A stretch of 64,000 nt of DNA, taken from NCBI GenBank assembly GCA_016235025.1, contig JACRMV010000001.1, positions 62,001 through 126,000 on the forward strand, written 5' to 3'. Shown in pieces: positions 1-64,000 of the stretch (positions within the stretch are counted from its first letter, which is position 1; each line of letters begins with the position of its first letter). This stretch comes from Rhodocyclales bacterium (lineage in GTDB: Bacteria; Pseudomonadota; Gammaproteobacteria; Burkholderiales; Rhodocyclaceae). The notes beneath the pieces were generated by a model that was not told the DNA's origin, did no database searches, and was given only the letters and a program-made list of their open reading frames with translations. A program made the position numbers and the translations under genes.

Positions 1-465
1 ATTTACCTGCTGCTGGTGGCGCAGTTCAAGAGTTACCTGGTGCCGTTGATCATCATGGCGCCGATTCCGCTCACCATCATCGGTGTGATGCCCGGCCATG
101 CGCTGGCCGGTAGCCAGTTCACGGCGACTTCGATGATCGGCATGATCGCGCTGGCCGGCATCATTGTGCGCAACTCGATCCTGCTGGTGGATTTCATCGA
201 CCTGCAACTGGCGCAGGGCGTCGATTTTGCCGAGGCAGTGATCCAGGCTGCGGCCGTCCGCGCCAAGCCGATTGCGTTGACCGGGCTGGCCGCCATGCTG
301 GGGGCGCTGTTCATTCTCGACGATCCGATTTTCAACGGACTGGCACTGTCCCTGATTTTTGGCATCCTGGTCTCCACCGTGCTGACGCTGGTGGTGATTC
401 CGGTGCTGTATTTTTCTGCCATGAAAAACCGTAAGCCGCAACATTCGTTTGAGCAAGGAGAGTGA
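1..465 (+). CDS. RND efflux transporter permease, C-terminal part (truncated by window start)
   Basis: Open frame from base 1; AcrB/CusA-like C-terminal sequence (GIIVRNSILLVDF...AKPIALTGLAAMLGALFIL). Confidence 0.9.
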   Translation: MYLLLVAQFKSYLVPLIIMAPIPLTIIGVMPGHALAGSQFTATSMIGMIALAGIIVRNSILLVDFIDLQLAQGVDFAEAVIQAAAVRAKPIALTGLAAMLGALFILDDPIFNGLALSLIFGILVSTVLTLVVIPVLYFSAMKNRKPQHSFEQGE

Positions 466-466
466 C

Positions 467-694
467 ATGAACGTCAATCGCATCGTCCGCATCATCGCCG
501 GGTTTTTCATCCTGCTGTCGTTGACGCTGGCGCATTTCAGCGGCCAGGTCGACCTGAGCCATGTTTCGTGGCTGTGGTTCACCGCCTTTGTCGGCGCCAA
601 CCTGTTTCAGAGCGGCTTTACCACCTTCTGCCCGATGGATATTTTCCTGAGGAAGCTGGGCGTGCCGGATTCAAGCGGCACCTGCAAACTCTGA
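467..694 (+). CDS. DUF2892-like inner membrane protein
   Basis: 75-aa protein with two hydrophobic helices and FCPMDIFLRKLGV motif typical of DUF2892/YgaP membrane domains. Confidence 0.7.
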   Translation: MNVNRIVRIIAGFFILLSLTLAHFSGQVDLSHVSWLWFTAFVGANLFQSGFTTFCPMDIFLRKLGVPDSSGTCKL

Positions 695-709
695 ACTGGC
701 GGCGTTGCT

Positions 710-1558
710 TCAGGCAAACAGCCGCGCCAGTTCCGTACCGGGCGACGGCGCGCGCATGAAGGCCTCGCCAACCAGAAAGGCGCGCACCCCGGCGTCATGC
801 AGCGTGGCCACTGCTGCCGGGGTCGAGATGCCGGATTCGGCGACCACGATGCGCCCCGGCGGAATTCGGTGCAACTGCGACAGCGTGGTATCGAGGCTGA
901 CTTCGAAGCTGCGCAGGTTGCGGTTGTTGATGCCGATCAGCGGCGTTTGCAGTTGCAGGGCAAGATCGAGTTCGGCGGCATCGTGCGATTCCACCAGCAC
1001 CGCCATGCCCAGTTCCTGCGCAATGCCTTCCATCTCCTGCATCTGCCCGAGCGAGAGGGCGGCAACGATGAGCAGGATGGCATCGGCGCCCATCGCCCGC
1101 GCTTCATAAACCTGATACGGATCAACCAGGAAATCCTTGCGCAAGACCGGCAGGGCGCAGGCGGCGCGGGCCTCCTGCAGGTACTCGGGCGCGCCCTGGA
1201 AGAATTGCCGGTCGGTCAGCACCGAGAGGCAGGCGGCGCCATGTTGCGCGTAATCGGCGGCAATTTCGGCCGGGCGAAAGTCGGCGCGGATCACGCCTTG
1301 CGACGGGCTGGCTTTCTTGATTTCGGCGATGACCGCGACGGTCTTTCCCGTGTGGCTCGCCGTGTCACCAGCGCCAGCGCGTTGCGTCCCTTCGGGAACT
1401 TTCCGGGTTTCCATCATGTGGCGGATGGCGTCGACGAAATCGCGCGGCGCCGGTTGCGCCAAGGCTTCGGCACGCAATGCGGACAGCGGTTTCTGTGCCC
1501 GTGCGGCGGTGACTTCCTCCTGTTTGACAGCGAGGATTTTTTTCAGGATGTCGGACAT
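710..1558 (-). CDS. trpC: Indole-3-glycerol phosphate synthase
   Basis: [63 protein letters not shown] motifs. Confidence 0.97.
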
Positions 1559-2595
1559 CAGGCAACCTTCCGGGTGAAGGCGACGAAGGCGTCGAGCTTC
1601 TGCCGTGCCGCGCCGGAGGCGAGCGCTTCGCGGGCGCGCAGGATGCCGGCGCCGATCGAATCGACGACATTGGCGGTGTAGAGCGCCGCTCCGGCGTTGA
1701 GGGCGACGATGTCGCGCGCCGTGCCGGGCTTGTTTTCCAGCGCATCGATCAGCATGGCTTTCGATTCCACCGCATCGGCGACGCGCAGGCTGCGGTTCGA
1801 GGCCATGGAGAGGCCGTAGTCTTCGGGATGAACCTCATATTCGGTGATCTGGCCATTCTTCAGCTCGCCGACCTGCGTCGCCGCGCCGAGCGAAATCTCG
1901 TCCATACCATCCTTGCCCCAGACCACCAGCACATGGTCGGCGCCGAGCTGCTGCATCACGCGCACCTGGATGCCGACCAGGTCGGGGTGGAACACGCCCA
2001 TCAGGGTGTTCGGCGCACCGGCCGGATTGGTCAGCGGGCCGAGGATATTGAAAATCGTGCGCACACCCAGTTCGCGGCGCACGGCGGCGACATTCTTCAT
2101 TGCCGGATGGTGATTCGGCGCGAACATGAAACCGCAGCCGACCGCCTCGATGCAGCGGGCGACCTGCTCCGGTGCAAGGTCAATTCTCGCCCCGAGCGCT
2201 TCGAGCACATCGGCCGAGCCGGACTTCGACGAGACGCTGCGGTTGCCATGTTTGGCCACCGTCGCCCCGGCGGCCGCGGCGACGAACATCGATGCCGTGG
2301 AGATGTTGAAGGTGTGTGAGCCGTCGCCGCCGGTGCCGACGATATCGACGAAGTGCGCGCGGTTGGCCAACCCGTGCGGAGTGACGACCTTGGTCGACAA
2401 TTCGCGCATCACCTGTGCGGCGGCGGAAATCTCGCCGATGGTTTCCCGTCGGACACGCAGCCCGGAGAGAATCGCCGCTACCATGACGGGTGAAATCTCG
2501 CCACGCATGATCTGCCGCATCAGCTGCAGCATCTCGTCATGGGACAGCTCATGCTGGTCAATGATGCGCTGGAGCGCTTGTTGCGGAGTAATCAT
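1558..2595 (-). CDS. trpD: Anthranilate phosphoribosyltransferase
   Basis: [53 protein letters not shown]. Confidence 0.97.
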
Positions 2596-3164
2596 TGCTT
2601 GTCACCCCGCAGGAAGTTCTTCAACAGCTCATGGCCGCATTCGGTCAGGATCGATTCGGGATGGAACTGCACGCCTTCCACCGCCAGCGTCTTGTGGCGC
2701 ACGCCCATGATCTCGCCGTCGTCTGTCCATGCGGTCACTTCAAGGCACTCGGGCAGCGTGTCGCGGCGAATCGCCAGCGAGTGGTAGCGTGTCACGGTGA
2801 GCGGATTGGGCAGGCCGCGGAACACGCCCTGGCTGGCGTGATGCACCGGTGAGGTCTTGCCGTGCATCAGCTCCCTGGCGCGCACGATCTCGCCGCCGAA
2901 GGCCGCCCCGATGCTCTGGTGGCCGAGGCAGACGCCGAGCAGCGGAATCTTGCCGGCGAACTCTTTGATCGCTGCCACCGAGATGCCGGCTTCTGCCGGC
3001 GAGCAAGGGCCGGGCGAGATGACCAGCCGCGCCGGATGCAGCGCGGCGATTTCGTCCGTCGTGATTTCGTCATTGCGAAACACCCGCACCTCCTCGCCCA
3101 GTTCACCGAAATACTGCACCAGGTTGTAGGTGAAGCTGTCATAGTTGTCGATCATCAGCAGCAT
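2592..3164 (-). CDS. trpG: Anthranilate synthase component II (glutamine amidotransferase)
   Basis: [47 protein letters not shown]. Confidence 0.97.
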
Positions 3165-3174
3165 GGCATATTCC

Positions 3175-4665
3175 TCACTGGGTACGGTCGAGGCCGGTCT
3201 GCGCCAGTTCTGCGGCGCGGATCAGGGCGCGGGCCTTGTTTTCGGTTTCCTGCCATTCGCTTTCAGGTATCGAGTCGGCGACGATGCCGGCTGCGGCCTG
3301 GGCGTAGAGCATGCCGCCCTTGACGATGCCGGTGCGGATGGCGATGGCCATGTCCATCTCGCCGGAGAAGCTGAGGTAGCCGCAGGCGCCGCCGTACAGG
3401 CCGCGCTTGATCGGTTCCAGCTGGTCGATGATTTCCATCGCGTGGATCTTCGGCGCGCCGGTCAGCGTGCCGGCCGGGAAGGTGGCTTTCAGCACGTCGA
3501 GGTTGCTCATGCCGGGTTTGAGCAGGCCTTCGACGTTGGACACGATATGCATGACGTGCGAGTAGCGCTCGATCACCATCTGGTCGGTGACGTGCACCGA
3601 GCCGGTTTGCGCGATGCGGCCGATGTCGTTGCGCGCAAGATCGATCAGCATCACGTGTTCGGCGCGCTCCTTCGGATCGGCGAGGAGCTCTTCGGCGCGG
3701 GCCGCGTCTTCTTCCGGCGTTGCGCCGCGCGGACGGGTGCCGGCCAGCGGGCGGATGGTGACGCGCGTGCCGGCGGGTGTGGCTTCCTGTCGCACCAGGA
3801 TTTCCGGAGAGGCGCCAACCACCTGATAGTCGCCGAAGTCGTAGAAATACATGTAGGGCGACGGATTGATCGAGCGCAGTGCGCGGTAGAGGTCCAGTGG
3901 CGGGCAGGCGAAAGGTTTTTTCAGGCGCTGGCCGATCTGCACCTGCATCATGTCGCCGGCGGCGATGTAGTCCTTGGCTTTTTGCACGGCGGCGAGGTAA
4001 CCAGTTTTGGCAAAATCGCGGATGACCTCGGTGGCGGGCGTCGGCAGGCTGGCGGGAATGTTCACCGGCGCACGCAGCGCTTGCGCCAGTTCGGCCAGGC
4101 GGGCGCGGGCGCCAGCCCAGGCATTGGGCAGCGCCGGATCGGCGTAGACGATGAGCCAGATTTTTCCGGCCAGGCTATCGACCACGGCGAGTTCTTCGGT
4201 CTGCAGCAGCAGTACGTCGGGCATGCCGATTTCATCGGGCAGGTCGAAGCGGGCGAGCTTCTTTTCCATGTAACGTACGGCGTCGTAGCCAAAATAACCG
4301 GCCAGGCCGCCGCAGAAACGGGGAAAGTTTTCAGGCACGAAGACTTTGAAGCGCGCCTGATAGTCGGCGATGAAGTCGAGCGGATTGGCGTCGGATTCTT
4401 CAATCACCACGTCATCGCGGATGACCTGGGTGGTCCATTGGTGGGTGCGCAGCAGGGTGCGTGCCGGCAGGCCGATGAAGGAGTAGCGACCGAAGCGTTC
4501 GCCGCCAACCACGGATTCGAGCAGGAAGCTGTTGGGCCGGTTGGCCAGCTTGAGATACAGCGACAGCGGTGTGTCAAGATCGGCGAAGGTTTCCAGCGTG
4601 AGCGGGATGCGGTTGTAGCCGGCGGCAGCCAGGCGGTTGAATTCGCTCTCGGTGATGTGCGTCAT
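3175..4665 (-). CDS. trpE: Anthranilate synthase component I
   Basis: Chorismate-binding motifs ([40 protein letters not shown]). Confidence 0.96.
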
Positions 4666-4877
4666 GGGTGCTCCACAAGGAAAAACTGTTGCAACGGTGG
4701 TGGCGCGAAGGATGGGGTTGTCGCGCGGTTCATGCCACGGTGTTGGCGTGGCTTGGGAATGGCAGGATCAGGGCCGCCAGGGCCAGGCCTCCGCCCAAAG
4801 TTCGCACTTTGCGGCGCATTCCGTCGTTGCTTGCAGAGAGTCGTGGAGCATGGTGGGCTGTGCTCTGGAATTCAAAA

Positions 4878-5573
4878 TTAAAAAGTCGGCGCTGGTGGAG
4901 CGGCGAGCGCTGCGTCAATGATGCGTCGGGCTGCCTCGTCCAGCGATGTGACTATAGCATCGCAGCCGCCATCCTGCATACCTTGCTGCACGCTCCTGCC
5001 TGCGTTGTAGCCGTAGGGTACCAGCCACACCGGGCAGCCGGCGGCGCGTGCGGCGACGGCGTCGTGGCTGGAATCGCCGATGTGCAGGTTCTCGCCGGGC
5101 GCGACGCCGAGGCGTTTGCAGGCTTCGATGAGCGGCAGCGGATGCGGTTTTTTGTGTGCCACGCTGTCGCCGGAAATGGCGAAGCGGAAATACGGCGCCA
5201 GGCCGCTGGCGGCGAGCAGGGGTTCGGTGAAGGCAGCGGCCTTGTTGGTGATCACGGCCAGCGGCAGGTCGGCTGCGCGAAAGAGCTCCAGCCCTTCCCG
5301 CACGCCGGGGAACAGCGTTGCCTGGCGGCCGTTCTCGCGCGCGTAGTGCTTGCGGAACAGGTGCTTGGCCGCAGTTAGCGGGGCACCGGAAAGGTCCGGC
5401 AGGCAACGTTCAACCAGGTTGTCGATGCCGCGCCCGACGAAGGTGGCGATTACCTGTGGCGGATATTCCGCACGTCCCAGCTCGCGCAGCATGCCGTTGG
5501 CGGCGGCGGTGAGATCGGGAAGGGTGTCGAGCAGGGTGCCGTCGAGATCGAGCGTGACCGAGCGGATGTGCAT
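4878..5573 (-). CDS. gph: Phosphoglycolate phosphatase (HAD family)
   Basis: LDLDGTLLDTLPDL and GDSSHDAVAARAAG HAD motifs; C-terminus ends in repeat-encoded PPAPTF. Confidence 0.9.
   Translation of the reverse strand: MHIRSVTLDLDGTLLDTLPDLTAAANGMLRELGRAEYPPQVIATFVGRGIDNLVERCLPDLSGAPLTAAKHLFRKHYARENGRQATLFPGVREGLELFRAADLPLAVITNKAAAFTEPLLAASGLAPYFRFAISGDSVAHKKPHPLPLIEACKRLGVAPGENLHIGDSSHDAVAARAAGCPVWLVPYGYNAGRSVQQGMQDGGCDAIVTSLDEAARRIIDAALAAPPAPTF
4881..4906 (+). repeat. Dispersed repeat copy (AAAAGTCGGCGCTGGTGGAGCGGCGA)
   Basis: Matches consensus AAAAGTCGGCGCTGGYGAGRCGGCG; forms the gph 3' end (PPAPTF*). Confidence 0.85.
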
Positions 5574-5583
5574 CAGTGCGGCT

Positions 5584-6282
5584 TCAACACTGTTTCAGTT
5601 CGGCGCGCAGCGCGGCGATTACGCTGTCATAGCGGTGCGGATCGCTGTCCAGGCCGGCGCCGAACACGGCGGAGCCGGCGACGAAGGTATCGGCTCCGGC
5701 GCGGGCGATTTCGGCGATGTTGTCCACTTTCACTCCGCCGTCGACCTCGAGCAGGATGTTGCGGCCGCTGTGTTCGCGGTAACGGTCGAGGCGGACACGC
5801 GCCGCGCGCAGCTTGTCGAGCGTGGCGGGGATGAATTTCTGTCCGCCGAAACCGGGATTGACGCTCATCAGCAGAATGATGTCCACCTTGTCCATGACGT
5901 AATCGAGATAATCGAGCGGTGTCGCCGGATTGAACACCAGCCCGGCCTGGCAGCCGCATTCACGGATCAGCGACAGCGTGCGGTCGATGTGTTCCGAGGC
6001 TTCCGGATGAAAGGTGATGATGTTGGCGCCGGCTTTGGCAAAGTCGGGAACGATGCGATCGACCGGCTTGACCATCAGGTGCACGTCGATCACGGCATTC
6101 GTCAGCGGCCGGATGGCCTCGCAGACCAGCGGGCCGATGGTCAGGTTGGGGACGTAGTGGTTGTCCATCACGTCGAAGTGAATCCAGTCGGCGCCGGCGG
6201 CGATGACGTTGCTGACTTCCTCGCCAAGCTTGGCAAAGTTGGCGGAAAGCAGGCTGGGGGCGATTCTGAAGGTGCTGGACAT
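5584..6282 (-). CDS. rpe: Ribulose-phosphate 3-epimerase
   Basis: [48 protein letters not shown]. Confidence 0.97.
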
Positions 6283-6310
6283 GACGCTCTCTCGAAGATG
6301 AATGGCGTGA

Positions 6311-6338
6311 TTCTACCGTGTTGCCAGCGCCGACTTTT
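6311..6338 (-). repeat. Dispersed repeat copy between the prepilin gene and rpe
   Basis: Minus strand AAAAGTCGGCGCTGGCAACACGGTAG; abuts the prepilin stop codon. Confidence 0.8.
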
Positions 6339-7008
6339 ACGGCAGGCGGCCGGCGGAGAGCATGCGGTTGAACAGGATGTTGGAGGATATCCAGACCACC
6401 TGATCGTCATAGCCGGCATTCGTGATCGGGTGCTGGACGAAGTCGGTGTCGGCATCGAGGTTTTCCAGTTCGTCGGCATCGGTCGGTACGGCAGCGCCAT
6501 TCTTGCCGCGCGAGAAGATGACGGCGGGAATCTGGGTGGCGAGAATGGTGCCGCTGCAATTGGCCCGGTCGCAGATGCGCATGTCGCCAGGCGAGGTCAG
6601 GACGAATCCGGCGGCGTTGTTGGAAAAGACGGCTGTCACCCGATAGTGAAATGCATTGCTCCAGGCATCCTGGCGGCCGATGCCGAGATCGCCCCAGGGC
6701 AGGGTGCCATCCGGATTGGTGCAGGCGTTGCCGGTGCGATTTTCCCGGCCGTCGTTATCGGTGTCCGGGCAGGGCAGGTAGGGCTTGCCGTCGGCAGCCT
6801 GATGGCTGGCGGCATACCCCAGCAGCGCCTCTTGTATGTCTGCGAGTTGCTTCTGGGTGTCGGTCTGGTAGCGGATATCCTGCTGCGCCGAGAGCGGCAT
6901 CAGCATGCCGCCGAGCAACAGTGCGACGATGAACATGACGATGGCGAGCTCGATCAGGGTGAAACCCTGGTGCTGAAAGATTGGCGCTGGTGGAGCAGCG
7001 GTTTTCAT
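6337..7008 (-). CDS. Type IV prepilin-like / MSHA-type minor pilin
   Basis: Start at 7008 overlaps the upstream stop (ATGA); leader MKTAAPPAPIFQHQG then FTLIELAIVMFIVALLLGGML prepilin helix. Confidence 0.85.
   Translation of the reverse strand: MKTAAPPAPIFQHQGFTLIELAIVMFIVALLLGGMLMPLSAQQDIRYQTDTQKQLADIQEALLGYAASHQAADGKPYLPCPDTDNDGRENRTGNACTNPDGTLPWGDLGIGRQDAWSNAFHYRVTAVFSNNAAGFVLTSPGDMRICDRANCSGTILATQIPAVIFSRGKNGAAVPTDADELENLDADTDFVQHPITNAGYDDQVVWISSNILFNRMLSAGRLP
6976..7000 (+). repeat. Dispersed repeat copy encoding prepilin leader residues (AAPPAPIF)
   Basis: AAAGATTGGCGCTGGTGGAGCAGCG. Confidence 0.75.
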
Positions 7009-10000
7009 GGCAGCCATGTGGTCGAGAAGTTGGTAATCGAAATCACCTGGTCGCGGTTGCCCTGGCTGTTGGTAAAGCCCAGGCGCAGGGTACGCAAGGC
7101 GGGTTTGTAGCAAAAGTTGTCGATACCGCAGAATTGTCCGCCAGAACATGCCGCTCCGCTGCTGCATGCGTTGCCTTTTTCGTCGTACAGCTTCTGGCGG
7201 TCATACAGGTCGGGCTGCTGCCCGGTGTGGCAGTAGCGGTTGCCATCGGTTTCGGTGCCGCCACAGTACTGGCCGGCAGGGTTGGAGGCCGGGCAGGAGC
7301 CGCTGCATTGGCCGTAGCGGACGACTGGATCGAGTTGTGCCATCGCGCGCGTGGTGGTCTTCATGCGGGCGATCCGGTTGGCCGATGTCGCGCTGTCCGC
7401 AAGCATCCAGACCTGCGTTTGCACCGTGGCCGAATAGAGATCGTTGGCGGTGACGGGTGCGATGCTGATGTTGCTGCCATCCGGTACGGCATCGCCATCC
7501 AGACGCCAGTAGCTGCCGGCGAGGCTGCCGGCACTGACAAACCATGTGGCGCCATCCTTCATTCCCGGTGCGGTATTTTCCGGCGCAGCACGGGTCCAGG
7601 AGCCGCTGCCGGCGACATACACACCGTTTTGGGCGGCTGCCGTCTGGGCGGTGACCAGCACGCGATCACCGGCGGCCAGCACTACGCCGTCGATGGTGGG
7701 CAGTCCCGACAGTGGGATGTTGCTGGTGGCGACAGCCCGCACCGGCAGGCGTACACGCTGGATGGTGAGCGCGTCGAAGCCGATTACCGGGAGGTCTGGG
7801 TTTTGCAAGCGCCACAGGCTGCCGCCGTTGATTGCCCCCGCCTTGATAAACCAGGAGGTGCCCGGCGGCAAATCGATGCCATCGTCGGCGCTTGCATCGC
7901 GCGTCCAGGTGGCGGCAGCGGCGAGATAAACTCCATTTGTCCGTGCATCGGCTTGCGCGGTCAGCAGCACGGTGTCACCGGCTTGCAGGGCAATTGAGTC
8001 GATGGTTTGCAAGCCGGAAAGCGTGATGGGCGTCGTTGCAACGACTTTGACCAGCCGGCTGTTGTCGTCGCGCCCGGCATAACCCGTGCGTTCGATTTCA
8101 ACGCGAACATGGATGTTCTGGTTGGTGGGCGTGCCGCTCAGGTTGGGATCGAGCTTGGTTACGCCGGGCGGTGGATAGGGCGGCGGACTGGCGAGCGGGG
8201 CAGGTGGAGCTGGATTTGTCGGCGCTGGCCGTACGGCGGGCGGAACAGGCAGCTGGCCGTGGACGTTGTCGTCTTCCTCGGCCGGGAGCTTGCAGATGTT
8301 ATCCACGGTATCGCAAACACTGGGTGCGCGGCAGCCCGTGCTGCAGGCATAGCCGGTGCTGATGGGCGCAGCGCTGCCCCAGTACACTGCGGCGATATGG
8401 CCGCCGGTGTAATTGGGATCGGCGCGGCCATTGGCGAGTGTATTCAGCGTTGAGCTGCTGCTGGCGCGGGAAGGATTGAAGCCAGCCGGCAGAAACGGAG
8501 GCTGATTGCGGTAGTCGCGCTGGGTGTCGAACTCAATGCCGATTTTCGGTGCGGCGACAATCGGCGTGTTGCCATTGTTGCCGGAATAACCCAGATGCTG
8601 ACTGGCGCCGCCGCAGACGCTGGCGGTGTTACGGTCACCGTCGATGGCGGCAAAAGTGAATCCGGGACCGGGAAAGCCGGTGTTGGTGATGTTGAACATG
8701 AAATAGCTGCGCAAGCCACTGCCCGTGGCGTGAGTTTCCGGCGTCCAGCTGCAACCGAACAGGGCCGCCGCGTTGCTGGCGCCGACCGCGCTCGTCACGA
8801 CATTCAGGCTGCCCAGTGTCAGGGTGCGGGTGGCGGCGTTGTAGTTCGAAAGCTGGCCGAGTCCGAGCGAGCTTAGCGTGGCTGATTGGACAGAGACAAG
8901 GCTGGCGCTGGATGGAATGCAGCGGATGATGTCCTGATATACCGAGGCTGGCGTGGTGACGCGCGAAAAAGTGCTGACGCCGGAGTAAGCCGTACCCCCG
9001 GTGGTGAAACTGTTGGCATTGGGAGCTTCGAGATAATTCAGCGGGTTGGCTTTATCGGCTGCAGTGAGGCGAGTCTGGCTGCCATTGTTGCGCTGGCTGG
9101 CAAAGAGCAGCACCGCCGGACACGTCGTGGCCGGGGTGGCGCCGTCGATGGTTGCCGCACAGTTGCCGACACATGGAGCGACAAACAGTTGATCCTGATA
9201 ACTGCTGAAATAATTTCTTGGATCCTGGCTATCGTCATAACAGGTGCTACTGGCAAGGGGATGCGCAGAGGCGACGACACCGGCGTCGCGCAGGCAACTG
9301 GTCATGCGGTCGAGCATGCTGTTGATGTCGAGGCGGAACAGCGAGGATTTGCGCAGGGCTGAAAATAGCATGTCGCTGGTGAGGGTGAGTCCCTTGTCGT
9401 TGGCAGCGATGTCGCATGTTGCGCCCGGCGGACAGCTGCCGGCCCAGAGCGTGTTGTCATTCTTGCGCAGGATTGTGCCTTGTATCGAGAGCGACTTCGC
9501 CGTGGCCGAGGTATCGCCGGAGGCGTTGTTGGCCGAACCGGCGAAGTAGTGGGTAACGCCGCCCAGAGCCGCGGCTGTGGCCGGATCGAGATAGTTTTTT
9601 GCGTCGTAGTTGCCGCCGCATTCGGTGACTGTATCGGTGGCGGATGTGCTGCGGTCTTGTCCGGCCAGCGGCGGGCCGGGCGAGAAGATGATGGCGACGG
9701 GGCGGTCGTGTGCCGAGGCAAGCGTGTTCTGCATCGCCACCGTGCTGTTGGCGATAACGACATCGAGTTGGCCGGGCACATCCCAGTTCATCGGAGTGGT
9801 TTGCTGGATACGCTGATGGCTGCCGGAAACGATATACCAGAGGCATTCTCCGGCGCTATCCCGCAATGCACCGGTGCCCAGCATGCGCCAGGGGAAACGG
9901 CCGATCACGGTCACATTCGGCGCATTGCCGGCAAAGTTGGCGGCATCGCAGCCTTCGCTGGTGCAACTGACATTGTTGTTGCGGGAGGTTCCCAGATCAG

Positions 10001-10259
10001 GCAGTGGCAGGTAGCCGTACATATAAACCGGCACATTCGCGGCGTTCGGGTTGGCTTCACGAAAGCGCAAGGCATAGCCGAGGAGTGCTTCACGCGCCTG
10101 CGTTAGTGCCGCATCCGTCTGCCGTTGGCGATAGGCTTGCATGAATTCAGGAGACAGGCTGGAAACCAGAAACGCCAGCGCGCCCATGACCAGCAAGGCG
10201 ATCAGGCTGATCAGCACGAAGCCGCGCTGGGCTGTCCGTTGTGCCTGGGGGCTGCTCAA
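7005..10259 (-). CDS. Large (1084 aa) prepilin-like modular protein, putative MSHA tip adhesin
   Basis: N-terminal prepilin-like helix (QRGFVLISLIALLVMGALAFLV), lectin-like central region (GIEFDTQRDY, GGHIAAVYWG), two tandem tail-fibre-like modules, Cys-rich segments. Confidence 0.8.
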   Translation of the reverse strand: MSSPQAQRTAQRGFVLISLIALLVMGALAFLVSSLSPEFMQAYRQRQTDAALTQAREALLGYALRFREANPNAANVPVYMYGYLPLPDLGTSRNNNVSCTSEGCDAANFAGNAPNVTVIGRFPWRMLGTGALRDSAGECLWYIVSGSHQRIQQTTPMNWDVPGQLDVVIANSTVAMQNTLASAHDRPVAIIFSPGPPLAGQDRSTSATDTVTECGGNYDAKNYLDPATAAALGGVTHYFAGSANNASGDTSATAKSLSIQGTILRKNDNTLWAGSCPPGATCDIAANDKGLTLTSDMLFSALRKSSLFRLDINSMLDRMTSCLRDAGVVASAHPLASSTCYDDSQDPRNYFSSYQDQLFVAPCVGNCAATIDGATPATTCPAVLLFASQRNNGSQTRLTAADKANPLNYLEAPNANSFTTGGTAYSGVSTFSRVTTPASVYQDIIRCIPSSASLVSVQSATLSSLGLGQLSNYNAATRTLTLGSLNVVTSAVGASNAAALFGCSWTPETHATGSGLRSYFMFNITNTGFPGPGFTFAAIDGDRNTASVCGGASQHLGYSGNNGNTPIVAAPKIGIEFDTQRDYRNQPPFLPAGFNPSRASSSSTLNTLANGRADPNYTGGHIAAVYWGSAAPISTGYACSTGCRAPSVCDTVDNICKLPAEEDDNVHGQLPVPPAVRPAPTNPAPPAPLASPPPYPPPGVTKLDPNLSGTPTNQNIHVRVEIERTGYAGRDDNSRLVKVVATTPITLSGLQTIDSIALQAGDTVLLTAQADARTNGVYLAAAATWTRDASADDGIDLPPGTSWFIKAGAINGGSLWRLQNPDLPVIGFDALTIQRVRLPVRAVATSNIPLSGLPTIDGVVLAAGDRVLVTAQTAAAQNGVYVAGSGSWTRAAPENTAPGMKDGATWFVSAGSLAGSYWRLDGDAVPDGSNISIAPVTANDLYSATVQTQVWMLADSATSANRIARMKTTTRAMAQLDPVVRYGQCSGSCPASNPAGQYCGGTETDGNRYCHTGQQPDLYDRQKLYDEKGNACSSGAACSGGQFCGIDNFCYKPALRTLRLGFTNSQGNRDQVISITNFSTTWLP

Positions 10260-10273
10260 TGGAGTGCGTCCGT

Positions 10274-10765
10274 TTAACGCCTGGGCGGCGTTTTCACTAC
10301 GCCGCCACCAAGCCGGTCATTGCGTTCGCCGGTGGCGCGATTGATGGCTTCGCCGACCTTGAGTTGCGTGGGCGATTCTTCACCTGGCGCAAGCTGTGCG
10401 TGGCCAGGGTTTTTGGGTGAGAGCCTGACGTCGACGCCGGTGCGTGTGCTGTCATGTTCGGTCTGGGGATGGCCATTGATCCAGACGGTGGATTTGCCGC
10501 TGGAGCGTTGCACCACGCCGTCGAGACTCATGGTGGCGCCTTCGAGTGACCGGGTTTCGCGAATGTTGGAGAGGCGCTGGCGTTCCAGGAGGATGCGCTT
10601 TTCCGGGGTGAAGAAAAGGCGGCCGATGGCCGAGGCGGGGGCCGGGGGTGCTGCCACCTCGGCCGCTTTTGCCGGCAGGCTGAGCGCGGCGAGGAGAATC
10701 CATGCCCACGATGGCGCGCTGGATTTCATTTGTCCTCCTTCACTGTGATCCATTCGAGGGTGCAT
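10274..10765 (-). CDS. MshK-like pilus biogenesis protein
   Basis: Signal peptide plus KSTVWINGHPQTEHDS, and position after MshJ-like gene in an MSHA cluster. Confidence 0.55.
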   Translation of the reverse strand: MHPRMDHSEGGQMKSSAPSWAWILLAALSLPAKAAEVAAPPAPASAIGRLFFTPEKRILLERQRLSNIRETRSLEGATMSLDGVVQRSSGKSTVWINGHPQTEHDSTRTGVDVRLSPKNPGHAQLAPGEESPTQLKVGEAINRATGERNDRLGGGVVKTPPRR

Positions 10766-11358
10766 TCGGATGTCAGCAGGCCTCTGGCGGGGCGCTCGGC
10801 GGTATTGGGGCTGCTCCGGTCGATGCGGCAGGAACGAATCTGGATCAGGGACGGGGCCGTTTGACGCAGGTCATCGATAACACCCAGAAGGTCACCTTCA
10901 TGCAGCAAGTGCATGGAGAAATGCATCTGGCTGGCCATCAGCTGATAGCCATTAGCCGTACCGGAGGGAAGAATATCTGCGGTGACTGGGCGCTGGGCTG
11001 CAAAATCATAGTCAAGCTGGTAAATCCGGCGTGCGGTTTTGATGCGTCCCAGGGTTTCGATCCAGTCCAGACGCTGTTCGGGGCCGATGATGCCCCGTGT
11101 GGTGAGAATCTGGAAGCGGTTGATCATTTCACGTAACTGCTGTTCCTCGCTGCGTGCGCGGGCGAGGGTATTCTCGGCGCCCTGTTGCGCTGCCAGTGCT
11201 GCTTGATGAGCGGCTTCCGTCCTTTTTTTGATCGTGCCGGCGCCCCACACAAGGATGCCGGCAACCAGGAGGCAGCCGGTGAAAAGCATGAGTGCGCCTT
11301 GCAGGTACTTGAAATCCTTGACGTCGAGTTTCATGGCGGCCTCACAGGGGGCGGGCAA
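10726..11358 (-). CDS. MshJ / PilO-like biogenesis protein
   Basis: Single N-terminal TM helix, coiled coil, order MshI-MshJ-MshK. Confidence 0.6.
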   Translation of the reverse strand: MPAPCEAAMKLDVKDFKYLQGALMLFTGCLLVAGILVWGAGTIKKRTEAAHQAALAAQQGAENTLARARSEEQQLREMINRFQILTTRGIIGPEQRLDWIETLGRIKTARRIYQLDYDFAAQRPVTADILPSGTANGYQLMASQMHFSMHLLHEGDLLGVIDDLRQTAPSLIQIRSCRIDRSSPNTAERPARGLLTSECTLEWITVKEDK

Positions 11359-12880
11359 TCAGGAGTGAAAACTTCGGCGCGACGTCATTGTGGCTGTCGC
11401 TGGCCTCGCCGTGGCTTTTGAGCGGCTTGCCGGATTCGACGTCAAACGGCATGGCGAGGATCTGCACGGTGGTCTGCGGATTTTTCAGTCGCTCGACAAA
11501 ACTGTCGATGATCTCTTTCTGGGCGCGCAGGTCGGCGCCAAGGCCGGGCGGGAGTTGGGCCTGGATTTCCAGTGCGGTCCAGGCGCCGCCGGGGGCCGCA
11601 GACGGCGTCTCGCCAGCGCCGGGTTTTCCGGGCGCATCGAGGTGCGACGCAATTTTCCATTCGAGATGGGTCAGTTCAACTTTCGGAGTTTGGTTCAGAG
11701 CCTGTGAGAGATGCGCCAGCAAAGGCTCCATATCCGGACTGCGGTTTTGCAGTTCATTGAGACGGCCCATCAGGGCGAACAGGCCGGCAGGCGTGGCTTT
11801 GACCTTTGGCAGGCTGTCCAGCAGCGCGTCATAGTGTTGCTGGGCAAGCTGCGTGCGGGTTTCGGCTTCGGCAATATCCTGGCGCAGCCCTTGAATGGCG
11901 ATTCCGGTTTTGGCAGCGAACAGCAAGCCGCTGGCAAGGATGATCCAGGCGCTGGCAGTCAGCGCAAAGCGCAGTTGCCAGAGGCGATAGAAGCGTCGGT
12001 CGGGAGAACGGGCGAATTGCAGTCGGGGAGGTTTCGCAGCCAGATGATGGCTGAGCAATTCATCGGCCGTTTCGGCGTCAGGTAACATCTTGAATCCATC
12101 GTTGCGCGCTGTGGCCGCGAGATCAATGAAGTCAACCGTTAGTGCGTCATGAGTGCGGCAATGCTGCCGTATCACGGGATGATGCACGGCGCTGGCCAGC
12201 ACCATGACACGGACGGCCGTGTCGCGCTGGATCTGGCGCTGGCCAACCAGATACTGATAGGTGTTGGCTGCTTCATTGCCGATCGCTCGTGCAATTTCGT
12301 TCTGGCTGCGGGTGGCCAGGGGTGTCAGGCGCGAGAAACGCATCTTCCCCGCATTGAAGAATGTTTGCCGGACGCCACCGGAGGTCAGGGTGATCAGCAG
12401 TGTCGGTTCCGCACTGCCGATCCAGCGTGGGGCGCATCCCGCTAGTACCAGGGGGACCGACCAGATTCCGGCAAGCCGGGCCTCGGTCTGGTGCAGGATA
12501 TTGAGCCAGGGAGCAAACGCTTCGGCGCGGGTGAGAGCGCAAAACAGCATCTTTTCATCGCGGCGCCCCTCGGTGGCGCGACCGAGTGAGAGCGCGACGG
12601 CTAGCGGTGTGCCGTAGAAATACTGGCTCAGCCGACGCTTGATGACCGCGCTGCGATCCCTGCCCTGGAGCCAGGGAATGTCTTCACGCTGGAAGCCTTC
12701 CTCGGTTACGTCGGCCAGCAGGTAGAACAGGCTGCCACGATGATTTCCAATCCAGTTTGCAAAGGCTTCAAGCCCGGCGGAATCCGGCAGGAACTCGGCT
12801 TCCAGTTTGACATGGCCGGTTTTCCAGGAATGAATCCTGAGCTGGTTGCCATTGAAGAAAAGAATGTACTTTTGTGCCAT
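11342..12880 (-). CDS. MshI-like (PilM/PilN-type) biogenesis protein
   Basis: 512 aa, TM helix around residue 310, actin-like N-terminal half, located next to MshG/E. Confidence 0.6.
   Translation of the reverse strand: MAQKYILFFNGNQLRIHSWKTGHVKLEAEFLPDSAGLEAFANWIGNHRGSLFYLLADVTEEGFQREDIPWLQGRDRSAVIKRRLSQYFYGTPLAVALSLGRATEGRRDEKMLFCALTRAEAFAPWLNILHQTEARLAGIWSVPLVLAGCAPRWIGSAEPTLLITLTSGGVRQTFFNAGKMRFSRLTPLATRSQNEIARAIGNEAANTYQYLVGQRQIQRDTAVRVMVLASAVHHPVIRQHCRTHDALTVDFIDLAATARNDGFKMLPDAETADELLSHHLAAKPPRLQFARSPDRRFYRLWQLRFALTASAWIILASGLLFAAKTGIAIQGLRQDIAEAETRTQLAQQHYDALLDSLPKVKATPAGLFALMGRLNELQNRSPDMEPLLAHLSQALNQTPKVELTHLEWKIASHLDAPGKPGAGETPSAAPGGAWTALEIQAQLPPGLGADLRAQKEIIDSFVERLKNPQTTVQILAMPFDVESGKPLKSHGEASDSHNDVAPKFSLLIARPL
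11601..11630 (-). repeat. Dispersed repeat variant inside the mshI-like gene
   Basis: Minus strand AAAACCCGGCGCTGGCGAGACGCCGTC. Confidence 0.6.
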
Positions 12881-14082
12881 CAGGTTTTCATCTTGGTGAT
12901 GATGTCGTAGATCGGGCCAAGTACGGCCAGCATGATCCAGCCGAGAATCAGGCCGATGATGATGGTCATCACCGGTTCGATCATGGCCTGCACTTTTTCG
13001 ATCGACTCGCGCACGTCGCGGTTGTAGAAGTAGCTGACATTGCCTAATGCGGTATCGAGCGCCCCGGTATTTTCGCCAACGCGCAGCATGCGCAGCACGA
13101 GCGGCGGGAAGAGTCCGGCATTCTGGAACGCCACGGTGACATTCTGCCCTTCGGCAATCAACTCGCCGACCTCTTCCAGGCCGCGCCGGATGACGAGGTT
13201 GCCGACGATGCCTTCGGTAGTCTTGATCGAGTCAAGAATGGTGATGCCGGAGGAATACATCATGGCGAAGACGGAGGCGAAACGGGAGAGGATGATTTTC
13301 TTCAGGATCGGCCCGATCCAGGGCAGGCGCAGCTTGATGTCATCAAAACGGTAGCGCGCCGCAGGATTGTGCTGCACCAGGAAGGCAATGCCTGCGGCCG
13401 CAATGAGCGGCAGCCCCAGCACGACATACCAATAGCTCACGAAAAATTCCGAGGTGGCAATCAGTATTTTTGTCTGTAGTGGTAGTTCCTGTCCCATGTT
13501 GCGTATGAAGCTGGCCATCTTGGGAACAAGGTACATCATCATGAACAGGGTAACGGCGACTACGACGGTGCCGAGGAAGGCCGGATACATGATGAGTTTT
13601 TTGGTATGGGCTGCGAGTTCGTCCTGCCACTTGAGCGATTCGAGCAGGTTATGCAGTACCTGCGGCAGTGTGCCGCTTTCTTCGCCGGAGCGGATCAGGC
13701 TGACCATGACTTCATCGAATGTCTTTGGATGCTTGGCCAGCGCCTGGGAGAGCGTTTGCCCGCCTTCGATGCTTTCCACCATGTCGGCGATGATTTCGCG
13801 GAAGCGCGGATTTTCCAGGCTGTCGCGCAGATCCGCGAGACTTTCGACCAGCGGTACGCCGGCACGGGCAAGCTGTTCGAGATGAAAGCAGAAGGCGATC
13901 AATTCGGGGCGGCTGATTTTGGCCTGGCCCAGCAGGCTGCCTTGCTTGATCGGGGCGCCATTGACGAAGTCAAGCTCCATTCGTTTCAGGCGCATTTCGA
14001 GGTCGATCAGGTTGATTGCTTCGAGTCGCCCCAGCGTCATGCGGCCGCCCTGATCAATCGCTTTGTAGGTATAAAGCGCCAT
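12880..14082 (-). CDS. mshG: Type II secretion/pilus platform protein, MshG/GspF family
   Basis: Conserved GspF features (LARAGVPLVESLADL, SGITILDSIKTTEGIVGN, MIEPVMTIIIGLILGWIMLAVLGPIYDI). Confidence 0.9.
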   Translation of the reverse strand: MALYTYKAIDQGGRMTLGRLEAINLIDLEMRLKRMELDFVNGAPIKQGSLLGQAKISRPELIAFCFHLEQLARAGVPLVESLADLRDSLENPRFREIIADMVESIEGGQTLSQALAKHPKTFDEVMVSLIRSGEESGTLPQVLHNLLESLKWQDELAAHTKKLIMYPAFLGTVVVAVTLFMMMYLVPKMASFIRNMGQELPLQTKILIATSEFFVSYWYVVLGLPLIAAAGIAFLVQHNPAARYRFDDIKLRLPWIGPILKKIILSRFASVFAMMYSSGITILDSIKTTEGIVGNLVIRRGLEEVGELIAEGQNVTVAFQNAGLFPPLVLRMLRVGENTGALDTALGNVSYFYNRDVRESIEKVQAMIEPVMTIIIGLILGWIMLAVLGPIYDIITKMKT

Positions 14083-14100
14083 GATTGTGGAAGAGGATGC

Positions 14101-15816
14101 TTACATCCGCTCCGTCAGGTCGACTACGCGGCCGATCTCTTCAATCGAGGTGGAGCCGTCGCGTACACGTCGCAGGCCGTCTTCGGCGAGGGGGCGGAAC
14201 CCTTTTTCCAGCGCAGCAGTCTTGATCTCGCGCAGCGCGGCGCGGCGACCGATGAGGTCGTCGAGGTCGGCATCCAGGCGCAGCAGTTCCATGATGGCGA
14301 GTCGACCGCGATAGCCCTGGTACTCGCAGTGGTCGCAACCCGCAGCGTGGTAAAGGATGGGCGCCGGCTGGCCTTTACTGACCCCCAGCAGTTTGCGTTC
14401 ATGGGCTTCGGCAGGGTAGGGCTTGCGGCAGTGCGTGCACAGGCGGCGCACCAGGCGCTGGGCGACGATGCCGATGATGTTGCCGGCCATGATGTCCGGC
14501 AGCACGCCGATGTCGAGCAGGCGCGGAATGGCGCCGAGAGCCGAGCTGGTGTGCAGCGTGGAATACACCTGATGGCCGGTCATGGCGGCACGAAAGGCCA
14601 TTTCGGCTGTGTCGGCATCGCGGATTTCGCCGACCAGGATGACATCCGGGTCCTGGCGCATCATCGAGCGGATGCCGTTGGCAAAGTCAAGTTTGGCTGA
14701 TTCGGCAACCGAGGTCTGCCGGATCATCGCCATCGGGTATTCCACCGGGTCTTCGAGGGTCATGATGTTCACGCCCTCTTCGTTGATGTGATTGAGCACC
14801 GAGTAGAGCGTGGTGGTCTTGCCGCTGCCGGTGGGGCCGGTAACGAGGATGATGCCTTCGGGCCGCGCCACCATCAGCTTGAGTAAACCCAGCTGCTGTT
14901 CGTCAAGCCCCAGCCCATCCAGCGGCACGATGCCTTTTTGCCGGTCGAGGATGCGCAGTACGATGTTCTCGCCGTGGATGGTGGGTTGCGCGGCGACACG
15001 AAAATCGATTTCGTTGCCGCTGATGTTGAGTGAAATACGGCCATCCTGCGGGGCACGGGTCTCGGCGATATTCATGCCGCTCATGACCTTGATGCGCACA
15101 GCCATGGCTGCCCAGTAGGATTTGTGCAGGGCCCGTATCTGGCGCAGCATGCCGTCGACACGGTAACGGATGCGCAGGAAATTTGCTTCCGGTTCAAAGT
15201 GGACATCGGAGGCGCTGCGTTTGACGGCGTCAGTCAGCAGTGCATTGATCAGGCGCACTACCGGTTGGCTGTATTCGTCAAGGGAGGCGGACAGGCTGCG
15301 GTAGTCGATTTCACCGGTTTCGATTTCATGCAGGATGCCGTCGATCGAAAGTTCATGCCCGTAGTACTGGTCGATGGCACGGGCAATCTCGGATTCGCCG
15401 GCGAGCAGGGTTTCGATCTGCAGGTCGGTATGGATCAGCGCCCGCAGCTTGTCAAGGGCGACGACATCGTTGGGGTCGGCGATGGCGATCTTGAGTTGCT
15501 GCGTGCTGCGCGAATAGCTCAGGGCCAGGAGCATGTGGCGTTTTGCCAGTTCGCGCGGCACCAATTTCAAGGCTTCTGGGTCGACGATGGAGTTGGCTAG
15601 GTCAATCGAATTCTGGCCCAATGATTCGCCCAGGGCGTCACGCAGTGTGGCTTCGGAGACGAACCCCAGCGATACCAGCAACTTGCCGACCGGCTGGTTG
15701 GACGTCATTTGCTCCAGCAGGGCAATACGCAGCTGATCTTCGCTGATGATGCCTTGCGCGATCAGTATTTGCCCAATGGGACGCCGCTGGGCGGGGGGAG
15801 TGGCTATCGAGTTCAT
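14101..15816 (-). CDS. mshE: Pilus assembly ATPase, MshE/GspE family
   Basis: Walker A GPTGSGKTTTLYS, TLEDPVEYPM, MRQDPDVILVGEIRDADTAE, CxxC zinc motifs; N-terminal MshEN-like repeats. Confidence 0.93.
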   Translation of the reverse strand: MNSIATPPAQRRPIGQILIAQGIISEDQLRIALLEQMTSNQPVGKLLVSLGFVSEATLRDALGESLGQNSIDLANSIVDPEALKLVPRELAKRHMLLALSYSRSTQQLKIAIADPNDVVALDKLRALIHTDLQIETLLAGESEIARAIDQYYGHELSIDGILHEIETGEIDYRSLSASLDEYSQPVVRLINALLTDAVKRSASDVHFEPEANFLRIRYRVDGMLRQIRALHKSYWAAMAVRIKVMSGMNIAETRAPQDGRISLNISGNEIDFRVAAQPTIHGENIVLRILDRQKGIVPLDGLGLDEQQLGLLKLMVARPEGIILVTGPTGSGKTTTLYSVLNHINEEGVNIMTLEDPVEYPMAMIRQTSVAESAKLDFANGIRSMMRQDPDVILVGEIRDADTAEMAFRAAMTGHQVYSTLHTSSALGAIPRLLDIGVLPDIMAGNIIGIVAQRLVRRLCTHCRKPYPAEAHERKLLGVSKGQPAPILYHAAGCDHCEYQGYRGRLAIMELLRLDADLDDLIGRRAALREIKTAALEKGFRPLAEDGLRRVRDGSTSIEEIGRVVDLTERM

Positions 15817-15909
15817 ACGGCCATCATTATGCTGTATCCGTGACTGTCGGCAAACCCTGCTGCTGTGTGCCGAAGGGCGCCGAAATGCGCTGGCGTGCCG
15901 GCAATGCGA

Positions 15910-17316
15910 TCAAGGCTGCAATGCGCGCAGGCGGGCTGCGGCCTGCGACTTGTCGAAGCTGGCCGGCCGCGTATTCGCGGCGGCGATAGCCTGGCCGTAG
16001 TACTGGATGGCAAGCCGGGTCTGATGCAGATGTTCGAGGCTGATCGCGAGGTTGTAGAGGATGTCCGGGTTGTCGGGTTCCGTATTCCAGGCGCGAAAGT
16101 ACGCAGACTGCGCTTCGCCCCAGCGTTTCTGCCGGGCGTAGAGGTTGCCCAGGGCAAAATGCGGTGCGGCCAGTTCCGGCTGTTCTGCCGCCAGCGTTTT
16201 GAGGCGGGTTTCAGCGGCTACCGGATCAGCCTGTCCCCTGATGTTGATCAGTGCGGCCTGGGCTGCCGGGTCCTGCGGGTTGGCCTCCAGCACCTGTTGA
16301 TAGAGCCATTCGGCCTGCTCCGCTTGTCCTTGGCTCAATGCCACGGCGGCAAGGCCGTGGAGCGCGTCGGTGTTACGGGGGTCGGATTTGAGCGCGCGTT
16401 CGTATTCAATGCGGGCAACGGCGAGGTCGCCACGATTGAACGCATCGAAGCCACGCATCAGGGACGGGTCGACGCGTAGCGGTGCACGTGTCAGGCGGAC
16501 GGTTTCGTCACGGCTATCGGGGCTGGCGAGTTCGGCGTTGTGCCGCCGCCGGGTTTTCGTGGCAATGCTGTTTTGGCCGTCCTCCTTATCCTCTTGACGG
16601 TCATCCGCGCTGCTGGCGTAGGCGGGCCGGATTGCCTTGGCAGCTTGGGTCGAAGGCGCCGCCAGCACTGCGCTTGGTGGCGTCACGGCGGGCACGGGGA
16701 GACTGGGTGGCTGAGGTGGCGGTGCGTTCGTGCCGAGGACGGCGGGATGGGCCGCAAGTCCTGATTGTGGCTGTAGCTGCCACCAGAAATAGCCGCCGAT
16801 GGCGATGAGGGCCAGCAGGGTTCCGCCGCCTGCAGCCAGGGCAAAGTTTTTTCGGGGAGCAGGTACGGGCTGCTTTGCAGTAAAAACATTTTGCACCGTT
16901 GCTTGATCCTGCTTGGCGGCGGGTCGTGGCGGAGCGGCAGCAGGGTCTTTCGCAGTCTGGCCCTGTGCCGCAGGTGCTGGTGCGTCACGAACAACGGGCG
17001 ATGTCCGGGTTGTCCTCCGGGCGGCCTGCTGCCGGGCAGCAGCGAGGAAGTCGGCGTCGAGCTGTTCCAGGTGCGCAGACAGGTCGGGCAATGCGCTGGC
17101 GGCAACTGGCGTGTGTTCTGGTGCATCGTGAATCGGAAGTTCAGGGGCGGGTTTGGCGGCGGCAGGTTCTGCTTCGGCCATGGGCTGGGTGGACAAGGGT
17201 TCCAGCATGAGGCCGCTTGCCTCTTTAGGTTCTTCTGCAGCCACGCTGATCCCGGGTGCGGCGCCTTGCCGCTTGGCCAGTTCAGCTTTCTTGAGCGCAT
17301 CCATGAGCAGACTCAT
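15910..17316 (-). CDS. mshN: MshN-like TPR protein
   Basis: N-terminal MSLLMDALKKAELAKRQ, TM helix, C-terminal TPRs; follows MshL. Confidence 0.75.
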   Translation of the reverse strand: MSLLMDALKKAELAKRQGAAPGISVAAEEPKEASGLMLEPLSTQPMAEAEPAAAKPAPELPIHDAPEHTPVAASALPDLSAHLEQLDADFLAAARQQAARRTTRTSPVVRDAPAPAAQGQTAKDPAAAPPRPAAKQDQATVQNVFTAKQPVPAPRKNFALAAGGGTLLALIAIGGYFWWQLQPQSGLAAHPAVLGTNAPPPQPPSLPVPAVTPPSAVLAAPSTQAAKAIRPAYASSADDRQEDKEDGQNSIATKTRRRHNAELASPDSRDETVRLTRAPLRVDPSLMRGFDAFNRGDLAVARIEYERALKSDPRNTDALHGLAAVALSQGQAEQAEWLYQQVLEANPQDPAAQAALINIRGQADPVAAETRLKTLAAEQPELAAPHFALGNLYARQKRWGEAQSAYFRAWNTEPDNPDILYNLAISLEHLHQTRLAIQYYGQAIAAANTRPASFDKSQAAARLRALQP

Positions 17317-19172
17317 GGCGCATGCGCTCCCTGAGCGCCAATCTGTTTCTGCTCCGGGCCGGGGTTGTTGGCGAAGAACTCCCGGTTCGGCAGTTGCTTG
17401 CGGAAATCGCGATAGTCGCCATTGATGCTGGGGTCACGGATGACGGTTGGCTTGATAAAGATGACCAGTTCGGTTTTTTTGGTGAGATCCTTGCGCGAGG
17501 TAAAAAATGCGCCAATACCCGGCAGTTTCGAAAGACCCGGAACGGCGTCGGTAGTGTTGTTGAGTTCGTCGGACATCAGTCCGCCCATGACGGCGATCTC
17601 GCCATCCGTCAGTCGCAGCATGGACTCCATTTCACGGGTCTGAATCTGGGGGATGAGACTCTCGATGGTGAGTGACGGATTTGGATCTTTTATGTCTCCC
17701 GTGTGCCTCGAAATGGTCGGGCGCACGTTGAGCAAAATGTTGCCGTTCTCGCTGATCTGGGGGGTGACACTCATGACCAGGCCGACCGAAACGGAGTTCG
17801 GCGTGGTCGTAACCGTGGTCAGGGAGGGACCGCTGGCCGATGTGGTGGTATCTGCCTTGACCGTGAAATAAACAATGTTGTCGACAACCTTGAGCATCGC
17901 CGTTTGATTATTGAGCACGCTGATTTTGGGGCTCGAAAGGACCTTGACGTTGCCAAAGTTTTCCAGCAATTGCAGGGTTGCGGATATGCCCAGGCCGGGG
18001 GCGACGTAATTCAGCAAAAAGGCGGCGCCGGTGGTGCCCAGTGTCGGCCCGCTTGGATTCTGTATTGCGGAGAAGCCGGCGGTTCCCGGGTTGCGCAAGG
18101 TACGCAGGCTCTGCCAGTTGATGCCCTGGGTGTAGTTGTCATTGAGGCTGACTTCGGCGATGGTGGCTTCGATCATGACCTGGCGTCGGGCGCTCGTGAG
18201 CACCAGGTCGAGATATTCCTGAACTTTCTCATGTTGCCTGGACGTGGCGCGGACGACAACGACACCGGCTTCCGGGTTCACGATGATCGAAGCGGCTTCG
18301 CGGAAGGTTGTGCGTTTGACCACCGTAGTGCCTTGCTGCTGCAGGTGGGCCGGATTGGGGCTTCCTGCCAGAGAAGATGTCGCATTGCTGTTCTTGTTCG
18401 CTGGCGCTTGGGCGCCGGTGCCTGTGGTGGACTGTTCGTCGCTGTGTTCTGTGATCGTCTCGCTGGAACCCTCGGGCAGGATTTTGTCGGTTTCGCGCAG
18501 AATATCCTTCAAATTCTTTTCCAGCGACTGCCAGAAATTGTTTTGGGCCGAACTTTTTACCGACGTGTTGGAGCTGTTTCCGGCGCTGCCCGTTGTGGCG
18601 CTACTACCGGTTGCGCCGGTGCTGGTCGATGCGATCTGTGTGTTGATGGAAACCGTGCCGCTCACGTCACGCGACATGTTGACGTAGTCCACCTTGTACG
18701 TCCGCAAGAACGGCGAGTCGGGCATCACGATCAGGTTCGGGCCATCCAGTTCCCAGCGCATGTCGACCTGTTTGGCGATACGGGTCAGGATTTGTTGCAA
18801 GGTCTGGTCGATGGCGTTGAGCGTGACGACGCCATTGATGCCGGGGTGCACGTCGATATTCAGTTTTGCATCGCGCGACAGGGCGAAAAGCAGGTCTTGC
18901 ACCGGAATATTGCGCACCGAAACCGAGTATGACTCGGCCTTTGCCGCCGCTTTGGGGCGCGCCAGCATGGCGGTTGAAACGACGGGAGCCGGAATGTCTT
19001 TTTCGTCTGCCGCCAGGGGTGCGGTTTCGGCGTGCAGATGCCCGGACGCCGGCGTTGGCGGCTGGACGCTGCTGCATGCGGTCAGGGCGAGGCCGGTAAT
19101 GAGGCTGGCAACGTGTTTCCCAACCCGGATAGCAGGGAATGCCGACTTTCGCTTCAAGAATGGCAGGCGCAC
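17313..19172 (-). CDS. mshL: MshL-like secretin
   Basis: Lipoprotein signal (ALTACSS), STN/secretin domain (VLSSPKISVLNNQTAMLKV, GGLMSDE, LVIFIKPTVI). Confidence 0.92.
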   Translation of the reverse strand: MRLPFLKRKSAFPAIRVGKHVASLITGLALTACSSVQPPTPASGHLHAETAPLAADEKDIPAPVVSTAMLARPKAAAKAESYSVSVRNIPVQDLLFALSRDAKLNIDVHPGINGVVTLNAIDQTLQQILTRIAKQVDMRWELDGPNLIVMPDSPFLRTYKVDYVNMSRDVSGTVSINTQIASTSTGATGSSATTGSAGNSSNTSVKSSAQNNFWQSLEKNLKDILRETDKILPEGSSETITEHSDEQSTTGTGAQAPANKNSNATSSLAGSPNPAHLQQQGTTVVKRTTFREAASIIVNPEAGVVVVRATSRQHEKVQEYLDLVLTSARRQVMIEATIAEVSLNDNYTQGINWQSLRTLRNPGTAGFSAIQNPSGPTLGTTGAAFLLNYVAPGLGISATLQLLENFGNVKVLSSPKISVLNNQTAMLKVVDNIVYFTVKADTTTSASGPSLTTVTTTPNSVSVGLVMSVTPQISENGNILLNVRPTISRHTGDIKDPNPSLTIESLIPQIQTREMESMLRLTDGEIAVMGGLMSDELNNTTDAVPGLSKLPGIGAFFTSRKDLTKKTELVIFIKPTVIRDPSINGDYRDFRKQLPNREFFANNPGPEQKQIGAQGAHAP

Positions 19173-19280
19173 GTTATTTTCCGATCATCTGACGTCAATA
19201 AGTATAGGATTAGCATAACACGTTAAGTTTACGACGCAACTTGATGATTTCTTTAATGCACATATCGAATTCACCCTGCT

Positions 19281-20663
19281 TCAGCGCAGTCGGGAAACTT
19301 GACGTGGATAAGGTTTGTTTGCCCGCAGTGCCATGGGTAAGCCTGCTATAGCAGACTTGGCGGCGGCTTCTGTTGGATATTCTCCATAAACAATGCCATA
19401 GCGGATCTTGCCGCTAAGTGCAGATTGATAGATGTGTATGTCGTTCATGTCAAGGGTACTCGCCGTCACTTTTTTCAAAAAAGCCGCTATTTCTTGTGGC
19501 CGGTCGGCATCCGCGGCGAACAACTGGATAAGCCAGTGGTTATCGGGTGCCTGCTCAAGCCAGAGCCGCCCTGCTTCGAGTCGTGATTGGACAGGCGGCG
19601 AAAGCTGAGAGGTGGGGATCTGTGGCGTGGGCGGCAGCAGGCTGGCCGGTTCAGAAGCAACACCCGGAATATTGTTGGTTGCTGTTGAAGCCGGTGCCAC
19701 TGCCGGGACAATTGCGTGCGTTGGATGGGGTGGAGCTGGTGTCGTCGATGGGGCAAGCAGCAGCCAGGCAGCACCGATGAGCGCACCGAGGCTCAGGATT
19801 CCGGCGCCGATGACGGCCGGTTCCCTGCGCAGTGTCTTGTCTGCATACGTGGCCTTGCTGAAGTCGCAATCCTTGATGGCGGCGCGGGCTTCCTTCGCCC
19901 CGATCTGGTGGCTGCCAGCGGAAAAGGCAGCGAGCAAGGCTTTGTCAGCAAGGATGTTGATGCGGCGGGTGAGCCCGCGCGAGGAGCGTTCGATCAGCTT
20001 GATGGCGGCGGCCGAAAATACGCTGGGGCCGCGATAGCCGGCGGCGCGCATGCGGAAGTCGAGGTAGCTGGCGATGTCGTTGCGTACCAGGGGCTCCAGG
20101 TTAAAGTTGTGAGTGATGCGCTCCTTGAGCTGGCGCATATCGGGACGGGCGAGGATGTCATTCAATTCGGGTTGGCCGAAGAGCGCCAGTTGCAACAATT
20201 TGTGGTGGTTGGTTTCGAGATTCGAGAGCAGGCGTATTTCTTCCAGGGTTTCAGCAGGCATGGCGTGGGCCTCGTCAATCAGCACCACGACTTGTCGGCC
20301 TTCGCCGAAAGACATGATCAGATGGTTTTGCAAGGCGCGCAGTACGGCGGAAGGGCGGGCATTGGCCGGGATGTCGAGATGCAATTCGTCGGCAATGGCA
20401 TAAAGGATGTCTTCGCGCGAGAGCGACGGATTGGCCAGATAAATGAGCGTCACGTTTGCTGGCAGGCGCTCCATCAGCACCCGGCACAGCATGGTCTTGC
20501 CGCTGCCTACCTCACCGCTGATCTTGACGATACCTTCATCGTGGGCGATGGCGTAGACCAGCGCGTCCAGCGTTGCCCCGCGGTTGGCGCCATCGAAGAA
20601 AAAGTCGGTATGCGGGGTGATGCGGAAGGGGGGCTCGGTCAGACCAAAGTGTTCCAGGTACAT
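19281..20663 (-). CDS. mshM: MshM/ExeA-like AAA ATPase with C-terminal SPOR-like domain
   Basis: MYLEHFGLTEPPFRITPHTDFFF, GEVGSGKTMLCRVL, VVLIDEAHAMP; C-terminal WLIQLFAAD...YGIVYGEYPTEAAAKSAI. Confidence 0.85.
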   Translation of the reverse strand: MYLEHFGLTEPPFRITPHTDFFFDGANRGATLDALVYAIAHDEGIVKISGEVGSGKTMLCRVLMERLPANVTLIYLANPSLSREDILYAIADELHLDIPANARPSAVLRALQNHLIMSFGEGRQVVVLIDEAHAMPAETLEEIRLLSNLETNHHKLLQLALFGQPELNDILARPDMRQLKERITHNFNLEPLVRNDIASYLDFRMRAAGYRGPSVFSAAAIKLIERSSRGLTRRINILADKALLAAFSAGSHQIGAKEARAAIKDCDFSKATYADKTLRREPAVIGAGILSLGALIGAAWLLLAPSTTPAPPHPTHAIVPAVAPASTATNNIPGVASEPASLLPPTPQIPTSQLSPPVQSRLEAGRLWLEQAPDNHWLIQLFAADADRPQEIAAFLKKVTASTLDMNDIHIYQSALSGKIRYGIVYGEYPTEAAAKSAIAGLPMALRANKPYPRQVSRLR

Positions 20664-20683
20664 GGTGTCGGTTCGGACTCCAG

Positions 20684-22123
20684 CTATTTCGAGGATGGGC
20701 GCCTGTTACGGCCCAGTGCATCGATGCGGTTGTAGAGTGTGGTGCGGTTGATTCCCAGCAGGCGGGCGACCTGGCTCAGGTTGTCGTGCGCAAGTTGGCG
20801 GGCGGCCTCGATGTAGGCTTCTTCCCAGCGTCGCAACGTAGCATCGAGATTGAAATCGGAACGGCTTTGCAGTTCGTGGAGTGCGTGAGCGATCAATTCG
20901 GCGCTGCTGGAAAAAGTCGGCGCTGGCGAGGCGGCGAGCGGGGCGGAAGCGCCCGCGACATCGAGTTCGTCTTCGAGCTCGCTCGGGCTGACCGTTCGGC
21001 CTGAGTATTTGGTGATGAGGCGAATGGCGATATTGCGCAATTCGCGTACATTGCCGGGGAAGGCGTAGGCCAGCAAGCGCTCGGCAGACTTTGCTTCAAG
21101 CCGGAAGGGCGGCACGCCGGCTTGCGCACCATACACAGCGCTGAAGTGCTCGAGCAGGCGGATTCGGTCATCACCCAGCTCGCGCAAGGGGGGTACGGTG
21201 ATAGTGAATACTGACAGCCGATGGTAGAGGTCGGCGCGGAAGCGGCCTTCATGCACCTCTTTTTTCAGGTCGCGATTGGTCGCCGCAATGATGCGGGCGG
21301 AGGAATGGCGGGATTGGGTCTCGCCGATGCGCTGAAATTCGCCATTTTCCAGTACCCGCAACAGTTTGGGTTGCAGATCGAGCGGCAATTCGCCGACTTC
21401 ATCGAGGAAGAGCGTGCCTTCGCCGGCATCTTCAAAATATCCGGCACGCGCGCCGGTCGCACCAGTAAATGCGCCCTTGCCGTGCCCGAACAGCGTGGCT
21501 TCGACCAGATTGGGAGAAATGGCGGCGCAATTCAAGGTCAGGCACGGCTTGTCGCGACGATCCGAAAGGCGATGCAGCGCCAGGGCGGCAAGCTCCTTGC
21601 CGCTGCCCGATTCGCCTTCGATCAGCACAGGGAACGGCGAGCGCGCGAACTGGCGTAATTGCGTCCGCAGGTTTTGCAGTGGCGGGCTGTTACCGATCAG
21701 CCCATCGGCGACCACGGTCGAAGTGTCGCTGAATGCCAGTACGCGCCGGATCAGCTGGCGCAGGCTCTCGGGATCGGCCGGCTTGGAGACAAACTCGGTG
21801 GCTCCCAATGCCCGCGCATGGCGGGCATTGGCTTCCTCGCTCTGTCCCGAAAGCACGACGATGCGCGTGCCGGGAGCGTGAGCGAGGATATCGGCGATCA
21901 GGGCGAACCCCTCGTCCGGTCGGTGTGGCGCAGGCGGCAGCCCAAGATCGATCAGGGCCAGTACCGGGGCGACTTTTTCCTGCCGCAGCAGGCTGATGGC
22001 TTCTCTGCGTGTCGCCGCAGTGGCGACGACATAGTCGCGGCTGAGGAAATAACCCAGCGTTTCAGTGATCAACGGGTCGTCGTCGACAATCAGCAGGGCG
22101 GCTTTGCTTTCGGTTGCGTTCAC
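20684..22123 (-). CDS. Sigma-54-dependent response regulator (REC-AAA-FIS)
   Basis: Receiver LLIVDDDP, EGESGSGKE Walker A, GAFTGA loop, C-terminal FIS helix (ARLLGINRTTLYNRI). Confidence 0.92.
   Translation of the reverse strand: MNATESKAALLIVDDDPLITETLGYFLSRDYVVATAATRREAISLLRQEKVAPVLALIDLGLPPAPHRPDEGFALIADILAHAPGTRIVVLSGQSEEANARHARALGATEFVSKPADPESLRQLIRRVLAFSDTSTVVADGLIGNSPPLQNLRTQLRQFARSPFPVLIEGESGSGKELAALALHRLSDRRDKPCLTLNCAAISPNLVEATLFGHGKGAFTGATGARAGYFEDAGEGTLFLDEVGELPLDLQPKLLRVLENGEFQRIGETQSRHSSARIIAATNRDLKKEVHEGRFRADLYHRLSVFTITVPPLRELGDDRIRLLEHFSAVYGAQAGVPPFRLEAKSAERLLAYAFPGNVRELRNIAIRLITKYSGRTVSPSELEDELDVAGASAPLAASPAPTFSSSAELIAHALHELQSRSDFNLDATLRRWEEAYIEAARQLAHDNLSQVARLLGINRTTLYNRIDALGRNRRPSSK
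20911..20940 (+). repeat. Dispersed repeat copy inside the response-regulator gene (SPAPTF)
   Basis: AAAAAGTCGGCGCTGGCGAGGCGGCGAGCG. Confidence 0.85.
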
Positions 22124-22303
22124 GGGAAGGTTGGTCGTCGCTCTAGGTTAAATAGCCGGCTTCATCATAGAGGCAAAGTCAAGCCGCTCAACGGAACGAG
22201 TAAGCGGCATTTCCCCTGTTCTTCTGCGTGCTTCGGACGCTGGCAGGTCTATCGGTTCTGTTACAATGGCGCGCTGCAAAATCTCCGCTTGTTCGGTTTG
22301 AAA

Positions 22304-23122
22304 ATGCCCCAGGAATCCCTTGTCGAAATTCGCAACCTGAACTTTTCCTACGATAGCCGCCCAATTCTGAGCGGGATCAACATGACGATCCCGCGTGGCA
22401 AGGTTGTGGCTGTCATGGGCAGTTCCGGATGCGGCAAGACCACGACTTTGCGCTTGATTGGCGGTCAGCTGAAGCCGACGTCCGGCGAAGTCCGTGTCGG
22501 TGGGCAGGTGGTGCATCAGCTCGATGCCAGCAAGCTTTATGCGCTGCGTCGGCGCATGGGCATGCTGTTTCAGTTCGGCGCGTTGTTTACCGATATGTCG
22601 GTGTACGACAACATTGCCTTTCAGATGCGCGAGCATACCGATCTGCCCGAAACGATGATTCGCGACCTGGTGTTGATGAAGTTGCATGCCGTGGGCTTGC
22701 GTGGCGCCCATAATCTGATGCCGTCCGAACTGTCCGGTGGCATGGCGCGGCGCGTGGCGCTGGCGCGGGCGATTGCGCTTGATCCCATGTTGATCATGTA
22801 TGACGAGCCTTTCGCCGGTCTCGACCCGATTTCCCTGTCGATTGTGGGCGAGTTGATCCGCAAGCTGAACGATGCACTGGGCGCGAGCTCCATCGTGGTA
22901 ACCCATGATGTGCATGAATCCCTCAAGATTGTCGATTACGTCTATTTCGTCTCCGAGGGAAAGATCGTCGCCGAAGGCACGGCCGAAGAAATGAAGAACT
23001 CAACGGCGCCCTATGTACACCAGTTTGTCTGGGGCGAGGCTGATGGCCCGGTGCCATTCCATTACCCATCCCGTACTACCTATGGCGAGGAATTGCTGGA
23101 ACGCGAGGTGAAGCGTGGATAA
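22304..23122 (+). CDS. mlaF: Phospholipid ABC transporter ATP-binding protein
   Basis: GSSGCGKTTTLRLIGG, LSGGMARRVALARAIALDPMLIMYDEPFAGLDPIS. Confidence 0.95.
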   Translation: MPQESLVEIRNLNFSYDSRPILSGINMTIPRGKVVAVMGSSGCGKTTTLRLIGGQLKPTSGEVRVGGQVVHQLDASKLYALRRRMGMLFQFGALFTDMSVYDNIAFQMREHTDLPETMIRDLVLMKLHAVGLRGAHNLMPSELSGGMARRVALARAIALDPMLIMYDEPFAGLDPISLSIVGELIRKLNDALGASSIVVTHDVHESLKIVDYVYFVSEGKIVAEGTAEEMKNSTAPYVHQFVWGEADGPVPFHYPSRTTYGEELLEREVKRG

Positions 23123-23909
23123 CGCGCTACTACGATTTTTGCAGTACCTGGGTAACCAGGTTACCCGTCGTATCTGGCGTCTTGGTTTTGCCAGCCGTTT
23201 TTTCCTGGCGATATTTCTCCAGTCTGGCACGGCCTTTCGGCGACTGAATCTGACGCTGAGGGAGATTTATTTCACTGGTGTCCTGTCGCTGATCATCATC
23301 CTGGTTTCCGGTTTGTTTGTTGGCATGGTGCTCGGTTTGCAGGGGTACGATACTCTGCAGCGCTATGGTTCGACGGAAGCGCTCGGCATTCTTGTTGCGC
23401 TGTCTCTGGTGCGCGAACTGGGCCCGGTTGTCGCCGCCCTGTTGTTCGCCAGCCGGGCCGGTTCGGCGATCACGGCGGAAATCGGACTGATGAAAGCGAC
23501 TGAACAGCTATCAGCCATGGAGATGATGGCGGTTGATCCGATCGCCCGTGTCGTGGCGCCGCGCTTCTGGGGCGGAGTGGTATCGATGCCGCTGCTGGCG
23601 GCGCTGTTCTCCGCGATGGGCATTTTCGGCGGCTATTTGGTCGGGGTGCAGTTGATTGGTGTTGATGAGGGTTCATTCTGGTCGCAGATGCAGGCATCCG
23701 TGGATTTCCGCCAAGACATCCTGAATGGGGTAATCAAGAGTTTTGTCTTCGGTATCATCGTCAGCTGGGTCGCCGTATTCGAAGGTTACGATGCCGATCC
23801 GACCGCCGAGGGGGTTTCCGGCGCAACCACGCGCACTGTCGTTACGTCGTCGCTGGCCATTCTGGCTGCCGACTTTATTCTTACCGCTTTCATGTTTAGA
23901 GGGGCATGA
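23115..23909 (+). CDS. mlaE: Phospholipid ABC transporter permease
   Basis: MlaE/YrbE sequence (LGLQGYDTLQRYGSTEALGILVALSLVRELGPVVAALLFASRAGSAITAEIGLMKATEQ). Confidence 0.95.
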   Translation: MDNALLRFLQYLGNQVTRRIWRLGFASRFFLAIFLQSGTAFRRLNLTLREIYFTGVLSLIIILVSGLFVGMVLGLQGYDTLQRYGSTEALGILVALSLVRELGPVVAALLFASRAGSAITAEIGLMKATEQLSAMEMMAVDPIARVVAPRFWGGVVSMPLLAALFSAMGIFGGYLVGVQLIGVDEGSFWSQMQASVDFRQDILNGVIKSFVFGIIVSWVAVFEGYDADPTAEGVSGATTRTVVTSSLAILAADFILTAFMFRGA

Positions 23910-23910
23910 C

Positions 23911-24393
23911 ATGAGTCGTACCACCATAGATATCTGGGTTGGTTTTTTCGTTGCCATTGGCCTGGCGTCGCTGCTGTTTCTTGCGCTCAAGGTGGGCAAT
24001 CTGGCATCGGCCAGTAGTGGAGAAACGTATACCCTTCAGGCCCGGTTCGACAACATCGGTGGATTAAAGGTGCGCGCCCCGGTGAAAAGTGCAGGCGTCG
24101 TCGTCGGCCGTGTTTCTGGTATCAGCTTTGACCCGGTCAATTATGTTGCCCTGGTCACCATGCAGGTGGAGGCACAGTATAAATTCCCCATCGACACCTT
24201 TGCCACGATCAATACCTCAGGTCTGCTGGGCGAGCAGTACGTCGGTTTCGAGGTTGGCGGCGATGAAAATATGCTAAAGTCTGGCGACACCATAAAGAAG
24301 ACACAATCGGCTGTCGTGCTCGAGAAATTGATCAGTCAGTTCATGTTCAACAAGGCGGCCGAAGATGGCGCCACTACAGCCACTAAAAAGTAG
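23911..24393 (+). CDS. mlaD: Mla substrate-binding protein
   Basis: MCE domain (FDNIGGLKVRAPVKSAGVVVGRVSGI, SGLLGEQYVGFEVGG). Confidence 0.94.
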   Translation: MSRTTIDIWVGFFVAIGLASLLFLALKVGNLASASSGETYTLQARFDNIGGLKVRAPVKSAGVVVGRVSGISFDPVNYVALVTMQVEAQYKFPIDTFATINTSGLLGEQYVGFEVGGDENMLKSGDTIKKTQSAVVLEKLISQFMFNKAAEDGATTATKK

Positions 24394-24435
24394 TAAGTAG
24401 TTCTCCGATCTCCATATCGTTAATGGAACGAACAA

Positions 24436-25263
24436 ATGCAAACATCATCTGCTGCTAAAACGAAACTGTTGGTTCTGATTGTTGCCGCCGGTCTGTTGGG
24501 TGGTTGTGCCACTTCAGGCAATCCGAAAGACCCGGTCGAGGGCTTCAATCGCGCCATGTTCGCCTTCAACGAAGGTCTTGACAAGGTTATCATCAAGCCC
24601 GTCGCTACCGGCTATGATGCCGTGCTGCCCGCCCCTGTGCAGACCGGGGTGACCAATTTCTTCGGCAATATTGCGGACCTCTTCATCGGTATCAATAACG
24701 TTCTGCAGGGCAAGGTAGCTGCAGGATTCGGCGATTTTGGCCGGGTGGCGATCAATACCACGGTCGGTATTCTCGGCGTGATTGACGTCGCGACGGATGT
24801 CGGGCTGGAGAAACACGAAGAGGACTTTGGGCAGACCTTTGGTCGTTGGGGGGCTGGCAGCGGTGCGTATATCGTGCTGCCGTTGTTTGGTTCGCGTGAT
24901 GTGCGTGATACCGCTGGTTTGGTGCTTGATGTTGCGGCCGATCCGGTGGCGAATCATGGTCATGTGCCTACGCGCAATACGGCACTGGCGTTGCGACTGG
25001 TTAATGATCGGGCGAATTTGTTGCCTGCGGACAAGGTGATTGAGGAGGCCTCGCTGGACAAGTATTCTTATGTCCGCGACGCCTATCTGCAGCGTCGACG
25101 TAGCCTGATTTACGATGGCAACGCGCCGCGTGAGCTGGAACTCGACTCTGATTTGCCGGAGCAGCATCCGGTCGTCGCCATAAAGGAATCGCCGGCACAT
25201 GCCGAGGCCGCAATGACCGCTCCGGTAATTGTTGCCCAACAGAATCCGGCTCAAGCCGAGTAG
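24436..25263 (+). CDS. mlaA: MlaA/VacJ family lipoprotein
   Basis: Lipobox LLGGCAT; DPVEGFNRAMFAFNEGLDK. Confidence 0.93.
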   Translation: MQTSSAAKTKLLVLIVAAGLLGGCATSGNPKDPVEGFNRAMFAFNEGLDKVIIKPVATGYDAVLPAPVQTGVTNFFGNIADLFIGINNVLQGKVAAGFGDFGRVAINTTVGILGVIDVATDVGLEKHEEDFGQTFGRWGAGSGAYIVLPLFGSRDVRDTAGLVLDVAADPVANHGHVPTRNTALALRLVNDRANLLPADKVIEEASLDKYSYVRDAYLQRRRSLIYDGNAPRELELDSDLPEQHPVVAIKESPAHAEAAMTAPVIVAQQNPAQAE

Positions 25264-25311
25264 TCTTTTTCTGCGGAGCTGTCTGTCGGAAACTAAAAAA
25301 TTCAGGACTGT

Positions 25312-25935
25312 ATGATGAAATCTTTGTTTGCGTTTATTGGTGCTCTGCTCTTGGCTACCGCTGTTTCGGCTCAGGAAGTTGCGCCTGATGTATTGATCAA
25401 GTCGGTGAGCAATGACGTTCTGGAGATCGTCCGCAAGGACAAGGATATCCGCAACGGTGACACCAGGAAGGCCGTGGAACTGGTTGAAATCAAGGTCTTG
25501 CCGCATTTCAATTTTGTTCATATGACGCAGCTGGCGATGGGGCGGGAATGGCGCAAAGCCAGTGCCGAACAGCAAAAGGTGCTGGTTGGTGAATTTCATA
25601 CCTTGCTGGTGCGCACTTACTCCAAGGCACTGACCGAATACAAAAACCAGACCATAGATTACAAACCATTTACCATGAAGCCTGGCGATACCGATGCCAA
25701 GGTACGCACTGAAATCAAGCAACCTTCTGGCGGCAAGCCGATCCAGCTCGATTACTACCTGGAGAAGCTTGGGACAGCGTGGAAGGTCTACGATATTGAA
25801 GTGGGCGGCATCAGTCTTGTCACCAACTATCGGGACTTTTTTGCTTCCGAAATTCGCAATGGCGGCATCGATGGCCTGATCAAGACACTGCAAACCAAGA
25901 ACAAGTCCGGCGAGCCAGTATCGGTTAAAAAATGA
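25312..25935 (+). CDS. mlaC: MlaC/Ttg2D family phospholipid-binding protein
   Basis: Signal peptide; FNFVHMTQLAMGREWRKAS; WKVYDIEVGGISLVTNYRDFF. Confidence 0.93.
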   Translation: MMKSLFAFIGALLLATAVSAQEVAPDVLIKSVSNDVLEIVRKDKDIRNGDTRKAVELVEIKVLPHFNFVHMTQLAMGREWRKASAEQQKVLVGEFHTLLVRTYSKALTEYKNQTIDYKPFTMKPGDTDAKVRTEIKQPSGGKPIQLDYYLEKLGTAWKVYDIEVGGISLVTNYRDFFASEIRNGGIDGLIKTLQTKNKSGEPVSVKK

Positions 25936-26222
25936 TTCGTGTCGCCGATAATCGTGTCGAGGTGTCGGGGCCGCTGACCATGTCAAGTGGTGCAGCCTTG
26001 CTTGTCGAAGGCAAGGAAGCCTTGGCTGCTGTTGCTGCCGACGTTGCCGAATTTGATCTGGGCGCTGTCAGCGAGATGGATTCTTCCGGTCTTGCGGTGA
26101 TATTTGGCTGGATGCGTGCGGCACGCGCTGCCGGAAAGTCGTTTCGAATTGTGAATTCCCCGGAAAGTCTTTTGAGTCTCGCCGCCGTCTACGGCGTCGC
26201 CGAGTTTCTCCCGCAGCGCTGA
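25932..26222 (+). CDS. mlaB: STAS-domain protein MlaB
   Basis: STAS fold with EMDSSGLAVIFGWMRAA; overlaps mlaC. Confidence 0.88.
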   Translation: MIRVADNRVEVSGPLTMSSGAALLVEGKEALAAVAADVAEFDLGAVSEMDSSGLAVIFGWMRAARAAGKSFRIVNSPESLLSLAAVYGVAEFLPQR

Positions 26223-26246
26223 CCCCACCCGGCGTGGGGTTCTGAC

Positions 26247-27155
26247 ATGACGGCTGCGATCCGCATCGAGCAGGTCTCCAAGCGTTTTGGCGCGACGCAG
26301 GCGCTGGATCGGGTTGATCTTGAGATTGGACAAGGAGAGTTTTTTGGTCTGCTGGGGCCCAACGGCGCGGGCAAGACCACCCTGATTTCTGCCCTGGCCG
26401 GCCTGGTGAAGGCGGATTCCGGTCGGCTTGCCGTGATGGGTTGCGACGTGCAAAACGATTATGGTGCTGCGCGCCGTCAGCTTGGTGTAGTACCCCAGGA
26501 GCTGGTGTTCGATCCATTTTTCACGGTGCGCGAGACCCTGCAGATGCAGGCCGGCTACTTCGGCATCGCCCGGGGCCAGGCCCGCGATGCCTGGATCGAC
26601 GAAATTCTCGACAATCTCGATCTCACCTCAAAAGCCAATGCCAACATGCGTACCCTGTCCGGCGGCATGAAGCGGCGTGTTCTGGTGGCTCAGGCGCTGG
26701 TGCATCGGCCCCCGGTGATCGTGCTTGATGAACCGACAGCGGGGGTCGATGTCGGTTTGCGGCAGGCCTTGTGGCGCTTCATCCGGCGCCTGAATGAAGA
26801 AGGTCACACCATCGTTCTCACCACGCACTACCTTGAAGAAGCCGAAAGCATGTGCACACGCATTGCCATGCTCAAGGCTGGCCGCATCGTCGCGCTTGAC
26901 ACCACCCGCAATCTGCTGAGTCGTCCTGCGGTACGGATGCTGCGCGTACGCACGGACGCGTGTCTGCCTGCCGATCTGGGCGCCGGGCCGATGCAGGAGG
27001 ACGGCTGGTGGATATTCCGGTTTGAAAACTTTTCGGAAATCGAGACACGGCTGGCGCGGATCCGGGCCGCTGGTTGCACGATTGTCGATCTCGAGATTGG
27101 CAAGCCCGACCTGGAAGATGTATTTCTCAAGGTCATGCAGGAGCAGGAGCACTGA
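26247..27155 (+). CDS. ABC transporter ATP-binding protein
   Basis: GPNGAGKTTLISALAG, LSGGMKRRVLVAQALVHRPPVIVLDEPTAGVD. Confidence 0.93.
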   Translation: MTAAIRIEQVSKRFGATQALDRVDLEIGQGEFFGLLGPNGAGKTTLISALAGLVKADSGRLAVMGCDVQNDYGAARRQLGVVPQELVFDPFFTVRETLQMQAGYFGIARGQARDAWIDEILDNLDLTSKANANMRTLSGGMKRRVLVAQALVHRPPVIVLDEPTAGVDVGLRQALWRFIRRLNEEGHTIVLTTHYLEEAESMCTRIAMLKAGRIVALDTTRNLLSRPAVRMLRVRTDACLPADLGAGPMQEDGWWIFRFENFSEIETRLARIRAAGCTIVDLEIGKPDLEDVFLKVMQEQEH

Positions 27156-27156
27156 G

Positions 27157-27912
27157 ATGGGCGGCGGCTTTGCGACCTTGTTGTACAAGGAGGTGCTGCG
27201 CTTCTGGAAAGTCGGCGCGCAAACCGTGGCTGCTCCGGTGCTGACGGCTCTGCTCTACATGCTGATTTTTTCTCACGTGCTCGAAGATCACATCAAGGTA
27301 CACGACATTCCCTACACGGCGTTTCTGGTTCCCGGCCTGGTAATGATGTCGATGCTGCAGAATGCTTTTGCCAACTCGTCGTCTTCGCTGATCCAGGCGC
27401 GCGTCATGGGCAGCATCGTTTTCATCCTGCTGCCGCCGATTTCGCCGCGCGAATTTTTCGCTGCCCATGTGCTGGCTTCGGTAATACGCGGCCTGGTGGT
27501 CGGAGCCGGGGTCTTGCTGGCCACCCTGTGGTTTGTGCCGCTGACGTTTGCCGAACCGCTATGGATATTGGCCTTTGCCCTGACGGGCGCAGGGATCATG
27601 GGTGGCCTGGGCATGATTGCCGGCATGTGGGCGGACAAGTTCGACCAGCTCGCCGCATTTCAGAATTTCCTGATCATGCCGCTGACCTTTCTCTCCGGTG
27701 TGTTCTATTCGATTGCCTCGCTGCCGACTTTTTGGCAGCAGGTGTCGTACTGGAACCCGGTTTTCTACATGATTGATGGGTTTCGCTACGGATTTTTCGG
27801 CGTATCCGACAGTTCGCCGTGGTTGAGTTTTGCTGTTGCCCTCGGCTGCTTGCTGATTGTGAGTGGCATTACCCTGAATTTATTGGAGCGCGGTTATAAA
27901 CTGCGCGACTAA
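27157..27912 (+). CDS. ABC-2 type permease
   Basis: ABC-2 membrane protein, multiple TM helices, follows its ATPase. Confidence 0.9.
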   Translation: MGGGFATLLYKEVLRFWKVGAQTVAAPVLTALLYMLIFSHVLEDHIKVHDIPYTAFLVPGLVMMSMLQNAFANSSSSLIQARVMGSIVFILLPPISPREFFAAHVLASVIRGLVVGAGVLLATLWFVPLTFAEPLWILAFALTGAGIMGGLGMIAGMWADKFDQLAAFQNFLIMPLTFLSGVFYSIASLPTFWQQVSYWNPVFYMIDGFRYGFFGVSDSSPWLSFAVALGCLLIVSGITLNLLERGYKLRD

Positions 27913-27931
27913 GAGAATCCCGGAGAACCCC

Positions 27932-29435
<1,504 letters not shown>

Positions 29436-29439
29436 CGCC

Positions 29440-30093
29440 ATGAGTACCGCCGACATGATTACGATCGCGCTTTCCAAAGGCCGCATCTTCGAGGAAACCC
29501 TGCCGCTCTTGGCGGCGGCGGGTATTGTGCCGGCTGAAAATCCGGAGCAGTCGCGCAAGCTCATCATCGGTACCAACCGCGAGGATGTGCGGGTTGTCAT
29601 CGTGCGTGCTTCCGATGTACCCACCTACGTGCAGTATGGTGCGGCCGATATTGGCATCGCGGGCAAGGATGTCCTGCTCGAACACGGCGGAGCGGGGCTG
29701 TACCAGCCGCTCGATCTTGCCATTGCCAAGTGCCGCATGTCGGTCGCCGTACCCGAAGGATTTGACTACGTCGCTGCCGTGCGACGCGGCGCGCGCTTGC
29801 GTGTGGCGACGAAATATCTCACCACCGCACGTGAGCATTTTGCCGCCAAGGGCGTGCATGTCGATCTGGTCAAACTCTATGGCTCGATGGAATTGGCGCC
29901 GCTGGTCGGGTTGGCCGATGCCATCGTCGACCTGGTGTCCAGCGGCGCTACTTTGCGCGCCAACCGGCTGGCCGAAGTGGAAGAAATCATGCAGATTTCA
30001 TCGCGCTTGATCGTCAATCAGGCGGCCTTGAAAATGAAGCGCGATCTCTTGCAGCCGCTGATCGATGCCTTTGCCGGTGCGGTGAACCCATGA
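29440..30093 (+). CDS. hisG: ATP phosphoribosyltransferase catalytic subunit (short form)
   Basis: [62 protein letters not shown]. Confidence 0.96.
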
Positions 30094-31388
30094 TGCGACG
30101 GTTAGCTACGAGTTCGCCGGACTTTATCGCCACGCTCGACGCGTTGCTGGCTTTCGATCACGCCACGGACGAAGGCATCGAACGCACGGTAGCGGAGATT
30201 CTCGCCCGGGTTCGCGTCGAGGGGGATGCGGCCGTACTGGACTGCACGCGCCGCTTCGATGGCCTCGATGCGGTCAGGATGGCCGAGCTCGAGTTGTCCC
30301 AGGCCGAGCTTGCCGCTGCACTTGACAGCCTGCCTGCGGCGCAGCGTCAGGCGCTGGAAGCTGCTGCCGCACGTGTTCGCAGTTACCACCAGCGGCAAAA
30401 GATGGAGTCGTGGAGTTATACCGAAGCCGACGGTACGCGCCTGGGGCAAAAAATAACGCCACTGGATCGTGTCGGCCTGTATGTGCCGGGTGGCAAGGCG
30501 GCCTATCCCAGTTCCGTACTGATGAATGCGCTGCCAGCGAAAGTCGCGGGCGTGACCGAACTCATCATGGTGGTGCCGACGCCGCGTGGCGAAAAGAATG
30601 CGCTGGTGCTGGCCGCCGCTTGTCTCGTTGGCGTCGATCGCGTGTTCACCATTGGCGGCGCGCAGGCTGTCGCCGCCCTGGCCTACGGGACGCAAACCAT
30701 TCCACAGGTCGACAAGATCGTCGGCCCCGGCAATGCCTATGTCGCCGCCGCCAAGCGGCGCGTGTTCGGCACGGTCGGCATCGACATGATTGCCGGGCCG
30801 TCCGAGGTGCTGGTGATTGCCGATGCGTCGGCGAATCCGGACTGGGTGGCGATGGATTTGTTCGCCCAGGCCGAGCACGACGAACTGGCGCAATCCATCC
30901 TGCTTTGTCCCGATGCGGCTTTCATCGACCGTGTCGCTGCCAGTATTGAAAAACTACTGCCTGCCATGCCGCGTCGCGCAGTGATCGAAGCCTCGCTCAA
31001 GGGGCGCGGCGCGCTGATCCAGGTGGCCGACCTGGATGAAGCCTGCGCCATTGCCAACCGCATCGCGCCGGAACACCTCGAACTGGCGGTCGCCGAACCG
31101 CAGCCGCTGGTTGACAAAATCCGGCATGCGGGTGCGATTTTCATCGGCCATTACACCTCGGAATCGCTGGGCGACTACTGCGCCGGGCCGAATCACGTGC
31201 TGCCCACCTCGCGCAGCGCGCGCTTCTCCTCGCCGCTTGGCGTCTATGACTTCCAGAAACGCAGCAGTCTGATCGAGGTTTCGGCGGCCGGAGCACAGAC
31301 ACTGGGGCCGATTGCCGCCACGCTGGCACATGGCGAGGGGCTCACCGCCCACGCCCGCGCCGCAGAACTGCGCATCACGCAGCGTTAA
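30090..31388 (+). CDS. hisD: Histidinol dehydrogenase
   Basis: [59 protein letters not shown]. Confidence 0.97.
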
Positions 31389-31440
31389 TGTCCGGCACCG
31401 TCGAGGGCACCGGAGAGTTACACATGATCATTGCCTGAAC

Positions 31441-32061
31441 ATGTTCCGCTTCTTCCTCCTCGCTACCGTGTTGGCGGCCCTGGCTGCGTCGGCGGTCGCA
31501 CCCTTCGATCGCGCCACCTGGTGGGCCGAGGTGATGCCGGTTCTGATCGCGGTACCCATCCTGGTCGCCACGGGCCGGCAGTTTCCGCTGACGCCACTGA
31601 GCTGTTATCTCATCGCCTTTTTCGCGCTGATCCTGATTCTCGGCGGCGCCTATACCTACGCCCGGGTGCCGTTCGGTTTTTGGTTGCAGGAGGTCTTCGG
31701 CTTCACACGCAATCCTTACGACCGTATCGGACATTTTTTTCAGGGCGTTACGCCGGCCATTCTGGGGCGGGAACTGTTGTTGCGCACCTCGCCGCTAAGG
31801 CCGGGGAAATGGCTCTTTTCTCTGCTGCTGCTGGCCTGCCTGGGCATCAGCGCCAGCTATGAGCTGATCGAATGGGCTGCGGCGCTATTCTGGGCAGACG
31901 GTTCGGTAGCTTTTCTTGGCACCCAGGGTGATCCATGGGATGCCCAGTGGGACATGTTCCTGGCCTTGGTTGGCGCGACGAGCGCCCTGCTGCTGCTCGG
32001 CCGCCTGCATGACCGTCAGTTGAATGAAATAAAGGGCGGCGGTTTCAATGTCCAAGTGTAA
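31441..32061 (+). CDS. DUF2238/YjdF-like integral membrane protein
   Basis: YTYARVPFGFWLQEVFGFTRNPYDRIGHFFQG; YELIEWAAALFWADGSVAFLGTQGDPWDAQWDMFLALVGA. Confidence 0.85.
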   Translation: MFRFFLLATVLAALAASAVAPFDRATWWAEVMPVLIAVPILVATGRQFPLTPLSCYLIAFFALILILGGAYTYARVPFGFWLQEVFGFTRNPYDRIGHFFQGVTPAILGRELLLRTSPLRPGKWLFSLLLLACLGISASYELIEWAAALFWADGSVAFLGTQGDPWDAQWDMFLALVGATSALLLLGRLHDRQLNEIKGGGFNVQV

Positions 32062-32106
32062 AAAGTGAAGCGTGATGATGTCTGAAGTAAAAATCCTCAG
32101 CACGGT

Positions 32107-33171
32107 TTAGCGTTCGTCGAGTATTTCCTGCAGCGCAGCAACCAGTGCCGCGCACTGTTCATCCGTGCCGACCGTAATCCGCAGGAATTGTTCGATGCGC
32201 GGCAGCCTGAAATGGCGCACCACGATGCCGCGTTGGCGTAGCGCCAGCGCCGACTTTTCGGCGTCGTGCTGCGGGTGGCGAACAAAGATGAAATTGGCGG
32301 CGGAGGGCAATACCTCGAAGCCCAGCGCGACCAGTTCGCTCGCCAGTTGCTCGCGTGAGTCGATCACCGCCTGGCGGGTTTGCTCGAAGTAGTCGTGGTC
32401 TGCAAAGGCCGCGATGGCGCCGGCGCTGGCAAGGCGATCCAGCGGGTAGGAGTTGAAGCTGTTTTTTACCCGCTCCAGTGCCTCGATCAGGTCGGCATGG
32501 CCGACGGCGAAGCCGACCCGCAGGCCGGCCAGCGAGCGCGACTTCGACAGCGTCTGCACCACCAGCAGGTTGGGGTAACGGCGGGTCAGCGGAATCGCGC
32601 TTGCGCCGCCGAAGTCGATATAGGCTTCGTCGATGACGACGACCGAATCGGGGTTGGCGGCGAGCAGTTGTTCGATCTCGGCCAGCGCCAGCGCCATGCC
32701 CGTGGGCGCATTCGGATTGGGGAAGATGATGCCGCCGTTGGGACGGGCATAGTCGGCAACGCGAATCGAAAAATCGTCCGCCAGCGGCACGGTTTCGAAC
32801 GCCACCTGATACAGCCCGCAATACACCGGATAAAAGCTATAGGTGATATCGGGAAACAGCACCGGGCGGGCATGTTTCAGCAGGCCGAGAAAGACATGCG
32901 CCAGGATTTCGTCGGAGCCGTTGCCGACGAAGACATTGCCGGCATTGACGTCGTGATAGCTGGCAATGGCGGCTTTCAGCGCCTCGGCATTGGGGTCGGG
33001 ATAGAGGCGCAGCGTGTCGTTCACTGCCGCATGAATCGCTTGCAGCGCACGCGGGCTGGGACCGTAGGGGTTTTCGTTGGTGTTGAGTTTAACGAGGTTG
33101 GCGAGCTTGGGTTGCTCACCGGGAACGTAGGGCGTGAGTTCCCTGACGACATCGCTCCAGAAACGGCTCAT
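32107..33171 (-). CDS. hisC: Histidinol-phosphate aminotransferase
   Basis: [56 protein letters not shown]; start MSRFWSDVV at 33171. Confidence 0.95.
32241..32259 (-). repeat. Dispersed repeat core inside hisC
   Basis: Minus strand AAAAGTCGGCGCTGGCG, 17-nt exact core match. Confidence 0.5.
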
Positions 33172-33250
33172 GGCAAGGTGAATTGGGATGAACGAAAAGT
33201 TCGGCGATGGTATCATGCGAGCCTTGTTCAACTGCGAGTCACAGACTGCC

Positions 33251-33838
33251 ATGCGGCAAGCCGACGTCTCCCGCAACACCCTCGAAACCCGTATTCGTGT
33301 GGCATTGAATCTCGATGGCACGGGCGTGGCAAAACTGTCCACCGGCGTCGGGTTTTTCGACCACATGCTGGATCAGATTGCTCGTCATGGCCTGATCGAC
33401 CTGACGGTCGAAGCGGTGGGCGATCTGCATATCGACGCCCATCACACCGTGGAAGATGTCGGCATCACGTTGGGCCAGGCGCTAGCCCAGGCGCTGGGCG
33501 ACAAGAAAGGCCTGCGCCGCTACGGCCACGCCTATGTGCCGCTCGACGAGGCCTTGTCGCGGGTGGTGGTCGATCTTTCCGGGCGGCCTGGGTTGGTATT
33601 CAACGTGTCGTTCACCCGCGCTGCGATTGGCGAGTTCGATGTTGACCTGATCCACGAGTTTTTTCAGGGCCTGGTGAATCACGCGGGCATCACGTTGCAC
33701 ATTGATGCACTGCGTGGTGACAATTCCCACCATCAGGCCGAGACGGTATTCAAGGCCTTTGCCCGTGCCTTGCGCATGGCTTGTGAAGTCGATGCGCGAG
33801 CCGTCAATGCCATTCCTTCGACCAAGGGCGCACTCTGA
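33251..33838 (+). CDS. hisB: Imidazoleglycerol-phosphate dehydratase
   Basis: [39 protein letters not shown]. Confidence 0.97.
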
Positions 33839-33851
33839 TCCCTGTCCGACC

Positions 33852-34490
33852 ATGACTACCGTGGCTGTTGTCGATTACGGCATGGGCAATCTGCGCTCCG
33901 TGGCCAAGGCGCTCGAGCATGTTGCGCCGGATGCCGAGGTGCGGGTTACCGCCAATGCCGCCGAGATTGCTGCGGCCGAGCGTGTGGTGGTGCCAGGGCA
34001 GGGTGCGATGCCGGATTGCATGCGGGCACTGTCGGAGCGCGGGTTGCGCGAGGCGATCGTGCGCGCGGCACGCGAAAAACCCTTTCTCGGCATCTGTGTC
34101 GGTTTGCAAATGTTGTTTGGACACGCAGAAGAAGGCAATGTAACGGGCCTCGATGTTTTCCCCGGGCGTGTGCCGCGTTTTCCGTCGGAGTGCATGCACG
34201 CGGCCGATGGTTCGCGCCTGAAAGTGCCGCACATGGGCTGGAACCAGGTGCGGCAGGTGAACCCGCATCCGCTCTGGAACGGCATTGCCGATGCCACGCG
34301 ATTTTATTTCGTGCATAGCTATTATGTCGCGCCGACCGATGCGGCCTGCATCATTGGCGAGACCGATTACGGTATTTCCTTTACCAGCGCCATTGCCCGC
34401 GATAACATCTTCGCGGTGCAGTTCCATCCGGAAAAAAGCGCCCAGGCGGGTCTTGCCATGCTGGGTAATTTCATGCGCTGGAACCCGTAA
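33852..34490 (+). CDS. hisH: Imidazole glycerol phosphate synthase subunit HisH
   Basis: [44 protein letters not shown]. Confidence 0.97.
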
Positions 34491-34539
34491 CGGGCTATTT
34501 TGATTCAAATTTCGTTCAACTCCCTGTCTCTTATTTTCT

Positions 34540-35283
34540 ATGCTGCTGATACCTGCAATTGATCTGAAAGATGGTCACTGCGTCCGTCTCAAACAGGGCG
34601 CGATGGAAGATGCCACGGTGTTCTCGGAAGACCCGGCGGCGATGGCACGGCACTGGATCGACCAGGGCGCACGACGCCTGCATCTGGTCGATCTGAATGG
34701 CGCTTTCGCCGGAAAACCGAAAAACGCTGCGGCGATCAAGGCGATTCTTGACGAAGTGGGCGACGAGATTCCCGTGCAACTGGGCGGTGGCATTCGCGAT
34801 CTGGATACCATCGCGCGCTGCCTGGATGACGGCCTCAGCTACGTCATCATTGGCACGGCGGCAGTGAAGAGCCCCGGCTTTTTACATGATGCCTGCGGCG
34901 CTTTCCCTGGCCATATCATCGTTGGACTGGATGCCAGGGATGGCAAGGTGGCGGTTGATGGCTGGTCGAAGCTGACCGGACACGATGTCATCGATCTGGC
35001 AAAGAAGTTCGAGGGCTACGGCGTCGAAGCTGTGGTCTACACCGATATCGGGCGTGACGGCATGCTCTCCGGCGTGAATATCGAGGCTACCGTCAAGCTC
35101 GCGCAAGCGTTGTCGATTCCCGTTATCGCCAGCGGCGGCATTGCCAGCCTGAAAGACATCGAGGCCTTGTGCAAGGTGGCCGACGAAGGCATCGTGGGCG
35201 CCATTACCGGCCGCGCGATTTATGAAGGCACGCTGGATTTCAGGAAGGCCCAGGCGGCGGCGGACAAGCTGTCCGGACTTTGA
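34540..35283 (+). CDS. hisA: ProFAR isomerase
   Basis: [32 protein letters not shown]. Confidence 0.97.
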
Positions 35284-35292
35284 GAGGCGTAA

Positions 35293-36051
35293 ATGCTGGC
35301 CAAGCGCATCATTCCCTGTCTCGACGTCAATGCCGGCCGCGTGGTCAAAGGCATCAATTTCGTCGAGCTGCGCGATGCCGGCGATCCGGTCGAAATCGCG
35401 CGGCGCTATGACGAGCAGGGCGCCGACGAAATTACCTTTCTTGACATCACGGCGAGTTCGGAAGATCGCGGCATCATCCTGCATATCATCGAGGCGGTGG
35501 CCTCGCAAGTGTTCATCCCGCTCACTGTCGGCGGCGGTGTGCGCGAGGTGGCGGATGTGCGGCGCTTGCTCAATGCCGGCGCCGACAAGGTGAGCATGAA
35601 TACGGCGGCGGTGAATAATCCGCAACTGGTGGCGGACGCAGCGGCCAAGGTTGGCTCGCAGTGTATCGTGGTGGCGATTGATGCGAAGCAGACGAGCCAC
35701 GGCAAGTGGGAAGTTTTCACCCACGGCGGACGCAAGAATGTCGGGCTTGATGCGATTGAGTGGGCGCAACGTGTTGCCGCGCTGGGGGCGGGGGAGATTC
35801 TGCTCACCAGCATGGATCGCGATGGCACAAAAGCGGGCTTCGATCTGGCGCTGACGCGCGCCGTTGCCGATGCAGTAAGCATTCCGGTGATCGCCAGCGG
35901 CGGCGTCGGAAATTTGCAGCATCTGGCGGATGGCGTCACCAAGGGGCGCGCGGACGCCGTGCTGGCGGCGAGTATTTTTCATTACGGCGAATACACGGTG
36001 CGCCAGGCCAAGGACTACATGCAGCAACGGGGCATCGAGGTGCGGCTGTGA
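35293..36051 (+). CDS. hisF: Imidazole glycerol phosphate synthase subunit HisF
   Basis: [52 protein letters not shown]. Confidence 0.97.
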
Positions 36052-36428
36052 GCTGGCTGGACGAGATCAAATGGGACGAGGCAGGCCTGGTGCCGGCGAT
36101 TGCTCAGGATGCAGACAGCGGCGCGGTGCTGATGGTGGCGTGGATGAACCGCGAGTCGCTGGCGCTGACGGCCAGTGAAGGCCGTGCAATTTACTGGTCG
36201 CGCTCACGCAACCGGCTGTGGCGCAAGGGGGAAGAGTCCGGCCATGTGCAGTGGGTCAGGGAAATCCGGCTGGATTGCGATAGCGATGTGGTGTTGCTGA
36301 AAGTGGAACAAGTATCAGGCATGGCCTGTCATACTGGCCGGAAGAGTTGTTTCTTCCGGCGCCTGGAGAACGGAGAATGGGCCACGGTCGATCCGATACT
36401 GCGTGACCCCAAGGAGATTTACAAATGA
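36048..36428 (+). CDS. hisI: Phosphoribosyl-AMP cyclohydrolase
   Basis: GTG start overlapping his[37 protein letters not shown]. Confidence 0.96.
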
Positions 36429-36748
36429 TCGATACCGAAGTGTTGCATCGCCTGCAGGCAACCTTGCTTGAACGCAAAGGCGCGCCGCCCGATTCTTCCT
36501 ATGTCGCCAGCCTGTATGCCAAGGGCGTGGACTCGATCTGCAAGAAGGTGATTGAAGAGGCGGCGGAAACTCTCATGGCAGCCAAGGATGGCGACCGCCT
36601 GCATCTGGTGCGCGAGGTGGCCGATATTTTGTTTCACAGTATGGTGTTGCTCACCCATTTCGATCTCGGCATCGATGATGTCCTCGCCGAACTACGCCGG
36701 CGCGAGGGGATTTCAGGGTTGGACGAGAAAAAGAGCCGGGGTTCCTGA
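36425..36748 (+). CDS. hisE: Phosphoribosyl-ATP pyrophosphatase
   Basis: [48 protein letters not shown]. Confidence 0.95.
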
Positions 36749-36750
36749 GC

Positions 36751-37110
36751 ATGAGTGACTGCGTTTTCTGCAAAATAGTCCGTGGTGAAATTCCATCGAA
36801 CAAGATTTATGAAGATGAGGAGATTTTCGCCTTTCACGATATTCACCCCCAGGCTCCGGTGCATTTCATGATCGTGCCGAAGCGGCACATCGCTTCTCTG
36901 GATGATGTCACCATGGAACACCAGCAGGTGCTGGGCCGGATTCTCGCCAAAGCCGGTGAGTTGGCGAAAGGCCAGGGCTTGAATGACGGCTTTCGCACCA
37001 TCATCAACACGGGAAGGGTAGCGCAACAGGAGGTGTATCATCTCCATGTTCATATTTTGGGTGGCTCCGATCCGTTGGGACCGATGTTGCGGCGAACGCA
37101 CAGCCTTTAA
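36751..37110 (+). CDS. hinT: HIT family purine nucleoside phosphoramidase
   Basis: [37 protein letters not shown]. Confidence 0.93.
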
Positions 37111-37120
37111 GGAGAAAATC

Positions 37121-37345
37121 ATGGGAAGCTTGAGTATCTGGCATTGGTTGATCGTCCTGGTAATCGTCATGATGGTGTTTGGCACCAAGAAACTGCGGAA
37201 CATTGGTTCCGATCTTGGCGGTGCGGTCAAGGGATTCAAGGACGGCATGAAGGAAGGCGCCGTAGATACGCCCGTGCCGCCGTCGCAACAGGTGACGGGC
37301 CAGACCATCGACGTCGAAGCACAGCGGGAACACACCAAGCCCTGA
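37121..37345 (+). CDS. tatA: Sec-independent translocase subunit TatA
   Basis: [40 protein letters not shown]. Confidence 0.95.
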
Positions 37346-37429
37346 AACGGTTGCGCCTGATTCGGACGGTGTTGCCTGAAGGCCTGTTGCGCCCGGTTGT
37401 CCTGCGGTTATTTTCCGGATTTTTGAGTC

Positions 37430-37852
37430 ATGTTTGATGTTGGTTTGTCCGAATTGATGGTGATTGGCGTGGTGGCGCTGGTGGTCATCGGTCCTGAGCG
37501 TCTGCCCAAAGTGGCGCGCACGGCGGGTTTGTTGCTCGGCCGGTTGCAGCGTTATGTCAGCGATGTCAAGGCGGATATCAACCGTGAAATCCAGCTTGAC
37601 GAGCTGAAAAAACTTCAGCGGGAAGTTGCAGAACAGGCCGATCAGACGGCGGCTTCAGTACGTCATGAAGTAGGCGAACTTGAATCCACACTCCAAAACT
37701 CTATTGCTCCGCCTCAAGTGGTTACCGGAACTGCTGCAGAGCCCGCTGTGCTGCCTGCCGCCGTGTCGTCAGGGCCGACTTTTTCCGGGAGCGCACCGGA
37801 AAAACCCACGACAGTTGCGGAGGCTCCAGCGACCGAGCCGAAAAAATCCTGA
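37430..37852 (+). CDS. tatB: Sec-independent translocase subunit TatB
   Basis: MFDVGLSELMVIGVVALVVIGPERLPKVART. Confidence 0.95.
   Translation: MFDVGLSELMVIGVVALVVIGPERLPKVARTAGLLLGRLQRYVSDVKADINREIQLDELKKLQREVAEQADQTAASVRHEVGELESTLQNSIAPPQVVTGTAAEPAVLPAAVSSGPTFSGSAPEKPTTVAEAPATEPKKS
37757..37785 (-). repeat. Dispersed repeat variant inside tatB (SSGPTF)
   Basis: Minus strand AAAAAGTCGGCCCTGACGACACGGCGG. Confidence 0.6.
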
Positions 37853-38589
37853 TGATCGACGACCAGGAAAGTTTTTTCTCCCACCTGGTTGAACTGCGCG
37901 ACCGGCTGATCCGGATATTGATCGCGCTGGTCGTGGCTTTTGTGCCGCTGGCGTTCTTCGCCCGTGAACTCTATTCCATCCTCGCCGCGCCCTTGCTGGC
38001 GACCTTGCCGGCCGGAGGCACGATGATCGCGACCGATGTGGTCGGTGTTTTCATGGTGCCGATGAAAGTCGCCCTGATGGTGGCCTTCCTCGTGGTGCTG
38101 CCCTATATCCTGTACCAGATATGGGCTTTTGTCGCGCCCGGGCTGTATGCGCACGAGAGGCATCTGGCGCTGCCGCTTCTGGCTGCCTCGGTGCTGTTGT
38201 TTTTCACCGGCATGGCTTTCGCCTATTTTGCTTTCTTCCCGATGGTCTTCGGCTTCATGTCGAAGTTCGCACCGGCGGGCGTGACCTGGATGACGGATAT
38301 CGAGAAATACTTTTCCTTTGTCCTCACCATGTTCCTCGCGTTTGGCGCCACTTTCGAGGTGCCGGTGATCGTGATCGTACTGGTTCGGGTGGGTGTGGTC
38401 AGTGTGGCCACGTTGCGTGAATGGCGGCCTTACGTCATCGTCGGTGCTTTTGTCGTTGGCGCCATTTTTACGCCACCCGACGTCATTTCCCAATTCATGA
38501 TGGCCGTGCCGCTGTGGCTGCTCTATGAATTGGGAATGGTGCTGGCGAATTTCATTGGCCGCGCAGCGGCGCCCCAAGCTGCCGATTAA
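37852..38589 (+). CDS. tatC: Sec-independent translocase subunit TatC
   Basis: FFSHLVELRDRLIRILIALVV; multi-TM TatC pattern. Confidence 0.96.
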   Translation: MIDDQESFFSHLVELRDRLIRILIALVVAFVPLAFFARELYSILAAPLLATLPAGGTMIATDVVGVFMVPMKVALMVAFLVVLPYILYQIWAFVAPGLYAHERHLALPLLAASVLLFFTGMAFAYFAFFPMVFGFMSKFAPAGVTWMTDIEKYFSFVLTMFLAFGATFEVPVIVIVLVRVGVVSVATLREWRPYVIVGAFVVGAIFTPPDVISQFMMAVPLWLLYELGMVLANFIGRAAAPQAAD

Positions 38590-39764
38590 CGCGCTTCTTC
38601 CGGTTGCGGCTTGGGTCGCCTGCCGATGACAACATCCGCAGCAAATTCCCGGCCCTCGCGTCGCAGCGTCAAGCGGGCGGGTTTACCCGGAGCCAATGCG
38701 GCGATCAGCGCCAGCATCGACTGGGCATCCTTCACCGGCTTCTCGGCAACACGCAGCAACACGTCGCCCGGCTTGATGCCCGCGTTGTCTGCCGGGCTGC
38801 CGCGCATGACCCCGGCTATCAGGGCGCCCTGGGTATCAGGCAGCTTGAATGATTCAGCCAGCTCGGGCGTGATTTCCTGCACTTCGACGCCAATCCAGCC
38901 ACGGGTCACCGCGCCGTTTTTCAGTATCTGGTCCATCACGTTTTTTGCCAGCGAGACCGGAATGGCGAAGCCGATGCCCATCGAGCCGCCGCTTTGTGAG
39001 TAAATCGCGGTGTTGATGCCGATCAGATAACCGTTGGTGTCGATCAGTGCGCCGCCAGAATTACCCGGATTGATCGCGGCGTCAGTCTGGATGAAGTTTT
39101 CGAAGGTATTGATGCCCAGATGCGAGCGCCCCAGCGCCGAGACGATGCCTGAGGTGACGGTTTGTCCGACGCCGAAAGGATTGCCGATGGCAAGCACGGT
39201 ATCGCCTACGCGCAGGCTGTCGCTGTTGCCAAAGGTGATCACCGGCAGTTTGTGGTCGGTGGCGATGCGCAGTACGGCCAGATCGGATTCAGGGTCGGAA
39301 CCGATGACGCGCGCTTTATATTTGTGACCATCGTTGCTGGCAACCTCGATCTCGTCGGCGCTTTCAATGACATGGTAATTGGTCAGGATGTAGCCGTCGG
39401 CCGAGACCACGACACCGCTGCCCAAGCCCGCGCGCCGTTGGGGCGCTGCGCCATACTGATCGCCAAAGAAATGGCGGAACAGCGGATCGTTGAGCAGTGG
39501 CGGGCGTGGCGCCTTGACCTCCTGGCTGGTATAGATAAACACCACGGCGGGAGATGCTTTTTGTGCCGCGTCGGCAAACGAGCCGGGGCGACGAACATCG
39601 CTGCCGGCTGGCGCTTCGACGATGGTTGCCGTGCTGCTGGTGATGGTGGTGGCTACCGGCCAGAAATTCAGCCACTCGGGTTTGAGTGTCTTGACGGCAA
39701 ACAGGAGGGCAACGCACAGTGTGACAGTTTGGGCAAAGGTGAGCCAAAGTCGGTGCATAATCAT
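38586..39764 (-). CDS. Trypsin-like serine protease with PDZ domain (DegQ/DegS type)
   Basis: [44 protein letters not shown]-terminal PDZ. Confidence 0.94.
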
Positions 39765-39792
39765 CGATCGGGTTCCACAGAGGATTAAAAGA

Positions 39793-40539
39793 ATGCAGCG
39801 CGAAGAATTACGGAGCTATCTGGACGTCTTGCTGGATGCGGCGCGCTTTCGCGATTATTGCCCAAACGGGTTGCAAGTGGAAGGGCGGGCCGAGATCCGG
39901 CGTGTGGTTTGCGGTGTCACCGCCAGCCAGGCGCTGGTTGATGCGGCTATTGAACGCCAGGCCGATGCCTTGCTGGTGCATCACGGCTGGTTCTGGAAAG
40001 GCGAGGATGGCCGCGTCAGCGGTTACCGCAAGCAGCGGCTGGCCAGCCTGCTGGCGCATGACATCAGTCTTTTCGCCTACCACCTGCCGCTCGATGCCCA
40101 CCCGACGCTGGGCAACAACGCGCAGCTCGCTCTGCGACTGGGCTGGCAGATCACCGGACGTTTTGCCGAGCAGGAGATCGGTTTCGTCGGCGTTCCGCCA
40201 GCACCGACTTTTGCGGGTGAGCTGGCCTTGCAGGTCGAGATGCAGTTGGGGCGAAAACCTTTGCTGGTAGGCGCACCTGCCCGCGAAGTGAAGCGCATCG
40301 CCTGGTGCAGCGGCGGTGCGCAGAGTTATTTCGAGGACGCGCTGGCCACCGGCGCCGATATTTTTGTATCCGGTGAAATATCCGAGCAGACCGTACATCT
40401 GGCCCGAGAAACCGGCATGGCCTACCTTGCCGCCGGACACCATGCCACCGAACGCTATGGTGTTATGGCCCTCGGCGCACATGTGCAGCAGACCTGCGGC
40501 ATCGAATGCATGTTCGTCGATATCGACAACCCGGTTTAA
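39793..40539 (+). CDS. Nif3-like dinuclear metal centre protein
   Basis: [59 protein letters not shown]. Confidence 0.93.
40189..40213 (-). repeat. Dispersed repeat copy inside the Nif3-like gene (PPAPTF)
   Basis: Minus strand AAAAGTCGGTGCTGGCGGAACGCCG. Confidence 0.75.
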
Positions 40540-40546
40540 GCCTCCC

Positions 40547-41056
40547 TTATTGCAGCCGGAAACTGACGGGTAGCAGGGTTTGACGAGGATTGCCGGGCAG
40601 CGCTCCAATATGGCCGGCGGCGGCCAGGGCCGCCTGGTCGAGCAGCGGATGGCCGGAACTCCTGGCAATTTCCATCGTGATGATGCGGCCGTCATCGGCC
40701 AGCGTCAGCAGCAGCACGACTTCACCCTCGAGTCCGGCGGCGATGGCTTCCGGTGGATAAAAAAGATGTTTCGACAACGCGCTCTGCGCCCGCTGCAACG
40801 CGACGCCACGCATTTTTTTCGGCGCCGCCACCGCGGCTGGCGTGGACGATGCCGACGTTGCGGGAGCCACCGCATCCGCTGGCTGTGCTTCGGTACTCAC
40901 AGCATCGATCGGCGAGGCCGGTAGCGCAGGTGGCAGGAGGCGGGCTTCGAGGCGGGGCTGGCGCGGGGGTGGCGTCCGGCCGGCGAGCCACGCCGGAGCG
41001 AAGATAAATGCAAAATGCAAAAAGAGACTGGTCAGCAGGGCGAAATGAAGCGGCAT
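40547..41056 (-). CDS. TonB-like energy transducer
   Basis: N-terminal TM helix, Pro-rich linker, C-terminal TonB-like domain (GLEGEVVLLLTLADDGRIITMEIARSSGHPLLDQAALAAA). Confidence 0.8.
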   Translation of the reverse strand: MPLHFALLTSLFLHFAFIFAPAWLAGRTPPPRQPRLEARLLPPALPASPIDAVSTEAQPADAVAPATSASSTPAAVAAPKKMRGVALQRAQSALSKHLFYPPEAIAAGLEGEVVLLLTLADDGRIITMEIARSSGHPLLDQAALAAAGHIGALPGNPRQTLLPVSFRLQ

Positions 41057-41106
41057 TGCGCCAATTTTAAGAGACTCGGCTGTGAAACGCTCTTTATAAT
41101 TCGCGC

Positions 41107-42207
41107 ATGAAAACTCTTTGCGCCCTGTTGCTTGTCATTGGCTCTCTTGCCCTGCCGGCTGTGGCTGCCGGATTGCCGGATCGGATCACCTTTTCCGTTG
41201 CCCTTGAGCGCGGCGATCTGCCTCTGGCGCGGCAATGGCTGGATGCCGGCTTGCCGCCTGACTTCGAAGGCAGCGTGATTGGCAGCGGACTGATGATCGG
41301 CGCCTGGGAAGGCAGTATTCCAATGATGGAGCTGTTCCTGGCGCACGGCGCGGATGTCAATCGGGCCAATGCCCTTGGCGAGACAGCGCTGTTACATGCG
41401 GCGTGGAAAGGACACCTTGAAGCCGTGCGCTGGTTGCTCGCGCATGGCGCGCAGGCCAATCGTCCCGGCAAGCAATGGACGGCGCTGCACTATGCCGCTT
41501 TTGCCGGTCATGCGGCGGTCGTGCGCGTCTTGCTGGAGCAGGGCGCCAATGTCGATGCGCTGTCGCCGAACGGTTCGACGCCGCTGATGATGACGGCCCG
41601 TGAAGGGCATGCCGGAATTGCGACGCAGCTGCTGGCCGCCGGCGCCCGGCGCGATATTGTCAATGACAATGGCGAGAACGCGGTGCATTGGGCGATGCGC
41701 AACAACAATCTGATCATGGCCCGCGAGATTGCCGGAAGCGAAGATTTTGCCCTTCTGGCGGCGAAGCCGGCGGCTTCCTGGGGGCGCGCGGTGCGTTCGC
41801 AGCCGGTGCCGGATCGCGCCGACATGCTGCTGGCGCAGGCGCGCAAGATGGAAGCGGCCGGAAACCGTCCGTCCGCCCTGAAGCTGTATCGCGCCGCGCT
41901 GGCGGTATTGCGCGCATCGTCGGGGCCGAGTGCATCCGCCGGACAGCGGCCGGCGACAGGCTTGGTAATCTCGGCGCAGCGCGCTGCGCCGGAGCGGCAA
42001 ACAGCGGGCTTGCGCTATGCGACCCCGGCCAGTGGTGCGGGTACGGCAAAAGCCGGCGCGGGCGAGACGGCGGCAAGCGATGACGCAGTCGAGGCGCTCC
42101 TGCACCGCGCCCGTGAATTCAGCACGGCGGGAAACCGCGCGGCAGCCCTTGGCGCCTATCGGCAGGCAGCCGCCCTGCTGCGCGGCCAGGCGCCGGTTCA
42201 TCCTTGA
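41107..42207 (+). CDS. Ankyrin-repeat protein with signal peptide and TPR-like C-terminal repeats
   Basis: Signal peptide then ANK repeats (HGADVNRANALGETALLHAAWKGHLEAVRWLLAHGAQAN...). Confidence 0.88.
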   Translation: MKTLCALLLVIGSLALPAVAAGLPDRITFSVALERGDLPLARQWLDAGLPPDFEGSVIGSGLMIGAWEGSIPMMELFLAHGADVNRANALGETALLHAAWKGHLEAVRWLLAHGAQANRPGKQWTALHYAAFAGHAAVVRVLLEQGANVDALSPNGSTPLMMTAREGHAGIATQLLAAGARRDIVNDNGENAVHWAMRNNNLIMAREIAGSEDFALLAAKPAASWGRAVRSQPVPDRADMLLAQARKMEAAGNRPSALKLYRAALAVLRASSGPSASAGQRPATGLVISAQRAAPERQTAGLRYATPASGAGTAKAGAGETAASDDAVEALLHRAREFSTAGNRAAALGAYRQAAALLRGQAPVHP

Positions 42208-42265
42208 GTCGGTAGCGAGCAGGTTTGCTCTGGAAATCCCGGTAAGCCGAAGTCAAGCAGGCGGT

Positions 42266-42889
42266 TTATTTTTTCAGCCGGCTGGCAAAGGCCTGGCGCA
42301 GCTTGATAACTTTGGGGTGCGTGACGATCTGGCAATAAGGCTGCTCGGGATGTTTCGCAAAATAGTCGCGATGGTAATTCTCGGCTGGCCAGAAAGTCGG
42401 CGCTGGCAAGACGGCGGTAACGATGGGGTCAGGCCAGATATGGGCGGCTGTGAGCTCGGCAATCAACGCTTTTGCGATGGCTTCCTGCCGGCTGTCATGG
42501 GTAAAGATTACGGAGCGGTATTGGGTGCCGACATCGTTCCCCTGCCGATTGAGTGTGGTCGGGTCATGGATGGTGAAAAAGGCTTCGAGCACGGTGCGGT
42601 AGTCGATCACGGCCGGGTCGAAGCGCGCCTGGATGACTTCGGCATGTCCGGTCTCGCCGCTGCATACACTGTCGTAGTCCGGATTATCCACATGCCCTCC
42701 GGTGTAGCCGGGGAGAATGGAATGGATGCCCGCCAGTTGCGTCAGCGCGCCCTCCAGACACCAGAAGCAGCCGCCGCCGAGGGTGGCTATCTCATTTTCT
42801 GGCGTATTTCCCTGACGCTGATGGGGCTGCGTGGCTTCGTTGGTCATGATATGCGCTCCCTCGTAGTTGGGGTTGATAGGCCCGAGCAA
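42266..42889 (-). CDS. msrA: Peptide-methionine (S)-S-oxide reductase
   Basis: ATLGGGCFWCLEGALTQLAGIHSILPGYTGG, HAEVIQARFDP, PAENYHRDYF. Confidence 0.95.
   Translation of the reverse strand: MLGPINPNYEGAHIMTNEATQPHQRQGNTPENEIATLGGGCFWCLEGALTQLAGIHSILPGYTGGHVDNPDYDSVCSGETGHAEVIQARFDPAVIDYRTVLEAFFTIHDPTTLNRQGNDVGTQYRSVIFTHDSRQEAIAKALIAELTAAHIWPDPIVTAVLPAPTFWPAENYHRDYFAKHPEQPYCQIVTHPKVIKLRQAFASRLKK
42391..42417 (+). repeat. Dispersed repeat copy inside msrA (LPAPTF)
   Basis: AGAAAGTCGGCGCTGGCAAGACGGCGG. Confidence 0.8.
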
Positions 42890-43031
42890 ATGATAGCACT
42901 TGAGGTGCGGTATCCGTTTCTATTCGCATCTGGAGCGCCTGCTGTGTTAATATTCTGCGCCGCAACAATTCTCTTCTTATATGCAGAGCGTCGTTCAGCG
43001 TTGTCCCATAGCCTTGCAACTACCTGACTTC

Positions 43032-43592
43032 ATGCCCTTACCTGTCGCCACTATTTTCCGCACACGGGTTCATACCCGGCAGATCGTCGTTGATGGATGG
43101 CGGCGCGATGATGGCCTGTGGGACATGGAAGCACGTTTGACGGATCGGAAAGATCATGACTATCCGCTGGCTTCCGGTCTACGCCGCAAGGGCGAGGCGC
43201 TTCATGACATGCGGGTGCGCATTACGATCGATCGCAGCATGGCCATTCACGACGCTGTCGTTTGTTCCGATGCCGTGCCCTATCCCGGGGGTTGCGATAC
43301 CATCGCCCCGGTTTATCGGCAACTGATTGGCATGAACTTGTTCGATGGGTTTCGCCGCAGGGTGAAAGATACCTTTGAATCCGTGCGTGGCTGTTCCCAT
43401 ATTACCGAGCTGCTCAATTTGCTGCCGACGGCGGCTATTCAGACGCTGGCCAGCGACATGAGTGATACCGAGGGTCATGTGTCAGGCGAGCAGCCATTTC
43501 AACTTGACAAGTGCCATGCACTGGCCACGACTTCGGAGACTGTGCGGCGTTACTATCCGCGCTGGTTCCGCAACACCAAGACCGGTGCCTGA
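43032..43592 (+). CDS. DUF2889 domain protein
   Basis: DGLWDMEARLTDRKDHDYPL...GCSHITELLNLLPTAAIQTLA typical of DUF2889. Confidence 0.8.
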   Translation: MPLPVATIFRTRVHTRQIVVDGWRRDDGLWDMEARLTDRKDHDYPLASGLRRKGEALHDMRVRITIDRSMAIHDAVVCSDAVPYPGGCDTIAPVYRQLIGMNLFDGFRRRVKDTFESVRGCSHITELLNLLPTAAIQTLASDMSDTEGHVSGEQPFQLDKCHALATTSETVRRYYPRWFRNTKTGA

Positions 43593-43647
43593 AGCATCAG
43601 CCACAGGCCGGCTCTAATCAACCGAGTACCAACAACAAGGAAGATGC

Positions 43648-44808
<1,161 letters not shown>

Positions 44809-44819
44809 GGAATAGAACC

Positions 44820-45713
44820 ATGTCCATTCTGATCAACAAAGACACCAAGGTCATCACCCAGGGCATCACTGGCAAGACGGGCCAGTTCCATACCGAAAAA
44901 TGCCAGGAGTACGCCAACGGCAAGAACTGTTTCGTCGCCGGCGTCAATCCGAAGAAGGCCGGCGAAAAGATTTTTGACATCCCGATTTACGGTTCGGTGA
45001 AAGAAGCCAAATCCGAAACGGGTGCTACGGTCTCCGTCATCTATGTGCCTCCCGCCGGCGCTGCCGCTGCGATCTGGGAAGCCTGCGAGGCTGATCTGGA
45101 CCTGGCGATCTGCATCACCGAAGGCATTCCGGTGCGCGATATGCTGATCGTGCGCAACAAGATGAAGCAGAAGGTCGCCGCCGGCGGCAAGGAAACCTTG
45201 CTGCTCGGCCCCAACTGCCCCGGCCTGATCACGCCCGATGAAATCAAGATCGGCATCATGCCGGGACATATCCATCGCAAGGGCCGCATCGGCGTCGTTT
45301 CCCGCTCCGGCACGCTGACGTACGAAGCGGTTGCCCAGCTTACCGAAATCGGCCTCGGCCAGTCGTCGGCGGTCGGTATCGGCGGCGACCCGATCAACGG
45401 TCTGAAGCATATCGACATCATGCGTGCCTTCAACGACGATCCCGATACCGATGCCGTCATCATGATCGGTGAAATCGGCGGCCCGGACGAAGCCGAAGCC
45501 GCGCTGTGGTGCAAGGCCAACATGAAGAAACCGATCGTTGGCTTCATCGCCGGTGTCACCGCTCCGGCCGGCAAACGCATGGGCCACGCCGGCGCGCTGA
45601 TTTCCGGCGGCGCCGATACGGCCGATGCCAAGCTCGCGATCATGGAAGAGTGCGGCTTCACGGTAACACGCAACCCGTCGGAAATGGCCAGGCTGCTCAA
45701 GGCGTTGCTGTAA
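44820..45713 (+). CDS. sucD: Succinyl-CoA ligase alpha subunit
   Basis: MSILINKDTKVITQGITGKTGQFHTEK; GPNCPGLITPDEIKIGIMPG; GHAGALISGG. Confidence 0.98.
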   Translation: MSILINKDTKVITQGITGKTGQFHTEKCQEYANGKNCFVAGVNPKKAGEKIFDIPIYGSVKEAKSETGATVSVIYVPPAGAAAAIWEACEADLDLAICITEGIPVRDMLIVRNKMKQKVAAGGKETLLLGPNCPGLITPDEIKIGIMPGHIHRKGRIGVVSRSGTLTYEAVAQLTEIGLGQSSAVGIGGDPINGLKHIDIMRAFNDDPDTDAVIMIGEIGGPDEAEAALWCKANMKKPIVGFIAGVTAPAGKRMGHAGALISGGADTADAKLAIMEECGFTVTRNPSEMARLLKALL

Positions 45714-45717
45714 GCGT

Positions 45718-45747
45718 AGAAAGTCGGCGCCGGCGACACGCCGGCTG
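45718..45747 (+). repeat. Dispersed repeat copy between sucD and its terminator, with perfect hairpin
   Basis: AGAAAGTCGGCGCCGGCGACACGCCGGCTG; GCCGGCG-ACA-CGCCGGC dyad. Confidence 0.85.
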
Positions 45748-45753
45748 TCCTGG

Positions 45754-45790
45754 AAAAAGCCGCTCCGACGCAGGTTGGAGCGGCTTTTTT
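45754..45790 (+). terminator. Rho-independent terminator after sucCD
   Basis: AAAAAGCCGCTCC-gacgcaggtt-GGAGCGGCTTTTTT: 13-bp perfect stem ending in a T run. Confidence 0.88.
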
Positions 45791-45997
45791 CGTTTGACTG
45801 GACGTCATTGGCCAGTCAATTTTCACCGAATGCCGTGAAAGTGATTGACGGAGTTGATGCCGGACTGTAAGAATTGCGCCCATCGCCTTGTTTTGTAGCA
45901 GGCTCTTTGGCCGGCGACGTCGTTTTCCTTCCTCTGTTGCCTTGTTTTTCTGTGTCAGGGCAATGCCTGATCTGTTCGGTAAGTTTGCGGGAAATTG

Positions 45998-46822
45998 ATG
46001 ATGGAATTAACTTCAGCGCTGGAAATTGTTACCCGGACCGACCCGGGCATGGTGCGTTCCAACAATGAAGACTCCGTCATGGCCAATGCCGCCTGCGGAC
46101 TGGTTGTTCTGGCGGATGGCATGGGGGGGTACAACGCCGGCGAGGTGGCAAGCGGCATGGCAACGGCATTGCTCGGCACGGCGCTGGAGAAGGCGCTGAC
46201 CGCACCGGACGGGAAAGGAATGGGCGCCTCAAACCGGCCCTGGCTACACGCCCTGCTGGAGCGTGAGATTGCGCAAGCCAATGGCGCTATTTATCGGGCC
46301 GCACAGAGTCAGGCGCAGTATGCCGGGATGGGCACCACGCTGGTGATTGGCGCATTCCACGATAATCGGTTGACGGTGGCCCATATCGGCGACTCGCGTC
46401 TGTACCGTTTGCGCGGCGATGATTTCCAGCCGATCACGCGCGACCACTCGCTGCTCCAGGAGCAGATTGACAGCGGCCTGCTGACGCGCGAACAGGCGCG
46501 GCATTCGCAGAACAAGAATCTGGTCACCCGCGCGGTTGGCATCGATCCTGAGGTGCAAGCCGAGATACATGACTACGAGGTGTTGCCGGGAGATATCTAT
46601 CTGTTTTGTTCGGATGGCCTGAACGACATGGTTGCAGATGATGAAATCGCCATGACCCTGAGGTTGCTGGCAGCGAATCTCGATCTGTGTGCCACGCAGT
46701 TGATACAAATGGCGAACGATAATGGCGGTCGCGACAATGTTTCCGTGGCGTTGGTCAAAGTCAAAAGCGGGTATCAGGAAGCGCATGGCTGGTGGCAGCG
46801 GTTTCTGGCGTGGTTCAAATGA
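45998..46822 (+). CDS. PP2C-family serine/threonine phosphatase
   Basis: RTDPGMVRSNNEDSVM, LADGMGGYNAGEVAS, AHIGDSRLYRLRG, DNGGRDNVSVALV. Confidence 0.93.
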   Translation: MMELTSALEIVTRTDPGMVRSNNEDSVMANAACGLVVLADGMGGYNAGEVASGMATALLGTALEKALTAPDGKGMGASNRPWLHALLEREIAQANGAIYRAAQSQAQYAGMGTTLVIGAFHDNRLTVAHIGDSRLYRLRGDDFQPITRDHSLLQEQIDSGLLTREQARHSQNKNLVTRAVGIDPEVQAEIHDYEVLPGDIYLFCSDGLNDMVADDEIAMTLRLLAANLDLCATQLIQMANDNGGRDNVSVALVKVKSGYQEAHGWWQRFLAWFK

Positions 46823-46856
46823 TCCAGCGTAGTGATTTGTCCTGAAGGAAGAAAAA

Positions 46857-47624
46857 ATGGCCAAGCTCATACTCAGTATTGAAGGTATGGTTCTCAAGGA
46901 AATTCCCCTGACGAAGGAACGCATCACGATCGGCCGCAAGCCGACTAATGATGTTCAGATTGACAATCTGGCCATTTCCGGCGAGCACGCCGTGATCATC
47001 TCCATTCTTAACGATGCGTTTCTTGAGGACCTGCACAGCACCAACGGCACCTTCGTCAATGGCCAGCCGGTCAGCAAGCACTTTCTGCAGAATGGCGACA
47101 ACATAGAGCTTGGAAAATATTGCCTGAAATACCTGAGCGAGGCGGTGCAACCCGCTGGCGGGCAGGATTTTGAGAAAACCATGATCCTGCGGCCGGGAAT
47201 GCTGGCGCCGCCAGCCCCTGTGGAGCCGTCCTCCGGGACGGCGATGCCCGTGCCGGGCACAACGCCCATGCCCCCGGCGCCGGCTCGCCCCGTTGCTGTT
47301 GCGGGCCCGATTGCAATTCCTCCGGCGGCAACTCCTCCGGTAAGCGCTCCTGCCGTGTTGCCCTTGGGCGTCATCCAGATACTTTCGGGGGCGAATGCAG
47401 GCAAGCAGCTCGAGTTGACCAAGACGCTGACTACCCTGGGCAAGCCTGGCGTGCTGGTGGTGGCGATTGCGCGTCGTCCCCGCGGGTATTTCATCACGTA
47501 TGTCGAAGGCAGCAGTTTCCCTGCGGTCAATGGGAAGTCGATCGGTACTGCGGCGTATCCCTTGAGCGATCACGATGTAATTGAACTGACAGGAACCCGG
47601 ATGGAGTTTTTTCTGAGAGCCTGA
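46857..47624 (+). CDS. FHA-domain protein
   Basis: TIGRKPTNDVQIDNLAISGEHAVI...EDLHSTNGTFVNGQPV; Pro-rich linker; second FHA-like segment at C-terminus. Confidence 0.88.
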   Translation: MAKLILSIEGMVLKEIPLTKERITIGRKPTNDVQIDNLAISGEHAVIISILNDAFLEDLHSTNGTFVNGQPVSKHFLQNGDNIELGKYCLKYLSEAVQPAGGQDFEKTMILRPGMLAPPAPVEPSSGTAMPVPGTTPMPPAPARPVAVAGPIAIPPAATPPVSAPAVLPLGVIQILSGANAGKQLELTKTLTTLGKPGVLVVAIARRPRGYFITYVEGSSFPAVNGKSIGTAAYPLSDHDVIELTGTRMEFFLRA

Positions 47625-47816
47625 GGTGTCGCGCCTGTCCGGGCGAGTCCGCGACCAACCGCTTTCTTCGGGTTAGCCATTGCGGAGCGCCGCGCAAGAC
47701 CACATAACAATGGGAATTTCGATGAAGCTGGATAAGTTGGACGCAGGCGCGGCCTTTGCTGAAGGCGTGCGGGTTGCTGATACAGTGCGCAATGCCAAAC
47801 CCATGGAGTCAGTCAG

Positions 47817-50195
47817 ATGAGCACCCCTCCGAATGCAACAGCCGAGCCGGCTGACGCCGATGTCAGCAGCCGCCTTGCTTTTTTCAAGCATCTCCAGACG
47901 GTCACCAACCATATTCATGCGACGTCGAACATCGATGAAATCATGCTGGAGTTATCGGAAGACATTTGCAGCTTGTTCAACGCGGATCGCCTGACGATCT
48001 ACGCCATCGGCGAGGACAAGGCGTCCATTGTGGCCAAGGTCAAGATCGGCCTCAATTCCTTCAAGGATCTGCGTCTGCCGATTTCCGACCAGAGTATCGC
48101 CGGACATGTTGCGCTGGCACGGAAGGTGGTCAATATCCACGATGTCTATGATGAAAGCGAACTCAAGTCGATCAATTCCTCGCTGCGTTTCCTGCAGGAG
48201 GTGGATAAGCGTACAGGCTACCGCACCATGCAGATGCTGGTGGCTCCGATTGTTGAAGCTGAAAAGTCAGAACTGCTGGGTGTCGTCCAGATTATCAACA
48301 ACAAGGCCGGGGTGCCGTTTGATGTCGTGGCAGAAGACGGCATCCGGGGTTTGTGCGAAACCCTGGCGATTGCTTTCGCCCAGCGCAGCAAGCCGACGCA
48401 TGCCGTCAGGACAAAATATGACTTTCTGATTGCCGATGCCGTGATGTCGGCGCAAGAACTGGAGTTGGCGCAGCGCACCGCGCGGCGCAAGAACCTCGAT
48501 CTCGAAGATGTCCTGGTCAATGAATTCCAGGTCAAACCGGCGGCGCTCGGTGCGGCCCTGTCGAAATTCTTTGCTGTTCCTTATGAAGCGTTCAAAAGCG
48601 ACCGGATCAAGCCGATCGACCTGCTGAAGAACCTGAAGCGGGATTACCTGCAACAAAACCAGTGGGCCCCCGTCGAGGAAAATTCCGAAGGCATTATTGT
48701 GGTTTGTCTGGATCCGGAGCAGATCAAAGGCTCGCGCATCGTCAACAACATCTTTCCCCGTGGCAAGATCAACTACCGCGTGACTTCCAACCGGGAATTC
48801 GTGCAAACGCTGGATCAATTGTTTGGCAGCAGCGGAGTTCCTGGCTTTACCGATGACAGCCTGGTTGGCGACTTGTTGTCGTCCCTTGACGAGGGTGAGG
48901 CCGAGGGGGAGGGCGCAGCAAGCGACGATGTTTCGGCAGCGGCAGACAATGAACTGGTCAAGCTGGTCAATAAAATCATCATTGATGCTTACCAGCAAGG
49001 CGCTTCGGATATCCATATCGAACCCGGACAGGGCAAGGATAAGGTAATGATCCGCTTCCGCAAGGACGGAACGCTGGTCAAGTACATTGAGGTCCCCTCC
49101 AGTTATCGCAGTGCGATGGTGGCGCGGATCAAGATCATGTGCGATCTTGACATTGCCGAGCGCCGCAAGCCGCAGGACGGCAAGATCAAGTTCAAGAAAT
49201 ACGGCCCGCTGGATATCGAATTGCGGGTTGCGACACTTCCCACGACGGGCGGTGTTGAAGATGTGGTGATGCGCATTCTCGCGGGCGGCGAACCGATCCC
49301 GCTGGATAAACTCGGCGTGTTGCCCACGAATCTGGCCAAGCTCAAGGCGACCATCGCCAAACCCTATGGCCTGTTCTTTGTTTGCGGCCCGACCGGATCT
49401 GGCAAGACCACCACGCTGCATTCAATACTGGGCTACCTGAATACCGTGGATACCAAAATCTGGACGGCAGAAGACCCGGTCGAAATTACGCAGAAAGGCC
49501 TGCGTCAGGTACAGGTCAATAAAAAAGTGATGGACTACGCCACCGTCATGAAGGCCTTCCTGCGCGCCGACCCGGACATCATCATGGTGGGCGAAATGCG
49601 TGACGCCGAAACCACCGGCATCGGCATCGAGGCTTCGCTCACCGGTCATCTGGTATTTGCCACGTTGCACACCAATAGCGCGCCCGAATCGGTCACCCGG
49701 CTGCTCGACATGGGCATGGATCCGTTCAACTTTTCCGATGCCCTGCTCGGCATCCTGGCCCAGCGGCTGGCCAAGCGCCTGTGCAAGTGCAAGGAGGAAT
49801 ACGTTCCCGATGCCGACGAAGTCAAGCTGTTCATGACCGAATACTGTACCGAGCTGATGAACACCGAGGCCTTCAAGACCGATTTCCAGGCGGCTTACGA
49901 CGCGACACTGGCACGCCTGGTCAAGGATTATGGCAAGAACGGGCATCTGGTCTTCTATCGCGCCAAGGGATGCGATGTCTGCGGCGGCAGCGGCTACAAA
50001 GGGCGCGCGGGCTTGCATGAACTGATGGTAGGCACCGAGCCATTGAAGAAGCTGATTCAGGAACATGCGCGTGTTACCCAGTTATTCTCCCAGGCGCTTG
50101 ATGACGGCATGTTGACACTCAAAATGGATGGACTGGAAAAGGCCCTGCAGGGTGTAACGGACGTCAAGCAGGTGCGCGCAGTCTGTATCAAGTAA
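47817..50195 (+). CDS. GAF domain-GspE/PulE family ATPase (PilB-like)
   Basis: N-terminal GAF (~residues 22-190), T2SSE N-domain, ATPase: CGPTGSGKTTTLHS, TAEDPVEITQKGLRQVQVN, LRADPDIIMVGEMRDAETT, CDVCGGSGYKGR. Confidence 0.93.
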   Translation: MSTPPNATAEPADADVSSRLAFFKHLQTVTNHIHATSNIDEIMLELSEDICSLFNADRLTIYAIGEDKASIVAKVKIGLNSFKDLRLPISDQSIAGHVALARKVVNIHDVYDESELKSINSSLRFLQEVDKRTGYRTMQMLVAPIVEAEKSELLGVVQIINNKAGVPFDVVAEDGIRGLCETLAIAFAQRSKPTHAVRTKYDFLIADAVMSAQELELAQRTARRKNLDLEDVLVNEFQVKPAALGAALSKFFAVPYEAFKSDRIKPIDLLKNLKRDYLQQNQWAPVEENSEGIIVVCLDPEQIKGSRIVNNIFPRGKINYRVTSNREFVQTLDQLFGSSGVPGFTDDSLVGDLLSSLDEGEAEGEGAASDDVSAAADNELVKLVNKIIIDAYQQGASDIHIEPGQGKDKVMIRFRKDGTLVKYIEVPSSYRSAMVARIKIMCDLDIAERRKPQDGKIKFKKYGPLDIELRVATLPTTGGVEDVVMRILAGGEPIPLDKLGVLPTNLAKLKATIAKPYGLFFVCGPTGSGKTTTLHSILGYLNTVDTKIWTAEDPVEITQKGLRQVQVNKKVMDYATVMKAFLRADPDIIMVGEMRDAETTGIGIEASLTGHLVFATLHTNSAPESVTRLLDMGMDPFNFSDALLGILAQRLAKRLCKCKEEYVPDADEVKLFMTEYCTELMNTEAFKTDFQAAYDATLARLVKDYGKNGHLVFYRAKGCDVCGGSGYKGRAGLHELMVGTEPLKKLIQEHARVTQLFSQALDDGMLTLKMDGLEKALQGVTDVKQVRAVCIK

Positions 50196-50205
50196 GGAGA
50201 GGACG

Positions 50206-51828
50206 ATGGACAGCACGGAAGAACTTTTTCGTCGCCTGGAGCAGCTCAATGCCGTCGGCGCCGCGCTGTCGAAAGAGCGCGATATCAACCGGCTGCTGGA
50301 AGCCGTTCTGGTCGCGGCGAAAACCATCACCCATGCCGATGGCGGCACGCTGTACCGCATGACCGACGATCGTTCGGCGCTGCGCTTCGAGATACTGCGC
50401 ACCGATTCGCTGCACATCGCGCTGGGCGGCACCACCGGCAATACCATTCATTTCCCCGATCTTTCGCTGGTTGATGATCAGGGAAAGCCCAATGACTCCA
50501 TGGTCGCGGTCTATGCTGCGATCCACGACCAGACCGTCAATATTGCCGATGCCTATACGGCGGCCGGGTTCGATTTCTCCGGGACGCGCGAGTTCGACGA
50601 GCGCACCGGTTACCGTTCGCAGTCCTTCCTCACCGTGCCGATGAAAAACCACGAGGGCGAGATCATCGGCGTGCTGCAACTCATCAATGCCCTGGAGCCG
50701 GGAGCGGGTCGTGTCGTTGCCTTTTCCGCCGCCGATCAGCGGCTGACCGAATCGCTGGCCTCCCAGGCTGCGATTGCCCTGACCAATCGCCTGCTGATCG
50801 ACCAGCTGGAAAAATTGTTTGAGTCCTTCATCAACCTGATCAACCTGGCGATCGACGAAAAATCCCCCTACACCGGCGGCCATTGCCAGCGCGTGCCGGC
50901 GCTGACCATGATGCTGGCCGAAGCCGTGGACGCGACCACGGAAGGCCCGCTCGCGGCATTTTGCATGGATGACCATGACCGCTATGAGCTGAAGATCGCC
51001 GGCCTGCTGCATGATTGCGGCAAGGTCACCACGCCGGTGCACGTCGTCGACAAGGCGACCAAGCTGCAAACCATTTTTGACCGCATCCATCTGATCGACA
51101 CGCGCTTCGAGGTGCTGAAGCGTGACGCCGAAATCGCCGCCTTGCGCCAGCAGCTCGCCTTGCGCGAGAAAAAGCAGGGGCCGGCCGAAAGCGCCATCCA
51201 GCAGGCGCTTGCGGAGCAACTGCGGGCGTTCGATGCCGACCGCGAATTCCTGCGCCGCGCCAACATTGGCAGCGAGTCGATGCAGGAAGCCGACCAGCAG
51301 CGCGTGCGGGCCATCGGTGACGAGTACCGCTGGCGCAATGTCGACGGTGTCACGGCGGCATTTCTCAGCGCCGACGAAATCGAGAATCTCACCATCCGCG
51401 CCGGCACCCTGACGCAAAAAGAGCGCGAAATCATCAATTACCACATCGTCGCCACGATCAAGATGCTGGAGCAACTGCCCTGGCCGAGGCATCTGAAGAA
51501 CGTGCCTGAATATGCCGGTGGCCACCACGAGCGGATGGATGGCAAGGGCTATCCGAGGGGTCTCACGCGCGAGCAGATGTCCATCCAGGCGCGCACCATG
51601 GGTATTGCGGACATTTTCGAGGCGCTGACTGCCCGCGACCGGCCCTACAAGCAGGGCATGAAGCTCTCGCAGGCGCTGAAGATTCTTGCCAATTTCAAGC
51701 AGAACGGCCACATCGATCCGGACCTGTTCGATGTCTTCATCAAGCAGAAAGTCTATCGACGCTATGCGGAACAGTTTCTCGATCCGGCGCAGATTGATAC
51801 AGTAGATGAAACAACACTACTGACTTAA
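50206..51828 (+). CDS. GAF-HD-GYP domain protein, putative cyclic-di-GMP phosphodiesterase
   Basis: N-terminal GAF; LLHDCGKVTTPVH, GGHHERMDGKGYPRGL, ARTMGIADIFEALTARDRPYK. Confidence 0.88.
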   Translation: MDSTEELFRRLEQLNAVGAALSKERDINRLLEAVLVAAKTITHADGGTLYRMTDDRSALRFEILRTDSLHIALGGTTGNTIHFPDLSLVDDQGKPNDSMVAVYAAIHDQTVNIADAYTAAGFDFSGTREFDERTGYRSQSFLTVPMKNHEGEIIGVLQLINALEPGAGRVVAFSAADQRLTESLASQAAIALTNRLLIDQLEKLFESFINLINLAIDEKSPYTGGHCQRVPALTMMLAEAVDATTEGPLAAFCMDDHDRYELKIAGLLHDCGKVTTPVHVVDKATKLQTIFDRIHLIDTRFEVLKRDAEIAALRQQLALREKKQGPAESAIQQALAEQLRAFDADREFLRRANIGSESMQEADQQRVRAIGDEYRWRNVDGVTAAFLSADEIENLTIRAGTLTQKEREIINYHIVATIKMLEQLPWPRHLKNVPEYAGGHHERMDGKGYPRGLTREQMSIQARTMGIADIFEALTARDRPYKQGMKLSQALKILANFKQNGHIDPDLFDVFIKQKVYRRYAEQFLDPAQIDTVDETTLLT

Positions 51829-51920
51829 ATGCGCCGAAAAGTGACGCTTTTTGTCAGTCTATGCGCTAAAGTTTGAGTGTAAGTTGCCGAATATAGGTGT
51901 GGTATCTGTTTTCCATATCT

Positions 51921-51936
51921 TGGCATGACATGTGCT
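51921..51936 (+). promoter_or_regulatory. Putative sigma-54 (RpoN) promoter of the short pilin gene
   Basis: TGGCATGACATGTGCT: TGGCAY at -24 and TGC at -12 with 10 nt between GG and GC; 54 bp before the pilin ATG. Confidence 0.6.
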
Positions 51937-51989
51937 TTATCAAAACCAGCGACGCTTGTCGCGCTTCATCTTTGCAAAGGAGAGCTTTT

Positions 51990-52169
51990 ATGAACAAACT
52001 GCAAAAAGGTTTCACCCTGATCGAGCTGATGATCGTCGTGGCGATCATCGGCATCCTGGCCGCGATTGCGATTCCGCAGTTCACCGAATACACCAAGAAG
52101 GGCGAGAACAAGGCCGCGCAGTCTGATGCCAAGAACGTTCTGACTTCTGGTCTGGCTAACGCTAACTAA
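51990..52169 (+). CDS. Short type IV prepilin (59 aa, predicted mature ~52 aa)
   Basis: [62 protein letters not shown]-like AAAGGAGA upstream. Confidence 0.92.
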
Positions 52170-52185
52170 TTCAAAGGACATTCAA

Positions 52186-52641
52186 ATGAAAAAGATACTT
52201 GTAATTGGTTTGATCTCCAGCCTCTTCTCGGCAGGTGCGTTTGCTGCGGCTTGCACTGCGACAGCTACTACTTCTCCCGGTGGTGCACAAGCTGCAGGGG
52301 CGGCTACCGGTGGAACGGCTGGTGTTGAGCAGTGTGTTTGTGATGGTGGTACAGTAGTGAAAAGTACAGTTAATGGCGGTAAAGGTACTACAGCAACGTC
52401 GCCAATTTTTCTTCAAACAGGATTTGATGTTCAGTGTTCTGCAAACACGATAGTAAGCTACAACGAAGTTTCTGCTACGGGGTTTGCGGTGGGTTCTGGT
52501 TCCAAGAAAGGTAACCAGTCGTTTAAAGGCTCTAGTGCTGGTGGCGGGGTTGTCAAGCATGCTGATTGTGCTGCTAGCGGCTGTATTGCGACAAATGTTA
52601 CTGCTGCTACTGCTCAAGCGGCACTTGACTCTAGTTCGTGA
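52186..52641 (+). CDS. Secreted small Cys-containing protein, putative short-pilin partner
   Basis: Signal peptide MKKILVIGLISSLFSAGAFAA, six Cys in the mature region, 16 bp after the pilin stop and before the terminator. Confidence 0.7.
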   Translation: MKKILVIGLISSLFSAGAFAAACTATATTSPGGAQAAGAATGGTAGVEQCVCDGGTVVKSTVNGGKGTTATSPIFLQTGFDVQCSANTIVSYNEVSATGFAVGSGSKKGNQSFKGSSAGGGVVKHADCAASGCIATNVTAATAQAALDSSS

Positions 52642-52660
52642 TCAAAGTTGTTTCATGCTA

Positions 52661-52692
52661 AAAGAGCGCACCCTTTGGTGCGCTCTTTTTTC
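52661..52692 (+). terminator. Rho-independent terminator after pilin/partner genes
   Basis: AAAGAGCGCACC-CTTT-GGTGCGCTCTTT followed by TTCTT; 12-bp perfect stem. Confidence 0.9.
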
Positions 52693-52705
52693 TTAAGGCG
52701 ATGCC

Positions 52706-53506
52706 ATGTGGCAATTCATGCTTTCCGCCGGACGTGCCGGGCTGCGTAGCCGGAGTATTCAGTCCATCCTGATACTCGGTGCCTTGCTGGTGGGCATTGC
52801 GTATCTTTCCGCCTCGTTTTCTCCGCGCCAGCCGCAGACAGTGGCGCTGGATGTGGGTATATCCGGCTTGCGTATCACGCTGGTTTTATTTGCCCTGTTT
52901 TGGGTGCAAGAGCTGGTCGCGCGTGAAATCGAGCGGCGCACGGTGCTGTTTTCACTTACCTATCCGGTAGCGCGCGGCCGCTATATTATTGGGCGCTATC
53001 TGGGTGTGCTGGGGCTACTGGCCCTGGCGGCTTTGTTGCTGGGGCTGTTGCTCTGGGCGGTGGTGCTCAGTTTGGGCAAGGGTTATGCGCAGGGTTTCTC
53101 GGTGGTTCTCGGCTCCGCCTACTGGAGTACGGTGGCGGGTTTATGGGTTGATGCGGCGGTGGTTGCGGCCTTTGCGCTGTGGGTTTCCACGTTCTCTACT
53201 GTGCCGATGTTGCCTTTGGCGCTGGGCCTGGCTTTTGCCGTTGGCGGCAAGAGTCTGGGTGCGGTGGCCGAATATCTGGCCAGGGGGGCGGATGGTGACC
53301 CGGCACTGATGCGCTTTGCGCCGATCATCGATGCGATTCAGTGGGTGCTGCCTGATTTATCGCGGCTGGATTTTCGGGCATGGCCGATGTATGACTTGGC
53401 ACCGGCGAGCCAGGCGGTCGGACTAGGTTTGATTATGGCGGTGAGCTATGCGGCGCTGCTGATCACCTTGGCGGTGATGACCTTCACCCGCCGGGATTTT
53501 GAGTAG
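52706..53506 (+). CDS. ABC-2-type permease-like membrane protein
   Basis: Multi-TM, VQELVAREIERRTVLFSLTYPVARGRYIIGRYLGV typical of ABC-2 permeases; ATPase encoded two genes downstream. Confidence 0.75.
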   Translation: MWQFMLSAGRAGLRSRSIQSILILGALLVGIAYLSASFSPRQPQTVALDVGISGLRITLVLFALFWVQELVAREIERRTVLFSLTYPVARGRYIIGRYLGVLGLLALAALLLGLLLWAVVLSLGKGYAQGFSVVLGSAYWSTVAGLWVDAAVVAAFALWVSTFSTVPMLPLALGLAFAVGGKSLGAVAEYLARGADGDPALMRFAPIIDAIQWVLPDLSRLDFRAWPMYDLAPASQAVGLGLIMAVSYAALLITLAVMTFTRRDFE

Positions 53507-53513
53507 CCAGCGC

Positions 53514-53540
53514 GAAAAGTCGGCGCTGGTGAGACGGTGA
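53514..53540 (+). repeat. Dispersed repeat copy at an intergenic junction in the ABC cluster
   Basis: GAAAAGTCGGCGCTGGTGAGACGGTGA. Confidence 0.85.
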
Positions 53541-53560
53541 CCACAGTGAGTCTCGTGCTT

Positions 53561-54394
53561 ATGTTTCGCCAACGGTGGTTTGCGCCACTGCTTGTTGTGC
53601 TTCTGGCGATAACATTTATCGCCACCACGCAGCGGCTCAAGCCCTTGCCACGGCAAACAGTGGCAGTGGAAATGCAAGTTGCCTTGCCGTTATTCGTGCA
53701 AGTGTTCATGGCCATGGGTGACCGTTATCTCGCCGCCAATATCGCCGCCATTCGCGCGCTGGTCGTCGCCACCGAAAAAATGAAGCCGGAGGACTACGCA
53801 ATCCTCGCCAAAGTACAGGAGGATGTTTCATGGCTCAATCCGGCGCATGAAGACAACTACTACATCGCCTTCGCGATTCTGTCCCAGTACGGCGCACTCG
53901 ATGTGGTGCAAAACATTCTGGCCCGCGCCAGTCGCGCCCGGTTCTTCGATTACCAGCCCGCGTTCTTTTATGCGTTCAACCAGTGGTATTACAGACACGA
54001 TCCAGCAGGTGCCGCCGCCTGGCTGAGTGAGGCGGCAAAAAAGCTGCCCGATCCGGACCAGCAATTGACCATGCAAAACATGGCGGCACGCTGGATGGAT
54101 AAAGCCCGGGATACCGGGTTGGCGATTCGCGTGGTCGAGGCGCTGGCCAAAGAAGCGCGGCGTCCGGATTTTCGTAAGTACCTGGAAACGCGGGTGGTGC
54201 GCTTGCGGCAATTGCAACAGTTAAGGATCGCTGCCGCCGCCTATCGTGAACGGTTCGGCAAACCTGTGCCTGACCTGCAAGCCCTGGTCAATTCCGGCAT
54301 TCTCGTGGCGTTGCCGCAAGACCCCTTTGGTTTTGGTTTTGGTTTCGACGCACAGGGCGACATTGTTTTACGCACTTCTCCTCCCTCATCATGA
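53561..54394 (+). CDS. Hypothetical membrane-anchored protein of the ABC cluster
   Basis: Single N-terminal TM helix, TPR-like helical body; overlaps the downstream ATPase start. Alternative GTG start at 53537 inside a dispersed repeat. Confidence 0.6.
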   Translation: MFRQRWFAPLLVVLLAITFIATTQRLKPLPRQTVAVEMQVALPLFVQVFMAMGDRYLAANIAAIRALVVATEKMKPEDYAILAKVQEDVSWLNPAHEDNYYIAFAILSQYGALDVVQNILARASRARFFDYQPAFFYAFNQWYYRHDPAGAAAWLSEAAKKLPDPDQQLTMQNMAARWMDKARDTGLAIRVVEALAKEARRPDFRKYLETRVVRLRQLQQLRIAAAAYRERFGKPVPDLQALVNSGILVALPQDPFGFGFGFDAQGDIVLRTSPPSS

Positions 54395-55287
54395 CGAATG
54401 CCATAGAAATCCACGATCTACGCAAAACCTATCCGCGCCGCTGGGCCTCGCCGCCGTTCGAGGCGTTAAAAGGCGTCTCGCTCAGCGTGGCCGAAGGCGA
54501 GACCTTCGGCTTCATCGGCCCGAACGGTGCGGGCAAGAGCACGCTGATAAAAATCCTCACTGGTGTGATGCGGCCGACAGCAGGTAACGCGGCGCTTTTC
54601 GGCATCGACGTCACCGAAAGTGCGGCCCGTACCGGCCTCGGCTATGTGCCGGAGAACCCCAGCCTGCCGGATTATCTGACGCCGCTGGAAATTCTCGGCA
54701 TGGGGCTCGCCTTGCACAAACGGCAGGTGGCCGATCAACGTGCGCATGCGATGCAATGGCTCGAGCGTTTCGGCCTGGGCGAGGCGGCCAACAAAACCGT
54801 GCGCGGCTTTTCCAAAGGCATGGCCCAACGCACGGCGCTGGCGCATGCGCTGGCGGTGCAGCCGCGGCTGCTGATTCTCGACGAGCCGCTCTCCGGCCTC
54901 GATCCGATCGGGCGCCGCGAGGTGGTTGATATCCTGGCCGAATATCGGCAACAGGGCGGGACGATTTTTCTGACTTCGCATGTACTGCATGATGTCGAGC
55001 GCCTCGCCGATCGCTTCGGCCTGATCCACAAGGGCGAGCTGCGCGCCGTGCGCTCGCCGGCCGAGCTGGCGGGCGAGGACGACCGTGTGCTGGTGCGCAG
55101 CCAGGGTGCGGCAGCGGTCATCGACGGCATGCGGCCAGAGCCCGGCGGCCGCTGGGTGATCGAGGTCTCGCGTACGGATCTGTGGCCCATCCTGCAAACG
55201 CTGAAGGCTGCCGGGCATGACGTGATCGAGGTGAAGCCTACGCTGTCGCTGGAAACGGCGTTCATGCATGTGGTCAAAGGCGAGTGA
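54391..55287 (+). CDS. ABC transporter ATP-binding protein
   Basis: FIGPNGAGKSTLIKILTGVM, GFSKGMAQRTALAHALAVQPRLLILDEPLSGLDPIGRRE. Confidence 0.93.
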   Translation: MTNAIEIHDLRKTYPRRWASPPFEALKGVSLSVAEGETFGFIGPNGAGKSTLIKILTGVMRPTAGNAALFGIDVTESAARTGLGYVPENPSLPDYLTPLEILGMGLALHKRQVADQRAHAMQWLERFGLGEAANKTVRGFSKGMAQRTALAHALAVQPRLLILDEPLSGLDPIGRREVVDILAEYRQQGGTIFLTSHVLHDVERLADRFGLIHKGELRAVRSPAELAGEDDRVLVRSQGAAAVIDGMRPEPGGRWVIEVSRTDLWPILQTLKAAGHDVIEVKPTLSLETAFMHVVKGE

Positions 55288-55312
55288 GGCGCACGCTCCG
55301 CTGAGCGCGCCG

Positions 55313-55338
55313 GAAAAATCGGCGCTGGTGATGCGGCG
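55313..55338 (+). repeat. Dispersed repeat copy overlapping the likely start codon of the 55331 gene
   Basis: GAAAAATCGGCGCTGGTGATGCGGCG. Confidence 0.8.
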
Positions 55339-57169
55339 AAATGCGGCCTGGAGCACTGCGGTTCTGCTGCTGCTGGCTTTTCTGCTCTGGCTGCTCAACC
55401 ATCCCTACCAGGGCATCTGGCATGACGCCCGCATCTATGGGCTGATCGCCGCGCACTGGATGTATCCCGAGGCGCTGGCCAGCGATCTGTTCTTCCGCTT
55501 TGGTTCGCAAGGCAGCTTGACCCTGTTTACCCCAATCTATGGCGAGCTGGTGCGCGCCCTCGGCTTGGATGGGGCAGCGCGATTGGTCACGCTCTCGGGC
55601 GGTGCGCTGTGGGTCGCGGCGCTGTTTCAGCTTTCGCGCAACATGCTGGGCGATACGCTGGCCGGGCGCTTTGCGCTGCTGTTCGGCGTGATGTTGAGTG
55701 TAAGTTATTCGCCCAATGCCTCGGTCTTTGTGCTCAATGAAAACTTTGCCACGGCGCGGGTCTGGGCAATGCCGGCAGGACTTATGGCGGTGGCCTGGCT
55801 GGCGGCGGGAGAATTCCGGCGGGCTGCCGCCGCCGCCCTGTTGTCATGTCTGCTGCATCCATTGCTCGGCCTCTGGCCGTTGGCGTTGGTGATCCTTGCA
55901 CGCCTGCCGTTGCGCTGGGTGATTCCGCTGACGCTGTCCCCTGCGCTGGCGGTGATAGGCATTGGCCTGCTCAATCCGGATCTGCCTTACCTGCGGCTGA
56001 TGCAGGGGGAATGGCTGGATTATCTGCGCGGCGCATCCGATATTCTATTCAAGTCGCCACAGGCGACCCGGCTGCCGGTGTATCTCACCGCGCTGATTGC
56101 GCTGCTTGCCGGAGCGCGTGCAGGCAGCCCGCAATGGCGGCCGTTGTATGCGCGGTTATTGGCGCTGGCCGCTGGCGGGCTGGTTTTGACCCTGCTTTCT
56201 TCTTACGGCCTGCCGCTGGAAGTCATTGTGCAAGGGCAGCCCTGGCGAGTCTTCTGGCTGGCGATTCCGCTGGCGGGCGTGGCCTTTCTGAATCTGTTGC
56301 AGCGTGCGGCGGCGGCCGATGGCGTGCCCTTGCTGATCGGCAACGGGCTGGCTTTGCTGGCGCTTGATGGCGACTGGCTGCTACCCGTGATCTGGCTGGC
56401 GTGTGCGGCGAGCTGGTTGCCCGCGCCTTATCTGAATGCGCTGGCGGCACACGTCAACGCATGGCGTAAAGCGCTCTGGGTGACGATGCTCGTGCTCTGC
56501 TTGCTGGCACTGCCGGGACTCATTGTGGACCTTGAGATTGCCGGTGCGCGCTTTATCACTCCTTGGTGGCCGGGTGCCCTCGTGCTGCATGGACTGGTGG
56601 CAGGAAGCCTGTGGCCGTTGCCGTTGCTGCTGGCCTGGCTGCTGGGGCGAGAACCTCTGTCTTCGAGGACAGGCGTTGCGCTGGCGGCAGGGGTTGCCGT
56701 GGCCGGACTGCTTATCCTGGTGCTTGGTTCATGGGATAAACGCCCGCTTTCTGTGCAGCGCATGGAGGCGCGTTACCTGAATAGCCATCAGCCGCCACAC
56801 CCGTTTTCCGCCTCTATCCGCCGTGGCGAAACAGTCGCTTGGCCGGAGCAGGAAATGACGGTCTGGCTTGAACTGCATACGCCCAGTTATTGGGGCAAGA
56901 CGCAGGGAATTGGCGTTGTGTTCTCGCACGACAAATTTGCCGAATGGCAACGGCGCGGGGCGTTGGCGGCGGCTGCGCCAAACCGCCTGGCGCTGTGCGC
57001 CGACCCGCTGCTTGACTGGGTGGTCGTAATGCAACCGCTGGCCGCCGTTACTGCGGTTGCCGCAGTTGCCGCAGTTGCCGCAGTTGCTATAGCGCCTTCA
57101 GGCGCGGCGCTTTATGCTTGTCCATCGGCACGGCAGCATGCCGGCGGCTCGCCAGCACCGACTTTTTGA
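55331..57169 (+). CDS. Polytopic membrane protein, function unknown
   Basis: About a dozen hydrophobic segments; no family recognised with certainty; C-terminus ends in repeat-encoded GGSPAPTF. Confidence 0.65.
   Translation: MRRNAAWSTAVLLLLAFLLWLLNHPYQGIWHDARIYGLIAAHWMYPEALASDLFFRFGSQGSLTLFTPIYGELVRALGLDGAARLVTLSGGALWVAALFQLSRNMLGDTLAGRFALLFGVMLSVSYSPNASVFVLNENFATARVWAMPAGLMAVAWLAAGEFRRAAAAALLSCLLHPLLGLWPLALVILARLPLRWVIPLTLSPALAVIGIGLLNPDLPYLRLMQGEWLDYLRGASDILFKSPQATRLPVYLTALIALLAGARAGSPQWRPLYARLLALAAGGLVLTLLSSYGLPLEVIVQGQPWRVFWLAIPLAGVAFLNLLQRAAAADGVPLLIGNGLALLALDGDWLLPVIWLACAASWLPAPYLNALAAHVNAWRKALWVTMLVLCLLALPGLIVDLEIAGARFITPWWPGALVLHGLVAGSLWPLPLLLAWLLGREPLSSRTGVALAAGVAVAGLLILVLGSWDKRPLSVQRMEARYLNSHQPPHPFSASIRRGETVAWPEQEMTVWLELHTPSYWGKTQGIGVVFSHDKFAEWQRRGALAAAAPNRLALCADPLLDWVVVMQPLAAVTAVAAVAAVAAVAIAPSGAALYACPSARQHAGGSPAPTF
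57056..57088 (+). repeat. 9-bp in-frame tandem repeat (GTTGCCGCA x3 plus partial)
   Basis: gttgccgca gttgccgca gttgccgca gttgct encoding VAAVAAVAAVA near the C-terminus of the 55331-57169 protein. Confidence 0.9.
57141..57167 (-). repeat. Dispersed repeat copy encoding the C-terminus of the 55331-57169 protein (GGSPAPTF*)
   Basis: Minus strand AAAAAGTCGGTGCTGGCGAGCCGCCGG. Confidence 0.85.
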
Positions 57170-57185
57170 GGCTTACGAGAGGCGC

Positions 57186-58520
57186 ATGCGCACAGAAAGC
57201 ACCCCGCCGGTTGTTTTCCTGATCCATCTGCTGGCTGCCGGGATCGTGTTTCTCGGCTGGTGGCCGGTTCCGGGAAGCTTCTTTCTGCTTGAACCGGCGC
57301 TGTTCTGTGCCATCGCGCTGGTATGCCTGCTCCTGCTGCGGGTGACGGCGGTGCGTATCACCCGGCGCAGCATGTTTGCGTATGGCGCTTTTGCCGTCTG
57401 GGTGGTTTTCGCAGATGCGCTGAGCGGCGAGTTCTTGCCGGCGTTGGCGCGCGACGTTCACTGGCTGATTCTGCCGTTACTTGTCGTTCTCTATAAGCCG
57501 TTCTTTGCCAAGAATGAAAATGCACTCAAGGCGCTGCAAGTTGCCGTTGCGTTCAGCCTGATTATTATTGCCTATCGTTTGATCGATGGCGCCGACGCTG
57601 TTTTTGACTGGGTCAAGCTGCCGATCTTCGGGAATATCCGGCGCCTGGCGATGACCGCCGGACTGATGAGCGTATTTCTCTATCTCGATGCCGGATACCG
57701 CCAGAGTGAGAAATGGCTGCTGGTTCTGGCCCGCGTCGTTGGATTAAGCTTGCTGTTCTGGTCGGGCAGCCGGGGCGCCATGCTGGCCTGGCTGCTGGCA
57801 CTGCTGATGTTTATCCACCTGACCCAGCAGTGGTCGAGATGGCGTGGCTGGTCTCTTGAGATTGGAGTTGCCATAGCGCTGTCGATCTTGTTTGATGTGG
57901 GAAATCCCTCGATGGGTTTTTTTGGCGCGTTCCTGCGCAGCTGGAGCAGCGCCGTCACCACAGGTACGTTCGATGGCGTGTCGTCCGGCAGAATGAGTTT
58001 ATGGTTGGAAACCCTCGCCGCGCTGCACGATCCCCGCATCGCGCTGCTGGGCGCCGGCGGGAATGGCTTTGTTCGCCTGCACCTGATGTTCGGCCAGATA
58101 TTTCATCCGCATAACATCTTGCTGCAGGCCGTGTCCGACTGGGGTCTGGGCGGCTTGTTGCTGCTCCTGTGGCTGGTCGGGCAGGGGGTGCCGGCGCGTT
58201 CGGAGTTGCGGCCGGAGAAAGCCGGCATGACCGGGCTGGGCGCCGCCTTGCTGGTGTTTTTGCTGGTGACCGGTTTGCTGGATGGCGGGCTGTATCACCT
58301 GCAATACCTGTTTTTCGCGGCCATCGCGTTTGCGCTGCTCGCCGCTTCAACGCGTGAAGGCGCATCGGGCTGGAACCGGGTCGCCGTTCCGCGTCCGGGC
58401 ATCGCCGTGCTGCTGGTTGCCGCGATACTCCTGCACGGGGTGATGCGGGACTATCGCGTGGAATGGACGGCGCTCCCCCAGGCCCGGCAGCACGTCGCCT
58501 CCCCGCCTGGTCCGCCGTGA
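57186..58520 (+). CDS. O-antigen ligase (Wzy/WaaL/PglL)-like membrane protein
   Basis: Polytopic, LLFWSGSRGAMLAWLLALLMFIH and FHPHNILLQAVSDWGLGGLLLLLWL typical of the O-antigen ligase family. Confidence 0.8.
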   Translation: MRTESTPPVVFLIHLLAAGIVFLGWWPVPGSFFLLEPALFCAIALVCLLLLRVTAVRITRRSMFAYGAFAVWVVFADALSGEFLPALARDVHWLILPLLVVLYKPFFAKNENALKALQVAVAFSLIIIAYRLIDGADAVFDWVKLPIFGNIRRLAMTAGLMSVFLYLDAGYRQSEKWLLVLARVVGLSLLFWSGSRGAMLAWLLALLMFIHLTQQWSRWRGWSLEIGVAIALSILFDVGNPSMGFFGAFLRSWSSAVTTGTFDGVSSGRMSLWLETLAALHDPRIALLGAGGNGFVRLHLMFGQIFHPHNILLQAVSDWGLGGLLLLLWLVGQGVPARSELRPEKAGMTGLGAALLVFLLVTGLLDGGLYHLQYLFFAAIAFALLAASTREGASGWNRVAVPRPGIAVLLVAAILLHGVMRDYRVEWTALPQARQHVASPPGPP

Positions 58521-58702
58521 ACCTCAGCCCGGCGGACGGGTGTTGTCGCGCTTTTCCTCGTGGTATTCCTCCTCCACATTCACCGACCAGATCGCGGCCT
58601 TGTCCGTGATGCCGGCCATGATGGCTTCGGCGGCGAGCTTGGCGGTGACCATCGAAATAGCTGCCGAAGTAGGCAGGATAGGCCTTGGGCACGCGGGCGA
58701 CA
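58516..58702 (-). pseudogene. Fragment of the 3' end of an FAD-dependent oxidoreductase gene (direct repeat copy 1)
   Basis: Near-identical to 63424-63620 apart from a ~10-nt deletion and a few substitutions; minus strand encodes SMVTAKLAAEAIMAGITDKAAIWSVNVEEEYHEEKRDN. Confidence 0.85.
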
Positions 58703-58921
58703 GCCGAATCGAATGCTTGATGCAAACATCCGCTAGTGCAACATTCGTTCTGTAAATTCGTAACCCGCTGGTTTTGCGTGGCGCGACCCCGGCCGGCAGA
58801 CAACCCCTCACAGGCTACATTTGGGGCATCATTACCCATTTCCGCGCAGTGGTCAACAAACAATCAGCATAGCGCAACGCGTGGAACATCATCCCAATGG
58901 AATCGCCCGCAAATATATCAC

Positions 58922-59854
58922 CTACTGGGCCACCTGCTGGCGCTGATACTCCTTACGTTTCATTTCGAGGTAATCCTCCCGCGCTACTTCATGCAGCTGG
59001 CGGGCGTACTGATCAGTGCCGTCATACCAATGCCGCAAGCGTTTCTCCAGCCGATCCTCGGGCGGCGTGGTCAGCGCGGCAAGATAAGCATCAATGGCTA
59101 AATAGTAGCGCATGGTATTGCGTTCCACCACGCCGCGTACCCCTTGAATATAGGCAGGCTGGCCATCGGGCTGCTTGCCGGTGACGGTAAACCCGACCTT
59201 ATCCCTGCCGATGGTTGCCAGGTAGCCTTGCATGGCGAGGCGGCCAGTTAAACCAAAGGCATAGGCATAGGTGAAATGCAGAAAGCTGCGCCCATCTTCA
59301 AGCGCTGTGGCTTCAATCCGGATGCGATAGTCATGGGTGTTCAAGGGGCCGTTCTCGGCATTGAGTTCCACCGCGAAATAATCCGGGGTCGCGCTCGCCC
59401 CGCGATAGCTGAACGCGACACGATAGGCATCCGCCAGCGGCTGATCGTATTTCCTGCCGAGACTTACGGTGAGGACAGGGTTGGCCTGGTTGCTGGAAGC
59501 ATGACAGTATTTGACATTAACGTGCAGTATCAACACATCACACCAATGCGCCGGGTTGTTGAGCGCCGCGTTGACGGCGGTAAACGGATAATCGACCACG
59601 GCATAGATTTCGCCCTGCAAATCTTGCGATGATTCCGCGGAATCAAGATAGAGCGCGCGTTGAAACGGATTGTTGTGGAGTTGTTTGCCCAATGCCGTGA
59701 ACTTGGCGCGTAGCGCTGCGGCGGACAGATCCGGTGCGGCGGCAAAAGACTGCCCGGCGCCACACCAGACCCCGCAGGCAAGCACAAGAACGGGCAGCCA
59801 GCGCAACGCCCCGGTCTTGAATGCCCGGCTAAAACGCACAGTTTTTATTTGCAT
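58922..59854 (-). CDS. Secreted protein of unknown function
   Basis: MQIKTVRFSRAFKTGALRWLPVLVLACGVWCGAGQSFAAA signal peptide; 310-aa ORF adjacent to the phospholipase D gene. Confidence 0.7.
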   Translation of the reverse strand: MQIKTVRFSRAFKTGALRWLPVLVLACGVWCGAGQSFAAAPDLSAAALRAKFTALGKQLHNNPFQRALYLDSAESSQDLQGEIYAVVDYPFTAVNAALNNPAHWCDVLILHVNVKYCHASSNQANPVLTVSLGRKYDQPLADAYRVAFSYRGASATPDYFAVELNAENGPLNTHDYRIRIEATALEDGRSFLHFTYAYAFGLTGRLAMQGYLATIGRDKVGFTVTGKQPDGQPAYIQGVRGVVERNTMRYYLAIDAYLAALTTPPEDRLEKRLRHWYDGTDQYARQLHEVAREDYLEMKRKEYQRQQVAQ

Positions 59855-59891
59855 TGCAAAATCCCGGTTTGCCTCGGCGCATGCTGACGGC

Positions 59892-61268
59892 TTACAACCA
59901 GTGCGCCCACAAACGCGCCGCCCGTTCCTTGATGCGGGCGCCGATCGAGCGGTTGCGCCAATTTTCGAGCGTAACGAGCTTGGACGACTCCAGGTCTTTC
60001 TCGAACAGCGCGTGCATTTGCGCACCGAAATCCTGCCCCAGCACCACTGCATTGATTTCGTAGTTGTGGAGGAAACTCCGCCAGTCGAGATTGGTCGAGC
60101 CGACGGTTGACCAGACACCGTCGATGAGCGCGGTTTTGGCATGCAGCAAGGCATCCTGCCGCAGATAGATTTTTACGCCGGCGCTGAGTAGCTCATCGTA
60201 ATAAGAGCGCGATGCGTAATACACCAGTGCCGAATCTATTTTTTCGGGTAACAACAGCCGCACGTCTACGCCGCGCAGCACCGCCTCCTTCAGCGCGGCA
60301 AGCAGTTGCGGATCGGGGACAAAATAGGCATTGGTCAGAAAAACCTGGGTTTCCGCACTATTGATGGCGGAGAGCAGGGTGGCATAGATTTGGCTGTAGG
60401 ACTCCGCGGGCGAACTGCCAATGGCACGGACTACTTCATTGCCCTGACTGGCTGGTTCAGGGAAATAATCCCTGGGTGCCAATGGCGCGCCTTTTTGCTC
60501 GCTCCAGGTCGCCATGAACAATTTCTGGAATTCGCTGACAACGGGCCCCGCCATGCGCAAATGGGTATCGCGCCATGGCGTATTGGCCTTGGTCGGTTTA
60601 TGTCTGCCGAATGACCCGCTGGAGTAGACGCTGCTGACATTGATACCCCCAACAAAGGCGACTCGCCCATCCACTATCAATAGCTTGCGGTGATCACGCT
60701 GGTTGACGTCCCAGCCTTTACGCGCGATGAGCGGATTAACCGGATTGAATTCCAGAACATTCACGCCGCTGTCTTGCAACGGTTTGAAGAACTCCTTGGG
60801 CGTGTTGATTGCCCCGACGCTATCGTAAATGAGGTTGACCTGCACGCCGCTGCGTTGTTTGTTGATTAATTGCTCGGCAAACCGCCGCCCGATCTCATCA
60901 TCGTCGATGATGTAGGTCTCCATATTGATATGGTCTTGGGCATTCTGTATGGCAGCGGACATGGCGTCATACGTTGCCGGGCCATCTACCAGCAGCACTA
61001 CTCGGTTGCCCACCACCAGCGGGCTGCCGACAATCTCCGCTTCCAGCGCCACGTGTCTAGCGAAGATATTCGTCTCCGCGCCATTGCTTTTAAGTCTGGC
61101 GATAACCGCCTGGCTCTGCTTGGCGGTCAAGGGGCCACGCGCCCCCTCGAGTTGCACAGGCGACGACGGCCGCACCGCCATGTCGGGAACCATGGAGGGT
61201 ATTGAACAACCCGCGAGCAGTGCCAGGCAAAGCGCTGCGGCAAGTTTTGCGATATACGGATGCCCCAT
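59892..61268 (-). CDS. Phospholipase D / cardiolipin synthase-like lipoprotein
   Basis: Lipobox ALLAGCS; two PLD motifs (DHRKLLIVDGRVAFVGGIN; HAKTALIDGVWSTVGSTNLDWRS). Confidence 0.9.
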   Translation of the reverse strand: MGHPYIAKLAAALCLALLAGCSIPSMVPDMAVRPSSPVQLEGARGPLTAKQSQAVIARLKSNGAETNIFARHVALEAEIVGSPLVVGNRVVLLVDGPATYDAMSAAIQNAQDHINMETYIIDDDEIGRRFAEQLINKQRSGVQVNLIYDSVGAINTPKEFFKPLQDSGVNVLEFNPVNPLIARKGWDVNQRDHRKLLIVDGRVAFVGGINVSSVYSSGSFGRHKPTKANTPWRDTHLRMAGPVVSEFQKLFMATWSEQKGAPLAPRDYFPEPASQGNEVVRAIGSSPAESYSQIYATLLSAINSAETQVFLTNAYFVPDPQLLAALKEAVLRGVDVRLLLPEKIDSALVYYASRSYYDELLSAGVKIYLRQDALLHAKTALIDGVWSTVGSTNLDWRSFLHNYEINAVVLGQDFGAQMHALFEKDLESSKLVTLENWRNRSIGARIKERAARLWAHWL

Positions 61269-61454
61269 TTTCTTCACATGGGTGAGGTTGTAGAGTGACC
61301 ATTGATAAGCCGAAGCAGCACCAATCTCGGCAGACATCGCCACTTCCGATTATCAAGACTACTCGCCCGCGGGCAAGCGTCTGTACGTCAGCGCACCGAG
61401 TTGAGGGCAAAGTTCGCCTAGCCTTTTCATGGATGCTGATACACCGGAGTAGGG

Positions 61455-61725
61455 CTGGCCGCGAATTGTGTGCTGAGCCGCCGCGACGGCTTCGAAGCCG
61501 CGATCGAGGATTCCGCCGCGCCCATCCACAACCGGGACGGCCAGGTCGCCGGCGCGGTGCTCGTGTTCCACGACGTCAGCGAAGCGCGGGCTTTGGCGTT
61601 GAAGATGTCGCATCTGGCCCAGCACGATGTGCTCACCGGCTTGCCCAATCGGGTGCTGCTGACAGAACGGATCTCCCAGGCGATCGGGCGCTCCCAGCGG
61701 CACCGCAAGCAAGTCAGAGGGCATT
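61455..61725 (+). pseudogene. Remnant of a PAS-GGDEF diguanylate cyclase gene
   Basis: DGFEAAIEDSAAPIHNRDGQVAGAVLVFHDVSEARALALKMSHLAQHDVLTGLPNRVLLTERISQAIG, truncated before the GGDEF motif with no proper start. Confidence 0.75.
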
Positions 61726-61755
61726 TGCCGAAAGTTCGGCCAAGGTTTCGACTAT

Positions 61756-61941
61756 TTATTTGCCCTTGATGGCATCCTTGACGTCTTCTTTCAGGTCGCC
61801 GTAGGCAGCCTGGGCTTTGCCGCCGGATTTTTGAATCTTTCCTTTCAACGCCAGATCGTCATTGCCGACGAGGTTGCCAGCGACTTCCTTGACTTTGCCT
61901 TTGACTTTTTCGATACGACCCTTGGCTTGATCCTTGTTCAT
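61756..61941 (-). CDS. CsbD-like stress protein
   Basis: MNKDQAKGRIEKVKGKVKEVAGNLVGNDDLALKGKIQKSGGKAQAAYGDLKEDVKDAIKGK. Confidence 0.93.
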   Translation of the reverse strand: MNKDQAKGRIEKVKGKVKEVAGNLVGNDDLALKGKIQKSGGKAQAAYGDLKEDVKDAIKGK

Positions 61942-62152
61942 GGTGAACTCCTGAGAATGAAATTGATGGGGGGCGGGTACCGGAACTGCGATCCGGAACC
62001 CGTGATGGAGAGACTAGGCAAGGCAGTGCAGGCAGTCAGTGCGCTGGCACACATAGCAAACTGGCCAGGTAAATGTTCGGGAACAGACAGATGCGGCAGT
62101 TGGCCTGGCTCGATAATCGGGCTACTGAAAGTACCGGTTCGAGGGGTAACAA

Positions 62153-63187
62153 ATGGCAGGACGAATACGAAAAACGGTCTGGAGCCGATCATTCCAGGGC
62201 GTATTGAAGACGGTGACACGAACAGCCATGCGCATCGGTACCAAGGCGCTCAAGGAAAGTTTGCGGGCCGCTCCGCTGGCAGGCAAACGCAAGCCTGTTA
62301 AAAAGGCGATGGCGCCGTCGGCCAACTGGACGAAGGGGATCGCCATTGGCGCGGCGGGGCCTCGCCGCTATCGGCTCTACAAGCCGTCCGGCGTGCGGCG
62401 TAACGAGACTCTGCCATTGCTGGTCATGCTGCACGGTTGTGGGCAGGATGCCGAAGCACTGGCTGCCAGCAGCCGGATGAACACGATCGCGGCCCGTGAG
62501 CGCTTTTTCGTGCTCTATCCCGAGCAGGATCGCCTGTCGAATGTGCAGGGATGCTGGAACTGGTACGACACCCGGACGGGGCGTGCACAGGCCGAAGCCA
62601 ATTCGATCAGTGCGGCCATTGAACAGGTTTGCCTGGCGGCGCAAGCCGTCGACCGCAGCCGGATTGCCCTGGCAGGAATTTCAGCCGGGGCCGGTATGGC
62701 CGTGCTGCTGGCGACACATCATCCCGAACGCTTTCGGGCCATTGCCATGCATTCGGGGATTGCGCCGGGCGTTGCGCATTCGTCGGCGAGCGCCATTAAG
62801 GCCATGTTCGGGCAAAGCGTGACAACGTCGCCTCTCCCGGCCATTGCGCCCGATGTGAGACTGCCGGCGTTGCTGGTCATCCACGGCGCAGCGGACCACG
62901 TGGTGGCGCCGGGGAATGGCGCCGAAGCGGCCATGCGCTGGGGGGAACGGGTTGGTGCCAAGGCGAGCAAGCCGCGCCGCGTGCAGCGTGGCGTGCGTTA
63001 TGCGGCGATAATCACCGATTATCGAAAAAGCGGCCGGGTGATCGCGACGCTCTGTGCCGTCGACCGGCTCGGACATGCCTGGAGCGGTGGTGCCGCAGGG
63101 CATTACTGCAGCGACCCCAAAGGCCCGGATGCCTCACGGATGATCTGGTCCTTCGTCGCCAGGCAATTTGCCCGGGCGGCAGACTAA
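62153..63187 (+). CDS. PHB depolymerase family esterase
   Basis: LPLLVMLHGCGQDAEALAASSRMN, IALAGISAGAGMAVLLATHHPERFRAIAMHSG, HGAADHVVAPGNG, LGHAWSGG. Confidence 0.9.
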   Translation: MAGRIRKTVWSRSFQGVLKTVTRTAMRIGTKALKESLRAAPLAGKRKPVKKAMAPSANWTKGIAIGAAGPRRYRLYKPSGVRRNETLPLLVMLHGCGQDAEALAASSRMNTIAARERFFVLYPEQDRLSNVQGCWNWYDTRTGRAQAEANSISAAIEQVCLAAQAVDRSRIALAGISAGAGMAVLLATHHPERFRAIAMHSGIAPGVAHSSASAIKAMFGQSVTTSPLPAIAPDVRLPALLVIHGAADHVVAPGNGAEAAMRWGERVGAKASKPRRVQRGVRYAAIITDYRKSGRVIATLCAVDRLGHAWSGGAAGHYCSDPKGPDASRMIWSFVARQFARAAD

Positions 63188-63263
63188 GACCAAGGTTCAG
63201 TACTGCTTCGTCAGAACCTTCTTCAACGCAGAAGAACTGGTCAAGCTTGCGAATCCCGGCGCC

Positions 63264-63338
63264 TTATCGCAGGCCAAAGACTGACAGGACGACGAGGACG
63301 ATTACGACCAGTCCAACGATGTAGATAATATTGCTCAT
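63264..63338 (-). CDS. 24-aa hydrophobic small protein
   Basis: ATG..TAA reads MSNIIYIVGLVVIVLVVLSVFGLR, a single TM helix, with GGGAA upstream; too short for the supplied ORF track. Confidence 0.55.
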   Translation of the reverse strand: MSNIIYIVGLVVIVLVVLSVFGLR

Positions 63339-63423
63339 CAGTGTTTCCCTTCGGGTAGAGGGCTGGCGATTCGCGCCATGACCATGGTTTGTTGCCCGCC
63401 GATTCCGCCTTACCCTGCGCTAT

Positions 63424-64000
63424 CGTGAACCTCAGCCCGGCGGACGGGTGTTGTCGCGCTTTTCCTCGTGGTATTCCTCCTCCACATTCACCGACCAGAT
63501 CGCGGCCTTGTCCGTGATGCCGGCCATGATGGCTTCGGCGGCGAGCTTGGCGGTGACCATCGAACGAACTGGTCATAGCTGCCGAAATAGGCAGGATAGG
63601 CCTTGGGCACGCGGGCGACATGCCAGTCGAGTGCGTCGGCGGGGTCGATCAGGTCGATTTTCGCCAGTTCGGCAATTGCGAAGCGCGAAAATTCGGCATC
63701 GTCCATGCGCCACAGTTCATCGCCTTCCTGGCAGAAATATTCGAGGCCCATCCAGATGGTGTCGGCCTCCTTGACCAGCGCCGGGCTCCAGTTGTTGAAG
63801 ATTTGCAGGCGGCCGATCTTGACATCGGGTTCCTGAATGTAGATCCAGGTGTCGGGTAAAAGATTGAGCGGCGGCTTGCCTTCGGGACGCGGCTTGAGTC
63901 TTTTCAGCAACAGCCCCATGGTGATGAAATCGCGGTACATCAGCCCGTCCGCCACGGCGCGCACCGCGTCGGGCGCAGGTGGTTGCAGGGCCTGCACCAT
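63424..64000 (-). pseudogene. FAD-dependent oxidoreductase (amine oxidase/UDP-galactopyranose mutase-like) C-terminal part, frame-broken; contains direct repeat copy 2 (63424-63620)
   Basis: Minus-strand frame 63488-64000 runs through KAYPAYFGSYDQF then shifts; natural C-terminus MVTAKLAAEAI... continues in another frame; expected GRNGMHRYNNQDHS-like segment missing. Confidence 0.75.

Follow-up and report, generated by a model that had tools for sequence, protein, structure and literature searches.

A PilB-like pilus motor with a fused cyclic-nucleotide-type GAF domain in a reduced signalling operon of a Rhodocyclales bacterium, and its apparent replacement of PilB in related bacteria

Which pilus is served by a PilB/GspE-type motor that carries its own GAF domain and is encoded among signalling genes beside a pilin, and to which small molecule would such a motor respond? 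The question is raised by a block in the window (the whole stretch of DNA analyzed here, 64,000 nucleotides from a Rhodocyclales bacterium), which the initial annotation had described as four same-strand genes for a PP2C phosphatase, an FHA protein, the motor ATPase and a GAF-HD-GYP protein ahead of a short pilin gene. Open reading frames together with Pfam and NCBIfam matches confirmed this layout, with all four ORFs on the forward strand, their coordinates unchanged, and followed by the gene for a 60-aa pilin (Table 1); as had been reported, kinase, PilC, PilD and secretin genes were not adjacent to the block. The PP2C protein scored 239.8 bits against the Stp1/IreP equivalog NF033484 (NCBIfam cut-off of 230) and matched Pfam PP2C_2 at 1e-12; an in-frame TTG lies directly 5' of its ORF at 45995. 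The 792-aa ATPase consists of a GAF domain (residues ∼34-192; Pfam 1.7e-7, above the cut-off), an N-domain (∼200-340; MshEN, 4.9e-8) and the motor (∼375-790; T2SSE, 2e-109). In the GAF-HD-GYP protein, Pfam reported GAF (2.5e-13), HD and HD_5 (9e-43), the top PDB match was 4mcw (1e-31), and the motifs HDCGK (residue 269) and HHERMDGKGYP (residue 440) are both intact. A long insert separates the half of its HD-GYP domain that bears HDCGK from the HHE/GYP half, the next conserved His region being at 411.

Table 1. Features of the motor block and of the adjoining pilin cassette (positions in the window)
Feature	Position	Strand	Basis
PP2C-type Ser/Thr phosphatase, Stp1/IreP family, 274 aa	45998..46822	+	NCBIfam NF033484, Pfam PP2C_2
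FHA-domain protein, 255 aa	46857..47624	+	Pfam FHA 1.1e-21
FHA-motor spacer, 192 bp, probable deletion scar	47625..47816	+	Gap contents in relatives
31-codon fossil of cNMP-binding/rhodanese gene	47704..47796	+	Local alignment to Sulfuritalea homologue
GAF-MshEN-T2SSE pilus motor ATPase, 792 aa	47817..50195	+	Pfam, NCBIfam, motifs, GAF model
GAF-HD-GYP protein, 540 aa, predicted c-di-GMP phosphodiesterase	50206..51828	+	Pfam, PDB match, catalytic motifs
Type IV pilin, Geobacter PilA-N-like, 60 aa	51987..52169	+	Pfam N_methyl 2.8e-11
151-aa protein in PilA-C position, signal-peptide-like start	52186..52641	+	Position 16 bp 3' of pilin
ABC-2 permease, 285-aa protein, ABC ATPase, 633-aa membrane protein	52706..57169	+	Pfam ABC2_membrane_2, ABC_tran

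This block is an operon conserved in Betaproteobacteria. A full-length GAF motor (E ≤ 1e-270, or two contig fragments) was found in 121 of 300 sampled genomes of the order, and named relatives that encode it include Sulfuritalea, Sulfurisoma, Azospira, Methyloversatilis, Gallionella, Duganella and Undibacterium. The gene order in relatives is PP2C, FHA, a CHASE2 class III cyclase, a class II cAMP-phosphodiesterase-like enzyme, often a cNMP-binding/rhodanese protein, the GAF motor, HD-GYP and PilA. The survey covered 112 sampled or named loci, and in the 79 with enough flank to be judged the motor was accompanied by genes for the class II phosphodiesterase-like enzyme (70/79), FHA (69/79), PP2C (68/79), GAF-HD-GYP (63/79), the CHASE2 cyclase (60/79), a same-strand pilin (54/79) and the cNMP-binding/rhodanese protein (29/79). 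In one relative, Pfam assigned the inserted genes to CHASE2 plus Guanylate_cyc, Lactamase_B_2/PDEase_II, and cNMP_binding plus Rhodanese. Cross-genome synteny therefore bore out the proposed linkage of motor and pilin for the 54 loci, with the block kept beside the pilin across many genomes, but not for every lineage: the motor of Duganella, Undibacterium and Noviherbaspirillum is unlinked to pilin, HD-GYP or PP2C.

Set against these relatives, the window block is a reduced copy of a larger conserved cyclic-nucleotide operon, a relationship that the initial annotation had missed. The position between the FHA and motor genes, which in most relatives holds the CHASE2 cyclase, the class II phosphodiesterase-like enzyme and often the cNMP-binding/rhodanese gene, is occupied in the window by the short spacer of Table 1. 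The alignment of its fossil segment scored 78, compared with ≤44 in 200 shuffles and ≤49 in ∼1500 random window segments, and the DNA matched at 77% over 44 bp (E 1.8e-4). As the spacer retains a fossil of the cNMP-binding gene, deletion most likely removed the local genes for the cyclase, the phosphodiesterase and the cNMP-binding protein. Elsewhere in the organism's genome, where genes were located by family searches and from single stretches, there are three other class III cyclase matches (C5:2806, C5:702685 and C2:235570) and three Ser/Thr kinase matches, one with a cNMP-binding domain. Two of the three cyclases, which align to the CHASE2-cyclase query over parts of it and at 23-36% identity, were rejected as the displaced operon cyclase, and C5:142782 was rejected as the missing class II phosphodiesterase on account of its weak match (29% identity, E 1.6e-9). 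At G000:C5:2770-8734 (L105) a class III cyclase lies ∼3.4 kb from the Ser/Thr kinase with the cNMP-binding domain; this kinase may act in trans with the PP2C/FHA pair.

With regard to the pilus served, genome comparisons suggest that the GAF motor is the type IVa pilus extension ATPase of this organism; in many related bacteria, including this one, it seems to have taken the place of standard PilB. The closest equivalog is PilB (TIGR02538), which the motor matches at 461.4 bits, below the NCBIfam cut-off of 675.65. It resembles PilB in the succession of N-domain and T2SSE motor, in its Walker and Cys motifs and in its co-occurrence with PilQ, and the Walker A, Walker B, HTNSAPES (His box) and Cys motifs are conserved among 30 homologues including that of the window. 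It differs from PilB in its extra N-terminal GAF domain, in a motor domain that is only ∼40% identical and in the location of its gene, which is next to a pilin and signalling genes and not in pilBCD. The organism's own genome has a PilQ match, PilC-PilD and two ATPases (C4:16-18 kb) called PilT/PilU-like from T2SSE matches and sequence appearance; no ATPase in it reaches TIGR02538 at 1e-180, and it is thus without a canonical PilB. The pilC gene (C4:390954) and pilD lie on a contig other than that of the block, and the pilB slot is empty, the order being ffh, ccsA, corC, ∼40 bp, pilC, pilD. Among 30 sampled loci, corC adjoins pilC without pilB in 17, and two more (G002 and G065) have partial pilB remnants.

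The apparent complementation of canonical PilB loss by the GAF motor, which had also escaped notice, extends across the order. With PilB presence called from TIGR02538 and from matches to the ATPase query, 243 PilQ-positive genomes divided into 61 with the GAF motor and without PilB, 58 with both, 113 with PilB only and 11 with neither (Fisher P = 1.4e-13 for complementarity, a statistic that ignores phylogeny); some of the 11 with neither motor at the thresholds used are fragmented and some have divergent systems. Where PilQ gave no match, the GAF motor was rare (2 of 54 genomes). Because 58 genomes keep both, the GAF motor is not always a replacement for PilB. Sulfurisoma sediminicola, a relative in culture, is without PilB and retains the entire operon. 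In two genomes (G132:C48, L096; G036:C16, L157) the gene in the pilB slot next to pilC encodes a naturally occurring chimera, a PilB N-domain (49-56% identity) joined to a GAF-type motor domain (67-68% identity), which is nested inside the GAF-motor clade with support of 100/99, so that a motor domain of this type adjoins pilC as PilB does. A further T2SSE ATPase, encoded together with a PilC-type (T2SSF) protein and perhaps MSHA-like, lies in the window itself at 12913-15771 on the reverse strand (G000:C5:74913-77771).

The fusion of a GAF domain to the motor, as originally proposed, is backed by the Pfam match and by a structure model of the GAF domain alone (pLDDT 84), which matched solved GAF domains in a Foldseek search; the AlphaFold model of the full-length protein, of low quality (pLDDT 67) and with an unreliable motor core, was left out of the fold search. 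By sequence, the first PDB match of the GAF alone was CyaB2 (1ykd, 1.5e-26), then mainly the GAFs of PDE2A, PDE5A, PDE10A and PDE6, and the GAF of the HD-GYP protein 4mcw was also among the closest. By fold, 4mcw came first, and CyaB2, PDE5A, PDE2A, PDE10A and Lcd1-cAMP matched as well; because phytochrome and PtsP GAFs match too, the fold search alone is not specific for cyclic-nucleotide GAFs. Of solved structures, the CyaB2 and PDE2A/PDE5A/PDE10A GAFs are closest in sequence and rank among the closest in fold; the motor differs from them in having a single GAF, placed on a pilus motor and not on a cyclase or phosphodiesterase, and in keeping the NKFDE motif in part, with K and D/E varying while N161 and F168 do not. 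An alignment of 30 sequences, that of the window among them, shows no variation at S93, G96, D130, Q158, N161 and F168 and almost none at T133-T137. Judged by its sequence, the motor GAF probably belongs to the cyclic-nucleotide GAF group and is predicted to bind a ligand. As that ligand, cAMP or cGMP is a better-supported candidate than c-di-GMP, because of the affinity of the GAF domain and the cyclase, phosphodiesterase and cNMP-binding neighbors in relatives.

We give a probability of roughly 0.7 to the explanation as a whole, in which the motor would be a type IVa extension ATPase doing the job of PilB and most likely gated by cAMP or cGMP through its GAF domain. The sequences directly display the domain content, the conservation of the operon, the lack of canonical PilB, the complementary distribution of the two motors, the natural chimeras and the deletion fossil. 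Motor function, GAF ligand, direction of gating and kinase partnership are what we infer, the motor part from comparative genomics and the gating part from domain affinity and the neighbors in relatives. The 792-aa motor would dock on the PilC platform encoded at C4:390954 and polymerize the pilin encoded next to its own gene, while its N-terminal GAF would gate it by cAMP or cGMP. Relatives would synthesize this ligand with the CHASE2 cyclase of the same operon and clear it with the class II phosphodiesterase encoded there; with these enzymes deleted in the window lineage, the GAF would read the general pool from class III cyclases elsewhere, or may drift toward constitutive action. The adjacent GAF-HD-GYP protein, controlled by its own GAF, would lower c-di-GMP and so link the motor to that messenger, and PP2C and FHA may tie the motor to Ser/Thr phosphorylation by kinases in trans, one of them with a cNMP-binding domain. 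A wider scenario, plausible but put forward tentatively, is that a large set of Betaproteobacteria replaced or doubled PilB with a GAF motor that binds cAMP/cGMP directly, that a dedicated operon with a CHASE2 cyclase and a phosphodiesterase switches extension post-translationally, and that the window lineage later cut these enzymes.

Alternatively, the GAF motor might drive a separate pilus or secretion system, with the type IVa pilus extended by another ATPase such as the PulE-type protein at C2:152425-154287 in the same genome. That protein has MshEN and T2SSE domains and is present in 135 of the 300 genomes, and the co-existence of the GAF motor with canonical PilB in 58 genomes fits such an arrangement; the presence of the PulE-type protein, however, does not correlate with PilB loss (P = 0.21), and 19 of the 61 genomes that have the GAF motor and no PilB lack it at the applied threshold. 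As the GAF motor is in addition almost confined to PilQ-positive genomes, has no PilC of its own alongside and contributes the motor domain found in the pilB slot of two genomes, we consider a separate system rather improbable. Gating by c-di-GMP through the MshEN N-domain, with the adjacent HD-GYP protein clearing the ligand, is improbable as well. It would be in keeping with the Pfam match to MshEN, with the HD-GYP gene that adjoins the motor in 63 of 79 loci and with MshE-type motors elsewhere, which bind c-di-GMP (PMC5013675, PMC11656802). In MshEN domains that bind c-di-GMP, however, binding involves two motifs of 24 residues, RLGxx(LVI)(LVI)xxG(LVI)(LVI)xxxxLxxxLxxQ (PMC5013675), and across 30 aligned members of the GAF-motor family their R, G and Q positions are replaced; the family is alike MshE/MshEN-type motors in having an MshEN-like domain before the motor, but differs in not keeping the c-di-GMP-binding residues. 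Because the motif is degenerate throughout the family, we do not favor a motor gated directly by c-di-GMP, and of the small-molecule or c-di-GMP gating that had been suggested for this block, the small-molecule part is the better supported, with cAMP or cGMP as the preferred candidate.

It is also conceivable, though unlikely, that the GAF has no nucleotide ligand here and acts as a dimerization or protein-interaction module, the block being a degenerating operon in a small genome. The deletion of the cyclase, phosphodiesterase and cNMP-binding genes in the window lineage is consistent with this, as are the partial conservation of NKFDE and three further loci (L152, L180 and L198) that likewise have no cyclase or phosphodiesterase match upstream of the motor. 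The invariant and nearly invariant GAF residues listed above argue against this reading, and the three other class III cyclase matches remain in the genome.

PilB-like motors are known; new here is one that is fused to a GAF domain of the cyclic-nucleotide group and encoded in a pared-down copy of a conserved cyclic-nucleotide operon. Our literature searches found no GAF-bearing PilB, the term "GAF" is absent from the text of a 2024 review of PilB control (PMC11656802), and in excerpts of that review cAMP acts through transcription. Gating as proposed here would, if true, let cAMP/cGMP act on pilus assembly directly and post-translationally, and the replacement of PilB would be a reason why many genomes of the order seem to be without pilB. 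A motor with a built-in sensor of the cyclic-nucleotide type is widespread in one order and is often the sole PilB-like motor that accompanies a PilQ system, and the natural PilB/GAF-motor chimeras offer a way to separate the part of the motor for partner choice from the part for regulation.

Downstream of the signalling genes, 51987-57169 is a candidate split-pilin cassette at a position where most relatives have a pilin of normal length (120-180 aa). The 60-aa pilin has Geopilin domain 1 as its best PDB match (9.8e-17), and, as in the Geobacter PilA-N/PilA-C split pilin, a pilin of ∼60 aa is followed by a small exported protein. The cassette differs from that of Geobacter in its neighboring signalling genes and in a partner without detectable homology to solved PilA-C: the 151-aa protein had no Pfam match and no significant match to any solved chain in PDB. 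Homologues of this protein lie beside pilins of 59-74 aa in Sulfuritalea, Sulfurisoma and one Azonexaceae genome. The 285-aa protein of the ABC cassette had no Pfam match, and parts of this cassette co-occur with the split pilin in relatives.
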